Assembly (NCBI GenBank): GCA_030765065.1
Contig: CM060989.1
Coordinates: 33,285,501 to 33,349,500 of the forward strand
Direction: 5' to 3'
Length of the DNA stretch: 64,000 nucleotides
From: Deroplatys truncata
Taxonomy: Eukaryota > Arthropoda > Insecta > Mantodea > Mantidae
Shown: in pieces, positions 1 through 64,000 of the stretch
Layout: each line of letters begins with the position of its first letter
Position numbering within the stretch: position 1 is the stretch's first letter
The notes under the pieces: model-generated
Told to the model about the DNA's origin: nothing
The model's input: the letters and a program-made list of their open reading frames with translations, nothing else
Database searches by the model: none
Translations under genes and position numbers: made by a program

Positions 1-240
1 TACGCACGGTAGAGGTGGGCGATGATTCAACCGACATGGGGAGATAATGTGGCCAGCATCACACATCCGCCAGCCAGAATGTTGGCCTCAATGCTCGGGA
101 TCGCTGCCTATCGCTGTTCCTTAGTTTCCCCAAGATGCTTAGTGGGCACCAGTACTGGAACTTAAAATTCGCACTCCCACGGGTGGGATCATACCCGGGC
201 TAGCCTACAGCACCACCGTGCAGGACAATCTTGAAAGATT
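1..240 (-). repeat. GC-richer fragment, possible degenerate tRNA-type SINE
   Basis: This stretch is richer in GC than its surroundings. Read on the minus strand it contains a weak B-box-like segment (GGGTATGATCC) near 190-210, next to GGCTAGCC. No convincing A box, tail or target duplication was found, so the assignment is tentative. It could equally be an unrelated old repeat. Confidence 0.25.
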
Positions 241-278
241 GCGAATCAGTTGGAGAATTTAATGCCATGTCGGCATGT

Positions 279-400
279 TGCCGTGGTAGCTCAGTGGTTA
301 GAGCAGCCGGCCGGAGATCGGTAGATTCGTGGTTCAAATCCCGGCTGTGGCATTGAATTTTTCAGTCATCTGATTCTACCTTTCCAACCCTGTCCAACAC
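279..400 (+). repeat. SINE-b, tRNA-derived short SINE
   Basis: A tRNA-like head carries an A box (TAGCTCAGTGGTTAGAGC) and a B box (GGTTCAAATCC) at tRNA spacing, and a seven-pair acceptor stem can be drawn using wobble pairs. It is followed by a non-tRNA segment (CATTGAATTTTTCAGTC, then TGATTCTACCTTTCCA). The same head plus the same extension recurs at 40128-40245, so this is a dispersed SINE and not a tRNA gene. The anticodon arm is poorly paired. Confidence 0.7.
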
Positions 401-1254
401 ACGGCTTGTGTGAAAGAATAATTAATTCCGTCTTGGAAGTTGTCGAAACTAAATAACATCTTTGTATAGGTATAACCGAGTTTTGAGTTATGCTGTTCCT
501 GGACACACAGACGGACAAACACATGGACCTTTTTCTAAATATGTTTTTTACTTTCTCTACTACGTACGTAATAATAGGTAGAGGAGGTATTGCATTCCAT
601 CAAAAAATCCGATACCGAGATACTTATATGCTTTGAGGCTACCTGAAACAAAAAAACAAAACAAAAAAAATCAGAAAAAGGTCCATGTGTGTGTGTGTGT
701 GTGTGTTGTGCAGCATAACTAAAAAACGAAAAGTCAGATAAATACAAGTTTGGTATTTAGTTCAGTATCTTCCAAAGATGCTACACGAAATTTTCAAGAT
801 CCCCCATCCTTTAGACTTTATATAAAAGATTTTTCGAAATTTTTGATCTTCCGAAAAATCACCTATACATATAGATATATATATATTAAAGATATTTACA
901 TGAAAAATAAAATGTATATCTCGGATTTGCTGGGAATACCTTGTGAAGTTCTCTTCATTCAGAAGGAATTTTGTATAATCTTGGTAACTGGTAAATGTTA
1001 AACGACAGAGGAAAACGAACTAGCAAAAATATAGATATCTTTAAAACACAATTTATTTCAAATAACTTTTTGTGGCATCAGTCATTTCCAACATATCCTC
1101 ATTAGTGGTTCGAATCTATCAACACTTAGCCATTCTTTTAAACACCTGTCGATTTTCAACTGTTTCTCGCGATGTCATGGAGAGAATATGGAACTTTATG
1201 GCCAGTTTATGCTGTCCAATTATAAAATACTTGATTATCGCTATTCCCTTTGTA

Positions 1255-2537
1255 CGAGGGTAGTCCCAGAAGTACCCGACCTGACGTATATATAGCGGTT
1301 GTTGTTTCAAACAAATGACTATGGTAGAAAGTATCACCCTTATAAAGCTTAAGTTTGAAGTTTGACGATGCTACGTTGTTTAGTAAGTGTTTGGCAGTCA
1401 TTAATAGTGAACTCTCTCAGCGAATTTGTAAACAAGGATAAAACTGGCCATCGTTATGTGATACAATACTTTCATTTGAAAGGTCTTAGTCCAACTAATA
1501 TTAAAGCTGAGCTAGATTCTACTCTGGGGGAGTCTGCTCCTTCGTTTACAACAGTAAAATATTGGGTGGCAGAGTTTAAGCGCGGCCGTACGAGCTGCCA
1601 AGACGAACAACGCAGTGGTCGACCAAATGAGGTGACCACGCCAGAAATTGTGAAGAAAATCCACAAAATGGTATTGGATGACCATCGACTGAAAGTGCGC
1701 GAGCTAGCAGACATCGTAGGCATTTCAAAAAGTGCTGTACATCGCATACTGACTGAAAATTTAGACATGAGAAAGCTATGCACAAGATGGGTGCCGCGTT
1801 TTCTCACAATGGAACAAAAGTAGAGTCGTGAGGATGTTTCAGTCGAGTGTTTGACGATGTTTCGCTGTAATAAATCCGATTTTTTACGTCGATTCATAAC
1901 CATGGATGAACCATGCGTCCATCACTTCACACCTGAGACGAAGAAACAGCCAAAACGGTGGATTGAAAGGGGAGAATCGACTCGAAAGAATGCGAAGACA
2001 GTTCCATCTGCAGGCAAGGTCATGTCGTCAGTTTTTTGGGATGCGCGTGGGATAATTTTCATTGATTATCTTCAAAAAGGAAAAGCAGTCAATGGCGAGT
2101 ATTATGCAAACTTATTGCAGTGTTTGAATGATGAAATCAAGCAAAAACGGCCGCATTTACTGAAAAAGAAAGTTCTGTTTCATCAAGACAATGCACCAGT
2201 TCTCACATCCATTATCGCCATGGCCAAAATCAATGAGTTAAAGTTCGAATTGCTTCCTCATGCACCCTATTCGCCAGACTTACCTTCCCCCCCCCCTGAT
2301 TATTTTCTGTTTCCAAAGTTGAAGAAATGGCTTGGTGGTAAAAGATTTGCCAACAATGAAGAGGTGGAGTTTGCAGCTAATGACTGTTTTGCAGAACTCG
2401 ACGGTTCTCACTATAAACAAGGTATCGAAGCTATTGAACATCGCTGGGAAAAGTGAATCGAGCTGAAAGGAGACTATGTAGAGAAACAAATTTTTGTGTT
2501 TTCTTTGTTAGGTCGGGTACTTCTGGGACAGCCCTCG
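1255..2537 (+). mobile_element. Mariner element MLE-1 (1283 bp, near complete)
   Basis: Terminal inverted repeats of about 27-30 bp match well: the left end begins CGAGGGTAGTCCCAGAAGTA and the right end finishes TACTTCTGGGACAGCCCTCG. TA dinucleotides at 1253-1254 and 2538-2539 are the expected target duplication. Length and content fit the mariner family. It lies inside an R1 copy, so it is younger than that R1. Related copies in the window are 24061-25259 and 54254-55383, both more damaged. Confidence 0.93.
1362..2537 (+). pseudogene. Mariner transposase, two in-frame stops
   Basis: One reading frame runs through the element and encodes a mariner transposase: an N-terminal helix-turn-helix region (residues about 35-150, with KSAVHRILTEN) and a DDE domain. 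The first catalytic Asp is in ITMDEP, the second in FHQDNAP, and the third lies near PPPDYFLF, where a C run seems to have lengthened the usual SPDLAPSDY segment by two codons. Frame is interrupted by TAG at 1821-1823, where the 54.5 kb copy has Gln, and by TGA at 2454-2456, where the 24 kb copy has Cys. There is no other frameshift. The usual Trp after the first catalytic Asp-Glu is also changed. The protein would be inactive as it stands, but this is the best preserved mariner in the window. Confidence 0.9.
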
Positions 2538-2800
2538 TATCTATAACGACATGTGTAATGCAGCTATTCCCGGGAAGGTTCCTCTGGATTAAAATGAAGT
2601 AGATAGGAAAGTAAGCTTTTGTAAGAATAGTTTGTATACCCAAAAACAAGCGGTAGAGGATAGAAAAGGTCATGTGAATGTTTTTATTCAAGGAACATCG
2701 AAACGTATATTTCCAGTGAAATCTATCGAATTATTGAGTCGAGTACAATACAGCATCTGCTTATTTTAGGTATAGAGAAGGTAAATAAGGTGTGAACATC

Positions 2801-3189
2801 TGGTGCAGAGGAACAATATACATAACCTATGAGAACTGCGTGGGACTGCGAAAAAAAAATCTTATTTAAACCCTCCAGGTTGTACTGAAGGTGAAACCAA
2901 TGACATGGGTAAATTACTCCGCTGACGTAACAGAGTACGTGCACCACACATGTCAATAAAAAACCGGAACCCAATGTTTATCTCTGCTGTATGTACAAAT
3001 TAGAAAATCCCACAAGCTAAACTCCGCAATCAGAGTTCCAAGCAACTAACAAGGAACATTGTACGAAACACGCTATTTCACTTATTACGGTACTTCTAAA
3101 TACTTCACTACTTATAGGATAAACAAACGTCTAACTGGGTGGAGTCTGGGGCAGGAGTGTGGAGGTCTTGAGATCAAAACCCCTTCGCA
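2801..3189. other. No recognised feature
   Basis: AT-rich sequence without a convincing ORF, terminal repeat or match to other parts of the window. Confidence 0.5.
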
Positions 3190-3790
3190 GATTCTACCGC
3201 ATTAAAGGTCTTAGTTACTGCATTTAAAGTGCATTATATGCAACAAGTAGATAACCTTGATGATTATGGCACGACGACAGTATCGTATTAAGATTGTCCA
3301 CAACACTTTATGCAATCTTAGCATTCTAAATTGTAGCAAATAAATCGTGAAATAATTCAGCATCCATAGCTGACGTATATGAGACATTAGCCTCTCTTCC
3401 TGCATTCCATTTCTTATTACCTGGCGTGTTGAACCGAAAAATAAAACACTTGCATGTGTTCTCTTGCTGGGAAAGAAGTAAGCACGTGTTATGGACTGTG
3501 ATGTAACCTATTATCAGCAAAGCATGATTAGTAAGTATATATTCAGAGCTTAATTATTCTTTATTTAATAATGTGTATAGGTTTTTGCATCTGCATTCCT
3601 CAGAGAAAGTAGTAGTACCACAAAATTTTCATGTTCTCTCTGTAAGCCACGGCAACTTGGGATTTAGAATTACGTTATTTATATTATAGGCACGCGTGTC
3701 ATATGGGCCATTATGTACGACATGGAATACAGTAACAACCTTTTGTAATGGTAGGATTGCATAAAATATAGTATCTTATAGTATCACTCT
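3190..3790 (+). repeat. Dispersed repeat R3, copy 1
   Basis: This segment matches 19845-20165 (first half), 23757-24020 (second half) and 35290-35910 (whole, inverted). Shared landmarks are GATTATGGCACGA, TTACCTGGCGTGTTGAACCG and AGCCACGGCAACTTGG. In the 35 kb copy the second half is open for 84 codons, and the peptide motif QLGIP..HCY can still be read in two copies, hinting at decayed coding sequence. I do not recognise the family. Confidence 0.7.
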
Positions 3791-3931
3791 TCTACAGAGA
3801 GAGTCAAAAAACTACGAACTGGCAGCGCGGTGTTTTTCCTGTCCACGTCCTCGGTGCTCGTTGTCGTCTGTCGCTATCATAGAAAGCCTCGGATGAAACC
3901 ATAAACATTTTTTGAAACTACGTTTAAAGGC

Positions 3932-4428
3932 GAAATGATTTGTAGTGACGTGCAGATGTTTCCACGGGAGGTCTATCTGAATCTCGAATTCAAGCACGGT
4001 GACGAGAAACTGACAGATGCCCTTACTTGGCTCATCTTTGCCACCTATTTTTGGGTACTAAAAGTTGGGGACGCAGTGAATCCACAGGCCTTTCAGATAT
4101 TTATCCGGAAGGAACGCTGGGAGTTGGACAAAAGGACCACTTTGGCCTTGGATCTCCCGCATTTAAGGAAGCTCTAAGTGTCCACTGCAGGAGGGCATAT
4201 GATAAGAATAGGGACAAGAAGAGGAAGAAGTAGAAGAAACAAAAGAGCTCTATCCTTCTTATGTAATAGTTTTCATATTATCCTAAAACCTATCCCAAAA
4301 TAAAGTAACTAAATAAATACATTGCAAAAAAATTAAAAAAGTAAATAAATAAATAAAAAAAACATTCCTAAAGTTCAAATGTACACCTTTGTGCTCTAAC
4401 AAAATAAATAAAAACAAAAAATTAAAAA
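3932..4428 (+). mobile_element. Polyadenylated retrocopy inserted in a transposon TIR
   Basis: About 497 bp are inserted between two copies of AAAGGC (3926-3931 and 4429-4434), a target duplication in the middle of a DNA-transposon TIR. The insert has AATAAA at 4299-4304 and ends in an A-rich, partly A/T-expanded tail. This is the form expected of an mRNA retrocopy or a 5'-truncated LINE. Two overlapping frames are open: 3935-4177, and 4027-4233 ending in a Lys/Arg-rich tail (YDKNRDKKRKK) before a stop. I do not recognise the parent transcript. A 5'-truncated processed pseudogene is my reading; a LINE 3' UTR is the alternative. Confidence 0.6.
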
Positions 4429-4434
4429 AAAGGC

Positions 4435-4880
4435 TTTACTTACCAACTTTATGAAAGGAGATGCTGAAACTGGCCACCATCATTGTCCATACATTTTTGG
4501 CACCTCTTTAGGAAACTATCCATCACTCGCCGTAGTTCACGTTGAGAAATTCTGGCAATTTCCTGGCGGATATTTTGTTTTAATTCTTCCAGGGTGTGTG
4601 GGTTTGTCTTGTACATTTTGTTTTAAGTTACCCAGAGATAGAAATCGCAGGGGGTTAAGGACTGAGGGGGCCACAAATCTGTACTAATAATTCTGTCCTC
4701 AAACACACTTTCAATTGTTCTCATCGAAATATTGGCCGTATGAGATGTTGCAGAGTCTTGATGAAAAAAAAAGGCAAAATCACGTTCCCTCGCCGTTAAT
4801 TCTCTAAAAAGGCAAAATTGTATTCACATATGTACGGGCGACAACTGTTGACTCGAAAAAATTGGCCCTGGCTACCGGAA
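4435..4880 (-). pseudogene. DUF4817-type transposase, C-terminal fragment
   Basis: Minus-strand translation, allowing small frameshifts, gives the ordered landmarks of this insect transposase family: an FFE segment, VNTILP, a second-Asp region (here HQDSATSHT), LWPP, a third-Asp region (PCDFYLW), NPHTLEELKQNIRQEI and GGQFQHLL at the C terminus. The N-terminal half is missing. It is closely related to the fragment in 12232-12486 and more distantly to 18256-19269. Confidence 0.75.
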
Positions 4881-4925
4881 ACTTTGTACCATACGTGGGG
4901 CTACAACCTCCTTCAACTTTAACAA
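4879..4925 (+). repeat. LTR-element leader-like fragment
   Basis: GGCTACCGGAAACTTTGTAC, CCATACGTGGGG and CTTCAA match, in order, the leader that follows the LTR at 8333-9132 when that is read on its minus strand (about 8230-8298). It looks like an isolated scrap of an LTR-element leader. Confidence 0.45.
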
Positions 4926-4929
4926 GGTT

Positions 4930-5500
4930 TTAAACGAAATACTTGATCACAAAACAAGAAACACAAGCCAACATTGTTTTTTATGTTAATCATAAACTTT
5001 ACCAACACTTTTTCACAAAACAATAATTTAAAATTACGTTTAAGAAAAATGATTGCTTTACAAAAAGTCTGGTATCAATAGCTTCTTTTTAACCGTCGAG
5101 TATTTGGACCATAAGTAAGAAGATTTCGGTGTATTTGATTTTTCTTGTAAATAACCAGTATCACATCTTCGTTCACAAGAGAAACACTGCTTACCTTGCA
5201 CCAATCTTTATATGGAGTGTATTCCTTCCCATACGCTGCCAAGATTTTGGTGACGGCAGCCCCTACTCAATGTTTCTGGCTAGGATTGAAATTTCCTCGA
5301 GATTTTCACCCATCTTTTCAGTCACAAGCTTGCTATTTAGAAACAAGCGCTCAGAATAAGCACTGTCTTCTACGTCCGCATCTTGTATTGTTACGGGCAA
5401 CTCTTCATTGGAGGCGTTGGTACGGTTCGTAGCGTAGGATTCAGGCGACTGTGAGAATATGTCACCAAATGACTATGTGTTTTATACGTATACAGTGCGT
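4930..5500 (-). repeat. Dispersed repeat R5, copy 1 (inverted relative to copy 2)
   Basis: Matches 9235-9545 in inverted orientation. Both copies encode a related peptide with AYSERLFLN, KLVTE and EEIS (here minus strand, about 5260-5440), and both contain GCCAACATT near the far end. In copy 2 the repeat runs into a hAT-like ERPFSAYK motif, so R5 may be part of a hAT element. Frames are broken. Confidence 0.6.
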
Positions 5501-5755
5501 ATATTAAATTTGTGTACTTTATTTAATATAATTTAGAGCTGTTATTAAAAACAGCTATTGATGTTTACGGTTGTATTGTATCAATAAATCAATAGTATAG
5601 ATTTAAAATTCTGTTTTGGAGTTGAAATGGATGTACACCGTCATGGAATCCCACTCCTTGTAAGAGTCGAACCAATAACTTTATCTTGATAAAAGTATAA
5701 TATTTGTGTTCCGTAGGGGTATAAGTGAATCGCGGCGATGTTGACTTGTTGGTCC

Positions 5756-6458
5756 CTTGACCCCTATTGCATTCCACCCAAAAATTCGATACCGAGATTT
5801 CACCCGAAAAAGAGGTTTCGAGATGTCTTGAATCCAAATGAAGCATTTTTGGAAGCATGTCCGTATATGTGTCTGTCTGTGAACAGCATAACTCAAAAAC
5901 GGAAACTCGGATAAATACAAAACTTGGGATTTGAGTTTAGTATCTTCCAAGGATGCGACACGAAGATTTTCAAGAAATCCCCCACCCCAGACTACTCTTT
6001 ACATGGAACATTTTTAACAATTTTTGATTTTCTCAAAAATGGCTCTAACGATTTGGATTAAAATATCATATGTTTAAGATATTTTCATGGCAAATGAAAT
6101 GCATATCTTGAATTTTCTGGAAATATCCCCAAAAGTCGTCTTCATTTTGAATGCCTCTTGTATAAATGGTAAATCATAAGAGCTAGAAAAAATTTTACTA
6201 TACAAGAATGTAGAAACACTCGTTAAAACATACAATTTATGCCACATCGTTTTTGTCGAGTGAACCATTTCCGAGATATTCCTGGTTATTTGTTTAAATT
6301 TTATGTCCTGGGCATGTAAAGAGAATGGAATGTTCCCCTTGCACCTACAAGAAAATTAGCAATAAGATCTCGATTAACATGAAGTAGATGGAGAATAAGC
6401 GTTTGTAAAAATAGTTGTGCAAGAGTAGAGAAAGTCATGTGAATGTAACACAGAGTTT
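5756..6458 (-). repeat. R1 copy, reverse, 5'-hairpin end missing
   Basis: Starts inside R1 at CATTCCACCCAAAAATTCGA and ends GTAGAGAAAGTCATGTGAATG. The GT tract is short here (GTGTCTGTCTGTG). Sequence at 5500-5755 upstream is unassigned. Confidence 0.75.
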
Positions 6459-7104
6459 TTCAAGGAGCTCATTGCATACACCGACTGTCCTCCCTCCATA
6501 TGTTGCTAATTACCAGATGGATCGTCTCGTGATAATGGCATGTTGGAATGATCGGGTTTCATAACCAGAGTTTAATTTGAGTTCCAGTCTGTTCCTGTTA
6601 ATAACAGTGCATCAAGGTGACTACAGTGTGCTATTAAGAAAATAAAGAATTTGCCGAGACTTGTATATAGACAAAACTATCGCACAACCGTCCACTCACA
6701 GACATAGGCCTTCCTGTTTACTGCATATGACTATAAAGGTTTGCTAGGACCCATTGTGGACCACAGTTGAGCTGGAGAATAACTATTTATCTATCATATA
6801 CGTAATTTAATATTGTGGTGCATACAATAATTTTAGTACAAGTTGTCTTCGCAATATAAAATTCATATTGCCCAAATACATCCCTTTTGGGCAAGACCCT
6901 CTTTCAAGTGAAAGAGAGCTGGATTTTGCAGTCCAGGCTAGCTATTCTGGAAAAATATCAACCTAACTTATTGTCCTACTGGCTATGTCCACTAGATTTC
7001 CCTCTCTTTTGCTATCGTGGGCACCTGCTGCCCAAGGTCGTCCTCAGTTCGTCTGCCTGCCGACGTTCCTCTGACCAACCCTGGGGTCCCAAGAAGCCAC
7101 TCTG
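6459..7104. other. No recognised feature
   Basis: Non-repetitive within this window. A 76-codon frame at 6887-7117 has no motif and ends at the LINE boundary; I do not consider it a gene. Confidence 0.5.
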
Positions 7105-8130
7105 TGTACAACTATGAATGAATGATTCATTGTCTACTTTGAACTTACATGCAATTTATACAATGTTTACAATACAATAGAGTTGCTTATTATTTCTCTT
7201 CCCCTTATATTTAACAATCTATTGTATATATAATGGCGAAGTATAATTTTCCACTATTTACTTTTATGCCTTGTTACCCTTTTTCCACATTTTCTCCAAT
7301 TTGCTTCACATCTCTTTTAACCATTTTAACCTAATTTTTCCTAAATATTTTCCTGCTTTCTCCATACATTCATTTGATCTTGTATTAAAAAATCTTCGTA
7401 ACTTTTAGCTCTATTGGTAAATTTTTCCATTTCTCTAGTGTTAAATTCTCTCTTCCTTTATCCGTGTCCTCGCATTGCAGAATATAATGCCAATTGTCAT
7501 GTAATCCAATACATCTGTGACACACTTCGATGTATTTTTCTTTTCCCCATTCCGTTTTAAAATATCTATAATCTATTAATGACCTTTCTTCCTTGAAACT
7601 ACTCATAATTTCTTGATTTTCAATATCCTCCACTCTTGTTATAATTTTTCCAGAAACCTTTACTTTGTGTGTCCAATTATTAGGGTGTGTCTCACAATGT
7701 GTCCTGCCCATCTTCATTTTAAGTAGCTTCATCGCGTCCGTTAATCGTATCCTCTTGGTTATTTCTTGGTTCTGCAGTCTATCTCTCATTGTTATACCCA
7801 AGATTTTCCTTTGTCAGATATCTATTGCTTGCCTCTGCTTTTTGTTAAACTCATGTCTGTGAGTCTATCACACAACTAGTAAAATACACGTGTTCATTGT
7901 TTGACCTTTGAAAATTGCACTGCAGGGTTTGTCCAGGAGTATCAATTTTTAGGATCAGAATTTAGACCATGCTGCTATTACTTTGTCCACCGTGTTCTTA
8001 AAGGAATGGTTAGACCTAAGTTTGCAGTTCCTTGTACATATTCCAGAGTTTCGTTACCTGCTAATGTGATGTCTACCTCTTTGCTGTTTGTCATCAACTA
8101 GTCTTCCTACGGTTCATTTTTAGACCTGCC
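7105..8130 (-). mobile_element. RTE-like LINE, 3' end (5'-truncated), copy A
   Basis: Minus-strand frames give landmarks of the C-terminal part of an RTE-like reverse-transcriptase protein. First comes GLKMNRRKT followed, after an indel, by LMTNSKEVDI and NETLEYVQ (8130-8000), where the palm ends. Then come ILGITMRDRLQN (about 7800) and a Cys/His segment CHRCIGLHDNWHYILQCED. The last 138 codons are open (7385-7801). About 280 bp of 3' UTR end in tandem ATTCATTC-type sequence. Copy B is at 26954-27817. Confidence 0.7.
7385..7801 (-). pseudogene. RTE-like LINE ORF2 C-terminus
   Basis: A 138-codon frame covers the end of ORF2: the LGI.MRDR.QNQEI segment commonly found after the reverse transcriptase in RTE-type insect LINEs, a charged linker, then a Cys-X2-Cys...His...Cys segment (CHRCIGLHDNW...QCED) and ELKV near the stop. 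The protein upstream is broken by indels, so this is a fragment and not a free gene. Confidence 0.65.
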
Positions 8131-8332
8131 AATCTACCAACTCAGATTCCTTAGCTCTGTAATATGCGCCTTCAGTTTGAAGAAGTTTGTTGCTTCAAAT
8201 TTTGTTATTTTTACGTTGTTATTTGCCCCACGTTTTGGGAGCCGAATTTGAAGTAGTTGCAATCGCACGTATGGTAAAAAGTTTCCGGTAGCCTTCGCCC
8301 CAAATGTACTTTCCGGTGGACTTTGCCCCAAA
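8131..8332 (-). mobile_element. LTR retrotransposon leader next to LTR-a
   Basis: Read on the minus strand, this region follows the LTR. It contains two repeats of ATTTGGGGC.AAG..CACCGG type and then AAATTCGGCTCCCAAAACGT followed by GGGGC, which resembles the primer-binding-site-like repeats of the element at 62.3 kb. The internal region is truncated by the RTE-like LINE. Confidence 0.5.
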
Positions 8333-9132
8333 TGTTTAAAAAATATTAACTTTGTAATTTAACTGTTTCTTTAAATGTTATATATTTATGTTTGCCTCGG
8401 CTGCGTCAGTATTATTGTTAGAGACATGGATTTCTTTGCAAGGCGTGGTGCGACTGAAGAATGTAGGCTTACACAGATTATAGTTTTTAATTCACTCCTT
8501 TTTATTAATTCTTGACACGATTTTAATAACACTTCACTGATATAGAGAGCTGTGAGATTCTTTTGTTAATTACTTGCACTTTTTAACACGTATACGTATA
8601 AAATTTCTCGAGGACACATCTCGCGTCTGATTACTAACACTGTCTGCAACCAACGCGTCCAGTTACGAGCAGTGTCTACAAGCAACTGACTTGATTTCAA
8701 CCGCCTAAAATTTGTAAATTTCTGTATTTCAAGTCTCTGATTGTCTATTCCTAATCCAATAGAATACTTTTATTTAACTTAAGCTTTTTTCTGGTTGTTG
8801 GTTGGCTATTTTATGAACTGTCACAAAAATTACATTATTGTTGCCCCAAGAATGACTAGTAGCATTATTACACTTTCTTACTCATTATTGCCTCAAGGTT
8901 ACCTCATTGTTAGCAACTTTTAACTTATTATTCTCACAGCTCCTACATTATTAAATTACGTAACACATTCACATAACATTATTGAACATGTATACAATAA
9001 TATGAACATATACAATGACTGTAATATACACTTTTTATATATTGTTACATACACATATTGCTTTAAGGCGGCCTATTATTGTTTTTTTATTAATTAGACT
9101 GAAATCATTTAAGTGTTAAAAATACTGCCTCA
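8333..9132 (-). mobile_element. LTR-a, about 800 bp
   Basis: On the minus strand it starts TGAGGCAGTATTTTTAAC and is collinear with 31594-32568: AGTGTATATTACAG, GTAGGAGCTGTGAG and ACTGACGCAGCCGAGGCA are shared in order. The 3' boundary is put at a CA before the leader. Identity with the 31.6 kb copy is low, so both are old. I saw no second LTR of this copy. Confidence 0.7.
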
Positions 9133-9234
9133 AGTTCATTTGGTGTTGTGGCTATGTCGTCAGCAAATCTCAGCCCAATCTATGCTTATACCTAGTCTGC
9201 TGTGATCTTCCTAAACATATAAATTATATTAAAT

Positions 9235-9545
9235 GAAATGCATAAATGTAATATAAGTATTGTGTAAATATAAAAGCATAGTCAGTCATTTGTTGACGTA
9301 TTCTCACAGCTACCTGAATCCTACGCTGCTAAACGTACTAAACGCCTCCTAGGAAGAGTTGACCGCAACAATACGAGATGACAGTGCATATTCTGAGCGC
9401 TTGTTTCTAAACAAGCTTGTGACTGAAAATATGCGTAAAAATCCCGAGGAAATTTCAATACGAGACAGAAGCATTAAATCGAGAATAAATATATTACATT
9501 TAAAGACTGGTTATGATTAACATAATGTTGGCTTATATTTCTTGT
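9235..9545 (+). repeat. Dispersed repeat R5, copy 2
   Basis: Inverted relative to 4930-5500. One frame reads EELTATIRDDSAYSERLFLN, continuing KLVTENMRKNPEEIS. Flanking TATTCTCACAG and GATTAACATAATGTTGGC segments are also shared. The function is unknown; the adjacent hAT-like motif suggests a decayed hAT element. Confidence 0.6.
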
Positions 9546-9650
9546 TCAAGTTGAAAACGTAATATTTCCTGAAGAAATTTCTCCAGACTTACCTGTAGGT
9601 GAGGAAAGACCTTTCTCAGCATACAAACGTTTTTTTTTTAGTTCCATTTA
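9546..9650 (+). pseudogene. hAT transposase C-terminal scrap
   Basis: The plus strand encodes FPEEISPDL followed by EERPFSAYKR. The same order is kept at 59815-60095 (LPEEISPEL then VERSFSAYN), and an ERSFS-type motif is characteristic of the C-terminal dimerisation region of hAT transposases. Confidence 0.5.
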
Positions 9651-9769
9651 AACCCGCCTTTAACTGCAATGGACTTAATGGCGGCCTTTCCTTTGGAACT
9701 TATTGGCAATGGTGTTAACTTTATTCTCTTGTCGTTGGTTTTCGGTAACTTTGAGTTTTATTCATTAGA

Positions 9770-9935
9770 TCATACACACACACATTCATACTTCCAGACT
9801 CTGGGGAGGATAAGGAATAAGTAATCTTGGTTAGAGAAAAATTCCCACCCCTAGCCGTGAATCGAACCCGCAACCTCTCACACAGCAGGCATGCGCTCTA
9901 CCGACTGAGCTACAAGGCCAGCCCATACAACCTTG
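9770..9935 (-). repeat. tRNA-derived SINE with (TG)n tail
   Basis: On the minus strand there is an A box (TAGCTCAGTCGGTAGAGC) and a B box (GGTTCGATTC) at tRNA spacing. A body of about 80 bp and a short TG repeat follow. The tRNA head is better preserved than in the other SINEs. The body is unlike SINE-a, b or c in this window. Confidence 0.7.
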
Positions 9936-10051
9936 TGTTAACCGATAAACGTCATAAACTTACATCTGAATATTTGAAGAAAATTATCATTCTGTAGTTC
10001 AAATAAAGTTACAACGACCGAAATGATGTCTAAGGATGAAAGTAGGCGGCG

Positions 10052-10647
10052 TGTTTTTAAAGTAAGTGCAGATAATTGTTTTAAAAATAACAGAACATTG
10101 TTTTCCAAATACTTTATTAACATTCATTACCTTACATTACTTAGTCACCGCCGTATTCAGGCACTTGTAACGGGAAACCAGTTTCTGTATGTCTTCGTCA
10201 AAGAATGATGCCGACTGTAACGAAAGCCAAATCTGCACTTCTTGTTTCACAACATCATCGTTGAAATGTTTTCCACCAAGGAATTACTTCAGATGAAGAA
10301 GAAGATGAAAATCGCTTGGTGCCAAATCTGGACTTTAGGGAGGGTGGCCGAAATTATTGTTCCCAACCAAATGGTGCGATCAGATCTTGAGTTTGTTTGC
10401 CTCTATGTGGCCGGGAATTGTCACTTATTATTGTTTTCCCATAAACTTCACACAACTGGCGATAAATGTTTGTTGGCGTAACATTTCTCACCTTCAAAAA
10501 AACGAATCAACGCTCTAACAACAGGAAAACACAAAGTGATAATCGCTCACAGCTGCGTCTGACTTCCTAATGAATGGATAAAGTCGCGCAGGCTTAAAAT
10601 CGCGACTATAGCGGCAAAATATTAAAACGGTACTTACTTTAAAAACA
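10052..10647 (-). mobile_element. Internally deleted mariner-like element MLE-5
   Basis: Short inverted termini TGTTTTTAAAGTAAGT bound about 596 bp. On the minus strand an N-terminal mariner segment (VRNVTPTNIYRQLCEVYGK) is joined directly to a C-terminal segment (NSRPHRGKQTQDLI, FGWEQ, RPPSLKS, FGTKRF). The first two catalytic Asp blocks are gone. The subfamily differs from MLE-1. No TA duplication is visible at the assumed ends, so the limits may be off by a few bases. Confidence 0.65.
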
Positions 10648-10715
10648 GCCCTTGTACATTGTAACAAAACGTATAAGCTTAAAATAAACGCTTTTAGTGC
10701 AGGTTTAGTATATAG

Positions 10716-11060
10716 ATGGAGAAAATGGCAACGCCACAGGAAAAGTCGTTTTGTGTGCTGCAGTATGCAAAGAGTGAATCCACTGTTTCATTGCAGCGTG
10801 CATTTCGTTGTAAGTTCAACAATGAGCCGCCTCCTCATAAAAAATGTACAATTGATACAATAAATCTGTAGAAGATGGTTGCGTACGCAAACGGAAAATC
10901 ATTGGTCGTCCTCGCATAACAAATGGTGCTCATTTGAACACATAAAGTAAAACTTTGAACTTTTCTCTATTCAGCGACGTATCGCATGTGTCGCCATCTA
11001 TTGTCGTTCATTAGAAATACATATTTAAAGTCTGTTCCTTCTTTTTGAGTAACCCAGTGT
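10716..11060 (+). pseudogene. DUF4817-type transposase, N-terminal fragment
   Basis: A frame starts with ATG at 10716 and reads MATPQEKSFCVLQYAKSES then a QRAFR.KF....PPP segment. This is the N-terminal DUF4817/helix-turn-helix opening of the insect transposase family. A stop and frameshifts follow; CKGKS-like and GRPR-like pieces are only partly recognisable. It then jumps to sequence ending CTTTTTGAGTAACCC, which I take as the element's terminal repeat. It is an internally deleted relic. Confidence 0.65.
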
Positions 11061-11182
11061 TTTAGATATTATAGAGCATATTTTAAAGATTTTGAAAGCA
11101 TAAATGCATGCATACTTTTAGTGCATACAAATTCGATGTCTAGTAATACATTACAAATTGTCAAACTGAATATAGTGCTTGA

Positions 11183-11466
11183 AATTGAGTTTTATTAATG
11201 GACGTTCTTTAACTACTATGGTCCTTAGGGTCCCATTTTATATTGGGCGTGAAAGGCCGGAAATTTTGCTCAGAAGCCTCTTTATCAGGCTTGAGGTTCT
11301 TTTACATGCCGTAAATCTGCGACACGGGATCACTGGCTTTACTTCCCTTCCGAAGGAAACCATGCTAAGGATTTTTACGCCCGAAAAAATCCATTGCCCT
11401 CCGCCGAGTTTGAACCCGCGACCTTGGGAACTAGAGGCTAGTTCCACTAGTCCATGGAGGACGTCA
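11183..11466 (-). repeat. SINE-a, full length
   Basis: Flanked by a 12-bp direct repeat TATAGTGCTTGA (11171-11182 and 11467-11478). On the minus strand it has a tRNA-like head (CCATGGACTAGTGG and a B-box-like GGGTTCAAACTC), a body containing GGTTTCCTTCGGAAGG and CCTCAAGCCTGATAAAGAGG, and an AT-rich 3' end. It is homologous to 13580-13854 and 36912-37215. Confidence 0.85.
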
Positions 11467-11478
11467 TATAGTGCTTGA

Positions 11479-12069
11479 GTTGACTATTCATAATTTACCG
11501 TAAACTATTAAATGGGGATTTTTTTTTATCATTTTTGCAGAATTCTGGCGGGACACTTTTCTCGGCACAAAACTTGGGACAATCCTAATTTTGGGGGACG
11601 TATGCCAATCCTACCCTCATGCTGACTGGCACATACGTATAATAAATGGACATAAAAAATTATTCATCCTTGGCAACATTGCAAGTAAATTTGTCTAACC
11701 TTTCTTCCGTAGTGTTGTCAGGCAGCAACTCAGTGTGATAAAAGTGTTATCTGTTGACATTATGACCCAGAGACCAGCCTTGCGCAAAATGATAATGTTT
11801 CCTATTACAACATGCAACGTACAACCTTATTGCATAGGTCAGGGGATTCAAAAAATTCCTATCATACCATCTTCTTACATCATTCCAAACATTTTACTAA
11901 AAATGCTCGCATGACTGCTTCTAGAATATTTTACTTTCAATAAATAATGAACAACTATCTAAAATATCCACTCTTTGTAGTGAAATCAATATCACACAAC
12001 TTTTTCTACTCATTACGGTTTCATAATGATTTTACAGACTATTCATATAAAAGTTACCTTATCAACAAA
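11479..12069. other. No recognised feature
   Basis: AT-rich DNA without ORFs or repeats shared with the rest of the window. Confidence 0.5.
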
Positions 12070-12071
12070 TA

Positions 12072-12644
12072 CAGAGAGAGTCAAAAACTGCGAACCGCCT
12101 ACGCGGTGTTTTTCCTGTCCTCGTCCTCGGCGCTCTTTGCGTCTACCGCTATCATAGAAAGGCGCAGATGAAACCATACAACATTTTTAGAACTACTTTT
12201 AAAGGCTTTACTTACCAAGTTTATGACAGGAGATGCTGAAACTGGCCACCGTCGTTGTCTATACATTTTTGGCACCTCCTTAGGAAACTATCCATCCCTT
12301 GCCGTAGTTCACATCGAGAAATGCAATTTCCTGGCGGATATTTTGTTTTAATTCTTCCAAGGTGTGTGGGTTTGTCTTGTACACTTTATGTTTTAAGTTA
12401 CCCCAGAGATAGAAATCGCAGAGGGTTAGATCGGGGGACCAAGGGGGCCACAAATCTCTACGAATAATTCTGTTCTCAAACACACTTTCATAAAGTTGTT
12501 AAGTAAAGCCTTTAATAGTAGTTTTAAAAATGTTGTGTGGTTTCATCCGCGCCTTTCTATGATAGCAGCAGACGGCAACGAGCGCCGAGGACGCGGACAG
12601 GAAAAACGCCGCGCAGTCGGTTCGTAGTCATTTGGCTCTCTCTG
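12072..12644 (-). mobile_element. 573-bp miniature element with 158-bp TIRs and transposase remnant
   Basis: TA at 12070-12071 and 12645-12646 flanks termini CAGAGAGAG...CTCTCTCTG. The arms, about 12072-12230 and 12487-12644, are long inverted repeats of roughly 85-90 percent identity by eye. Between them lies only the C-terminal part of a DUF4817-type transposase on the minus strand. The same TIR is at 3795-3931. It is an internal deletion derivative and probably depended on a related full-length element. Confidence 0.88.
12232..12486 (-). pseudogene. DUF4817-type transposase C-terminus inside the miniature element
   Basis: Minus-strand frame: FENRIIRRDLWPP, SPDLTLCDFYLWGNLK (the third catalytic Asp is kept in CDF), then NPHTLEELKQNIRQEIAF. 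A frameshift follows before the usual QFQHLL-type end. It starts abruptly at the inner edge of the right TIR arm, so the upstream two thirds of the gene are deleted. Confidence 0.8.
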
Positions 12645-12646
12645 TA

Positions 12647-12715
12647 CTTACCTATACTAAGCAAAGGAAGTATTGTATTCTACCCAAAAATTCGATAGCG
12701 AGATTTCAACGGACA
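12647..12715 (-). repeat. R1 fragment, reverse
   Basis: GGAAGTATTGTATTCTACCC through CGATAGCGAGATTTCAACGG matches the start of reverse R1. It directly abuts the miniature element, which may have inserted into the R1 hairpin region. Confidence 0.6.
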
Positions 12716-13089
12716 TTTATTGTCTAAATATAATCAAATTTGCAGAATGCACTCAAAAAGGGCCGCAGGAACCATTCCTCCCACGGTCATAAAAGTAGCA
12801 CTCATTCCTCCCGTACCATTAAGGGCTCGTAATTATATAGCACTTATTCCTCCCGGTCAAAGCAGGTAACAGTTCTAGATTTCTAGGAATCCTTCTGTCG
12901 AACGAAGCAGATAGTACAGTTCAACTCATTAATACTCCATCATTAGCACAACCGTGTTTTATTGGTAATAATCTATGTAAAATTTGACGTTTCGTTTTTA
13001 AATTTTTGCGTTTGCGTGTTAATAACAAATTTTTACGATAATTTTCCGCATAAAAGCAAAACAAAATACACGCATTTTAATACAATAAC
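12716..13089. other. No gene; three CATTCCTCCC-type repeats
   Basis: CATTCCTCCC, CATTCCTCCC and TTATTCCTCCC occur at about 12773, 12811 and 12852, roughly 40 bp apart, each preceded by a similar AGCAC-like segment in the last two. Nothing else is recognisable. Confidence 0.45.
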
Positions 13090-13935
13090 CAAAGACCTCA
13101 TGCGTTGCACTCACATGACTTTCTCAACTCTTCAAGTATTGGAAATTTCAAACAAATAACAAGGAATAATATCTCGGAAATGGTTCACTAGACCAAAAAA
13201 CGCATATGACATAAATTGTGTGTTTTAACAGGATCTACATTCTTCGTGTAGTAAAATTTTGTCTATCTCTTAGGGTTTGCCAGTTATGCGAAAGTCATTC
13301 AGAAGGAAGAGCACTTTTAGGAACATTCCCAGAAAATTGAAGATATACATTTCATTTGCCATGAAAATATCTTAAACATATAACATTTTAACCAAAATCG
13401 CTATAGCTAATTTTGAGAAAATCAAAACTTTCGAAAAATGTTCCATGTAAAGGGTAGTCTGAGGCAGGGGGTTTTCTTGAAAATATTCGTGTCACATTCT
13501 TGAAAGATATTAAACTCAAATCCCAAGTTTGGTATTTATCGGACTTTTCGTTTATGAGTTATGCTGTTACGTACACACAGCCTCCGTGGACTAGTGGTAC
13601 CGTGCTAGCCTCTAGTTCCCAAGGTCGCGGGTTCAAACCCGGCGAAGGGCGATGAAGTTTTTCGGGCGTAAAAATCCTTAGCATGGCTTCCTTCGGTGGT
13701 TCTGTGTCGTAGATTTACGGCATGTAAAAGAACCTCAAGCCTGATAAAGAGGCCTCTGAGCAAAATTACCGGTCTTTCACTCCCAATATAGAATGGGATG
13801 CTAAGGAACACAGCAGTTAAAGAGCGTTCATAAATAAAACTCAATTTAATTTTAACGTACACACAATCTCGGTATCGAAGTTTTGGGTGGAATACAATAC
13901 TTCCCCTACTTACTATACGTAGTAGAGAAAGTAAA
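13090..13935 (+). repeat. R1 copy, forward, interrupted by SINE-a
   Basis: Starts near ATGCGTTGCACTCACATGAC and ends CTATACGTAGTAGAGAAAGT. The SINE at 13580-13854 sits at the position of the CA tract, which is reduced to ACGTACACACA on both sides (the SINE target duplication). Confidence 0.8.
13580..13854 (+). repeat. SINE-a, full length (275 bp)
   Basis: Flanked by an 11-bp duplication ACGTACACACA (13569-13579 and 13855-13865). The head has CCGTGGACTAGTGG and a good B box (GGTTCAAACCC), and the body contains CGTAAAAATCC and CCTCAAGCCTGATAAAGAGG. The tail is A/T-rich (AATAAAACTCAATTTAATTT). It defines the ends of the SINE-a family here. Confidence 0.9.
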
Positions 13936-13959
13936 AATGAAATTTTCTTGAATCCAAAA

Positions 13960-14655
13960 AGTGAGCTGCGGTACACTCATATGGCTTTCTCTACCCTTAC
14001 TTTTTGTAGATTTGTACCTTGATTTGCCTGGTAATTATTTAAAGTTTGGTGGAAATAATTGCTCCTAAATCCTTATAGGAGTATATGCTAATGCTTAAGG
14101 CAGTCAGCTGTTAGAACCATTTTTGTTTCGTTATGAGATCATGGAGGTTAAAACAAAAGAAAAGAAATAGCAAATTTTCAAACTATTTATGTCATGAACT
14201 TAAAGTTGGCAAAATGCATATAGGCATATATCATAGAATACTTCGAAATTTGACGTTAGGAAAAAGTTATTTTGGGCAAGTTGTAAATTTTAATGATCTC
14301 CATGTTTTTCCTGAAATAGGGTTCCCCAGTTAAATAAAATATTCTAATATTCATCAAAAGTAAAGAGGGCTTCACAGGCTGCTCCCAGGAAAATTTAAGT
14401 TATGTATTTTATTTGTCATATTAACACGTTACAGACTTTTCTTACAGATCTTATAATGTTTGATGTCCTTCCGACTTATTGTTTTTGAGTTATGCTTTCA
14501 CACAGGCATACAAGAGTCTTTCCTGGAAATAAAATCTGCTTGAATTCAGGGGACCTCAAAACATATATTTCCGTCAAAACTCGGTAAATAATTTTTGGGT
14601 GGTGCTTCCTCTAATATTAGAGGATCTCTAGGACCGTACAGAAAGTTAAAATTAA
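13960..14655 (+). repeat. Old, diverged R1 copy, forward
   Basis: TGCGGTACACTCATATGGC at the start and TGAATTCAGGGGACCTC, ATATTTCCGTCAAAACTCGG and TTTTTGGGTGG near the end follow the R1 order. The middle is heavily diverged and there is no CA tract. Confidence 0.55.
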
Positions 14656-14875
14656 CTTCTGTTACAAAATTCAATACAGTGACCTCAAATAATACTAATA
14701 TGGCAAATTGAATCATTAATAATACCAGTTTGTTTTATGCGAAATACAACCGAGAGATGTAAGTTATTTTTGAAAGTATATTATACACATGTTGGTAGTA
14801 GAAATTGTTAAATTAAACATTATTTATTGCTGGAGTTTGTTGCACGTCACCAAATTGCATCATGCAAGTTTCTGC

Positions 14876-15405
14876 GGAGACTGCCTCTATAGTCTGGAGG
14901 TTAGCATGCTAGCTTCTAAATCCAGAGGTCCAGAGTTCGATTCCCGGCAACAGCCTACTCTGACCCATGGGTTTCTTCGGGGTTTTCCGGGTCGCCAGGA
15001 GAATGCTCTAGTGGTTTCTTTCACCCCCCGAATTTCCTGTCCCTATATTTCGTTCAGTTGATCATTTCATTCGTCCTTCATTCCGTTGGTCCCTTTCAGG
15101 GTCGGAAGTGTCGGCGATGGTGTTTCGGTGCAACGTGGCAGGGGAAAAGGATGCTGTTTGTAACTCTCTTCTCCCTAGGCTTTCGGCTGGCTGCCAGGTA
15201 TACGAACCCCCTTGAGAGGTGTTGGACCCCCTCTGTGTAGGCCGGAACCCTGCCATTGCTGTGCCGTCGCTAATGGATCCGGCCGCCCGGTGTCTCCTCT
15301 CGCCTCATCCTTCCTCCAGGGGACGCCCCCTCATGGGGCGTAGGTACAATATGTCCTCTGGATCGTTACCGAGTTCCCTCCGTTTTGGAAGATAAGATAA
15401 GATAA
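14876..15405 (+). repeat. SINE-c, long tRNA-type SINE
   Basis: A tRNA-like head with B box (GAGTTCGATTCCCGG) precedes a GC-rich body of about 450 bp. Landmarks are GTTTTCCGGGTCGCCAGGAG, TGGTGTTTCGGTGCAACGTG, GGCCGCCCGG and a GATAA-repeat 3' end. The same order is found at 45672-46205 and, inverted, at 37755-38190. A 90-codon frame in it is incidental. Confidence 0.75.
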
Positions 15406-15451
15406 TGCACATTCAATTTTGCTTCATGTATTAAAAAGTTAAAACAAAAAC

Positions 15452-16497
15452 GTCTGATGGGTTACATTCACATGACCTCTATTATTACAAAAGTTTATTC
15501 ACCTAAGTCATGTAAACGTGATAACCAGAAATAGTTTTATTGCCCATGTCCTTGTAGATACAAGGGGATTAGGGGAATCAGCAGGTTTTAAGCGATAGGA
15601 GTGGCTTGCTATGTGATGCCTTTGAAATTCCGTTCTCTTTTCATGACCACGAGAAAAAAACGAATAGCGATTTTCTGCTTGAGAAAAGTGTAGGTATTTG
15701 AAAATTCTAGCCAATAGCAAATAATATCTCGGAAGTGGTTAACGCAACAACAAAATGCATGTGTGCTTTAAGGAGATCTACATTTTTTATGTAGTAAGAT
15801 TTTGTCTCTCTCTCATGGTTTACCATTTATACGAAATCATTCAGAATCAAAAAAACCTCAGGGACCAATCCCATAAACTTCAAGATATTTTATTTTTCAT
15901 AAAAATATTTAAACATGTGGTATTTTAATCAAAATCCTTAGAGTCATTTTTGAGAAAATCAAAGAAAGACAGAGAGAGAAAACAAAAAGAGAGGAAGAAA
16001 GAAAGGAGAGAGAAAGAAAGAAAGAGAAAGAGAAACAGAGAAAGAGAGAAAGAAAGAGAGAGGGAGATAGAAAGAAAGAGAGAGACAGACAGAAAGAAAG
16101 AGAGGGAGGGAGGGAGAAAGAGAGAGAGGGAAAGAATGAAACAAAGAGAAAGAGAAAGAACGTAAGAGAGAAAGAAAGAAAGAAAGAAAGAGAGAAAGAA
16201 AGGAAGGAAAGAAAGAAGGAAAAAAGAAAGAAAGATTCGTGTAAACGGCAGTTTGGGATGGGGGAATTTTCCTGTAAATTTTCGTGTCGCATCTTTGGAA
16301 GATATTGAACTTAAATGCCAAGTTTGGTTTTTAAACGGCTTTTTGTATTTGAGTTATGTTGTTCATAGTCACACCACATAGATCTTTTTCTAAACATGTT
16401 TTTTTTTTAATTAGTATTTTCGTGAAATCTCGGTATCGAATTTTGTGTGAAATACAATACTTCCTCTGCTTATTATAGGTAAATAGTAGAAAAAAGT
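15452..16497 (+). repeat. R1 copy, forward, with a large (GA)n expansion
   Basis: Starts GTCTGATGGGTTACATTCAC and ends GTAGAAAAAAGTAAAA; all R1 blocks are in order. At the block where other copies read GAAAATTAAAATTTTCG, about 270 bp of imperfect GAAA/GAGA repeat intervene (15962-16235). Confidence 0.75.
15962..16235. repeat. (GA)n/(GAAA)n microsatellite inside R1
   Basis: Nearly pure purine on the plus strand, mixing GA, GAAA and GGGA units. Long open frames in several phases here come from the absence of stops in repeated purine or pyrimidine DNA and are not genes. Confidence 0.95.
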
Positions 16498-16929
16498 AAA
16501 AATTCCTATACATATTGCCCGTCTGCAACGTGATTTGTACACACACTTCCTGAATAGAAAACCAATGGGTTTAATCCCAACATCTGATAAATTATATATG
16601 CATGGAGCATTTTAAAAATCCCATTTGTATATCATATGAGGTAATTAGACCTCGACATTTGCCTATTTTGTTCCTTTGCTTAGAAATTGTAGGCTGTATA
16701 TATGTATATATACGTTTAATGCCCACTGGAGTAAAGTATATTAATTTTACAGTGCCTATAATTCTCTCTTGCTTAGTGTGTGCCTTTTCGTAGCTTAAGG
16801 GCCTATTACGGCTGTTTTATTTTGTAATGAGAGCTTTTATCAAGATTTGTACCTATTGTAATTTTATTATTTTTGTTATTGTCCTTTATTTATTAATGTG
16901 ATGTTAACCTTAATAATATATTAATTGAT
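16498..16929. other. No recognised feature
   Basis: AT-rich, with a TATATGTATATATACG stretch. GTGCCTATAATT at about 16752 resembles the GTGCCTAT motifs of repeat R4 downstream. Confidence 0.4.
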
Positions 16930-18115
16930 ATTTCGTGTTCTGAGCGAATAAGCCATTGTTAACAATATTCCTGAGGAAGTTCGTAATACCGTTATTGCTT
17001 TTCTAACATCAGCAGTTGCATTGTTTCGTGTAACAATAAAATAGTGACTACAGTAAGTGCTACCTAGCATTAGTTGAAGTACACACTGAAAATGTCAAAT
17101 CTACGAGCCTACCATCCCCTACTACCTGGAGAAGTAGGTACAATTTATCATTCATTGAATTTAGGGCAAGAAGAACCATACCTAGGCACTTCGCTGAGTT
17201 TTGCAAAAAGTTCAATCTTAAGATCGATTTCATGTACAACATTGCAGTTTTTCTCTTAAAGGTTCAATAAACATTCTTCAAAATCATCTATATTCAAATT
17301 AATTTCATTCTGTAGCGTATGATTAACAAAAGAAGAGCCATGCTTTTAATAATTTCCCCTCTAAAATAGTATTTTTTGCTGTTTTCTTTTACTCATAATT
17401 GGAATTTATTTCAGTGGTAACCATGTTTTGTCTTGTGCTATTCTTGTTTTTGTATAATCATTTGTAAAAGTATTAAGCTTTGTCTATTTGGCAACCCCTA
17501 CTTTTGGGAAAGGTGAGTTTTCTTTCTAAATAGAAAAAAATACGTTAAATGCTCAACTACAAAAAATTATTTATTTGCGACTGGGAAATCTATCATTTTA
17601 GTATTAATACGTCCCTTGTTCATTAATACCATTGTTTTTATTAGTTTCTACTTCCCACCTGGGCGAAAACGCGGTACTGATATAAAAAGACTCGACATTT
17701 CATTACAAACGCAACAATAGCTTGTTTAACAATAATGCATAGCAGACTCAGTAATACTTACAAACAAGCGCGGGAGTGTAACGTGCTTTAAAGAGAGAAA
17801 TTATTTAAAAACTGATAATAGGGTTTGTCGTAAAAAATACATAGTAATTAAAGAGTGCAAGTTTATAGAAATGATGTTTACAATTTACACTTCATTAAGA
17901 GAATAGTGAAAATGGGTAAATTTAATTGATATGGTATATGCATATTTGATATTTCTATACTGTCAAAATGTGTTTTTAAGTAGCAAATAACTGAGTGGGC
18001 CTACTTTAATGAGTATCATTACTGATAGTGCCTAAATTAGTGCCTATTTTAAACTTCTTGTAGTGCCTATTTGCCTGCCCATTTTTATTATTTTATCGCC
18101 TCTCGCGCCCAGCTC
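16930..18115 (+). repeat. Dispersed repeat R4, copy 1
   Basis: Two blocks (about 16945-17060 and 17575-18115) match 30003-30665 in order and orientation: AGCCATTGTTAACAA, CATCAGCAGTT, CAACAATAGCTTGTTTAACA, GCATAGCAGA, and a cluster of GTGCCTA motifs near the end. About 510 bp between the blocks are absent from copy 2. On the minus strand the right end reads TAGAGCTGGGCGC, which is hAT-like, but a matching left end was not found. Confidence 0.6.
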
Positions 18116-18141
18116 TAGACATAATTGTTTTCTTGAGAATA

Positions 18142-19377
18142 CAGTGATTTATGAAGAACTGACACATTTATTTCTTTAATTGTTTCAAAACGAGTTATGC
18201 TAGCGACAACTTATTGTACCTCAAATACAGAGGAATTTTGGGAGATTATTTACCTCTATAGCAAACGTTGAAAATGTCCTCCATCCTGCATAACGCACAA
18301 CTCAACACGTCGTTCCATGTTACTGGCCACTCGTTGGAGAACTCTGTTGTCAATAGCTTGAATCCCCTGTGTAATGTTGTGCTTCAGATCGTCCAATGTC
18401 TGGAGACGTGTGGCATAAACCCTGTCTTTTAAATAACCCCTTAGAAAGAAGACCGGCGATGTCAAATCCGGAGATCTCGGTGGCCACAGGTTCTTGAAAA
18501 TTATCCGGTCGTCAAAGAAACTTGCAGTTACTGCCATGTATTCATTTGATGTATAGCATGTAGCGCCGTCCTGCTGAAAATATTCTTGACTCAGCTCTAC
18601 ATCATCTAGTTGCTCAGCTGAAAATCCGTCGGTACTCTGCAGTGTTCACATTGTTTAAAAAAAAATTGGTCTCACTATTCTGTGCGCGGATATTGCGCAC
18701 CAAACTCCGATTTTAACCTGGTGCATAGGTGCTTCATGAATAATATGTGGATTTTCGCTGGCCCAAAAGCGTGAGTTACTTGAGTTCACATAGCCGGATA
18801 AATGGAACCATGTGATGGACAACCGTAATCTATACGGCTTTAGGCCTGCACTTTTCACAGCTCTCTGACACATTGAGTAGCTGAACCCTGTCTCCTGCAA
18901 CAAACTCTTCATGATTTTTTTGGGTGACTGATACAGTTGTGCTCTTACGTCAACAACAACTATGGGAAGCCTAGATGAACGAGTTTTGGCTTTTTCACTC
19001 GCCAGGGATCCAGTTGTTTCCAATTTGTTTACCAGTCCCAGTATTTTGTTTCTTTTGGGAGGATTCCGTACACCAAATTCTCTCTGGTATGTCCTTTGAG
19101 CAGCTGTAATTGAATTTCTAATCCAGTATTGCTTTACAAGGAAGAGTCGTTCATTTAATGTGTACTCAATTTTCACGTTGACTAGAACAAAATCTGAAAA
19201 ACAGTTGCAGACAATAAAACTAACAATTACGAATAAAACATAAACGTCTGCGCATCTAGTGACAGACAATCGAAACTACAGAACATTCTGCTTAATTTGG
19301 TGCTAAAATTGGGCCATTGAGTGAATTTCGAACAGAATAATTAAAGAAAGAAACGTGTCAGTTCATAAATAATCCTG
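18142..19377 (-). mobile_element. DUF4817-type Tc1/mariner element (1236 bp)
   Basis: TA duplications at 18140-18141 and 19378-19379 flank termini starting CAG. Inverted repeats of about 35-40 bp share GAACTGACAC and TTTCTTTAATT. The inside encodes a transposase on the minus strand. The sequence is distinct from the 3.8 and 12 kb elements, but the protein family is the same. Confidence 0.85.
18256..19269 (-). pseudogene. DUF4817-type transposase, internally deleted, catalytic Asp lost
   Basis: The N-terminal DUF4817/helix-turn-helix part is present (YTLNERLFLVKQYW, NKLETTGS). After GLKPYRLRLS it jumps to WFHLSGYVNSSNSRFWASEN, so the segment with the first catalytic Asp appears deleted. GVWCAISAHRIVRPIFF is followed by a stop or frameshift, then YFQQDGATCYTSN (second Asp kept) and SPDLTSPVFFLRGYLK, where the third catalytic Asp (in CDF in the related 12 kb copy) is replaced by Val. 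It ends GGHFQRLL. Two of three catalytic residues are missing. Confidence 0.85.
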
Positions 19378-19379
19378 TA

Positions 19380-19844
19380 GTACACTAGACATTGCTATAG
19401 AACGAGGAATTCTCTGAAGGTATACAATAAGTTAACCTTCCACAACGAATATCCCTCTCACCAACCGCAGAATTGCCAGTTAGGAGTTCTTGGAACGTTA
19501 CAAAAGGAAGTAATTTACTGCCTAAACCCTGTTAATTACTTTACCTCGAGACGTCGCCTCGCTATTAGTGGCTCGCATTTCTATAATTGCCTTATGTGCC
19601 TCATATCGCAAGTTGGACCAACCATTCATGATTAAAACAGATGGGAATTTGTAACAGTTGCGAAAACTAAATAGGTACTCGCAAAATATTAATGGCAGAA
19701 GTTAAAATACATAGCCAGAACATGGGAAAAACGCAGAATGCTTCGTAGAATTTTCAAAGTTGAGTGAAGGTATTGTTGCTAGGGTAACTGCTTGTTTTCG
19801 CCTCTTACTCTTCAAGTGGATCAAAATATTACCATCGTTGAAAA
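19380..19844. other. No recognised feature
   Basis: No ORF, terminal repeat or match within the window was found. Confidence 0.5.
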
Positions 19845-20167
19845 TAGTTATTTATGCAAGAAGTGGATAATCCTTATGATTATGGCACGATTAAGATTAT
19901 CCACGATTTGGATATAACATTTTATGCAATCAGCATTATAAACTGTAGGAAATAAATCATTAAATAATTCGGCATCCATAGCGACGTAAGTGAGAGCGTC
20001 TTCAAGTGTTCGTAACTGAGATGTTAGTTTCTCTCCCTGCATTTCATTTATTATTACCTGGCGTGTTGAACCGATAAACAAGATGCATGCATTTCCTTTC
20101 TTGGAGAGAAATGAGCAGGTGTTACAGACTGCAATGTAGCCTTTATCAGCACAGCATTGTAAATGGT

Positions 20168-20199
<32 letters not shown>

Positions 20200-20222
20200 T
20201 GTATGTATGTATGTATGTATTT
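20168..20222. repeat. (ATGT)n microsatellite, LINE tail
   Basis: About 13 uninterrupted ATGT units, running into TTATTTATT. They form the 3' tail of the LINE on the minus strand. Confidence 0.95.
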
Positions 20223-20344
20223 ATTTATTCTGCAATTGGGTACTTACATCACCATGACTAGCTTACAATAATAATAATAATAATAAACAAGACTAACAAT
20301 ACAAAATGATTAATTTTAAATATTAACAAAGCTTTTAAAATCCC

Positions 20345-20520
20345 TAATTACTGAACCATTTATAATTTGCTTAACTATTCACAATTACTTCACTATTCAC
20401 AATTTACTTAACTATTCACAATTTACTTAACTATTCTCAATTTACTTAACTATCTACAAAGTACTTAACAATTTACAAAGCACGTAACTATTTTCGAGGT
20501 ACTTAACTATTTACAATTGG
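20345..20520. repeat. 19-bp minisatellite in LINE 3' UTR
   Basis: About nine units of the type AATTTACTTAACTATTCAC, degenerating towards 20500 (AAAGTACTTAACAATTTAC and similar). Confidence 0.9.
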
Positions 20521-20602
20521 TCCTTATATTTAGTTACCAGTATTTTCAACCTGGTAGTGTCAACTTTAATAGTATAGTTTGTGAAATGAGTACACTAGTT
20601 AA

Positions 20603-21025
20603 TTAACCAACATTTATTCTGCTAATATTATTTCTGAACTGCTTTAAGGTCAGAGGACAGCCCTGAAAGGCTGCTACAGGCAATTCATTCCATTCCTCAA
20701 TGGTTCTATTAACAAAAGAAAATTTTCCCACGTCGGTTCTGCACTTTCTACCCCTAATTTTAAACAGATGATCGTTTCGACCATAGTGTGCTGGATTCTC
20801 TAACCTTTCTCTAACATCCGCCCAAGCATTTGAACCAGTATAAGCTTTAAATAACGCAACTAATCTATGTTTTTTACGCCTAACTTTTAGCGGTTCCCAT
20901 TCATTCTCTTCACCTTTTGTAAACCCAAAATCTTTACCTCTCCTTATGAATTTTATAGCCCTTCTCTGCACTTTTTCTAAGGAATCAATCTGATTGACTC
21001 TGTATGGGTCCCAACATGCATATAT
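20603..21025 (-). pseudogene. CR1-like reverse transcriptase, C-terminal 140 codons
   Basis: One open frame reads CWDPYRVNQIDSLEKVQRRA, then LKVRRKKHRL.ALFKAYTG, a spacer, and the closing block FSFVNRTIEEWNELPVA with FRNNI before the stop. This order (WDP..., LE.VQRRA, L..RR...RL, F..R...WN.LP) is the usual end of the CR1/Jockey/L2 reverse-transcriptase ORF. The frame is intact over this part, but catalytic domains lie upstream and are missing. Confidence 0.8.
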
Positions 21026-21049
21026 TCAGATCTTAATTATTGTATATTT

Positions 21050-21125
21050 CAGAGATGGCCAGCTACCCGGGTGTTGGGAGCCACATTTTGAGGGAAGAGT
21101 TTGGAAAGAGCTGCACATATTTTTC
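21050..21125 (+). repeat. Possible hAT terminal fragment
   Basis: CAGAGATGGCCAGC resembles the YAGRGNTGG-type starts of many hAT termini. There is no partner end and no 8-bp duplication, so this is weak. Confidence 0.3.
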
Positions 21126-21139
21126 AAGGTTGAAGGTGA

Positions 21140-21425
21140 ATTTATACCGAGTGGGGTGACTTAGGCGGTAACGACTGTGGCCCGGGTTCAAACCTCCGGG
21201 GTCAACCAATCTGACCTGAGGTTTTTTCGCGGTATTCCTCGATCGCTAGGCGAATGCTGTATTGGATAATTTGATCCGGAATTTTCCAATCATTCCTTTG
21301 ATCAATACATTTCATTTCCTTCTTCTTCGCCGATGTACCAGGCATTGGACTGATCACCCATCCTGGATATGCTATGATCTAGAGTTTGCTTGCTCCTCGA
21401 CAGGCTACTGACCCAAAGCGTTGGC
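21140..21425 (+). repeat. SINE-c-like fragment
   Basis: GGTAACGAC, then GGTTCAAACCTCCGGGG (B box) and GAGGTTTTTTCGCGGTATTC, CGATCGCTAGGCGAATGCTG. This parallels the head and first body block of SINE-c (45.7 kb copy has GGCGAATGCTGGAGC). The second half is diverged. Confidence 0.55.
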
Positions 21426-21511
21426 TTGTAAGTTCTACAAATAGAAGGGTAATCCGTTAAAGAAGGAGAAGAAATGTGAACTCTTTGAAGGTCGTAGAGA
21501 GATGTAATTAA

Positions 21512-23283
21512 AAAATCTGATGTGTTGCACTCACATGACTTTTTCTACTCTTGTACAAACTATTTTTACAAACGCTTATACTCCACATGCATCATGTTAA
21601 TCGAGATGTTAATCTTATTGCTAATTTTCTTGTAGATGCAAGGGGAATTGCTAGGCTTTAAGCGATAGTCAAATGTTTTAAGAGCTGGTCGCTATGTGGA
21701 GTATTCCATTCTTTTTGTATGTCCAGGACATAAAAAAACGAATAACGAATTCCCATTTGAGAAAAAGTATAAGCATTGGAACATTTAAACAAATAACAAG
21801 GAATATCTCAGAAATGGTTCACTGGACAAAAACTAAAAAATGTATATAATATAAATTGTGTGATTTAACGAGTTCTACATTTTTTGTGTAGTAAAACTTT
21901 GTCTATCTCTTACAGTTTACCAGTTATGCAAGCCATTCAGAATGAAGGGGACTTTTGGGGACATTCCCAGAAAATTCAATATATACATTTCATTTGTCAT
22001 AAAAATGTCTTAAGTATATGGCATTTTAATCAAAATAGTTAGAGCCATTTTTTAGAAAATCAAAATTTTCGAAAAATGTTCCATGTAAAGGATAGTCAGT
22101 GTTGGGGAATTTTTCTTGAAAATCTTCGTGTTGCATCTTCGAAAGATACTGTACCCAAATACCAAGTTTGGTATTTATCCAACTTTTCGTTTTTGAGTTA
22201 TGCTGTTCACAGTCAAACACAGGGAGCATTTTTACTTTCTCTACTACGTATAGTAAGCAGGGGAAGTATTGTATTCCACCCAAAAATTCGATACCGAGAT
22301 TTCACCGGAAATACATGTTTTGAGACCCCCTGAATCCAAAAAAAGCATTTTTGGAAACATGTCCGTGTGTCTGTCTGTGTGTGTGTCTGTGTGTGTGTGT
22401 GTGTGTGTCTGTCTGTGTGTGTGTGTGTCTGTGAACATCATAACTCAGAAACGAACAGTCGGATAAACACCAAACTTGGTATTTAGGTTCAGTATCTTCC
22501 AAGGATGCGACACGAAGGTTTTCAAGAAAATCCCCCCACCCCAGAGTACCCTTTACATGGAATATTTTCGAAAATTTTAATTTTCTCAAAAATGGCTCTA
22601 ACGATTTTGATTAAAATATCATATGTTTAAGATATTTTTATGACAAATAAAATGTATATCTTGAATTTTCTGGGAATGTCTCCAAAAGTATTCTTTATTG
22701 TGAACGACTTTTGCATAACTGGTAAACCATAAGAGATAGACAAAATTTTACTACACAAAAATGTAGATCGCATTAAAATACACAATTTATGTCATATACA
22801 TTTTTTTTAGTGAACCATTTTCGAGATATTGCTTGTTATTCCCTTAAATTTTTCAATACTTATTTTCTCAAATGGGAATTCGTTATTCATTTTTTTTTGT
22901 CTTGGATATGCAAAGAGTTATAATCTGTGGCAAAGGGAATGGTGCTGCACCTAGCAACCAGCTATTAAGAGATATGTATGTGCTTAAAGGCTACTGTATT
23001 TCTATATTGCCCTTGTAAATATATATTCCCCTTTCATCTACAAGAAAATTAGCAATAATATAGAGTCTACAAATGTTTATCTCGATTAACATGAAGTAGA
23101 TGGAGAATAAGCGTTTGTAAAAATAGTTTGTACAAGAATAGAGAAAGTCATGTGAGTATAACACATCAGATTTTTTATTCAGGGGTCCTCAAAAGATGTA
23201 TTTCCGGCGAAGTCCTGATATCAAATTTTTTGATGGAATGCAATACTCCCCCTTCTTACTATACGTAGTACAGAAAGTAAAAA
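21512..23283 (+). repeat. R1 copy, forward, split by a reverse R1
   Basis: The forward R1 starts TCTGATGTGTTGCACTCAC and runs to GGAGCATTTTT at 22226. It resumes at about 23175 with ATTCAGGGGTCCTCAAAAG and ends TACGTAGTACAGAAAGTAAA. The reverse R1 22227-23174 fills the gap. Confidence 0.85.
22227..23174 (-). repeat. R1 copy, reverse, nested in the preceding R1
   Basis: Begins ACTTTCTCTACTACGTATAG, ends AGTATAACACATCAGA plus T run. (GT)n tract at 22366-22432. One of the better preserved copies, with an extra segment after GGAATGGTGCTGC. Confidence 0.88.
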
Positions 23284-23399
23284 ACAGCAGCAAAAATTAT
23301 ATTTATTCACAAACTCACAACACATCATTATTATTGTAGCACACTATAAACATTTGTATAACTCCCACAAATTACAAAACATTTTGTTAACATAAACTT

Positions 23400-23560
23400 T
23401 TTCTACTGTCCACTTTGCTTGCTAATTGCTTGAAATCTGGTAGGCGGTTCTCAAGAGTTAATTAAGTGTACATCAGTTAGAACAGCTCGATGCTTAGATT
23501 TAACGAACCTGGTCATTAAATACAATGACTCACAGGAATAGCTTGTCTCAAAAATGCAAA
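23400..23560 (-). pseudogene. hAT transposase C-terminal fragment
   Basis: The minus strand reads ICIFETSYSCESLYLMTRFV then KSKHRAVLTDVHL, a stop, and QAISKQSGQ. The S-CES-L...KSK.R..LTD.HL pattern is the C-terminal dimerisation region of hAT transposases of the ZBED5/GTF2IRD2 type. Upstream protein is not recognisable, and frames are broken. Confidence 0.65.
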
Positions 23561-23699
23561 TCAGTCTTTTTGCACTGTTTTATATTTGGATACCTTTGCT
23601 CTAGAACCTACTTTCAAAATTCAAACACGTACACCCACTTTCTTTCAACTGTTTTAATCCCTGGAAAATCCGAGAAAACAAACAATTTTCAGTTTAGCC

Positions 23700-23765
23700 T
23701 CAGAATTTTAGAGCCACATGAGAATTTAGAAGAGCTGCATGCGGCTCGCGAGCCAGGGTTTGGCC
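23700..23765. repeat. Possible hAT end
   Basis: GAAGAGCTGCATGCGGCTCG followed by CGAGCCAGGGTTTGGCCA resembles the palindromic GGCTCGCGAGCC subterminal sequence of Charlie-like hAT elements. It lies beyond the N-terminal side of the hAT fragment at 23400-23560, as the far end of an internally deleted element would. Confidence 0.45.
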
Positions 23766-24020
23766 ATATATAATAATGTACAGAGGCTTTTGCATCTTCG
23801 TTGCTAAGAGGAAATAATATCACAAAATGGTTTCATCTTCTGTCCATAAGCCACGGCAACTTGGAATACCCATTTTACATCATTGCTATTATTGATACGT
23901 GTGCCATAATGAGTCAATTATGCACGATATTGTGTACAGTAACGTTTATAGTGATAGGGTTGCATAAAATAAACCTATGTTCCTTTAGCATTTGTGTGAA
24001 ACAACTCGCAAATGTTTTCA
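23757..24020 (+). repeat. Dispersed repeat R3, second half
   Basis: TTTTGCATCTTCGTTGCT, ATCACAAAATGGTTTCATCT, AGCCACGGCAACTTGGAATA and GGGTTGCATAAAAT are shared with 3550-3770 and inverted 35290-35560. Confidence 0.65.
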
Positions 24021-24060
24021 ATACGAGCTTCACATGCATGCTGGGGTGGTCCTTAAAGTA

Positions 24061-25259
24061 CGAGGGCTGACCTAACAAAGAAATCACAAAAATTTTGAGA
24101 AAAAACATCTTTATTTCTCTACATAGTATCCTTTCAGCTCGATACACCTTTCCCAGCGATGTTCAGTAACTTCCATACCCTGTTTATAGTGGGAACCGTC
24201 GAGTTCTGCAAAATAACCATCAACTGCAAACTCCACCTCTTCATTGCTGGCAAATCTCGTACCATCAAGCCATTTCTTCAACTTTGGAAACAGAAAATAA
24301 TCAGAGGGGGCTAAGTCTGGCGAATAGGGTGCATGAGGAAGCAATTCGAACTTTAACTCATTGAATTTGACCATGGCGATAATGGCTGTGTGAACTGGTG
24401 CATTGTATGGATGAAACAGAACTTTCTTTTTCGCTAAATGCGGCCGTTTTTGCTTGATTTCATCATTCAAATGCTGCAATAACTTTGTATAATACTCGCC
24501 ATTGATTGCTTTTCCTTTTTGAAAATAATCAATGAAAATTATTCCACACACATTCCACAAAACCGACGCCATGACCTTGCCTGCAGATGGAACTGTCTTC
24601 GCCTTCTTTGGAGCCGATTCTCCCCTTTCAATCCACTGTTTTGGCTATCTCAGGTGTGAAGTGATGGACCCAAGTTTCATCCATGTTTATGAATCGAGGC
24701 AAAAACTCGGCTTTATTGCAGCGAAACATCGCCAAACACTCGACTGAAACATCCTCATGACGCTGCTTTTGTTCCATTGTGAGTAAACGCAGCACCCATC
24801 ATGCGCACAGCTTTCTCATGTCTAAATTTTCAGTTAGTATGCGATGTACAGCACTTTTTGAAATGCCTGCGATGTCAGCTAGCTCGCACACTTTCAGTCG
24901 ACGGTCATCCAATACCATTTTGTGGCTTTTCTTCACAATTTCTGGCGTGGTCAGCTCATTTGGTCGACCACTGCGTTGTTCGTCTTGGCAGCTCGTACGG
25001 CCTCATTTAAACTCTGCCACCCAATATTTTACTGTTGTAAACGAAGGAGCAGACTCCCCCAGAGTAGAATCTAGCGCAGCTTTAATATTAGTTGGACTAA
25101 GACCTTTCAAATGAAAGTATTGTATCACATAACGACGGCCAGTTTTATCCCTGTTTACAAATTCGCTGAGAGAGTTCACTATTGATGGCTGCCAAACAAT
25201 TACTAAACAATGTAGCATCGTCAAGGTAGTCAGGTCAGCTACTTCTGGGACTGCTCTCG
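24061..25259 (-). mobile_element. Mariner element MLE-2 (same family as MLE-1)
   Basis: TA at 24059-24060 and 25260-25261. The termini start CGAGGGCTG and end CTCTCG. The left TIR lacks about 20 bp relative to MLE-1 (GTCCCAGAAGTACC missing). Inside is a decayed mariner transposase on the minus strand. Confidence 0.9.
24111..25224 (-). pseudogene. Mariner transposase, broken
   Basis: The first 73 codons (25003-25224) match MLE-1's start and end at a TGA where a CGA would continue. Mid-protein pieces are readable around 24790-25000. An 8-bp deletion near the first catalytic Asp region (after HHFTPEI) shifts the frame. The last 153 codons (24111-24572) are open and keep the final catalytic block SPDLAPSDYFLFPKLKKWL and the C terminus. 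In the second block FHPYNAPVH has replaced the HQDNAP motif, so that catalytic Asp is lost. Confidence 0.85.
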
Positions 25260-25261
25260 TA

Positions 25262-25872
25262 TGTAGTTGTGTCCACGGAGCGTTGGATCAGGGAACACGA
25301 TTTCAAAAGTTTGCAATAGTTTTCTTAAGAATGTTATCACATCTATGTGTCATCCGAAAATATCATCAGTAAACAGACTAACTCTCCTTCACAGATAAGC
25401 CACAAAATCAGTTCGTTCCAAACTCTTTTGCAATGTTTTCATAACAAGGCACTTTTGATGTCCTGTTAACAAGCGCAACAATGTATTGACGAAACTTTTT
25501 CGCGGGTATGCCTATCTTCACATAAAATAAATGTAATCTACGTGTTTCATTGAAATTACAATAGCCTCTGAAACTTTACAGAAATAGGCTTGTCTGTCAT
25601 GTTTTAATACCACACAATGCATATGTTCAATTAATTCCGCTGGAGTATTTATACGTCCTTTGAATGGGTAACTCTAAAAGCTTCAGTGGGCTCGCACCAC
25701 TAAAACGTTGAGTATTTCTACAATAGAACGAACCAATATCCAGATAGTGTGACTTTAACACTACCTCTGAAAAGCACAGTTGAAATGATGTAAAGAAACA
25801 TTTTAACACACTGTTCTTCACTGAAACAAATGCTACAGTACATTGTGCAATTCAAAACCAATTGAAGAAACA
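25262..25872. other. No recognised feature
   Basis: About 600 bp lie between two mariner elements. Short frames lack motifs, and no internal repeat was found. Confidence 0.5.
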
Positions 25873-25874
25873 TA

Positions 25875-26935
25875 CGAGGGCGGGTTGATAAGTCAGTGAT
25901 TTTTTTAAAGAAAATATCAAATTTTTCCAAAAAAAATCGATTTTATTTCTCAACATAGTCTCCTTTCAATTCCATACACGTTGTTCAACGTTTCTCCATT
26001 TTTAAACCCTTTTCCAAAAAAATATGATTTTTCGAAGTCTGCAAAATATGAGGTTTCTGCCATGTGTTCACTGGACGTGAATTTCTCCCCAGCGAGCCAA
26101 TTTTTCAGGTTTGCGAAGAGGAAGAAGTCGTCAAATCTTGAGAATATAGTGGGTGAGGTAGCAGTTCGTGGCCCAATTCCACAAATTTCGCAATGGCAAT
26201 GGCTGACTTGTGTGCGGATGCATTATCCTGGTGAAAGAGAACCTTCTTCTTCAGCAAATGTAGTCGTTTCTTTAATAATTTCTTGTGAAACTGATCCAGC
26301 ATTGTGGCATAATATGAATCTGTGATCGTTTTACCCTTTTCCAGGTAGTGGATGTCTATTATCCCTTGTGAATCCCAAAAGACAGCTGCCATGATTTTTC
26401 CTGCCGACGGAATTGGTTACGCTTTCTTTGGAGCAGGTTCGCCGAAGGAAATCCACTGATTTGATTGTTGTTTGGTTTCACTTTGATAGTAATGGATCCA
26501 AGTTTCATCAACCGTGATACAACGCCGCGAAACTCATTTGAATTGCCCTGGAACATGTTCAAACATCCCTGTGAAATGGTCACACGATTCCGCTTGTTCT
26601 CAACTGTGAGCATCGCGGCATCCATCTTGCTAACAGCTTTCTCATACCCAAAAAATTCGTACAGAATGTTATACATCTGTTGACTTGAGATGTTTACGGT
26701 CTTGGCTATCTCACGGATTTTCACTCCCATTTCTTCTGTTGTGACCTCAAAAGACCGTCCTGTGCGCACGGCATCTCTTGTGCTCCAACGGTCACATCGA
26801 AATTCTGTAAACCACTTGTGAACCATGCCATGTGATGGAGCAGAGTCCCCATAATACTTTTTCAGCTTTTTGTACGTTTCCTTCACTGTGATTAGAAAGC
26901 CATTTCTCCTCAAAGCCATCATCAATCCGCCCTCG
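25875..26935 (-). mobile_element. Mariner element MLE-4, different subfamily (1061 bp)
   Basis: TA at 25873-25874 and 26936-26937. The ends read CGAGGGCGGGTTGAT and ATCAATCCGCCCTCG, a 15-bp near-perfect inverted pair. Its transposase differs clearly from MLE-1 to MLE-3. It is shorter than a complete mariner, consistent with internal losses. Confidence 0.9.
25990..26925 (-). pseudogene. Mariner transposase (second subfamily), degenerate
   Basis: The first 188 codons (26359-26925) begin MMMALRRNGFLI and hold the helix-turn-helix and the clamp up to NMFQGNSNEF; then the frame shifts. MAAVFWDSQGII begins a second frame (26105-26392) with FHQDNASAH, the second catalytic Asp. The third block is broken: YSQDL is followed by a short deletion, and DFFLFANLKNWL continues in another frame. 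The first catalytic block is not readable in frame. Confidence 0.85.
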
Positions 26936-26953
26936 TATTGATAAGAAAATATT

Positions 26954-27817
26954 TAGGGAGGGTGGGAGCTAAAGGCAAAATGGTAGAAAGGGCAATCAAA
27001 TACTGATTCAGAATAAAGCTACTAGAGGAAAATGATAAACTAAAGCAATTCTTGGTTGTACAGGAGAAAATAGGGAGAAAAGAAACTTGGATGCACAATA
27101 TACAGACAACATTGGAAGAATTATGAATGTTTGAAACATGGGCAGAAAGAAATAACAAAAGTAAGGCTTTCTGGAAAGAAATTAGAACAAGAGTGGAGGA
27201 TATTGAAAAGCAAGAAATTATAAGTAGCTTCAAGGAAAAAAAGATCATGAATATATCATACATATTTTAAAACGGAATGGGGAAAAGAAAGATACATCGA
27301 AGTATGCCACAAAGACACCAGGATGGGGTATGCATGGACGATGACAGGTGTAATGAATTTAAGTCGTCTAACAGGGAGAAGAAGGGGGGAGAGAGGTACT
27401 AAATGTAATGGATTGCATGACAATTGGCATTATATTCTGGAACGCGAGGACATGGATAAGGGAAGAGAGAATTTAATACTAGAGAAAAGAAACAAATTAC
27501 CAATAGAGCTAAAAGTTAGAAACATTTTTAATACAAGATCAAATTAATATATGGAGAAAGCAGGAAAATATGTAGGAAAAATTAGGTTAAAGTGGTTAAA
27601 AGAGACGTGAAGCAATTTGGAGAAGATACGGAAAAAGGGTAACAAAGCAAAGAAGTAAATAGTGGATAATTATACTTCCCCATTATATATATATATATTT
27701 ATATATATAACAGAATGTTAAATATAAGGGAAAGAGAAATAATAATCAACTTCATTGTATTATAAACAATGTATAAATTGCATGCGAGTACAAAGCAGAC
27801 AATAAATCATTCATTCA
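26954..27817 (+). mobile_element. RTE-like LINE, 3' end, copy B (5'-truncated)
   Basis: Flanked by about 13 bp ATAAGAAAAT(A/G)TT at 26941-26953 and 27818-27830. Content matches copy A (7105-7862, inverted): EDIEKQEIISSFKEK, FKTEWGKERYIEVCHK, GLHDNWHYILEREDMDKGRE and a 3' UTR ending in AATCATTCATTCA. A unique insert of about 60 bp follows EVCHK, and CHRC is lost. It lies 3 bp from the TA of MLE-4. Confidence 0.8.
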
Positions 27818-27830
27818 ATAAGAAAATGTT

Positions 27831-28140
27831 AAGCTCAACGCACTATATAGGTTAGGAAGGACTGGATTCAGTGTCACGGCTACGGTGATTACATTTGCCT
27901 TGAACTTGACAAGATCTGACTTTCACCTTTACCTTGATTATACCGCGCTGCTTCGCTGTCCTGTATCTTGGAGATAAATATTCAGTATGTACGAATGAGT
28001 TATTGTAATCCTGAAGGACGTGTTTCCAATCGCTATCTAAAATACTGTACATGATTCAAGTCTTATGTGATTTCCTGTTTATCTTAAATATGACTGGGAA
28101 AGAAGACAGCAAATGTTTGGATTTTGGAGCGGTAAAATTC
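27831..28140. other. No recognised feature
   Basis: About 310 bp without ORF or match in the window. Confidence 0.5.
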
Positions 28141-28316
28141 AATTAATCGGAGAACTTTCGGAAGGGTAGTAAAGCCGGTTGTCCCGTGTCGTAGAGTTAC
28201 GGCACGTAAAAGAACCTCAAGCCTGATAAAGAGGCCTCTGAACAAAATTACCGGTCTTTCATGCCCAAATAGAATGGGAAGCAAAGGACCACAGCAGTTA
28301 AAGAACTCCCATAAAA

Positions 28317-29140
28317 AATATGATGTGTTACACTCACATGACTTTCTCTACTCTTGTACAAACTATTTATACAAACGCTTATTCTCCATATGCTTCATGT
28401 TAATCGAGATATCGAGATGTTAATGTTATTGCTAATTTTTTGTAGAAGCAAGGGGAATATGGTAGACTTTAAGCGATAGTCAAATATTTTAAGAGCTGGT
28501 TCCTATGTGGAGTATTCCATTCTCTTTGCATTACCAGGACAAAAAAAAAAGAATAACGAATTTGAGAAAAAGTATTAAGTATTGGAAAATTTAAGGGAAT
28601 AACAAGCAATATCTCGAAAAAAATGTATATGACATAAATAGTGTATTTTAACGCGATCTACATTTTGTGTGTAGTAAAATTTTGTCTATCTCGTATGGTT
28701 TACCAGTTATGCACAATGAAGAATACTTTTGGTGACATTCCCAGAAAATTCGAGATATACATTTCATTTGTCATGAAAATATCTTAAACATATGATATTT
28801 TAATCAAAATCGTTAGAGCCATTTTTGAGAAAATTAAAATTTTCTAAAAATCTTCCACGTCAAGGGTAATCTGGGGTGTGGGATTTTCTTGAAAACATTC
28901 GTGTCGCATCTCTGGAAGATACTGAACCTAAATAACAAGTTTGGTGTTTATCCGACTGTTCGTTTCTGAGTTATGCTGTTCACAGACACACAGACACACA
29001 CACACGGACATGTTTCCGAAAATGCTTTTTTTTTGGATTCAGGGGTCCTCAAAGCATGTATTTCCGGTGAAATCTCGGTATCGAATTTTTGGGTGGAATA
29101 CAATACTTCCCCTACTTACTATACGTAGTAGAGAAAGTAA
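28317..29140 (+). repeat. R1 copy, forward (tandem pair, first)
   Basis: TCTGATG... wording varies (here ATGATGTGTTACACTCACAT) through (CA)n at 28985-29005 to GTAGTAGAGAAAGTAAAA. The next copy follows at once. Confidence 0.85.
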
Positions 29141-29962
29141 AAATCTGATGTGTTACACTCACATAACTTTTACTCTTGTACAAACTATTTTTACAAACGC
29201 TTATTCCCCATATGCTTCATGTTAATCGAGATGTTAATCTTATTGCTAATTTTCTTGTAGATGCAAGGGGAATTGGTAGGTTTTAAGCGATAGTCAAATA
29301 TTTTAAGAGCTGGTTGCTATGTGGAGTATTCCATTCTCTTTGCATTACCAGGACAAAAAAAATGAATAACGAATTTGAGAAAAAGTATTAAATATTGGAA
29401 AATTTAAGGGAATAATAAGCTATATCTCAAAAATGGTTCACTCAACAAAAAAATGTATATGACATAAATTGCGTATTTTAATGCGATCTACATTTTTTGT
29501 GTAGTAAAATTTTGTCTATCTCTTATGGTTTACCAGTTGTGCAAAAGTCGTTCACAATGAATAATACTTTTGGAGACATTCCCAGAAAATTCTAGATATA
29601 CATTTCATTTGTCATGAAAATATCTTATACAGATGATATTTTAATAAAAATGGTTAGAGCTATTTTTGAGAAAATTAAAATTTTCGAAAAATGTTCCATG
29701 TAAAGGGTAGTCTGGGGTGGGGGAATTTTCTTGAAAACTTTCATGTTGCATCTCTGGAAGATATTGAACCTAAATACCAAGTTTGCTGTTTATCCGACTG
29801 TTCGTTTCTGAGTTATGCTGTTCACAGACACTCGGACATGTTTCCAGAAATGCTCTTTTTGAATTCAGGGGTATCAAAACATGTATTTCCGGTGAAATCT
29901 CGGTATCGAATTTTTGGGTGGAATACAATACTTCCCCTACTGACTATACGTAGTAGAGAAAG
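29141..29962 (+). repeat. R1 copy, forward (tandem pair, second)
   Basis: Begins TCTGATGTGTTACACTCACA directly after the A residues of the first copy and ends ACGTAGTAGAGAAAGTA. The CA tract is nearly absent (GACACTCGGACATG). Confidence 0.85.
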
Positions 29963-30002
29963 TAATAAAAACTCAATTTTGGGATCTCCCTAATGCGGAC
30001 CA

Positions 30003-30665
30003 CTAACTTTGCAGCCTGAACCAATCAGCCATTGTTGACAACATGCCCGAGGAATTTTAATATTTTTCCTAACGTCAGCAGTTAGTAAAGCGTCAACTAC
30101 AAAAGCTATGGTTTACGAGTAGTAAATCGATAATTGTAGCATTAACTCATAGCTTTGTTCATTAATACTACGGCTTTATTGTTTTCTACTCCCCACGTGG
30201 GTGAAAACACAGTAGAGGCCGAAAAATGGCTAGACTTATTTCACTGCAAATGTAACAATAGCATGTTTAACAACAATGCATAGCAGAATGAGTAATAATC
30301 ACAAACCAGCGTAGGAGTGTAAAACGTATTCAACAGAGAAATTGTTTATAAACGATAATAAGGTTTGCCATAAAACATACATATTAACTGAAGAGTACAT
30401 ATTTTAAGAAGTAATGTTTAGTGTTTACTCCGCATTAAGATAATAGTGGAATTTAGTGACATTTAATACATGGTGGGTATATGGATATTTCATATTTCTA
30501 TACTGTTCTGTCATGTCAAAATGTGTTTTGAAGTGGTAAATGAATAAATGATTGTGCCTACTTCAATGCTTATCATTACTGATAGTGCCTATTTTGAACC
30601 TCTGTAGTGCCTATTTCCCTGGCAATTTAAAGTTTCTTTTAGCGCCTATAGCGCCGAGCTCAGTA
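30003..30665 (+). repeat. Dispersed repeat R4, copy 2
   Basis: Collinear with the two blocks of 16930-18115 and lacking the central 510 bp. It has the same GTGCCTATT cluster and ends near GCGCCTATAGCGCCGAGCTC. Confidence 0.6.
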
Positions 30666-30751
30666 ATGAAAGCATATCTGCAAACGTATATATGTACGTA
30701 TAATTATGTATTACGTTTTATGCAGTTTTAAGTTACCTGAAATACAAGTGA

Positions 30752-30935
30752 TACAATTTTTACTTTCTCTACTATTTAGCTGCAGAAATAGAGGAAGTGT
30801 TGTATTCAACAAAAAGTCGATACCGAGATTTCACAGGAAATACACGTTTTGAGGCTCACAGAATAAAAAACAGATTTTTAGAAAAAGGCTCGCGCGCGCG
30901 CGTGCGTGTGTGTGTATGTGCGTCTGCATTGCTAT
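30752..30935 (-). repeat. R1 fragment, reverse
   Basis: ACTTTCTCTACTATTTAGC to the microsatellite, which here includes CGCGCGCGCGTGCG. It is truncated after the tract. Confidence 0.7.
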
Positions 30936-31065
30936 TTAACCCGGCATCTTAAAAGGTTCTTGCAACTATTTTCTCTGGGTATGACCTTTTCGTTTTCGAT
31001 TACTATAGATCTCAAGAGATATGAACGTCATAGGCAGAGAAGTTAGAGAGATATCACTGAAAGTA

Positions 31066-31183
31066 CACTACGTGATCAAAAGTATCCGGACACCTGGCTG
31101 AAAATGACGTACAAGTTCGTGGCGCCCTCCATCGGTAATGCTGGAAGTCAATACGGTGTTGGCCCACCCTTAGCCTTGATGAC
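31066..31183 (+). mobile_element. Tc1-like element, terminal fragment
   Basis: After a TA, CACTACGTGATCAAAAGTAT followed by CCGGACACC is a typical Tc1-type terminal start. GTGGCGCCCTCCATCGGTAA and GTTGGCCCACCCTTAGCCTT follow. The rest of the element is absent; a GATA run and R1 sequence begin directly afterwards. Confidence 0.7.
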
Positions 31184-31194
31184 GATAGATAGAT

Positions 31195-32822
31195 ATATAG
31201 ATAGAAAGAGAACAGCGATAGTCAAATGTTTAAGAACTGGACGCTATATGCTCGCCTTAAAATTCCATACTGTTTCCATGACATCGCGAGAAACAACTGA
31301 AAGTCCATGGGACTTTAAAAGAATAAGTATTGAACAAATCAAACCATTAATAACGGATATTTCTGAAATGACAGATGTCACAAAAAAGTTTATTTGAAAT
31401 AAATTGTGTAGTTTAAAGAGATCTACATTTTTGTCCATTACGTTTTCGTCTATCGCTTAGGGTTTAACAGTTATACAAAATTCCTTCTGAATGAAGACGA
31501 CTTCAAAGGCTATTCCTAGAAAATTCAAGATATACATTTTATTTCTCATCAAAATAACTTTAATATATGATATTTTAATCAAAATCGTTAGTGTGAAGCA
31601 GTGTTTTTATCCCTTAACTGATATCAGTCTAATTACACAATATAAAAATAATAGCCTGCCTATAAGCGATCAGTAATTGCTATAAAGTGTATATTACAGC
31701 CATTGTATTAAGTTTATTTATTGTATATATGTGTAAAATATTATGTGAATATATTTCTTAGTTTAGAAAGTAGGAGCTGTGAGGGTAGAAGCAAGCTGTT
31801 TTTTGTAGCAAACAGTGTCATACAGTGGAAAGCAGAGGGTGGCTAACAATAAGTTGTGACCTTGGCAGAACAATAAGTTAGAAAGCTAAGGAAGGCTACC
31901 AACAGTCGATGGGAAAATACTGATGTAACGTCAAAAAGTTTGTAAATAGTCACGTGGGTGCAAAAAGTCAATGAAAGTCAAACTAAAATGTTCTGCTAGA
32001 GTAGGCTTAGCCAATCAGTAAATAGAAAGATTAAATTTAAAATTTTAAGCTGTGGACGCAAAGAGGTAGCGTACCTAAGCCAAGTCAGTTCAGTAGATGA
32101 AGCTCAGAGTGTGCACATGTGAAATTTTAGTGCAGTGCGGAAAAGATGAATTTTGAACTCTAAAAAACTGTAGTTAGGAACAGATAATTATTAAACCGTA
32201 AAATACATTTCATTTAATATTCACAGATTGTGTGATTTATAATTTTTAACGCGAATAAAGAACTTAAGAAATTCTCTGTAAACTGCAGTTCGTTGACACA
32301 CATATATAACTTAATATCTTACAGCTCCATACGTAAATACTGCCTTCAAGAAGTAATAAAAAAGTGAGAATTTAAAACTATAACTTGTGTAAAGTGTGTG
32401 AAATTATTCGACAGCCGTAACACACTTGCTAAGTGATACTTGCTCTACCAGATATAACTGACGCAGCCGAGGCATAAATTAAATAAGAATCATAATTAAT
32501 AAAAAAAATCAAAATTCATTATATATATAAACTTTATTATTAAACACACACACACAAACACTACCGCAAGTGCCACTTTAGAAAATAAAAAATTTCGAAG
32601 AATGTTCCATGAAAAGGGTAGTTTAGGGTGAAGTGTATTTTCTTTAAAATCTTCATGTCGTAGCTGTTCATAGACACGTACACATGGATATTTTTCTAAA
32701 AAAGCCTCTTTTTGGGAATTCAGGAGGCTACAAAACCTTTTTTTTCCGGTGAAATCTCGGTATCGAATTTTTGGGTGGAATGCAATACTTTTCTATGTAC
32801 TACGTGCGCGGTAGAGAAAGTA
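31195..32822 (+). repeat. R1 copy, forward, subfamily II, split by solo LTR-a
   Basis: Starts in AAAGAGAACAGCGATAGTC. It is interrupted in TTTTAATCAAAATCGTTAGTG at 31593, resumes at 32569 with AGTGCCACTTTAGAAAAT, and ends GCGCGGTAGAGAAAGTAA. The 5' third is missing. Confidence 0.8.
31594..32568 (+). mobile_element. Solo LTR-a (975 bp) inside R1
   Basis: Begins TGAAGCAGTGTTTTTATCCC and ends CACTACCGCA. It is flanked by a 4-bp duplication AGTG (31590-31593 and 32569-32572) that restores an uninterrupted R1 when one copy is removed. Homologous to 8333-9132, but longer at the 3' end, where an AT-rich stretch and (CA)n lie. Confidence 0.85.
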
Positions 32823-33205
32823 AGCATTTACTCTCTGCATAACCTTTTCGTTTTCGGCTACTATGAATGTTTATAAAAAAAAAAGCACCGAGACACAGAT
32901 ACATTGCGACGGCCGGCCACCTGAACTTAAATCTTCACGATGGTTAAAACATGCTGAACACGTGACACGTGGGTGAAGCGATCGGGAGATATTGCTGGAG
33001 TCCGCATGCCTAGGGCACGATACAACTTTACAGTAAGCTGTAAACCTTGGAGTTATTACAAGTGGCCACGGTCAACCAAGCAACTGTCACGTGATTCCAT
33101 AATTACCATGAGGTGCTTCAGGACAATAAATGACTAGCGTGTTTCTATTCCATTAAAATGACATATTATTCTTCAGACTACTACTGCTAAAACGCAATAT
33201 TTTAG
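32823..33205. other. No recognised gene
   Basis: AACCTTTTCGTTTTCGGCTA at 32842 resembles GACCTTTTCGTTTTCGATTA at 30989, on the other side of the Tc1/R1/LTR block. The rest is unassigned. Confidence 0.4.
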
Positions 33206-34626
33206 TAAAAATCTGACGTGTTACATTTATATGACTTTCTCTACCCGCTGTATTTATTAGTGGGTATACAAATTATTCTTACGAAAGCTTTTTTACTTTC
33301 TCTACTACGTATAGTAAGTAGGGGAAGTATTGTATTCCACCCAAAAATTCGATACCGAAATTTCACCGGAAAACTTGTTTTGAGACCCCCTGAATTCAAA
33401 AAAAGCATTTTTGGAAACATGTCCGTGTGTGTGTGTGTGTGTCTGTGTTTCTGTCTATCTGTCTGTCTGTCTGTGAACAGCATAACTCAGAAACGAACAG
33501 TCGGATAAACACCAAACTTGGTATTTAGGTTCAGTATCTTCCAGAGATGCGACACGAAGGTTTTCAAGAAAATCCCCCTACCCCAAATTACCCTTTACAT
33601 GGAAGATTTTTTGAAAATTTTAATTTCCTCAAAAATGGCACTAACGATTTTGATTAAAATATCATATGTTTAAGATATTTTTATGACAAATAAAACGTAT
33701 ATCTTGAATTTTCTGGGAATGTCTCCAAAAGTATTCTTGATTGTGAACGACTTTTGCATAACTGGTAAACCATAAGAGACAGACAAAATTGTACTACACA
33801 AAAGATGTAGATCGCGTTAAAATACACAATTTATGTCATATACATTTGTTTTGTTGAGTGAACCGTTTTCGAGATATTGCTTGTTATTCCCTTAAATTTT
33901 CCAATACTTATACTTTTTCTCAAATTCGTTATTCATTTTTTTTTGTCCTGGACATGCAAAGAGAATGGAATGCGCCACATAGCAACCAGCTCTTAAAAGA
34001 TTTGGCTATCGCTTAAAACCTACCATATTCCCCTTGCATCTACAAGAAAATTAGCAATAAGATTAACAACTGGATTAACATGAAGCATATAGAGAATAAG
34101 CGTTTGTAAAAATAGTTTGTACAAGAGTAGAGAAAGTCATGTGAGTGTAACACATCAGAATTTTTTGTCTAGTACGTTTTCGTCTATCACTTCACGTTTA
34201 CCAGTTATACAAGATTATATTACCAAATTCCTTCCAAGCGAAGAGGACTTTACAGGCTATTCCCCAAAAATTCAAGATACACATTTTATTTGTAATATAA
34301 ATATCTTTAATATATGATATTTTAATCAAAATCGATGGCCATTTTTTAGAAAACCAAAACTTTTGAAAAGTCCTGCATGTAAAAGGTAGTTTGGGGTAAG
34401 CTGATTTTCTTGAAAATCTCCGTGTCGCATCTTTGGAAGGTACTGAAGGTATTTACCAAGTTTGTTATTTATCCGACTTTTCATTTTTGAGTTATGGTGT
34501 TCACCGACATACTCATATACACATGGGCCTTTTTCTCAAAAAAATTTGGGGGGGGGGTGGAAGCCAGTAAACACATATTTCTAGCAAAATCTCAGTAACG
34601 AATGTACATGGTAAAGAAAATAAAAA
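33206..34626 (+). repeat. R1 copy, forward, subfamily II, split by a reverse R1
   Basis: The 5' end TCTGACGTGTTACATTTATA runs to GAAAGCTTTTTT (33292). R1 resumes at 34166 with GTACGTTTTCGTCTATCAC and ends with a diverged hairpin region near GGTAAAGAAAATAAAAA. About 350 bp expected between these points are missing, so the nested insertion came with, or was followed by, a deletion. Confidence 0.7.
33293..34165 (-). repeat. R1 copy, reverse, nested
   Basis: ACTTTCTCTACTACGTATAG to GTGAGTGTAACACATCAGA. (GT)n tract at 33424-33442, then TCTGTCTGTC units. Well preserved. Confidence 0.88.
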
Positions 34627-35060
34627 TTTTATGTTACATTCACAGGGCTTTCTCTACCCATTATTGTTTATTTTTATGTAGCTTCTATAAACTACTCTTG
34701 CCAAAGTTTATTCTTATATCCACATCAAGCTAATGGTGAAAAATGTTGGCATTTTTATACGTACAAAGGAGAGCACCAGTCACATGTTTAAAGTGGCTCT
34801 CCATATGTTGGCGAGAAACAAGTGACTAGCGACAGCACTTAGAAATTACACGGTATTGAAGAATTCTAGCGGATATCTCGGAAATGGCTTATGCTACAAT
34901 AAAAGTTATTTGAAATAAATTGTTTGAAAGAGTTTTACATTTTCTGTGTAGTAAGTTTTGTTTCTCTTTTAAAAAGTTTTGAGAAAATAAAAGATGTTGA
35001 AAATGTTTCCAGGTAAAAGTTAGTTTGGGGGGATTTTCTTGAATATTGTTGTGTTTTTTT
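34627..35060 (+). repeat. R1 copy, forward, 3'-truncated
   Basis: TTATGTTACATTCACAGGGC begins directly after the previous R1 and continues through GGCTTATGCTACAATAAAAG to GGGGGGATTTTCTTGAATAT. The CA tract and 3' hairpin are absent. Confidence 0.65.
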
Positions 35061-35289
35061 AGTTTAAAATTTCTAAATATGTAAAACAGAGTGTCAGAGA
35101 GTGGATTACATCCCATTGACCTCGCTTCGAATCAGCATTCTGCGAATTAGCGTCCCCAGGACCGAACACCAAATGGTGATGACGAGATTGAGTATGATTC
35201 ATAAATTCTGTACTTTCCTGACTTGAAACAGACTGTTAAATGTTCCAGTAAGAAGAGTGAGTCACAAATATTCCAAATTTTCTTTGCCC

Positions 35290-35910
35290 ATTAACTTTCA
35301 ATACATATGCATTTATATTTTATTAATTTATTTTTATGCAACCCTACCATTATAAACAGGTCGTCACTGTGTGGAATATCGTACATAACTGGCTCATTAT
35401 GGCACATGTGCCAATTATAGCAATGAGGTAATACCGGTATTCCAAGTTGTTGTAGCTTATAGACAGAAGATAAAACCATTTTGTGATATTCTTTTCTCAG
35501 AGCAACGAAGACGCAAAAACCACTATACATTATTAAATATACCATAAATAAGATCTGAATTTATAATTACTTACCATGCTGTGCTGATAAGGCTACATCA
35601 CAGTCCGTAACACCTACTCACTTCTCTCCCAAGAAGGGAATGCATGAAAGTGACTGCTTTGCTAATCGGTTCAACACGCTAGGTAATAAATGAAATACAG
35701 GGAGGGAAGCTAAGTCTTATTTACGAACATATGCAGACGCTCTCACTTATATCAGCCATGGATGCCGAATTATTTCATAATTTACAAGTATTTACTAGAA
35801 TTTATAATTCAAAAATTGCATAAAATGTTTTATCCAACGCGTGGATAATGTTAATATGACACTTGTGCAATAATTATCAAGTTTATCCACTTTTACATAA
35901 GTTGCTATTA
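35290..35910 (-). repeat. Dispersed repeat R3, copy 3 (inverted)
   Basis: The most complete R3. On the minus strand 35291-35545 is open for 84 codons (QQLGIPVLPHCYNWHMCHNE and VMYDI). The peptide is partly conserved in 23757-24020, so it may be decayed coding sequence. No family was recognised. Confidence 0.65.
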
Positions 35911-36205
35911 TTACTAAATGTTGAAAATACCTTAATATCATTGAGTTATCAAAGTAACTAGGAAACAAATAAGTAAGGTTAACGAAGAGAAAACATAAAA
36001 GTACTATAAATTTACTTTTAACCGCTTAGCTATATTAGGTAGAGGAGCGTAACTGCATAGAACAATCACTCTTTATATGAATAATAAAATACTTAAGAAG
36101 GGAATTTGTCAGGGTAACAAAAATCTTGTGAGTGCTATTATCAGATTTTATCATACTAACTAAATCATTAGCAATAGATTTTCTAAAACTTCAGAAGAAA
36201 ATTTT

Positions 36206-37380
36206 TACTTTCTCTACCACGTACTTAGCAGGTAGAGAAGGTATTCATTCCACCCAAAAATTCGATACCGAGATTTCATCGGAAATACGTGTTTTGAGGT
36301 TCCCTTGAATCCAAATAATCCATTTTTAGAAGAAGGTCCACATGTATGCGTCTGTGTCTGTGAACAGCATAATTAAAAAACGAAAACTCGGATAAATACC
36401 AAACTTGGCATTTAGATACAGTACCTTCCAAAGATAAGATATGAGATTTTGAAAAAAAAATCCTCTCACCCCAAAATACCCTTTACATGGAACATGCTTT
36501 GAAACTTTTTATTTTCTAAAAAATCGCTCCAACGATTTTTATTTAAGTACCATATATAAAAGATATTTACACGATAAATAAAATGTGTATCTTGAATTTT
36601 CTGGGAATAACCTGTGATGTTCTCTTGATTCGGAAGAAATTTTGTATAATCGTTAAGCGATAGACGAAAACGTACTACAGAAATAATGTAGATCTCTTTA
36701 AATCAAAATTTATTTAAAATAATTCTTATTGTGGCATAGATATTTCAGATATAACTGTTATTAACGGTTCAAATTGTTCAATACTTAGCCATTCTTTTAA
36801 CGTCCTGTCGAATTTCAGTTGTTTCTCGCAATGGCATTGAAACAGTATGGAATTTTAAGGCCAGCGTATAGCGTCCAGTTCTTAAACATTTGACTATCGC
36901 TGTTCTCTTAGTAAAATTAAATTAAATTGAGTTTTATTTATGGACGCCCTTTAACTGCTGTGGTCCTTAGCGTTCCATTCTATATTGAGCGTGAAAGACC
37001 GATAGTTTTGCTCAGAGGCCTCTTTATCAGACTTGAGGTTCTTTTACGTGCCGTAAATCTACGATACGGGACCACTGGCTTTACTTCCCTTCTGGAGGAA
37101 GCCATGCTAAGGATTTTTACGCCCAAAAAATCCATCATCCTCCGCTGGGTTTGAGCTCGCGACCTCAGGAAGTAGAGGCTAGCATGATAACCACTACACC
37201 ACAGAGGACGACATTTTCTCTTTGTTTCTATACCGAAATGTGTATTGCAGCTATTTCCGGAAAGGTTTATCTAGATTAAAATGAAGTAGAAAGGAGAATA
37301 AACTTTCGTAAGAATAATTTTATACCCACTAATATGCGATAGAGGGCAGAGAAAGTCATGTGAATGTAACACATCAGTTT
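36206..37380 (-). repeat. R1 copy, reverse, subfamily II, interrupted by SINE-a
   Basis: ACTTTCTCTACCACGTACTT to GAGAAAGTCATGTGAATGTA. Contains the subfamily II block TTTCTCGCAATGGCATTG at about 36824 and the SINE 36912-37215. Confidence 0.8.
36912..37215 (-). repeat. SINE-a, full length (304 bp)
   Basis: Flanked by an imperfect 9-bp duplication TTCTCTT(A/T)G (36903-36911 and 37216-37224). Head, body and tail follow the order of 13580-13854. On the minus strand the B-box region reads GAGCTCAAACCC and is degenerate. Confidence 0.85.
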
Positions 37381-37754
37381 TTTATTATTGCTTAGTCATT
37401 GTGTAATAAATTACATGATTCTAATATAGTTATATGTTTTATTGTTTGCCTAGTTTCATCTCCGTAAAGTAAAACTTAAAACTGGAAAGTATTCCAGCTT
37501 TTTCTACGTATTTGTGGCATCGATCACTCTCACTTTCTAAGCTTGTTACTGCTGACAGCTTCGAAGCGAACGCTAATGTTTTTGAGGACCGACAATTATT
37601 GTTCAAAGCAACAGAGAGCGGGTTCCTCATTCGACTAGTCGCAAGCCTTTAACACCAAATGTTGATGCTGGCATTCCTGTAGCCTTTGTGGAGAGATTAA
37701 CAGCCCTATATTGCCAATGTCGTCGCTTCTGACGCTCTCCATTGCATTGGATTG
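37381..37754. other. No recognised feature
   Basis: About 370 bp without convincing repeat or coding content. Confidence 0.45.
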
Positions 37755-38190
37755 TGAAGTGGAGGGGATTCGGCAAAGTTTCAGGAATGAGGACATTGTA
37801 TCGAGTCCCACAAGGGGACGCATCTGGGAGGGAGAGGTGAGTTGAATGGAGACGCCGGGCGGCCGGAACCAGGAGTGAGGGCACAGCAATGACATCTACA
37901 GTTTCCAGATTGAAACGCCCCGGCAGTCAGGCAGGCAGACCCCCGAGAAAGTTCACAGAGAGCATCCTTTTTTCTGACATGCCGCACCGAAATACTATCG
38001 CCGACACGTCCAACACGTCAAACGGGTTGAAGGCTGAATGGAATGATTAATGGAACGAAATGGAGGGACAGGAAAGTCGGGGATGAAAGCAACCACTCCA
38101 GCATTCGCCTGACAACCCGGGAAACCGACGAAAAAGCCCATGGGTAGATTGGGCAATCGCCGGGATCGAACCTCCTGAGCCATTCCGCTC
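37755..38190 (-). repeat. SINE-c, inverted copy
   Basis: Read on the minus strand: B-box-like GGTTCGATCCCGGCG, CGTCGGTTTCCCGGGTTGTC, AGGCGAATGCTGGAGTGG, GGTGCGGCATGTCAG and GGCCGCCCGGCGTCTCC. It has the same order as 14876-15405 and 45672-46205. Overlapping long frames in it are incidental to GC-rich sequence. Confidence 0.75.
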
Positions 38191-38194
38191 TGTA

Positions 38195-38475
38195 ACTGCC
38201 CCATATGGCCTATGACCTTCGAGAGATACCTCATTCCAACAAGCGATGAGGTCGAGGCACCCAGTGGGTGATGGTGAGGATGGAGAGGACCTACAGCTTT
38301 TACTGTGGATATGTTTACCATTGGGGATACTTCACATGAGCAAGTCAGAGGTGACGGCGAGGATAGGGCTGACTTAAAATCGCCACCCCAGAGCCGAGAA
38401 TCCAGCCCCGGGCCCTCAACACGAGAGCCGGAAACGAAACCACTGCGGTCCCATCGTTCCAATGTTATTACTCGC
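38195..38475 (-). repeat. GC-rich SINE-like unit, unclassified
   Basis: Immediately next to the SINE-c copy. Minus strand begins GGAACGATGGGACCGCAGTG and includes GGCCCGGGGCTGGATTCTCG, loosely B-box-like. It may be a separate SINE. The 155-codon minus frame across 37995-38462 runs through both units and has no domain. Confidence 0.4.
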
Positions 38476-38914
38476 GCAAAACTTCTGGAATCGTGACCTT
38501 GATTGCCATCCCAGCTGCCGAGCCTAGGAATGGTTTATGTTTAGTTTAATCAACGAAAGCGATATAATATCTTTGCTTACTCACAGTGCGTAATACATAC
38601 AGTCTGCATAGAAAGTGTCTGCATCTGGTTGTAATTTTAAAGAGACCAGTATCTAAATAGTACTTACTTTATATTTGTTATATTTATAACCATGGCTCCT
38701 ACGTTTTCAAAGTTGAGTGCTAAGTTGTTACACAGTCAAAGTAGGGAAATAATTGCAAATGTCATCGACTTCATGAAGCAAGAAGCAGAGATGAAGGAAG
38801 AAATTATATCCGAGTTCCACAAAAGCCTTAAGAGAGTGAAAGAAAGAGTAGTCAAAGCAACTGGTGTTTCGCCGAGTTCTGTTTCCAGAGTTCTCAAAGA
38901 TAAGAGAAAAAAAA

Positions 38915-39794
38915 TCTGATGTGTTACACTCACATGACTTTCTCTACTCTTGTACAAACTATTTTTACAAACGCCTATTCTCCATATGCTTTATGTTAAT
39001 CGAGATATCGAGATGTCAATCTTATTGCTAATTTTCTTGTAGATGCAAGGGGAATATGGTAGCTTTTAAGCGATGGTCAAATATTTTAACGCTGGTTGCT
39101 ATGCGGCGCATTCCATTCTCTTTGCAAGTCCAGAACATAAAAAAATGAATAACGAATTTGAGAAAAAGTATAAGTATTGGAAAATTTAAGGGAATAACAA
39201 GCAATATCTCGAAAACGGTTCACTCAACAAAAGAAATGTATATGACATAAGTTGTGTATTTTAACGAGATCTACATTTTTTGTGTAGTAAAATTTTATCT
39301 ATCTCTTATGGTTTACCAGTTATGCAAAACTCGTTCACAATGAAGAATACTTTTGGAGACATTCCCAGAAAATTCGAGATATACCTTTCATTTCTCATGA
39401 CATTATCTTAAACATATGATATTTTAATCAAAATCGTTAGAGCCATTTTTGAGAAAATTAAAATTTTCGAAAAATCTTCCATGTAAAGGGTAGTCTGGGG
39501 TGGGGGGATTTTCTTGAAAACCTTCGTGTCGCATCTCTGGAAGATACTGAACCTAAATACCAAGTTTGGTGTTTATCCGACTGTTCGTTTTTGAGTTATG
39601 CTGTTCACAGACACACACACACACACAGACACACACACAGACACACACACAGACACACACACGGACATGTTTCCAAAAATGCTTTTTTTGGATTCAGGAG
39701 GTCTCAAAACATGTATTTCCGGTGAAATCTCGGTATCGAATTTTTGGGTGGAATGCAATACTTCCCCTACTTACTATACGTAGTAGAGAAAGTA
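38915..39794 (+). repeat. R1 copy, forward, inserted in a transposase gene
   Basis: TCTGATGTGTTACACTCACA to ACGTAGTAGAGAAAGTAA, with (CA)n at 39609-39661 and all internal blocks. It lies in an A-rich run of the host gene (GAGAAAAAAAA on the left, AAAAAAC on the right). A good reference copy for the family. Confidence 0.92.
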
Positions 39795-40127
39795 AAAAAC
39801 ATATGGGTGAAAGAATGCCATTTGACACGCCTGGGGTCCCTAAACGTATTACAGAAATAGACAATTTCGAATGCGTCATTCGGCGCACGATTCACAATTC
39901 CTATGTGGAAGAAAAAACTGTGCTAGTAATAAGCAGATTGCTCATCCAGCTGAAACACAGCAGAAACTTTCAAGGTGGTGCTACAAATCTCAGAAAAATT
40001 ATTAAAGATTTAGGGTTCAAATGGAAGAAACCGAAATCAAATAGAAGAGTTCTAACAGAAAAGCAAAATAAGTAAATAAAATAAAAAAATAATAATAAAA
40101 TAAAAAAAATAAAAATAAAAAGTAAAT

Positions 40128-40245
40128 GTTGCCATGATAGCTTAGTCGGTTAGAACAACGGCACGGAAAGCCTAAGATCCGTGGTTCAAATCCCGGCTAT
40201 GGCATTGAATTTTTCAGTCTGATTCTACCTTTCCAAATGACTATA
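40128..40245 (+). repeat. SINE-b, second copy
   Basis: ATAGCTTAGTCGGTTAGAAC (A box) and GGTTCAAATCC (B box), then GGCATTGAATTTTTCAGTC and TGATTCTACCTTTCCAAA as at 279-400. It is preceded by about 50 bp of A/T-rich simple sequence (AAATAAAATAAAA). Confidence 0.75.
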
Positions 40246-41214
40246 ATTTTATATGTACTTATATCAGTGTGTACTTATATCAGCATCAATTTTCAAGGTG
40301 GTGCTACAAATTTCAGAAAAATACTATAATGTATGAAGATGAGTCATACATACACAGCAGTCATACAGCATCTAAAAGTTGGAGTGACGATAGCGAATTA
40401 GGTTTGCAGCACCTGTTGCCAAAGGGCAAATACTTATCGTTCGTGCTGTTGGAAAGATCGGCTTCGTTCCAAATGCCTTCTTTTACAAGTCGCAACAAAC
40501 AACAGGAGATTTTCATCAAGAAATGAATACAGAAAATTACATGAAGTGAATCAACGCCATGTTGATACCTAATATGCCTGCTGGGTCTGTTCTGGTCATC
40601 GACAATGCTTCACAATGCGTCAACACTCAAATTCACAAACCACCTACCTCAACTTCCTTGAAAGAAGAAATGAGAGCTTGGTTACTTAGACATAAAGCTT
40701 TAGATGAAAGCATGACTAAAACAAAGCTATATAACTTAATTAAAGCCAACAAACAGCTTCAGAAGTCATACATACGTGACTAGATAGTAATACAACATCG
40801 CCATAATGTACTTAAGACTGTCATCGTATCGCCCAGATCTAAACCCAATCGAATTAATCTGGGCTGATATCAAAAAATGGGTGGCATGCAGAAATATCAT
40901 TTTTAAATTAAAATATGTGGAGCAGTTATAACGCCAGCAATTTGCTGAAATTGGAAGGCCAGAATGGGAAAATGTATGGCGACATGCTGAATAAATTAAG
41001 AATCATTATTCCGAAAAATACGGAATTGCAGAAAATCAAATAGAAATAATTCTCATGCAGGATAATGGTGCAGAAAGTAGTGACAGCAGTGATGACGGCA
41101 ATAATGTGAGTGATTCCGCAGAAGAGGAAGGGTTGTTAGATGTGGAAGAATTGGAGGCAATGATTGACAGCGTTTTTTATATTAAGCGCTTTTTACAGCG
41201 TGGATTTTAATATA

Positions 41215-41885
41215 CTGTATATAACTAAGTTTATCAGCGCAACACAGTGCATAACCGTTGTGGATATTTGACGATGACTGTCCCTCGCACTCCTGCAGCA
41301 TGCAGTCGATCGGTCACCACCTGATGTGGTAAGCAACTCGCATCATAGCTCTCATTAAGATTTTCACGTGTTTAGAACTGTTGCGCCGATTATAAATCTC
41401 CTGAATTCATGGCCCATTATCTTCCGCTAAGGGAAAATTAAAAGCTCTATCCCAACCATGGTAAATTCATGACCCATTATCTCAAAAACTACTATTTAAG
41501 ATGTAGGAATGAAATTTGTACAGGATGTAAATAAATGCCTTCTAAGTTCACTGGAGTACTTATCCAATAAGTTTGTTTATTTAGGTAGATAGGGTGTTTT
41601 TGTCAATTATATCATCCTTTAATTAAAATTTATCAGCAATTATTTAAAAAAATAACAACCATGTTATTAACACCATAGTGAGGGCCGCTTAAGGGGGGAT
41701 CCTGGCGAATCATTTTTGGGGAGGAGGGAGGAATACAAAAATATTGAAGTAAATTAACGTAGGTAATATAAAGACCGTCTCGTATCCAACATTAGCAAAT
41801 TGTATTTATTACAGTTTAATCGAGTGCTGTAATTGTTAACTCAGTAAGTATTTTTAGGTTTGTTAATCTAGGATTAGGGTTACGC
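41215..41885. other. No gene; short direct repeat
   Basis: AATTCATGGCCCATTATCT (41403) and AATTCATGACCCATTATCT (41463) are 60 bp apart. Otherwise unassigned; it may include the 3' flank of the transposase element. Confidence 0.45.
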
Positions 41886-41889
41886 TATG

Positions 41890-42434
41890 GAGGGCACACC
41901 TAGCACTCGACCCACACAGGGATCTTTTGTGCATACACCCTCGGGAGGAACGGATGAGATGAAGGAACCGCAGGTGACGTATGGTTGCAGGATCGGCCGA
42001 CGGAGACGACAGAGACACGCAGAGGTCCCTAAGAGTCACAGACTTGACCACCCGGTCGGAGAGCGTTCAAGGCAGTCCTCCCAAGCCAACTGAGGTTGAT
42101 TCACAGGCTCCCCTCCAGCGCAGACTGGGGAAAGCGGAGTCTTGAGCGGCCTCCAACTGACGGGGCCGAGAAGAGATTCCAACACGCAAGCCATCTGTTT
42201 GCAGTTGTCCGACACACAGCCCCATCAACCTGTAACATGAAAGAGGAAGGTGAAATGAGAGGGAATGAAGGAGAGAGAAATTCGGGGAGACAATGATCCT
42301 TCCCAGCATTCGCCTAGTGACCCGGGGAAAACCCCGAAACAACCCATGTATCAGGAAGATCAGCCGCGGGAATCGAATCCACGACCCTCTCCTAATGCGG
42401 GCCACAGACGTAACCGCCTGAGTCATCCTGCTCT
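41890..42434 (-). repeat. SINE-c-related copy, inverted
   Basis: On the minus strand: B box-like GGATTCGATTCCCGCGG near 42365, GGGTTTTCCCCGGGTCACTA, AGGCGAATGCTGGGAAGG. The distal 300 bp are not clearly the SINE-c body. Overlapping frames are incidental. Confidence 0.55.
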
Positions 42435-43553
42435 ATCGTTTATTAGTGGGTATACAAACTAGTCTTGCTGGAGCTTACGTTTCTATCTACTTCACTTTAA
42501 TCCAAATAAGCCTTTATAGAAATAGCTACGTTGCACATTTCGTTATAGATACAAAGAGAACAGCGATAGTCAGATGTTTAACAACTAGACGATATACACT
42601 GGCCTTAAAATTGCATACTGTTTCCATGGCATCACGAGAAACAACTGAACGTTGGCTGGACTTAAAAAGAATGCTCTTGTAAAAGATTTCACCGGAAATA
42701 CATGTTTTGAGACCCCCTGAATCCAAAAAAAGAATTTTTGGAAACATGTCCGTGTGTGTGTCTGTGAACAGCATAACTCAGAAACGAACAGTTGGATAAA
42801 CACCAAACTTGGTATTTAGGTTCAGTATCTTCCAGAGATGCGACACAAAGGTTTTCAAGAAAATCCCCCACACCAGATTACCATTTACATGGAAGATTCT
42901 TCGAAAATTTTAATTTTCTCAAAAATGTCTCAAACGATTTTGATTAAAATATCATATGTTTAAGATATTTTTATGACAAATAAAATGTATATCTTGAATT
43001 TCCTGGAAATGTCTCCAAAAGTATTCTTCATTGTGAATGACTTTTGCATAACTGGTAAACCATAAGAGATAGACAAAATGTTACTACACAAAAAATGTAG
43101 ATCGCGTTAAAATACACAATTTATGTCATATACATTTTTTGGGGGTGAACCATTTTCGAGATATTGGTTGTTATTCCCTTAAATTTTCCAATACTTATAC
43201 TTTTTCTCAAATTCGTTATTCATTTTTTTTCCTGTTAATGCAAAGAGAATGGAATACTCCACATAGCAACCAGCTCTTAAAATATTTGACTATCGCTTAA
43301 AACCTACCATATTCCCTTTGCATCTATAAGAAAATTAGCAATAAGATTAACATCTCGATTAAGATGAAGCATATGGAGAATAAGCGTTTGTAAAAATAGT
43401 TTGTACAAGAATAGAGAAAGTCATGTGAGTGCAACACATCAGATTTTTTTTAAAAAAATTAGATACAGGAGTCTCAAAACATGTATTTCCGGTGAAATTT
43501 GGGTGGAATGCAATACTTTCTCTGCCTACTATGTACGTGTTAGAGTAAGTAAA
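42435..43553 (+). repeat. R1 copy, forward, subfamily II, split by a reverse R1
   Basis: TTTATTAGTGGGTATACAAA through the CATGGCATCACGAGAAACAA block to 42683, then ATACAGGAGTCTCAAAACAT to GTTAGAGTAAGTAAAA at 43450-43553. The gap is filled by a reverse R1. About 400 bp between the two halves are missing. Confidence 0.7.
42684..43447 (-). repeat. R1 copy, reverse, nested, hairpin end missing
   Basis: Begins at GATTTCACCGGAAATACATG, lacking the first 60 bp (the hairpin end), and ends GAGTGCAACACATCAGA. Short GT tract. Confidence 0.85.
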
Positions 43554-43895
43554 AGGTAACTACCAAGTTAGAGAGAAATTTCTAGTTTATAGGACTGCAT
43601 AAAGAACTAAAAGTGTAAATTGTTTGGGCAATTTTCTCCACTTAACCTCCCTTTAAGGAACCTCCCCTATTCCGGAATCGAAACCAGTACCTGTGGGTTA
43701 AGAAACCAGAACGCTTGGCTTCGTTTGTTTTCATGGTTAGAGAATGTTGTGGTATAAGATAAGTGTAAACAGGTTATCAGTGAGATATTCCAGTAAAGTG
43801 TATCTCTAGTAACTGGTCAAGGCCTACGACATTTTTGGAATAAGCTATTTCTAAGTATTTACAATTTTCGTATACTGCAACGTAATTTGATCTGT
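43554..43895. other. No recognised feature
   Basis: About 340 bp, unassigned. Confidence 0.5.
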
Positions 43896-43903
43896 GTAGC
43901 CAT

Positions 43904-45061
43904 CAGTGGCGTAGCTTGATACTGTGTTCTGGGTATACTAGATTTTAAAAATTGAATTTAGAATTTATTAAATGATGCACAAATTCCCATACATTAGTGT
44001 TTCATAAAACAGTGTGAATTCTCTATTACGATTCGATTATTGTTATTATTATTAGTTGTTTTAGTAATCATTAGCATCACCATCAATTGCCGAAATTGAC
44101 TGAACATACATTTTAAACTAAACTAGATTATATAAAAATATAGTATTAGGTGTAACTTTACAAAATGCCTACAAACCATTGTATGATTGTAAATCATGAA
44201 AACAATGTAGGTACTTACTTAGATTTTCTTGTATATAAGCTCCAGTTTGTATTCCTTCAACACTCCATTCCTTTTCCCCGCCAAAAAGCAAACACACGAA
44301 GCAACACACTTTGTTATGAATGTAACTGCCAGTTAATCAAATAAATTTACTGTACCAGGATGTTTGAAATGTCTGTTTTTGGTTCTTTTCCTGGAAGACA
44401 TTGCCAAGCTTAGGAATTGGTCTTCTGCCTTTAAGTTCATACTTTTTCTCATAACATAAGAGTCCAAAACTGAGTTTTTAATAAGTAATCCATTAAATCG
44501 ATAGAATCGTCCATATTTCTAAAATCAAAATAAAACACGTACAATGAAAACAATACACACACTTACTGCATTGCACGGTTGCACGCACATAATGCTGGTT
44601 CACCAATAACTGAGGAATGAAATGTTTATGTTACACTGCCTTGCCCTACTCTTGTCTCCAACCCCTATTGTCACCTTGGAGAGAGCAGGTACACAGAGAT
44701 TAAACACCTCATTAAACGTGTTAAGTCTCTGCTGCTGCCTTTGTGCCCTTAATGCACAACAAAATATAGGCATGTCTTCGTACAAGAAATTTAGTGGGAA
44801 AAGCTATATAAATCCAGTCTTGATGAGACTTGCACTCGCTCAGCCATCCCAGTCTCTACTCGAAGCTGCCTAAGAACGCAGTACTACAATCTGACACTTT
44901 AGTAGGCGTTGGGGTAAGCATCGGTGAAGGTGATTGTATTAATTAGTTTTTCATCGCTTGTTTGAAGCTGTCTTTATTTATATGTTTAAACATTTACTTA
45001 GTTTCTAGCAATTTATTTAGGTAGACTCAGTTTCAAAGTCTAATCTTACGCTACGCCACTG
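43904..45061. mobile_element. Non-autonomous hAT element (1158 bp)
   Basis: Termini CAGTGGCGTAGC and GCTACGCCACTG are exact inverted repeats of 12 bp. The flanking 8-bp direct repeat GTAGCCAT (43896-43903 and 45062-45069) is the expected hAT target duplication. There is no transposase sequence; the longest frames (61-83 codons near 44600-44870) have no motifs. It contains a TTATTATTATTAG run. Boundaries are exact. Confidence 0.92.
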
Positions 45062-45139
45062 GTAGCCATGCACTGACTTAGTGATAAATATGGATTAGGG
45101 AAAACACCAACTGGGGTGACAAACCTACCCTCCTAGACA

Positions 45140-45480
45140 AAGACAGCCAGAAAACTGGTCGTAGGTCCATGCAACACTCTTTCCTCATCCCTCCTGAGAT
45201 TGGATAGAACAGGATTAAGGAAAGTAGTTGCATCTATTCCTAAACATGGTCACTTCAGGAAACATCTATGTGAAGTAGGACTCTACAAGGACGAACCCAT
45301 CTGTAGGATGTGCAAAGAGGATGAGGAAACTGCCTTGCACATTCCTTCTTGATTGTCCATTCCTGGCAAGAAAAAGACTTACTCTTTCCATAACCGGAAA
45401 GAATGCTAACACTGGAGCCAAGATACTGCAACCTGTTCAGGGAACAGATTTTGGGAAACAATGCAAGTATCCTTTCCAAT
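45140..45480 (+). pseudogene. LINE ORF2 C-terminal fragment (Jockey/R1-like)
   Basis: With small frameshifts, the plus strand reads LRLDRTGLRKVVASIPKHGH, FRKHLCEVGLYKDEPICRMC, KEDEETALHILLDCPFLARK. The order GH..FR..L...G......C..C....ET..H.L..CP is the Cys/His region that follows RNase H in Jockey/R1-type LINEs. Nothing of the reverse transcriptase remains. Confidence 0.65.
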
Positions 45481-45671
45481 AGGGTTGCACAATAAGCCTT
45501 CTAGGCTGACGTATGGGAGGTCGATAAAACTCCAACAAAAACCCTTGTCGTTTAATCTAATCTATTTGATAAAGGTTGAATCACAGCCATCGGATGTTCA
45601 ATTGTTGACGAAAGCCTGATTTATAGAATTTTATTTCGAAATGTTTAGTTTTCACTAATGCTTATTACACC

Positions 45672-46205
45672 GAGCGAGGTGCCGCTGCGGTAAAGCGGTG
45701 GTCCGGGTTCGATTCCAGGCGACCGCTCACTCTGATCCATTGATTTTTCGGGGTTTACCTGGGTCGTCAGGCGAATGCTGGAGCAGCATTTCCTGTCCCT
45801 TCCATTCATCCTTCGCCCCGTTAGGTCTGTTTCAGGGTTGGAAGTTGCGGTGATGGTGTTTCGGTGCGGCGTGGCAAGGAAAAATTATGTTCTCTGTGAA
45901 CTTTCTCTGTCCCTCTGCCTTCGGCTGGTTTCCTGGGTATAAGGACCGCCCCCGGAAGCAGCGTTGGACCCTATGTAGGGCGGAATCCTTCTGCCTGTCC
46001 GACTGCTAGGTGTGTATATATGGAAAATATAGGGACTATTTTATTGCTGTGCTGTCACTCCTGGTTCCGGCCGCCCGGTGTCTCTCTTCACTTTATCCCT
46101 TCCTCTGGGAGGCGGCCGCTTATGGGGTAGAATATCCTAATTCGTGGATCAGTGCCGAATCTCCTCCGTTTCCAAATCCTAATCTTGTCCCAGTAATCTG
46201 TTTGT
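45672..46205 (+). repeat. SINE-c, long copy
   Basis: Head GAGCGAGGTGCCGC with B box GGTTCGATTCCAGG. The body contains GGTTTACCTGGGTCGTCAGG, TGGTGTTTCGGTGCGGCGTG, CCTTCGGCTGG, GGCCGCCCGGTGTC. An extra segment of about 60 bp near 46010 is not in the 14.9 kb copy. It abuts the LTR below. Confidence 0.75.
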
Positions 46206-46513
46206 GTTATCTTATTTGCTGAGCGCCTGTTATTGTTTTATTAAGTTTTTAAAAGTTGGGTTCTTTGTCCTCCGGCTAGCTATTATTACTCGGTCGAGCA
46301 AATATCTCTAAGCAGGGCGTGTAAACGGAAAGGAGTTGTTACTAAAAGATAACACTGATAAAAGTATTTATTTTCACGCTTTTATTGCCGTCACACTTAA
46401 TTAATTTCACATCTTTAATCTTGATACACGCCTAACTGAAACTGTTATATTTCCGAATGTAATTACTGTCGTAGTAGTTGTCGCGTACCTACTTCACATT
46501 TTATAACTAACTT

Positions 46514-46613
46514 TACGACGCGAGAAATTCTGTAGAACTGCGTAATGTGTACCTCGCGAGAGATTCTGTAGAACTGCGCGACGTTTACCTCGTGAATGAT
46601 TCTGTACAACTGC
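46514..46613 (-). repeat. Three tandem 35-bp repeats in LTR-b
   Basis: On the minus strand CGCAGTT(G/C)TACAGAAT followed by (C)TC(G)CGAGGT occurs three times, about 35 bp apart, giving a repeated peptide QFYRISREV in one frame. The 62 kb LTR lacks this triplication. Confidence 0.75.
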
Positions 46614-46620
46614 GCGATAC

Positions 46621-48437
46621 TTTTTTTTTCGAGTGGAGGAGAAAATGATTTAATCACTTACCTCAGCCCCGATGGGAGTCGGGACTGAGAGTGTGGGACT
46701 CACCAATAGTCGGCATACCCACTAAAAACTCCTCCACCGGAATGGAAAATAAGGAAGAAGGAAGAAAGAGGAATTCGGAGTGATAATGCGGCCGTACCGC
46801 TGTTGCACCGGCGTATTCAGGGTAGGGATATATTGGCCGGCCACTAGAGCCTAAGCCAGGTGAAGGTGAAGCGCCAGGACGCAAGCATGACCGAGGCCCT
46901 ACTTGCGCCCTTGGGAATTTGGAGTGAAGTGTGAAAGGAAGTCAGGAGCGAATGTGTGGCAGCAGTTCCCAGGTTGCTGCCGTGGAAAGTGAAGTGTGGT
47001 GTTCAATAGTGTCTAGCCTGCCTGGCGCGGCCACTGGGTGTCGCGCTCGGCCAGTCCGTTGGAGTAGGAGTAGTCTTTGGCTGATGAACCTTCCTGAGTC
47101 CATCCTTTACTGTACGTTCCATTGAGACGCGGATTCCGGCGATGAGTCCATGGAGCTCCGCACTGAGAAATGAGTATTGCTGCGTAATGCAGTTTTTGGT
47201 TTCGGTCTGGAGCTCTCGAAGCCCTGCAACTGAAGCCTCAAGGGCTCGGTCGTCGCGTGGCTCGGTCGTCGCTTCCAACTTCGGCGTCATCTGGTTCGAC
47301 GAGATGGCCCTCGATGCGAGCCAGCGTGCGCTGGACCGATGCGAGGATCCCGTCATCCCCCTGGAGTTCTGAGATCTGTCTTGAAAATGTGAAGATCGCC
47401 CTGGCCGAGGTCCGCTGCTTGGCCTCCACTGCCGCTAGGCGTGTGATGGTTGCACAGCGTAACTCAGCCAGGCGAGCGGTGAGGTCTTGGAGAGTAGCCT
47501 GCATTGCAGACAGCGAATCTTGTAGTTCTGGATGAGTTGGTTGTGATGTTCCCCTTACAAGGGGCGTCGTCGGCGGAGGATGTTGGTTGGTCGTCGGCGG
47601 AGGCGGTCTTGTGGTCGTCTTCAGCATAGCTGACCCAGCTGGTGGCTTGCTCCGGGGGTACAGGGGGCACTGAGCCTGCCCCGTGCAGTGCTGTGCCCCG
47701 AGCAAGTGGCGCAGCACTTGCGACGTCGGCGGAGGTCGTGGGCGGTGCAGTTTGCCGTAAGACAACCTGCTCCGCAGTAGTGGCACCGAGGTGCGGCGTT
47801 GCATGCCTGCGCTGTGTGACCGTAGCCACAACAGCGGCGGCAGGGTACCGGACGTTCACTCCTGCTTGCCTCGACACGCAAACACTGCCCCAGAAGAGGC
47901 AGGCTTGATCGCAAGGTCGCCTGAGCGTCCGAGGTGGGACCCAGATGGAGGCGTACCAGCGGTGTTGGCCCTCTGGGAGAGGTTATCCGGGAGGCCCGAA
48001 TAGCAGAGCGCCAGTGGTGCCTTGCAGCATCCAGCACGAAGTGCACTGGAAGATCCCTCGGCACTCCACAGATGACAACACTGGCGGCCAACTGACGCCT
48101 GCGGCGACAGTGGACTCACCAATGGCGGTAAGCCGGCGGCAGTCGGTGGCGTTGTACAGCCCTGTGTAGGAGAAACAGGGCTGGTGGCAACCTGTGGTGC
48201 AGCAATGCGACCGGGTGAAGCAGCAGCCGAAGCGTAGCTGGGCCCGGTCAGCGGTGGCGGCGAGGCGGCTTTCCCGGCGGATGCCAGTGAAGCTGCCGTC
48301 GAGACGGCGGAGTCCACGGCCGGAGCCGGGGAAGCAGCGGTGGAATCCTCAACGGCACGACGTTTTCACCTCTTCCCCATTTCGGAGATCTCGGCGAAGC
48401 GTAGTGATGTTGCCTCTGTGGAGTCTCGAAGCGAAGT
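46621..48437 (-). mobile_element. LINE with ORF1 but no ORF2 (1817 bp)
   Basis: Bounded by GCGATAC on both sides (46614-46620 and 48438-48444), with a poly-A tail on the minus strand (T9 at 46621-46629). From its 5' end it holds a gag-like ORF1 and then a 3' UTR of about 380 bp ending CATCGGGGCTGAGG and TTTCTCCTCCACTCG. No reverse transcriptase is present. It is GC-rich, unlike the surroundings. Confidence 0.75.
47003..48370 (-). pseudogene. LINE ORF1 (gag-like, zinc knuckles), frameshifted
   Basis: The minus-strand frames overlap in the order 47856-48317, 47621-48091, 47238-47831, 47003-47356. They give a Pro/Ala-rich N terminus, an RRM-like or linker region (VVICGVPRDLPV, ITSPRGPTPLVRLHL), and zinc knuckles CRRCCGYGHTAQAC (intact C-X2-C-X4-H-X4-C) and CHYCGAGCLTANC, where a His seems replaced by Cys. 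The protein then has a coiled-coil-like C-terminal part (AAVEAKQR..., LRELQTETKN). This layout fits ORF1 of Jockey/R1-type LINEs, which binds RNA. At least three frameshifts make it a pseudogene. In the native element this ORF would be followed by ORF2; here a 3' UTR follows directly. Confidence 0.75.
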
Positions 48438-48444
48438 GCGATAC

Positions 48445-48600
48445 TTTTTTTTTTTTTTTCTTTTTTATTTAAATGTTGTGGCCCCTCCTCCGCCACACCA
48501 GGTGACGATCATCCGAAAGGGATCTACATCGCCTCCCCTACCATGCACTAACTACAGCTAATGGATGGGAGAGGGAGTGGTGCTAGTGGTGCCAGGTACC
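48445..48600 (-). mobile_element. 3' end of a second LINE
   Basis: On the minus strand, CCTGGTGTGGCGGAGGAGGG then GCCACAACATTTAAATAAAA and a poly-A tract (T15 at 48445-48459 on the plus strand). This is a short 5'-truncated LINE 3' UTR lying between LTR-b and the ORF1-bearing LINE. Its upstream limit is uncertain. Confidence 0.55.
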
Positions 48601-49109
48601 GCTTACTTGCTTTTGGCTCAAGAATTTATACTCCCTCACCCCGATATGCCTAAACATTATAATAGAGCTGCTATTGGTTACTAAATCGCGGCAACATTAG
48701 CGTCTATTTTGTCAGCCAATCATAACTACAAACACATATGCTCTAGGGAAGATATTCCCTCCATTTCTAAAGAAAGGCACGCTACCCTGACGTCATTTGT
48801 TTGTCTCTTCTAAGTGATAAACAACTCACCCCATCGCTTCATTGTTACCCACTCTTATTGTCAGTTTCGGTGAGGCCGTGTAAACTTATTTCCTAACAAT
48901 GCTTGTGGCTAACAAACATCTACAATCATTGTCATACAATAATGTTACTTTATACTACAATCACTCTGGCATTCACAGTGTTGTGATATAAAATACTGCC
49001 TCAATCTTAATTCTAGGTTTTCAATTAATATGTAAGCAACTGTCATTGCTTGCCCTTTTGAAACATTATAAAACATGCAGAAACATGGAGGTAATATATA
49101 TAAAACTAG

Positions 49110-49165
49110 AGGAAGTATTTCACGGATTTCACCGGAAATACATGTTTTGAGGCTTCCCGAATAAA
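49110..49165 (-). repeat. R1 fragment, reverse
   Basis: AGAGGAAGTATTTCACGG and GATTTCACCGGAAATACATG with GAGGCTTCCCGAATAAAA; it abuts the next R1. Confidence 0.6.
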
Positions 49166-49865
49166 ACATTCTGAGGTGTTACATTCACATGCCTTTCCAT
49201 ACCCTCCCTTATTCGTGGGTTACAAATTATCCTTACGAAAGTTTATTTTTCAATCTGTTTCTTTTTAATCGAGATAAATATTTGCAGAAATAGTTACATT
49301 ATAAATTTTGTTAGGATACAAAGAGAACAGCGATAGTCAAAACTTTAAGAACTGGACGCTATATGCTGATCTTAAAATTCTACATACTCTTTCCATGCGA
49401 GAAACAAATGAAAATCGACAGTACTTAAAAGAGTAATAAGTATTGAATAAATCGAACCATTAATAACGAATATCTCAGAAAAGCCAATGCCACAAAAAAG
49501 TTATTTGAAATAAATTGTGTGCCTTAAAGAGATCTACATTATTTCTGTAGTATGTTTTCGTCTATCGTTTAAAAAATTCTTCATAGACTACTCCTGTAAA
49601 ATTCAAGACATGCATTTTGTCATCTAATTATCTTTAATATATGATATTTTAATCAAAATTATGAGCCATTTTTTAGAAAATCAAAAATTTCGTAGAATTT
49701 TCCATATAAAGAGTAGATTGGGGTGGGTGATTTTTTTTTAAAACTTTCGTGTGTATCTTTGGAAGGTACTGAATTTAAGTAACAGGTTTGGTAATTATCC
49801 GAGATTTCGTTATGAGTTGTGCTGTTCATAGACACACTCTGGCCTTTTTCTAAAAATGTTTTTTT

Positions 49866-50002
49866 ACTTTCTCTACTACGTATAGTAAGTAGGGGAAGTA
49901 TTGCATTCCACCCAAAAATTCGATACCGAAATTTCACCGGAAATACATGTTTTGAGACCTCCTGAATCCAAAAAAAGCATTTTTGGAAACATGTCCGTGT
50001 GT

Positions 50003-50045
<43 letters not shown>

Positions 50046-51636
50046 TGTGTGTCTGTGAACAGCATAACTCAAAAACGAATAATCGGATAAACACCAAACT
50101 TGGTATTTAGGTTCAGTATCTTCCAGAGATGCGACACGAAGGTTTTCAAGAAAATCCCCCCACTCCAGACTACCCTTTACATGGAACATTTTTCGAAAAT
50201 TTTAATTTTCTCAAAAATGGCTCTAACGATTTTGATTAAAATATCATATGTTTAAGATAATGGCATGAGAAATGAAATGTATATCTCGAATTTTCTGGGA
50301 ATGTCTCCAAAAGTATTCTTCATTGTGAACGCCTTTTGCATAACTGGTAAACCATAAGAGATAGACAAAATTTTACTACACGAAAAATGTAGATCGCGTT
50401 AAAATACACAATTTATGTCATATACATTTCTTTTGTTGAGTGAACCGTTTTCGAGATATTGCTTGTTATTTCCTTAAATTTTCCAATACTTATACTTTTT
50501 CTCAAATACGTTATTCATTTTTTACTTTCTCTACTACGTATAGTAAGTAGGGGAAGTATTGCATTCCACCCAAAAATTCGATACCGAGATTTCGCCGGAA
50601 ATACATGTTTTGAGACCTCCTGAATCCAAAAAAAGCATTTTTGGAAACATGTCCGTGTGTGTGTCTGTGTGTGTGTGTGTGTGTCTGTGTGTGTGTGTGT
50701 GTGTCTGTGTGTCTGTGAACAGCATAACTCAAAAAAGAACAGGCGGATAAGCACCAAACTTGGTATTTAGGTTCAGTATCTTCCAGAGATGCAACACGAA
50801 GGTTTTCAAGAAAATCCCCCCACCCCAGACTACCCTTTACATGGAAGATTTTTCGAAAATTTTAATTTTCTCAAAAATGGCTCTAACGATTTTGATGAAA
50901 ATATCATATGTTTAACATAATGTCATGAGAAAGGTAATGTATATCTCGAATTTTCTGGGAATGACTCCAAAAGTATTCTTCATTGTGAACGACTTTTGCA
51001 TAACTGGTAAACCATAAGAGATAGACAAAATTTTACTACACAAATAACGTAGATCGCGTTAAAATACACAACTTATGTCATATACATTTCTTTTGTTGAG
51101 TGAACCGTTTTCGAGATATTGCTTGTTATTTCCTTAAATTTTCCAATACTTATACTTTTTCTCAAATGCGTTATTCATTTGTTTTATGTCCTGGACATGC
51201 AAAGAGAATGGAATGCGCCACATAGCAACCAGCGTTAAAATATTTGACTATCGCTTAAAAGCTACCATATTTCCCTTGCATCTACAAGAAAAGTACCAAT
51301 AAGATTGACATCTCGATATCTCGATTAACATGAAGCATATGGAGAATAGGCGTTTGTAAAATTAGATTGTACAAGAGTAGAGAAAGTCATGTGAGTGTAA
51401 CACATCAGATTTTTTATATCCTGACATGCAAAGAGAATGGAACGCGCCACATAGCAACCAGCGTTAAAATATTTGATTATCGCTTAAAAGCTACCATATT
51501 CCCCTTGCATAGAAAATTACCAATAAGATTGACATCTCGATATCTCGATTAACATGAAGCATATGGGGAATAGGCGTTTGTAAAATTAGATTGTACAAGA
51601 GTAGAGAAAGTCATGTGAGTGTAACACATCAGATTT
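49866..51636 (-). repeat. R1 copy, reverse, split by a same-strand R1
   Basis: The left part 49866-50519 stops at GTTATTCATTTTTT. The right part 51413-51636 resumes at TATATCCTGACATGCAAAGA and ends AACACATCAGA. Between them sits a full R1 in the same orientation, at the T run that other copies show as CATTTTTTTATGTCCTGG. (GT)n at 50000-50050. Confidence 0.88.
50520..51412 (-). repeat. R1 copy, reverse, complete, nested
   Basis: ACTTTCTCTACTACGTATAG to GTGAGTGTAACACATCAGA, complete by landmarks, with an interrupted (GT)n/(CTGT) tract at 50655-50718. Confidence 0.92.
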
Positions 51637-52518
51637 TTTACTTTCTCTACTACGTATAGTAAGTAGGGGAAGTATTGTATTCCACCCAAAAATTCGATAC
51701 CGAGATTTCACCGGAAATACATGTTTTGAGACCTCCTGAATCCAAAAAAAGCATTTTTGGAAACATGTCCGTGTGTGTGTCTGTGTATGTGTGTGTGTGT
51801 GTGTGTGTGTGTCTGTGTGTGTGTCTGTGAGCAGCATAACTCAAAAAGGAACAGTCGGATAAACACCAAACTTGGTATTTAGGTTCAGTATCTTCCAGAG
51901 ATGCGACACGAAGGTTTTCAAGAAAATCCCCCTACCCCAGACTACCCTTTACATGGAACATTTTTCGAAAATTTTAATTTTCTCAAAAATGGCTCTAACG
52001 ATTTTGATTAAAATATCATATGTTTAAGATAATGTCATGAGAAATGAAATTTATATCTCGAATTTTCTGGGAATGTCTCCAAAAGTATTCTTCATTGTGA
52101 ACGACTTTTGCATAACTGGTAAACCATAAGAGATAGACAAAATTTTACTACACAAAAAATGTAGATCTCGTTAAAATACACAACTTATGTCATATACATT
52201 TCTTTTGTTGAGTGAACCTTTTAGAGATATTGCTTGTTATTCCCTTAAATTTTCCAATACTTATACTTTTTCTCAAATTCGTTATTCATTTTTTTATGTC
52301 CTGGACTTGCAAAGAGAATGGAATGCGCCGCATAGCAACCAGCGCTAAAATATTTGACTATCGCTTAAAAGCTACCATATTCCTCTCGCATCTACAAGAA
52401 AATTACCAATAAGATTGACATCTCGATTTCTCGATTAACATGAAGCATTCGGAGAAAAGGCGTTTGTAAAAATAGATTGTACAAGAGTAGAGAAAGTCAT
52501 GTGAGTGTAACACATCAG
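51637..52518 (-). repeat. R1 copy, reverse, complete
   Basis: Complete by landmarks; (GT)n tract 51774-51828. Followed without a gap by a partial copy. Confidence 0.92.
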
Positions 52519-52753
52519 ATTTTTTTATGTCCTGGACATGCAAAGAGAATGGAATGCGCCACATAGCAACCAGCGTTAAAATATTTGACTATCGCTTAAA
52601 AGCTACCATAATCCCCTTGCATCTACAAGAAAATTACCAATAAGATTGACATCTCGATATCTCGATTAACATGAAGCATATGGAGAATAGGCGTTTGTAA
52701 AAATAGATTGTACAAGAGTAGAGAAAGTCATGTGAGTGTAACACATCAGATTT
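52519..52753 (-). repeat. R1 partial copy (5' quarter), reverse
   Basis: Starts at TTATGTCCTGGACATGCAAA and runs to AACACATCAGA, repeating the last 235 bp of the preceding copy with few differences. It starts at the same T run that splits the 49866-51636 copy. Confidence 0.88.
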
Positions 52754-53610
52754 TTACTTTCTCTACTACGTATAGTAAGTAGGGGGAAGTATTGTATTCC
52801 ATCCAAAATTTCGATACCGAGATTTCACCGGAAATACATGTTTTGAGACTCACTGAATCCAAAAAAAGCATTTTTGGAAACATGTCCGTGTGTGTGTCTG
52901 TCTGTGTGTCTGTGAACAGCATAACTCAAAAACGAACAGTCGGATAAACACCAAACTTGGTATTTAGGTTCAGTATCTTTTAGAGATGCGACACGAAGGT
53001 TTTCAAGAAAATCCCCCCACCCCAGACTACCCTTTACATGGAACATTTTTCGAAAATTTTAATTTTCTCAAAAATGGCTCTAACGATTTTGATTAAAATA
53101 TCATATGTTTAAGATATTGTCATGACAAATAAAATGTATATCTCGAATTTTCTGGGAATGTCTCCAAAAGTATTCTTCATTATGAACGACTTTTTCATAA
53201 CTGGTAAACCATAAGAGATAGACAATATTTTACTACACGAAAAATGTAGATCGCGTTAAAATACACAATTTATGTCATATACATTTCTTTTGTTGAGTGA
53301 ACCGTTTGCGAGATATTGCTTGTTATTCCCTTAAATTTTCCAATACGTATACTTTTTCTCAAATTCGTTATTAATTTTTTTATGTCCTGGACATGCAAAG
53401 AGAATGGAATGCGCCACATAGCAACCAGCGTTAAAATATTTGACTATCGCTTAAAACCTACCATATTCCCCTTGCATCTACAAGAAAATTAGCAATAAGA
53501 TTAACATCTCGATATCTCGATTAACATGAAGCATATGGAGAATAAGCGTTTGTAAAAATAGTTTGTACAAGAGTAGAGAAAGTCATGTGAGTGTAACACA
53601 TCAGATTTTT
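52754..53610 (-). repeat. R1 copy, reverse, complete
   Basis: ACTTTCTCTACTACGTATAG to GTGAGTGTAACACATCAGA. Short GT tract (GTGTGTGTCTGTCTGTG). Last member of the array. Confidence 0.92.
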
Positions 53611-53716
53611 TATTCAAGGGCCTCAAAACATGTCTTTTCGATAAATCTCGATATCGAATTTTTTGATGGAAAGCAATACCTTCTCCGCTTGTGCACGTGG
53701 TAGAGAAAGTAAATAA

Positions 53717-54250
53717 GGAAAAAGGTCTGTGCAGCGTAACTCAAAAACGAAAATTTGATTGAATACTCCTGTTCCTCCAATCCGAGCGACAAGGCGGAGG
53801 GACACATTTTGTGCGTTGTTTACATGACGTTTTAGGGTCAACCACCATAGGTAGTACTTATATATGCTTAGCTACAGACATTTGGTTCAGATTTGCAGAT
53901 CTATTATGTTAAGCCTACGGCTCCAAAACGTGGCAGTATTGGAATGTGATTGCAAACAAGTATTCAAATACCCCAGTTCATTCTTAAAGTATAATGTGGA
54001 GAACAAGCCCTACTCAAGGAGATCCATAGCCAAGCAGGCTCATGTTATGACGTAACAGGGAATCACGCCACCGTCATCTGAAAACTGGATTCTGCATTTC
54101 CAGACTATTTTAAAATGTGGATAGCCTCGAAATATTGCGATGTCTTACTCGTAACCTTTTTAAGTCGTTTTATTTCTCGGAAAAAGAAAAACCTATATTA
54201 AGCTGGTTTGTTTTATTTCTGTATATAGGTACTGGTACATCCAGTCACTG
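53717..54250. other. No recognised gene
   Basis: GCGTAACTCAAAAACGAAAA at 53734 is R1-like over a few tens of bases. The remainder is unassigned. A 63-codon frame at 53864-54055 has no motif. Confidence 0.45.
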
Positions 54251-54253
54251 ATA

Positions 54254-55383
54254 CGAGAGCTGTCCCAGAAGTACCCGACCTAACAAAGAAAACACAAACA
54301 TTTTGGAGAAAAAAAACGTCTTCATTTCTCTACATAGTCTCCTTTCAGCTCGATACACTTTTCCCAGCGATGTTCAATAGCTTTGATACCCTGCTTATAG
54401 TGAGAACCGTCGAGATCTGCAAAATAGTCATCAACTGCAGACTCCAGCTCTTCACTGTTGGCAAATCTTTTAGCACCAAGCCATTTCTTCAACTTTGCAA
54501 ACGGAAAATAATCAGAGGGGGCTAAATCTGGCGAATAGGAAGCAATTCGAACTTTAACTCATTGATTTTGGCCATGGTGATAATGCATATGAGAACTGGT
54601 GCATTGTCTTGATGAAACAGAACTTTCTTTTTCAGTAAATGCGGCCGTTTTTGCTTGATTTCATCATTCAAACGCTGCAATAAGTTTGAATAATACTCGC
54701 CATTGATTGTTTTTCCTTTTTGAAGATAATCAATGGAAACTATCCCACGCGCATCCCAAAAAACTGACGCCATGACCTTGCCTACAGATGGAACTGTCTT
54801 CGCCTTCTTTGGAGCCAATTCTCTCCTTTCAATCCACAGTTTTGACTGTTCCTTCGTATCAGGTGTGAAGTGATCGACCATGGTTAGGAATCGACGCAAA
54901 AACTCTGCTTTATTGCAGTGAAACATCGGCAAACACTCGACTGAAACATCCTCACGACGCTGTTTTTGTTCCATTGTGAGTAAACGCGGTACCCATCTTG
55001 CGCAAAGCTTTCTCATGTCTAAATTTTCAGTTAGTGTGCGATCTACAGCATTTTCTAAAATGCGTACTATGTCTGCTAGCTCGCGCACTTTCAGTCGACG
55101 GTCATCCAATACCATTTTGTGGATTTTCTTCACAATTTCTGGCGTGGTCACCTCATTTAGTCGACCACTGCAATGTTCGTCTTGGCAGCTCGTACGGCCT
55201 CGCTTAAACTCTGCCACCCAATATTTTACTGTTGTAAACGAAGGAGCAGACTCCCCCAGAGTAGAATCTAGCTCAGCTTTAATATTAGGTGGACTAAGAC
55301 CTTTCAAATGAAAGTATTGTATCACACAACGATCACCAGTTTTATCCATGTTTACAAATTCGCTGAGAGTTCACCATTAATGG
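54254..55383 (-). mobile_element. Mariner element MLE-3, 5'-truncated
   Basis: TA at 54252-54253, then CGAGAGCTGTCCCAGAAGTA, the family TIR. The other end, including the TIR and first 20 or so codons, is missing; homology to MLE-1 and MLE-2 stops near TTCACCATTAATGGC. Confidence 0.88.
54320..55349 (-). pseudogene. Mariner transposase, longest open copy, catalytic block deleted
   Basis: A 275-codon frame (54522-55349) covers the helix-turn-helix region and most of the catalytic domain. The segment around the first catalytic Asp is shortened: FLTMV is followed directly by DHFTPD, an apparent 4-codon in-frame loss relative to MLE-1. FHQDNAPV keeps the second Asp. A 10-bp deletion after FELLP shifts the frame just before the third catalytic block, whose remnant continues in another frame (KKWLGAKRF, HRWEKCIEL) to about 54320. 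It keeps Gln where MLE-1 has its first stop. Confidence 0.88.
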
Positions 55384-55404
55384 CGTATTGCATAAAGTCA
55401 AAAC

Positions 55405-55510
55405 ATTTGACCGAAATTTCACAGGAAATACACGTTTTCAGAATCCCTGGATAGGAAAAAAAAAGCATTTATAGAAAAAAGTCCATGTGCGTGTATCTGT
55501 CTGTGTGTTA
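55405..55510 (-). repeat. R1 fragment, reverse
   Basis: CCGAAATTTCACAGGAAATA, then the GTCCATGTGCGTGTATCTGT microsatellite region. It directly follows the truncated end of MLE-3. Confidence 0.65.
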
Positions 55511-55534
55511 AGAGGTCTGCACGGGCTCGGGCTT

Positions 55535-56400
55535 AATTTAAAAAGTCTGGTATGTGACATTCATATGACTTTTTCTAAGCTCTATCACTTATTAGAGGAT
55601 ATACCTACACAAATTATTCTTACGAACGTTTATTTTCCTATACCTTCATTTTACTATCCAGTTAAACCTTTGCGGAAACAGCTATATTACACATTTCGTT
55701 ATAGATAGAAAGAGAACAGCGATAGTCAAATGTCTTAACAACTGGACGCTATATGCTGGTCTTAAAATTCCATACTGTTTCCATGACATCCACAACCACT
55801 AATAAGGGATATCTCAGAAATAACTGACGCCCCCCAATTTGAAATAAATTGTGTGTTTTAAAGAGAGCTACATTTTTTGTGAAGTACGTTTTCGTGTATC
55901 ACTTAAACGTTTACCAGTTACACAAGACTATACAAAATTCCTTCCGAATGAAGAGGACTTCATAGGCTATTCCCAGAAAATTCTAGATATACATTTTATT
56001 TTCATGTAAATATCTTTAATATATGTTATTTTTATTAAAATCGTTAGAGCCATTTTTTAGAAAATAAAACATTTCGAAAAAGTCTTACATGTAAAGGATA
56101 GTTTGAGGTGTTTTTTTTTTATTTTTTTTAAATTTTCGTGTCGCATTGAAGCTAAATATCAAGTTTGGTGTATATTCAACTTTTCATTTTGAGTTATACT
56201 GTTCACAGATACAAATACACACAGTGAGAGAGGCACACAGACACATACAGAGGACTTTTTTTTTTAAAAAAAAATGCTTCTTTTTTGGATTCAGGAAGCC
56301 TCAAAACATGTATTTCCGGTGAAATCTCGGTATCGAATTTTTGGGTGGAATGCAATACTTCCCCTACTAGGTACGTGGTAGAGAAAGTAAAAATGTTTTT
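55535..56400 (+). repeat. R1 copy, forward, subfamily II, with flanking 13-bp direct repeat
   Basis: GTCTGGTATGTGACATTCAT to TACGTGGTAGAGAAAGTAAA. CGGGCTCGGGCTT is found just outside both ends (55522-55534 and 56401-56413). The CA tract is degenerate (CAAATACACACAGTGAGAG). Confidence 0.8.
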
Positions 56401-56489
56401 CGGGCTCGGGCTTGAAAATAAAGACGAAGAAAAATAAATTTATCAACTCAAGAAAGCAGTTTATTTGTTATGCAATACTTCAAACGTTT

Positions 56490-57394
56490 GGTATTAATCA
56501 AAATCATTAGCGCCATTTTTGATAAACTCAAAAATAATGAAAATTCGTCCATGTAAAGGGAAAATAAAAGTGAAAAAATCTGATGTGTTACACTCACATG
56601 ACTTTCTCTACTCTTGTACAAACGATTTTTACAAACACTTATTCTCCATATGCTTCATGTTAATCGAGATATCGAGATGTTAATCTTATTGCTAATTTTC
56701 TTGTAGATGCAAGGTTTTAAGCGATAGTCAAATATTTTAAGAGCTCGTTACTATGTAGAGTATTCCATTCTCTTTGCATTACCAGGACAAAAAAAACGAA
56801 TAACGAATTCCCATTTGAGAAAAGGTATAAGTATTGGAAAATTTAAGGGAATAACAAGCAATATCTCGAAATGGTTCACTCAACATCAAAAAAATGTATA
56901 TGACATAAATTGTGTATTTTAACGCGATCTACATTTTTTGTATAGGTAGTAAAATTTGGTTTACCAGTTATGCAAACGTCGTTCACAATGAAGAACAATG
57001 GAGACATTCCTAGAAAATTCAAGATATACATTTTATTTGTCATGAAAGTATCTTAAATATATGATATTTTAATCAATATCGTTAGAGCCATTTTTGAGAA
57101 AATTAAAATTTTCGAAAAATGTTCCATGTAAAGGGTAATCTGGGAGGGGGGATTTTCTTGAAAACCTTCTTGTCGCATCTCTGGAAGATACTGAACCTAA
57201 ATACCAAGTTTGGTGTTTATCCGACTGTTCGTTTCTGAGTTATGCTGTTCACAGACACACATACGGACATGTTTCCAAAAATACTTTTTTGGATTCAGGA
57301 GGCCTCAAAACATGTATTTCCGGTGAAATCTCGGTATCGAATTTTTGGGTGGAATGCAATATTCCTCTACTTACTATACATAGTAGAGAAAGTA
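56490..57394 (+). repeat. R1 fragment plus R1 copy, forward
   Basis: 56490-56570 is an internal R1 fragment (AATCAAAATCATTAGCGCC, GTCCATGTAAAGGG). A nearly complete R1 follows, 56581-57394, from TCTGATGTGTTACACTCACA to TACATAGTAGAGAAAGTAAA, with a reduced CA tract. Confidence 0.82.
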
Positions 57395-57495
57395 AAAAAT
57401 TAATTCATCACATTTTTTGGTCCGCGATGTTGAGATGCAATTATCGCAGAATGCAAACATTCATTGCAGCAGTTGTACTAGTAATATTGAAATAA

Positions 57496-57755
57496 ATGCT
57501 CGCTTCGCCTCCATCCTTCCACTGACACGCAGGACATTCTGGGCAGAGTGCGGAAATAGAGGCGCCATGTGGTCAATAAGGCAGCACATACCGTCAACAT
57601 GCCGCCTAATACATGAGGATTCCAGGACCCCAGTTTTCTATGAAGTGACTCAATTGATCTCAAGCACCTGGGTGAATCCCTATCTTAGATTAGGGGAAAA
57701 CATCCCCATGTCAGTACCGGATATCGAACCCGGTCCCTTCGCACCGCTTCGTGGA
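57496..57755 (-). repeat. SINE-like sequence, minus strand
   Basis: Near the left end of the minus-strand unit, CCGGGTTCGATATCCGG resembles a B box. GACATGGGGATGTTTTCCCC follows. No A box is clear, and no second copy was found. It is flanked on the right by an AAT repeat. Confidence 0.4.
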
Positions 57756-57756
57756 C

Positions 57757-57788
<32 letters not shown>
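57757..57788. repeat. (AAT)n microsatellite
   Basis: About ten AAT units. Confidence 0.95.
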
Positions 57789-57917
57789 GTAAAAAACTGC
57801 AAAATAATGTTATTTAGAGTAAAACTAGACAATCCAGCCCTGGCCGGGTGGTACAGTATAAACCTTCTTGGCTCGGCTCAGACCAGGCCGGGATATGTAG
57901 GGCCTAAGAATAAGTTA

Positions 57918-58412
57918 AGTTTAGCATCTCCCAGTATGCGACACCCAGATTTTCAAGAAAATCCCCCACCCCAAACTACCCTTTACATGGAAAAAGTTTC
58001 GTTATTTTCTCAAACATGTCTCTTAACAATTTTGATTAAAATACCACATGTCTAATCTATTTTCAAGACAAATAAAATGTATGTCTTGAATGTTCTGGGA
58101 ATAGCCTGTGAAGTTCTCTTCATTTTGAATTACTTTTGTATATCTAGATAAATAGTAAACCGTAAGAGATAGACAAAATCTTATTGCATAAAAATTATAG
58201 GTCCCGTTAAAGCACACAATTATGTCAAATGTTTTTTGAGCTTAACCATTTCCGAGATATTCTTTGTTATTGACTTGAATTTTCAAAACGTTTTTCGGGT
58301 GATAAGTGGCTCTTCGTTTTTTCTCGTGGTCATACAGAGTATGGAATTTCAATGTCATTACAACGCGAAACGCTTTTTAAAAACCTGACTATCGCTTTAG
58401 CCTACTTATTGT
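57918..58412 (-). repeat. R1 fragment, reverse, truncated both ends
   Basis: TTTAGCATCTCCCAGTATGC, TCAAGAAAATCCCCCACCCC, then all internal blocks to CCTGACTATCGCTTTAGCC. Missing both ends and the GT tract. Confidence 0.75.
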
Positions 58413-58499
58413 TTTTTTTTTATTAGTAACTGCAAATTTGAAACTTAAAAAGTCCATGAGAATGACCCTTTTTTCCCTCGTATGGCTGGAAGCCTATTG

Positions 58500-58915
58500 T
58501 GTCATTTGCAATCGGACCCAATAGCGGTAGGTACAGATATTGCGGGGTCCCTAAAATTCACAGATGGAAACATTCCTACAGGCAACCCCCAGCGCTCCTC
58601 CTGATGAACAGGTCCGAACTGCTGGTTCCGTACCAAAAGAGAAAGAAACAGTGAATGCGCATACCCACCGCGCACCACACACCACCAAACTACCCAGTCA
58701 AGCCCCGTACCCCGAATGGTGATATGAAATGAAATAATGGGGAATGCGGGAGCGGAAAAAGTCGTGGCATTAGAAAAATCACCCTGACATTTACCTGGCG
58801 ACAAGGGAAAACCACGAATAAACCCAAGTCAGAGTGAGCGGTCGCCGGGATCGAACCTGGAATCTCCCGAATGCGAGTCGCACGCGTTACCGCGGGGCTA
58901 CCTTGCTCGGTAGAA
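58500..58915 (-). repeat. SINE-c-related copy, inverted
   Basis: On the minus strand the B box is GGTTCGATCCCGGCG and an A-box-like segment is GGTAGCCCCGCGGTAACGCG. GGTTTTCCCTTGTCGCCAGG and TAAATGTCAGGGTGATTTTT follow. The distal part is diverged. Frames over it are incidental. Confidence 0.65.
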
Positions 58916-58919
58916 TGAC

Positions 58920-59810
58920 AAATTAATTGACCATATATTAGCAAATTATATGTATGATAGAATAAATATAGCATGAAGCCATAGAAACAGATCTACGAAA
59001 TGGCCAGCATATAACTTAAAATGGCTGATAATGATACGAACAAATTTAGATACGCAGTGCCATATGAATTTTTATAGTCCTCCGTCTTAGTTGAAAACTG
59101 GCTTCTGAGTGCTTGCAGCATCATCATAATTCAAGGAACCGCAGCCTTGAAGTTACAATGCAAGAAATTAAGCTGGTTTAAAAAGAGCATTTCAGATCCA
59201 GTCAAACAAGCACTGAATTAATGTCCTGGTATTCCAAAATATGTCTTGGGCAGAATTAAATAAAATCAACTACATAATGGTAAACAATGCGATTTATTGT
59301 CAGCGGAAGGGTTATGCAACGAAATGGAATCATAAAACAGTAACCAAAACTTGAATTATTATATATAAATAATTAAATAAATAACAGTTGCATAGAGAAA
59401 TAATTGGTATAAATAATTTCCGTATGTTAACTCAGTGCAACTATAATGTAATAAACTCGAGTTGAAGTGTTTGTCCGGGAAACAGGTCATTAGCGAGTCA
59501 GGTTAGCGAAAGTCATTAATATCAAACGAAGTAGCGAACGCATTAGCTTAAGATTCTGGGAATTCAGTTAGGTTATAAGCTCAGTACGTTTACAGTCACG
59601 CAGGCCAGAATTCCGAAAAAGAGAAGTGAAACGTATTTCTGAGATTTTAGCCAAGCCCCGTGGTAACAAAGTTAAGAGGCACGCTTAGGATTTTAAGTAT
59701 TGGTTGCGTGTGAAAAATAGCATTGGTGACGAATAATGAAGCAGGCGGAGCTAAAAGTAATAAAGACGTGCAATTTTAGATCATAGCGTTTCTCTCTCTC
59801 TGGTACCGGC
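58920..59810. other. No recognised feature
   Basis: Nearly 900 bp without a match in the window. It may include the upstream part of the hAT relic that follows on the minus strand, but no protein motif could be read. Confidence 0.45.
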
Positions 59811-59814
59811 ACTG

Positions 59815-60095
59815 GTACTTACATTTGTTCGTGCACACAGTTGTATGCTGAGAAGGATCTTTCAACGTCTACAGGTGTTATTGGGTAAACTTTGAAAACA
59901 CTTATTAACTCTGGGGAAATTTCTTCAGGAAGCACTACGTTTTCATCCATTTATTTATATTTATTCACTGTACACAAAACTTTAATGTCAGGATTTCTGC
60001 CTAAAACATTGTACAATTTACTCCTTAAAATTCCTACATAATTTAAAGGGGTAATCTCAAGTTTTCTCTGAACGTCCATATGGGAGTCTCCATAG
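59815..60095 (-). pseudogene. hAT transposase C-terminal fragment
   Basis: The minus strand reads HMDVQRKLEITPLNYVGILR, a spacer with one stop, then VVLPEEISPELISVFKVYPI and VDVERSFSAYN. VERSFS is the hallmark of the hAT C-terminal dimerisation region. It shares EEISP.L and RSFSAY-type motifs with 9546-9650, so both are probably one family. Confidence 0.65.
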
Positions 60096-60099
60096 TAAG

Positions 60100-60417
60100 G
60101 ACTTAATTATTTGTGTTTAAACATTAGTTTTAAAATTTAAATTTAAAACATACATATTGGCGTAACCTCTACATTTTCTTTAACTCACGGAGGTAGAGCG
60201 AGGTAGCGGTTTTTTTTCTTTTTCTTTTATTTTACCACAAAATTCCAGTACAACTTTCTGTAATTCTGTGTCAAAAACAAAATCCTTCTTGCTTCGACGG
60301 GGACGTCGATTTGGGTAGCCAGGGGGAGATGTGGCATGTGGTGTGGTAATACATTTGTTATATTTGTGGCTGACATCATTGTAACGCTATATGTTAGAAC
60401 TGGCAACACAGACCGGT
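60100..60417. other. No recognised feature
   Basis: About 320 bp upstream of the LTR. Unassigned. Confidence 0.45.
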
Positions 60418-60924
60418 TGATACAGTAATTTGTATCACAAATTAATTAAATGTAAAGAATGATTATAGTATGAATATTGTAGCGGACCAGGAAGAGCTTT
60501 GAGAATTGCACATATTTCGTATACCAGGAAGTGTGAAATTCAGGTTAAGCAGAAAGCGTCCACGCTGCACAAAGCCGAGTCAGCGCTTATGTAGGTATTT
60601 ATAATACAGGGTTTTGACTCGGTGGGGAGAGTGTGAGTTGCCTCGTGGTTGTTGCCAAGAGGTTGTTGTTGCTACGAGAGAGTCGTCAGATTAGGTATCA
60701 GTTTCGAGACCCGTCGCCACCAGTCAACAGGTAAGCATGCGACTCATCTAAGTTCTCTTGACTTGTCGGGGCTTCACCAGATAACCTCAGGTAAAAGGTT
60801 ATCCCAAAATGAGGCGTGTTTTACACCTTGCAAAAAGAAAAGAGAAAAAAAATTGATTACATCCCCTGGCTGGAAGAGGTAAGGATGTTTTCCCCAATTA
60901 TATCCGGAGACTCCGTCACATTGT

Positions 60925-60992
60925 AGTCGGTGCCTACTACATGTACCCGGCGCTCCGCCACATTGTACCCGGCGCCTCCACCAAATTGTAAC
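60925..60992. repeat. Short GC-rich tandem repeats in the element centre
   Basis: CACATTGTAGTCGGTGCC, TACATGTACCCGGCGCTCCG, CACATTGTACCCGGCGCC and CAAATTGTAAC are related units of about 20 bp. Confidence 0.7.
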
Positions 60993-61193
60993 ACCCCACG
61001 AGGGTGGTTACCCCCGCAGTAGGTGATTACACAGGGGGGTTGGTAGCTCAGAGGTAGGGGATGCGTTGGTACCGGGGTGGTAGGCAGGCCAGGGTGGCGT
61101 TCTAGGATAGGGGGTATTTAAATAAAGCACAGGGGATGCATTGGCCCACTAAATTATACTTGTAGCTTTAAGTATGCGTACATTCAGTTCGGG

Positions 61194-61290
61194 GTGAAGC
61201 CCCGACAAGTCAATAGAACTTAGGGGTGAAGCCCCGACAAGTCAATAGGACTTAGGGGTGAAGCCCCGACAAGTCAAGAGAACTTAGATG
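61194..61290. repeat. Three tandem 32-33-bp repeats at the inner edge of the right arm
   Basis: GGGGTGAAGCCCCGACAAGT followed by CAATAGAACTTA-type sequence occurs three times. The innermost unit of the inverted arm has been triplicated on this side only. Each unit contains the palindrome GGGG..(TGAAG)..CCCC. Confidence 0.9.
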
Positions 61291-62328
61291 AGTCGCATGC
61301 TTACCTGTTGACTGGTGGCGACGGGTCTCGAAACTGATACCTAATCTGACGACTCTCTCGTAGCAACAACAACCTCTTGGCAACAACCACGAGGCAACTC
61401 ACACTCTCCCGACCGAGTCAAAACCCTGTAGTATAAATACCTACATAAGCGCTGACTCGGCTTTGTGCAGCGTGGACGCTTTCTGCTTAACCTGAATTTC
61501 ACACTTCCTGGTATACGAAATATGTGCAATTCTCAAAGCTCTTCCTGGTCCGCTACAATATGCATTTTTGTGTGACATTGAGTTGAGATGTTTGTTGATT
61601 GTAATTATTGTTGAGAAGTAAGTTTATACTGCCTTACTGAAACTGACAATAATAGCGTGCAATAATGCAGCGAGGGGGTGAGCTGTTTATCATTATTAGA
61701 GACGAGGAAGTTACGTAATGTTGGCCCGTTTTTCTGTAGAAATTGCTGGAACATTATACCTAGAGCATATGTATTCATAATTTTCATTGGATATAAAAAC
61801 AGACGCTAATGTTGGCGCGTTTTATTAGCCAATAGTAACTCAGTTATAATCTTTAGGCATATCGGGGTGTAGGCGTATAAAAAGTGCTAGGTTAGTGATA
61901 GACCCCGTCAGTTCACCGAAAATATTTGTATGCTACACGTCGCCTTCAGTCCAGCAGAAATATTACACGTCGGCTATCGGTTCGCAAGTTATCAGAGTTA
62001 TGAAAAATCTCAAGTTTTGTAAAGTTAATGATACAAAAAGTTGAAGTACGTGAATTAAGAATGATCAGTAAATAAGTTATTATAACAGTTTCAGTTTGGC
62101 GAGTGTCAAGATCAATGTGTAAATGTGATAGTGAAAGTGTTCGACAATAAAAGTATAAAAGAAATTCTTTCATCAGTGTTATCTTTGGATAAGAGACTCC
62201 CTTCCGTTTACACAACCTGTATAAAGAGAAGTGCTTGACCAAAAGATCATAGCTAGCCGGAGGACAGTGAACAAAAATTAAATAAAATAACAGTAGCATT
62301 CTTTCAAACGAAAACTAATACTGCCGCA

Positions 62329-62545
62329 AATTGCTAACACCAGATGGAGCTAACAAACCTAACAAATGAATCACGTCACAAGATGGCTTCAACACGTGGA
62401 GTAAACACAAATATACAAATACATTAATAAAAACCGTCGCAAATTGGCTTTCAAACGTGGGGCTACAATAATGTTAAATAAATAACATGAGAAGAATACC
62501 ACTTCAAATTGGCACCCAGAACGTGGGGCAGAATGACCAGGAAAG
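62329..62545 (+). promoter_or_regulatory. Leader with four primer-binding-site-like repeats
   Basis: Directly after the LTR, four diverged units of the form AAATTGGC...CAAACGTGGGGC appear at about 62327, 62379, 62440 and 62505, spaced 52-65 bp. The fourth is the best (AAATTGGCACCCAGAACGTG then GGGC). Related Ty3/mdg4-like elements have a TGGCNCCCAACGTGGGG-like sequence at the primer-binding site, from memory. Which unit is used, and by which tRNA, cannot be told. Confidence 0.5.
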
Positions 62546-62595
62546 GAGCAGAATGACCAGAAAGTAGCAGAATAACCAGGAAGGGGCAAAGGAAC
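62523..62595 (+). repeat. Three tandem 19-21-bp repeats in the leader
   Basis: GGCAGAATGACCAGGAAAG, AGCAGAATGACCAGAAAGT, AGCAGAATAACCAGGAAGG in a row. Confidence 0.85.
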
Positions 62596-62899
62596 AAGGA
62601 CGTGGAGCGAATGGAGAAGTGAACTGAACTACAAGACGCAGATTCCAAAAACAACCACAGCGACGACAGACTACGCGGATGATTGGACATCGTAATTCCA
62701 AGATTACAAGGCAACAGGGGAATTTAACTACAGAACACCAAGACGACGTAGATTCATCATAATACAACGCAGAAGCAACATATAATCTAGGAGAGAGGGG
62801 CAGGAAGCTGGACATCAAAGCAACATCAGCAGATAGCATCAGAAAGGTTAGAAAAGTGTGATTTTAATTCTAAAAAAAAAAGGTGGTGAAAAAATTTAA

Positions 62900-63918
62900 A
62901 TGTACCTTAGGAGCGGTAGGATAAAGAAAACAATGGCTACTAATAATACAGAAGAAATAATTATGGAGGGAGATAGTGTAACAGTTAGCTGTAATTCAAT
63001 AAAGGTTACAGAAAATAGCTCAAACAATGTAGTATTTGAGGGAGGAAATGTTAGTGCAGAAAGTGAGAATAGAATAGCAGGAAATGTTAATATTGATGCT
63101 AGTATGATGATGGAAATGATGGAAATGCTGAGAAATTTTGGTGAGAGATTAGAAAAGAAATTAGATCAAATGAGTGAAGCTATAAAAAAAGATCATAGGA
63201 AATGGAGGGAAAGTATTGGTATGAGGAATGAGATATTAGAGCAAAAAGTAGATCAAAGCAATGAAGAAATTGAAAAGAAAGTTATGAAGCTAGATAGTAG
63301 TATGCCAAAAATGAGAGATGAAAATGAGGAAGTAATAGCAAGTGAAATTGGAGAAGTTTCAAAGGAAATGTCAGATATGAGCAGGGAAATAAGTAACAAA
63401 AAAGTGAGGTTAATACTAAAAGTGAACATGGTGATGCAAAATGTACAGAGTCAGGTAGTAGAATGAGTAACATTTCAAGTGAGATAAGAGAGATGAAAGA
63501 GGTTATGAATGTAGATGTGAATCAGGCGCAAGTTAATTTCAGAGGGGAGATAATACAGAAGGAGTCAGTAATACAAAGAAATAAATTGTTTGAAGAAGTT
63601 AAAGTTTTGCCTGTAAATAATCAAAAGCTAACTTCTGAAATTAACAAGTACCAAGCTGTTCAGAATGAAAACTCCAATCCAGTACAGTTTATGACAGATT
63701 TGTCAGAGTACTCTCAAATTAAAGAGATAGTAGAAGAATTGAAAATGACAGTTGTTAAAAGATGTGTTGTTCAGGAAACTTTAGATTGTTTTCAAATGTT
63801 ATCAGGGGACGAAATATCATATGAATCCTTTAAAAGGCGATTCATGAACAAATTTTGGAAGGTTAGGATACGGCTACGAGTAATGTTTAGCTACAGACAA
63901 TTTGATCCAAGAGGGTAA
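62900..63918 (+). pseudogene. gag-like protein of the LTR retrotransposon, frameshifted
   Basis: The ATG at 62900 opens MYLRSGR, a start I have seen in insect Ty3/mdg4-like gag proteins. Residues about 65-175 are Glu/Lys/Met-rich and predicted coiled coil by eye (EMLRNFGERLEKKLDQMSEA). Frame 1 stops at 63466; a frame one base back is open from 63397 and continues (SEIREMKE..., DEISYESFKRRFMNKFW, RQFDPRG) to a stop at 63918. The shift maps to the A6 run at 63398-63403. The ESFKRRF..KFW...F segment resembles the retrotransposon gag core. There is no zinc knuckle, protease or pol before the window ends. More frameshifts are likely near the end. Confidence 0.7.
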
Positions 63919-64000
63919 ATAGCAATGAGATGTAAAGTAAATGCTGGATAGTTAAAGATGAAATACAGAGCAACGTATCGGATTGTAAGAGGGTTAAATA

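Follow-up and report, generated by a model that had tools for sequence, protein, structure and literature searches.

A 1080-bp insertion with long inverted arms in an LTR-like repeat of Deroplatys truncata, a candidate non-autonomous DNA transposon with Ginger2-like features

What kind of mobile DNA is the 1080-bp element at positions 60478-61557 of a 64,000-nucleotide stretch of the Deroplatys truncata genome (assembly GCA_030765065.1, contig CM060989.1, 33,285,501 to 33,349,500; the whole of this stretch is called the window below), and which enzyme could have moved it? The element consists of two inverted arms flanking a 478-bp core. We see an even chance that it is a non-autonomous derivative of a longer cut-and-paste DNA transposon which lost its internal part, with a Ginger2-type integrase-like transposase as its likeliest mover. 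We hold with moderate confidence that the element works like a member of Ginger2, but we do not file it as one. The family is probably new, though its kind is known.

The left arm (60478-60778, plus strand) is 301 bp long and starts with TGTAGCGG. The right arm (61257-61557, minus strand) has the same length and ends with GCTACA on the plus strand. Self-comparison of the window matched the two arms at 299 of 301 positions (99.3%) with a spacing of 478 bp. They differ at 60604 (A/C) and 60624 (G/C) in left-arm coordinates, and the computed result agrees with the preliminary description, which had given 301-bp arms with two differences by eye. A repeat finder extended this pair to 309 bp at 99%, since the flanking ATAT and, past one mismatch, three further bases share the inverted symmetry. 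An inverted match of 301 bp and of such quality is, we infer, far beyond chance.

The core (60779-61256, plus strand) contains a weak 23-bp tandem repeat at 60917-60990. The longest stop-free stretch in the whole element is 86 codons, and there is no long open frame. The element is discrete and without a recognisable gene, in agreement with the first description, which saw no coding domain. Where the right arm meets the core there are three 32-bp tandem units (61191-61286, minus strand), of which the third (61255-61286) is almost wholly part of the arm. The unit occurs once in the left arm and three times at the right side, and therefore the element is not symmetrical over its whole length. 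Near 61041 the core has what looked by eye like a tRNA-like box, but neither Rfam nor ARAGORN supported it. The one Rfam match to the element scored 17.4 bits (E 4.5), where the gathering score is 60, and was taken as chance.

Inverted arms that are long and nearly perfect can mislead an assembly, and the element could on that account be a product of assembly folding or a cloning palindrome. We regard such an artefact as extremely improbable. The inner ends of the arms differ, with one 32-bp unit against three, and beyond TGTAGC the inverted symmetry extends for just eight bases. The flanks give a further argument. A related LTR-like repeat without the element is found at 48625-49004 on the minus strand, and it was used for an empty-site comparison. 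When the two flanks were joined with one ATAT removed, BLAST aligned them to the minus strand from 49004 downwards with 287 of 383 columns identical (75%) and with 5 gap columns, none of which was at the joint. The right flank alone matched 48944-48625 at 76% over 320 columns and also 46449-46260 at 77% over 196 columns, the paralogue being interrupted. With the left flank by itself, BLAST gave no match to the paralogue. Aligned directly, 100 bp of the left flank scored 58.0 against the left side of the paralogue. Neither 500 shuffles (best 49.0) nor 2526 further 100-bp pieces taken from the window (best 47.5) scored as high. Since both flanks come from a single repeat and, once rejoined, match a related site, the element is a genuine insertion within an LTR-like repeat and not an assembly fold. 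The paralogous LTR near 48.9 kb, which had been proposed earlier as the empty site, is confirmed in that role.

We also varied the number of bases removed at the joint. The scores were 124.5 with none removed, 133.5 with four, 139.0 with five and 136.0 with eight. Removal of four bases did not give the top score, yet it requires no gap at the joint; five and eight score higher because the paralogue has diverged there.

The LTR-like repeat around the element has TATAAAA near 61876 and AATAAA near 62146, and it lies upstream of an ORF at 62900 which is gag-like by eye. These features make its earlier naming as an old LTR a reasonable one. The two gag-like ORFs that follow the repeat (62900-63918) gave no Pfam family above cut-off, and none of 23 candidates scored in a protein search with the first of them. 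Inside the paralogous repeat, the stretch 46450-48640 is GC-rich (0.58 over 46500-48620) with overlapping ORFs, and by eye it resembles part of a non-LTR element.

The ends of the element, TGTAGC...GCTACA, have ATAT on each side, at 60474-60477 and at 61558-61561, as the two copies of a presumed target duplication. ATAT is its own reverse complement, the inverted symmetry also crosses it, and as a palindrome it leaves the boundary ambiguous by one base. With the boundary shifted by +1, the element becomes TTGTAGC...GCTACAA (1082 bp) flanked by TA, and the left ATAT is then read as an A, the TA duplication and the first T of the element. The ends and the ATAT copies given in the preliminary description are therefore present, but the 4-bp duplication read from them fits a TA duplication equally well when the boundary is set one base out.

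The surroundings of both ends were scanned for exact direct repeats of 2-12 bp at shifts of -8 to +11, and for repeats of 5-10 bp with at most one mismatch at shifts of -4 to +7. Over shifts -8 to +11 no exact direct repeat exceeded 2 bp except ATAT at shift 0, which corresponds to TGTAGC. Direct repeats of 2 bp were also found at shifts -7, -6, -4, +2 and +6, and repeats of 6 bp with one mismatch at shifts -1 (AATATT/AATATG) and +2 (ATGAAT/ATGCAT). Shifts 0 and +1 give an identical empty site, so the paralogue cannot separate the 4-bp reading from the TA reading. The practical lesson is that a palindromic target leaves the boundary, and hence the superfamily, undecided from a single copy.

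The window contains 998 cases in which perfect inverted ends of 12 bp have a direct repeat of 2-9 bp beside them. Among those listed, most were palindromic words that sit within larger inverted repeats, so a duplication of this sort is weak evidence on its own. With TGT ends and a 4-bp repeat, the element was the only case among the matches listed. In 20 plain shuffles there was no case with TGT ends, and 4 of the 20 gave one 4-bp case with other ends.

With its boundary one base further out, the element could be a deletion derivative of a long-armed Tc1/mariner-type element, TTGTAGC...GCTACAA (1082 bp) with a TA duplication. We consider this origin possible, though somewhat unlikely. The shift gives TA on both sides and the same predicted empty site, and relics of mariner-type transposases are present in the window. 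The TA reading needs two chance base matches to mimic ATAT, while the 4-bp reading needs a chance palindromic target, and by our estimate the two would roughly cancel. TTGTAGC is not known as a Tc1/mariner end. Five mariner-like stretches of the window were examined for inverted ends. Two of them have clear ones, beginning with TACGAGGG and TACAG, which are unlike the ends of the element; the other three have matches of 11-14 bp or none. Like Bari2 and Bari3, Tc1-like elements with inverted repeats of about 250 bp in the excerpted text of PMC4877112, the element has long inverted repeats. Unlike the Bari elements, which carry three 18-bp direct repeats according to the same excerpts (PMC4877112), it showed no such set in its arm in an ungapped search. 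The longest direct repeat in the arm was 9 bp (ACCAGGAAG), and 7 of 60 shuffles had one at least as long. The 4-bp reading is preferred because the ends fit TGTNR and Tc1-style binding repeats are lacking, and these two points would tip the balance.

Given the 4-bp boundary, the element resembles Ginger2/Tdd elements in several respects. As far as the excerpts of PMC2836005 go, Ginger2 has TGTNR ends and duplications of 4 bp, or of 5 bp in TDD-4 and TDD-5, and the inverted repeats in its Table 2 are 45-297 bp long, with 260 and 297 bp for TDD-4 and TDD-5. The element has the TGTNR end TGTAGC, inverted at the other end, its 301-bp inverted repeats are just above the listed range, and its duplication could be one of 4 bp with A and T only, the palindromic ATAT fitting TA equally. 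Two differences stand against these likenesses. The 6-bp target is AATATG and not the preferred RTATAY, which the same excerpts present as a preference and not as a rule (PMC2836005), and no transposase is seen. The earlier suggestion of a Ginger-like transposon agrees with the TGTNR ends and the long inverted repeats, and with the duplication if it is read as one of 4 bp; the target, the missing transposase and the possible TA reading weigh against it.

A short non-autonomous family of Ginger2, Ginger2-1N1_NV of 252 bp, is described in the excerpts of PMC2836005, where the arthropod mention of Ginger2 is the pea aphid. Ginger2 is also mentioned in a crayfish repeat table. The Ginger2-like transposases of sesarmid crab nimaviruses are reported to insert into (AT/TA)n and to have introns, in the portion of PMC10871703 that deals with them. 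Ginger1 is like the element in TGTNR ends and, on the 4-bp reading, in its duplication. Its target is CCGG or CCGT/ACGG in the excerpts of PMC2836005, and membership of Ginger1 was excluded by this GC-rich target against the ATAT found here.

The proposed history starts with a longer parent element, from which internal deletion would have produced a gene-less derivative. A transposase supplied from elsewhere would bind the arms and cut at TGT/ACA, and the ends would be joined to target DNA with a 4-bp stagger, the repair of which would leave ATAT on both sides. The likeliest mover would be an integrase-type transposase of the Ginger2 kind, an enzyme with an H2C2 zinc finger and a DDE integrase-like domain, which would be encoded by the element or by an autonomous partner. 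No integrase-type transposase was found among the 9 window ORFs given to Pfam, out of 40 listed, and the element was seen in the window in one copy; both points count against this history.

The arms contain motifs that could belong to the expression of such a parent. A TATA-like word, TATTTATA, is found at 60596-60603 on the plus strand and at 61432-61439 on the minus strand, and a splice-donor-like word, CAG/GTAAG, at 60728-60735 on the plus strand and at 61300-61307 on the minus strand, all four as motifs only. In both arms CAG/GTAAG follows 132 bases after the start of TATTTATA, and both words point inward. Earlier, the arms had been thought able to drive outward or inward transcription; the motifs are indeed in both arms and face inward, but none faces outward. 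A presumed ATG-free leader exon of 105 nt would extend over 60626-60730 on the plus strand, if transcription started about 30 nt past the TATA-like box. A TATA-like word followed on the same strand by a donor-like word 80-200 nt on occurred twice in total over the two strands of the window, and both cases were the arms. This pattern was chosen after inspection of the arms and is therefore not a clean test. The only AATAAA on either strand of the element is at 61121-61126 (plus strand), where it resembles a poly(A) signal.

From these motifs the element would appear to retain the beginning and the end of a transcription unit and to have lost what lay between, with the left arm first and the right arm last. 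In the parent, the left arm would have supplied the promoter, the leader and the first splice donor, transcripts would have ended at the AATAAA on the core side of the right arm, and the transposase gene between the left arm and AATAAA would have been lost. If this is true, arms with promoter and donor would show how a gene-less derivative retains the expression module of its parent.

A different use of the same motifs can be imagined. The element may belong to an undescribed long-armed lineage whose arms are both full expression cassettes facing inward, each with promoter, leader and splice donor, but we think this very unlikely. If it were so, converging transcripts would form double-stranded RNA, which could silence the autonomous relatives of the element itself.

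The TATA-like box, the TG...CA outer ends and the 4-bp duplication would also suit an LTR, and the element had been explained alternatively as an LTR-derived inverted duplication, in which two head-to-head LTR pieces moved as one unit. The evidence disfavours this origin, and we judge it highly improbable. AATAAA is absent from both arms, the inner edge of the arm is ...CTTCACC and not the CA of a complete LTR, and by eye neither a primer-binding site nor a polypurine tract was seen beside the arms. The arm had only short matches elsewhere in the window and no other full copy among the matches listed.

Returning to the reading as a deletion derivative moved by a Ginger2-type enzyme, the age of the insertion can be bounded loosely. 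Two differences in 301 sites correspond to a 95% Poisson range of 0.08-2.4%. The description of the element as young is therefore only loosely bounded. Arm identity can also persist by way of the source copy or by conversion. The accompanying statement that every other repeat was visibly decayed went too far, as other pairs in the window reach at least 96.9% over 894 bp among the best 80 listed. The two extra 32-bp units differ from the unit of the arm by one and two bases in 32. This hints that the triplication predates the divergence of the arms and may have arrived with the source copy, three changes being too few for certainty. The CpG observed/expected ratio was 0.76 for the element and 0.84 for the window. 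As an independent clock, CpG depletion was uninformative, with 478 of 675 sliding windows outside the element at or above the element's value.

The arms may instead belong to a long-armed transposon whose superfamily is a different one or has yet to be described; its ends would be TGT...ACA and its duplication short and AT-rich. We rate this as unlikely. No relative was found in the collections that were searched, which suits such an origin; these collections cover viruses, prokaryotes, phages and plasmids, among which no relative would be expected. Exact arm words had no match in the prokaryotic contigs (genome_contigs). A 20-base arm end found one locus in the viral contigs (viral_contigs), a phage (L001) with a 21-base match, and otherwise short matches; with 21 bases only, the phage locus was taken as chance and not as a relative. 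Two further exact arm words had no match in the same viral contigs, and a sensitive DNA search of phages and plasmids with the whole element gave none.

Among known superfamilies, Mutator-like elements usually have a target duplication of 8-10 bp. Unlike them, the element has no duplication of that size at its site, either exact (shifts -8 to +11) or with at most one mismatch (shifts -4 to +7). The excerpts consulted give 4-10 bp for the duplications of MuDR and relatives (PMC10045372) and say of Mutator-like elements that their long inverted repeats hold promoters (PMC3310237). For IS481EU of parabasalids, the excerpts of PMC10045372 give TGT...ACA ends, stated for the Histomonas families, and duplications of 4, about 15 or 24 bp. 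Polinton, with a 6-bp duplication in the same excerpts (PMC10045372), was rejected; the element has no exact counterpart, and 6-bp repeats with one mismatch are present at shifts -1 and +2. The repeat at shift +2 predicts an empty site 6 bases shorter than that of the 4-bp reading, and a gap against the paralogue would therefore be needed.

If further copies confirm the 4-bp duplication, and if a partner with an integrase-type transposase exists, the element would stand for an additional non-autonomous Ginger2-like family, possibly a recent one. Beyond this Ginger2-like possibility, the element is ordinary mobile DNA.

The window contains other repeats and genes. A mariner relic at 1253-2539 starts with TACGAGGG and has 33-bp inverted ends (91%), and the relics at 24069-25224 and 54250-55384 are related to it at 88-90% identity. 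The mariner ORF at 54522-55370 matched 1336 of 1824 candidates in a protein search, and the organisms named among the best 120 of these 1336 include ants, bees, flies, moths and a scorpion, a range that ties the window only loosely to arthropods. In the viral contigs a mariner ORF had three pattern matches, none of which was confirmed. The relic at 18140-19379 has an ORF with a DUF4817 helix-turn-helix and 45-bp inverted ends (82%), starting with TACAG. A second Rfam tRNA match at 40131-40204 was not called by ARAGORN, and a tRNA-Ser (GGA) gene at 279-353 was called by both programs. Tandem duplications of 224 and 231 bp are located at 51182-51640 and 52288-52755. A repeat of about 890 bp is dispersed over 21500-57400 in both orientations, with many pairs at about 80-97% identity among the best 80 listed, and some of its copies have (GT)n stretches.
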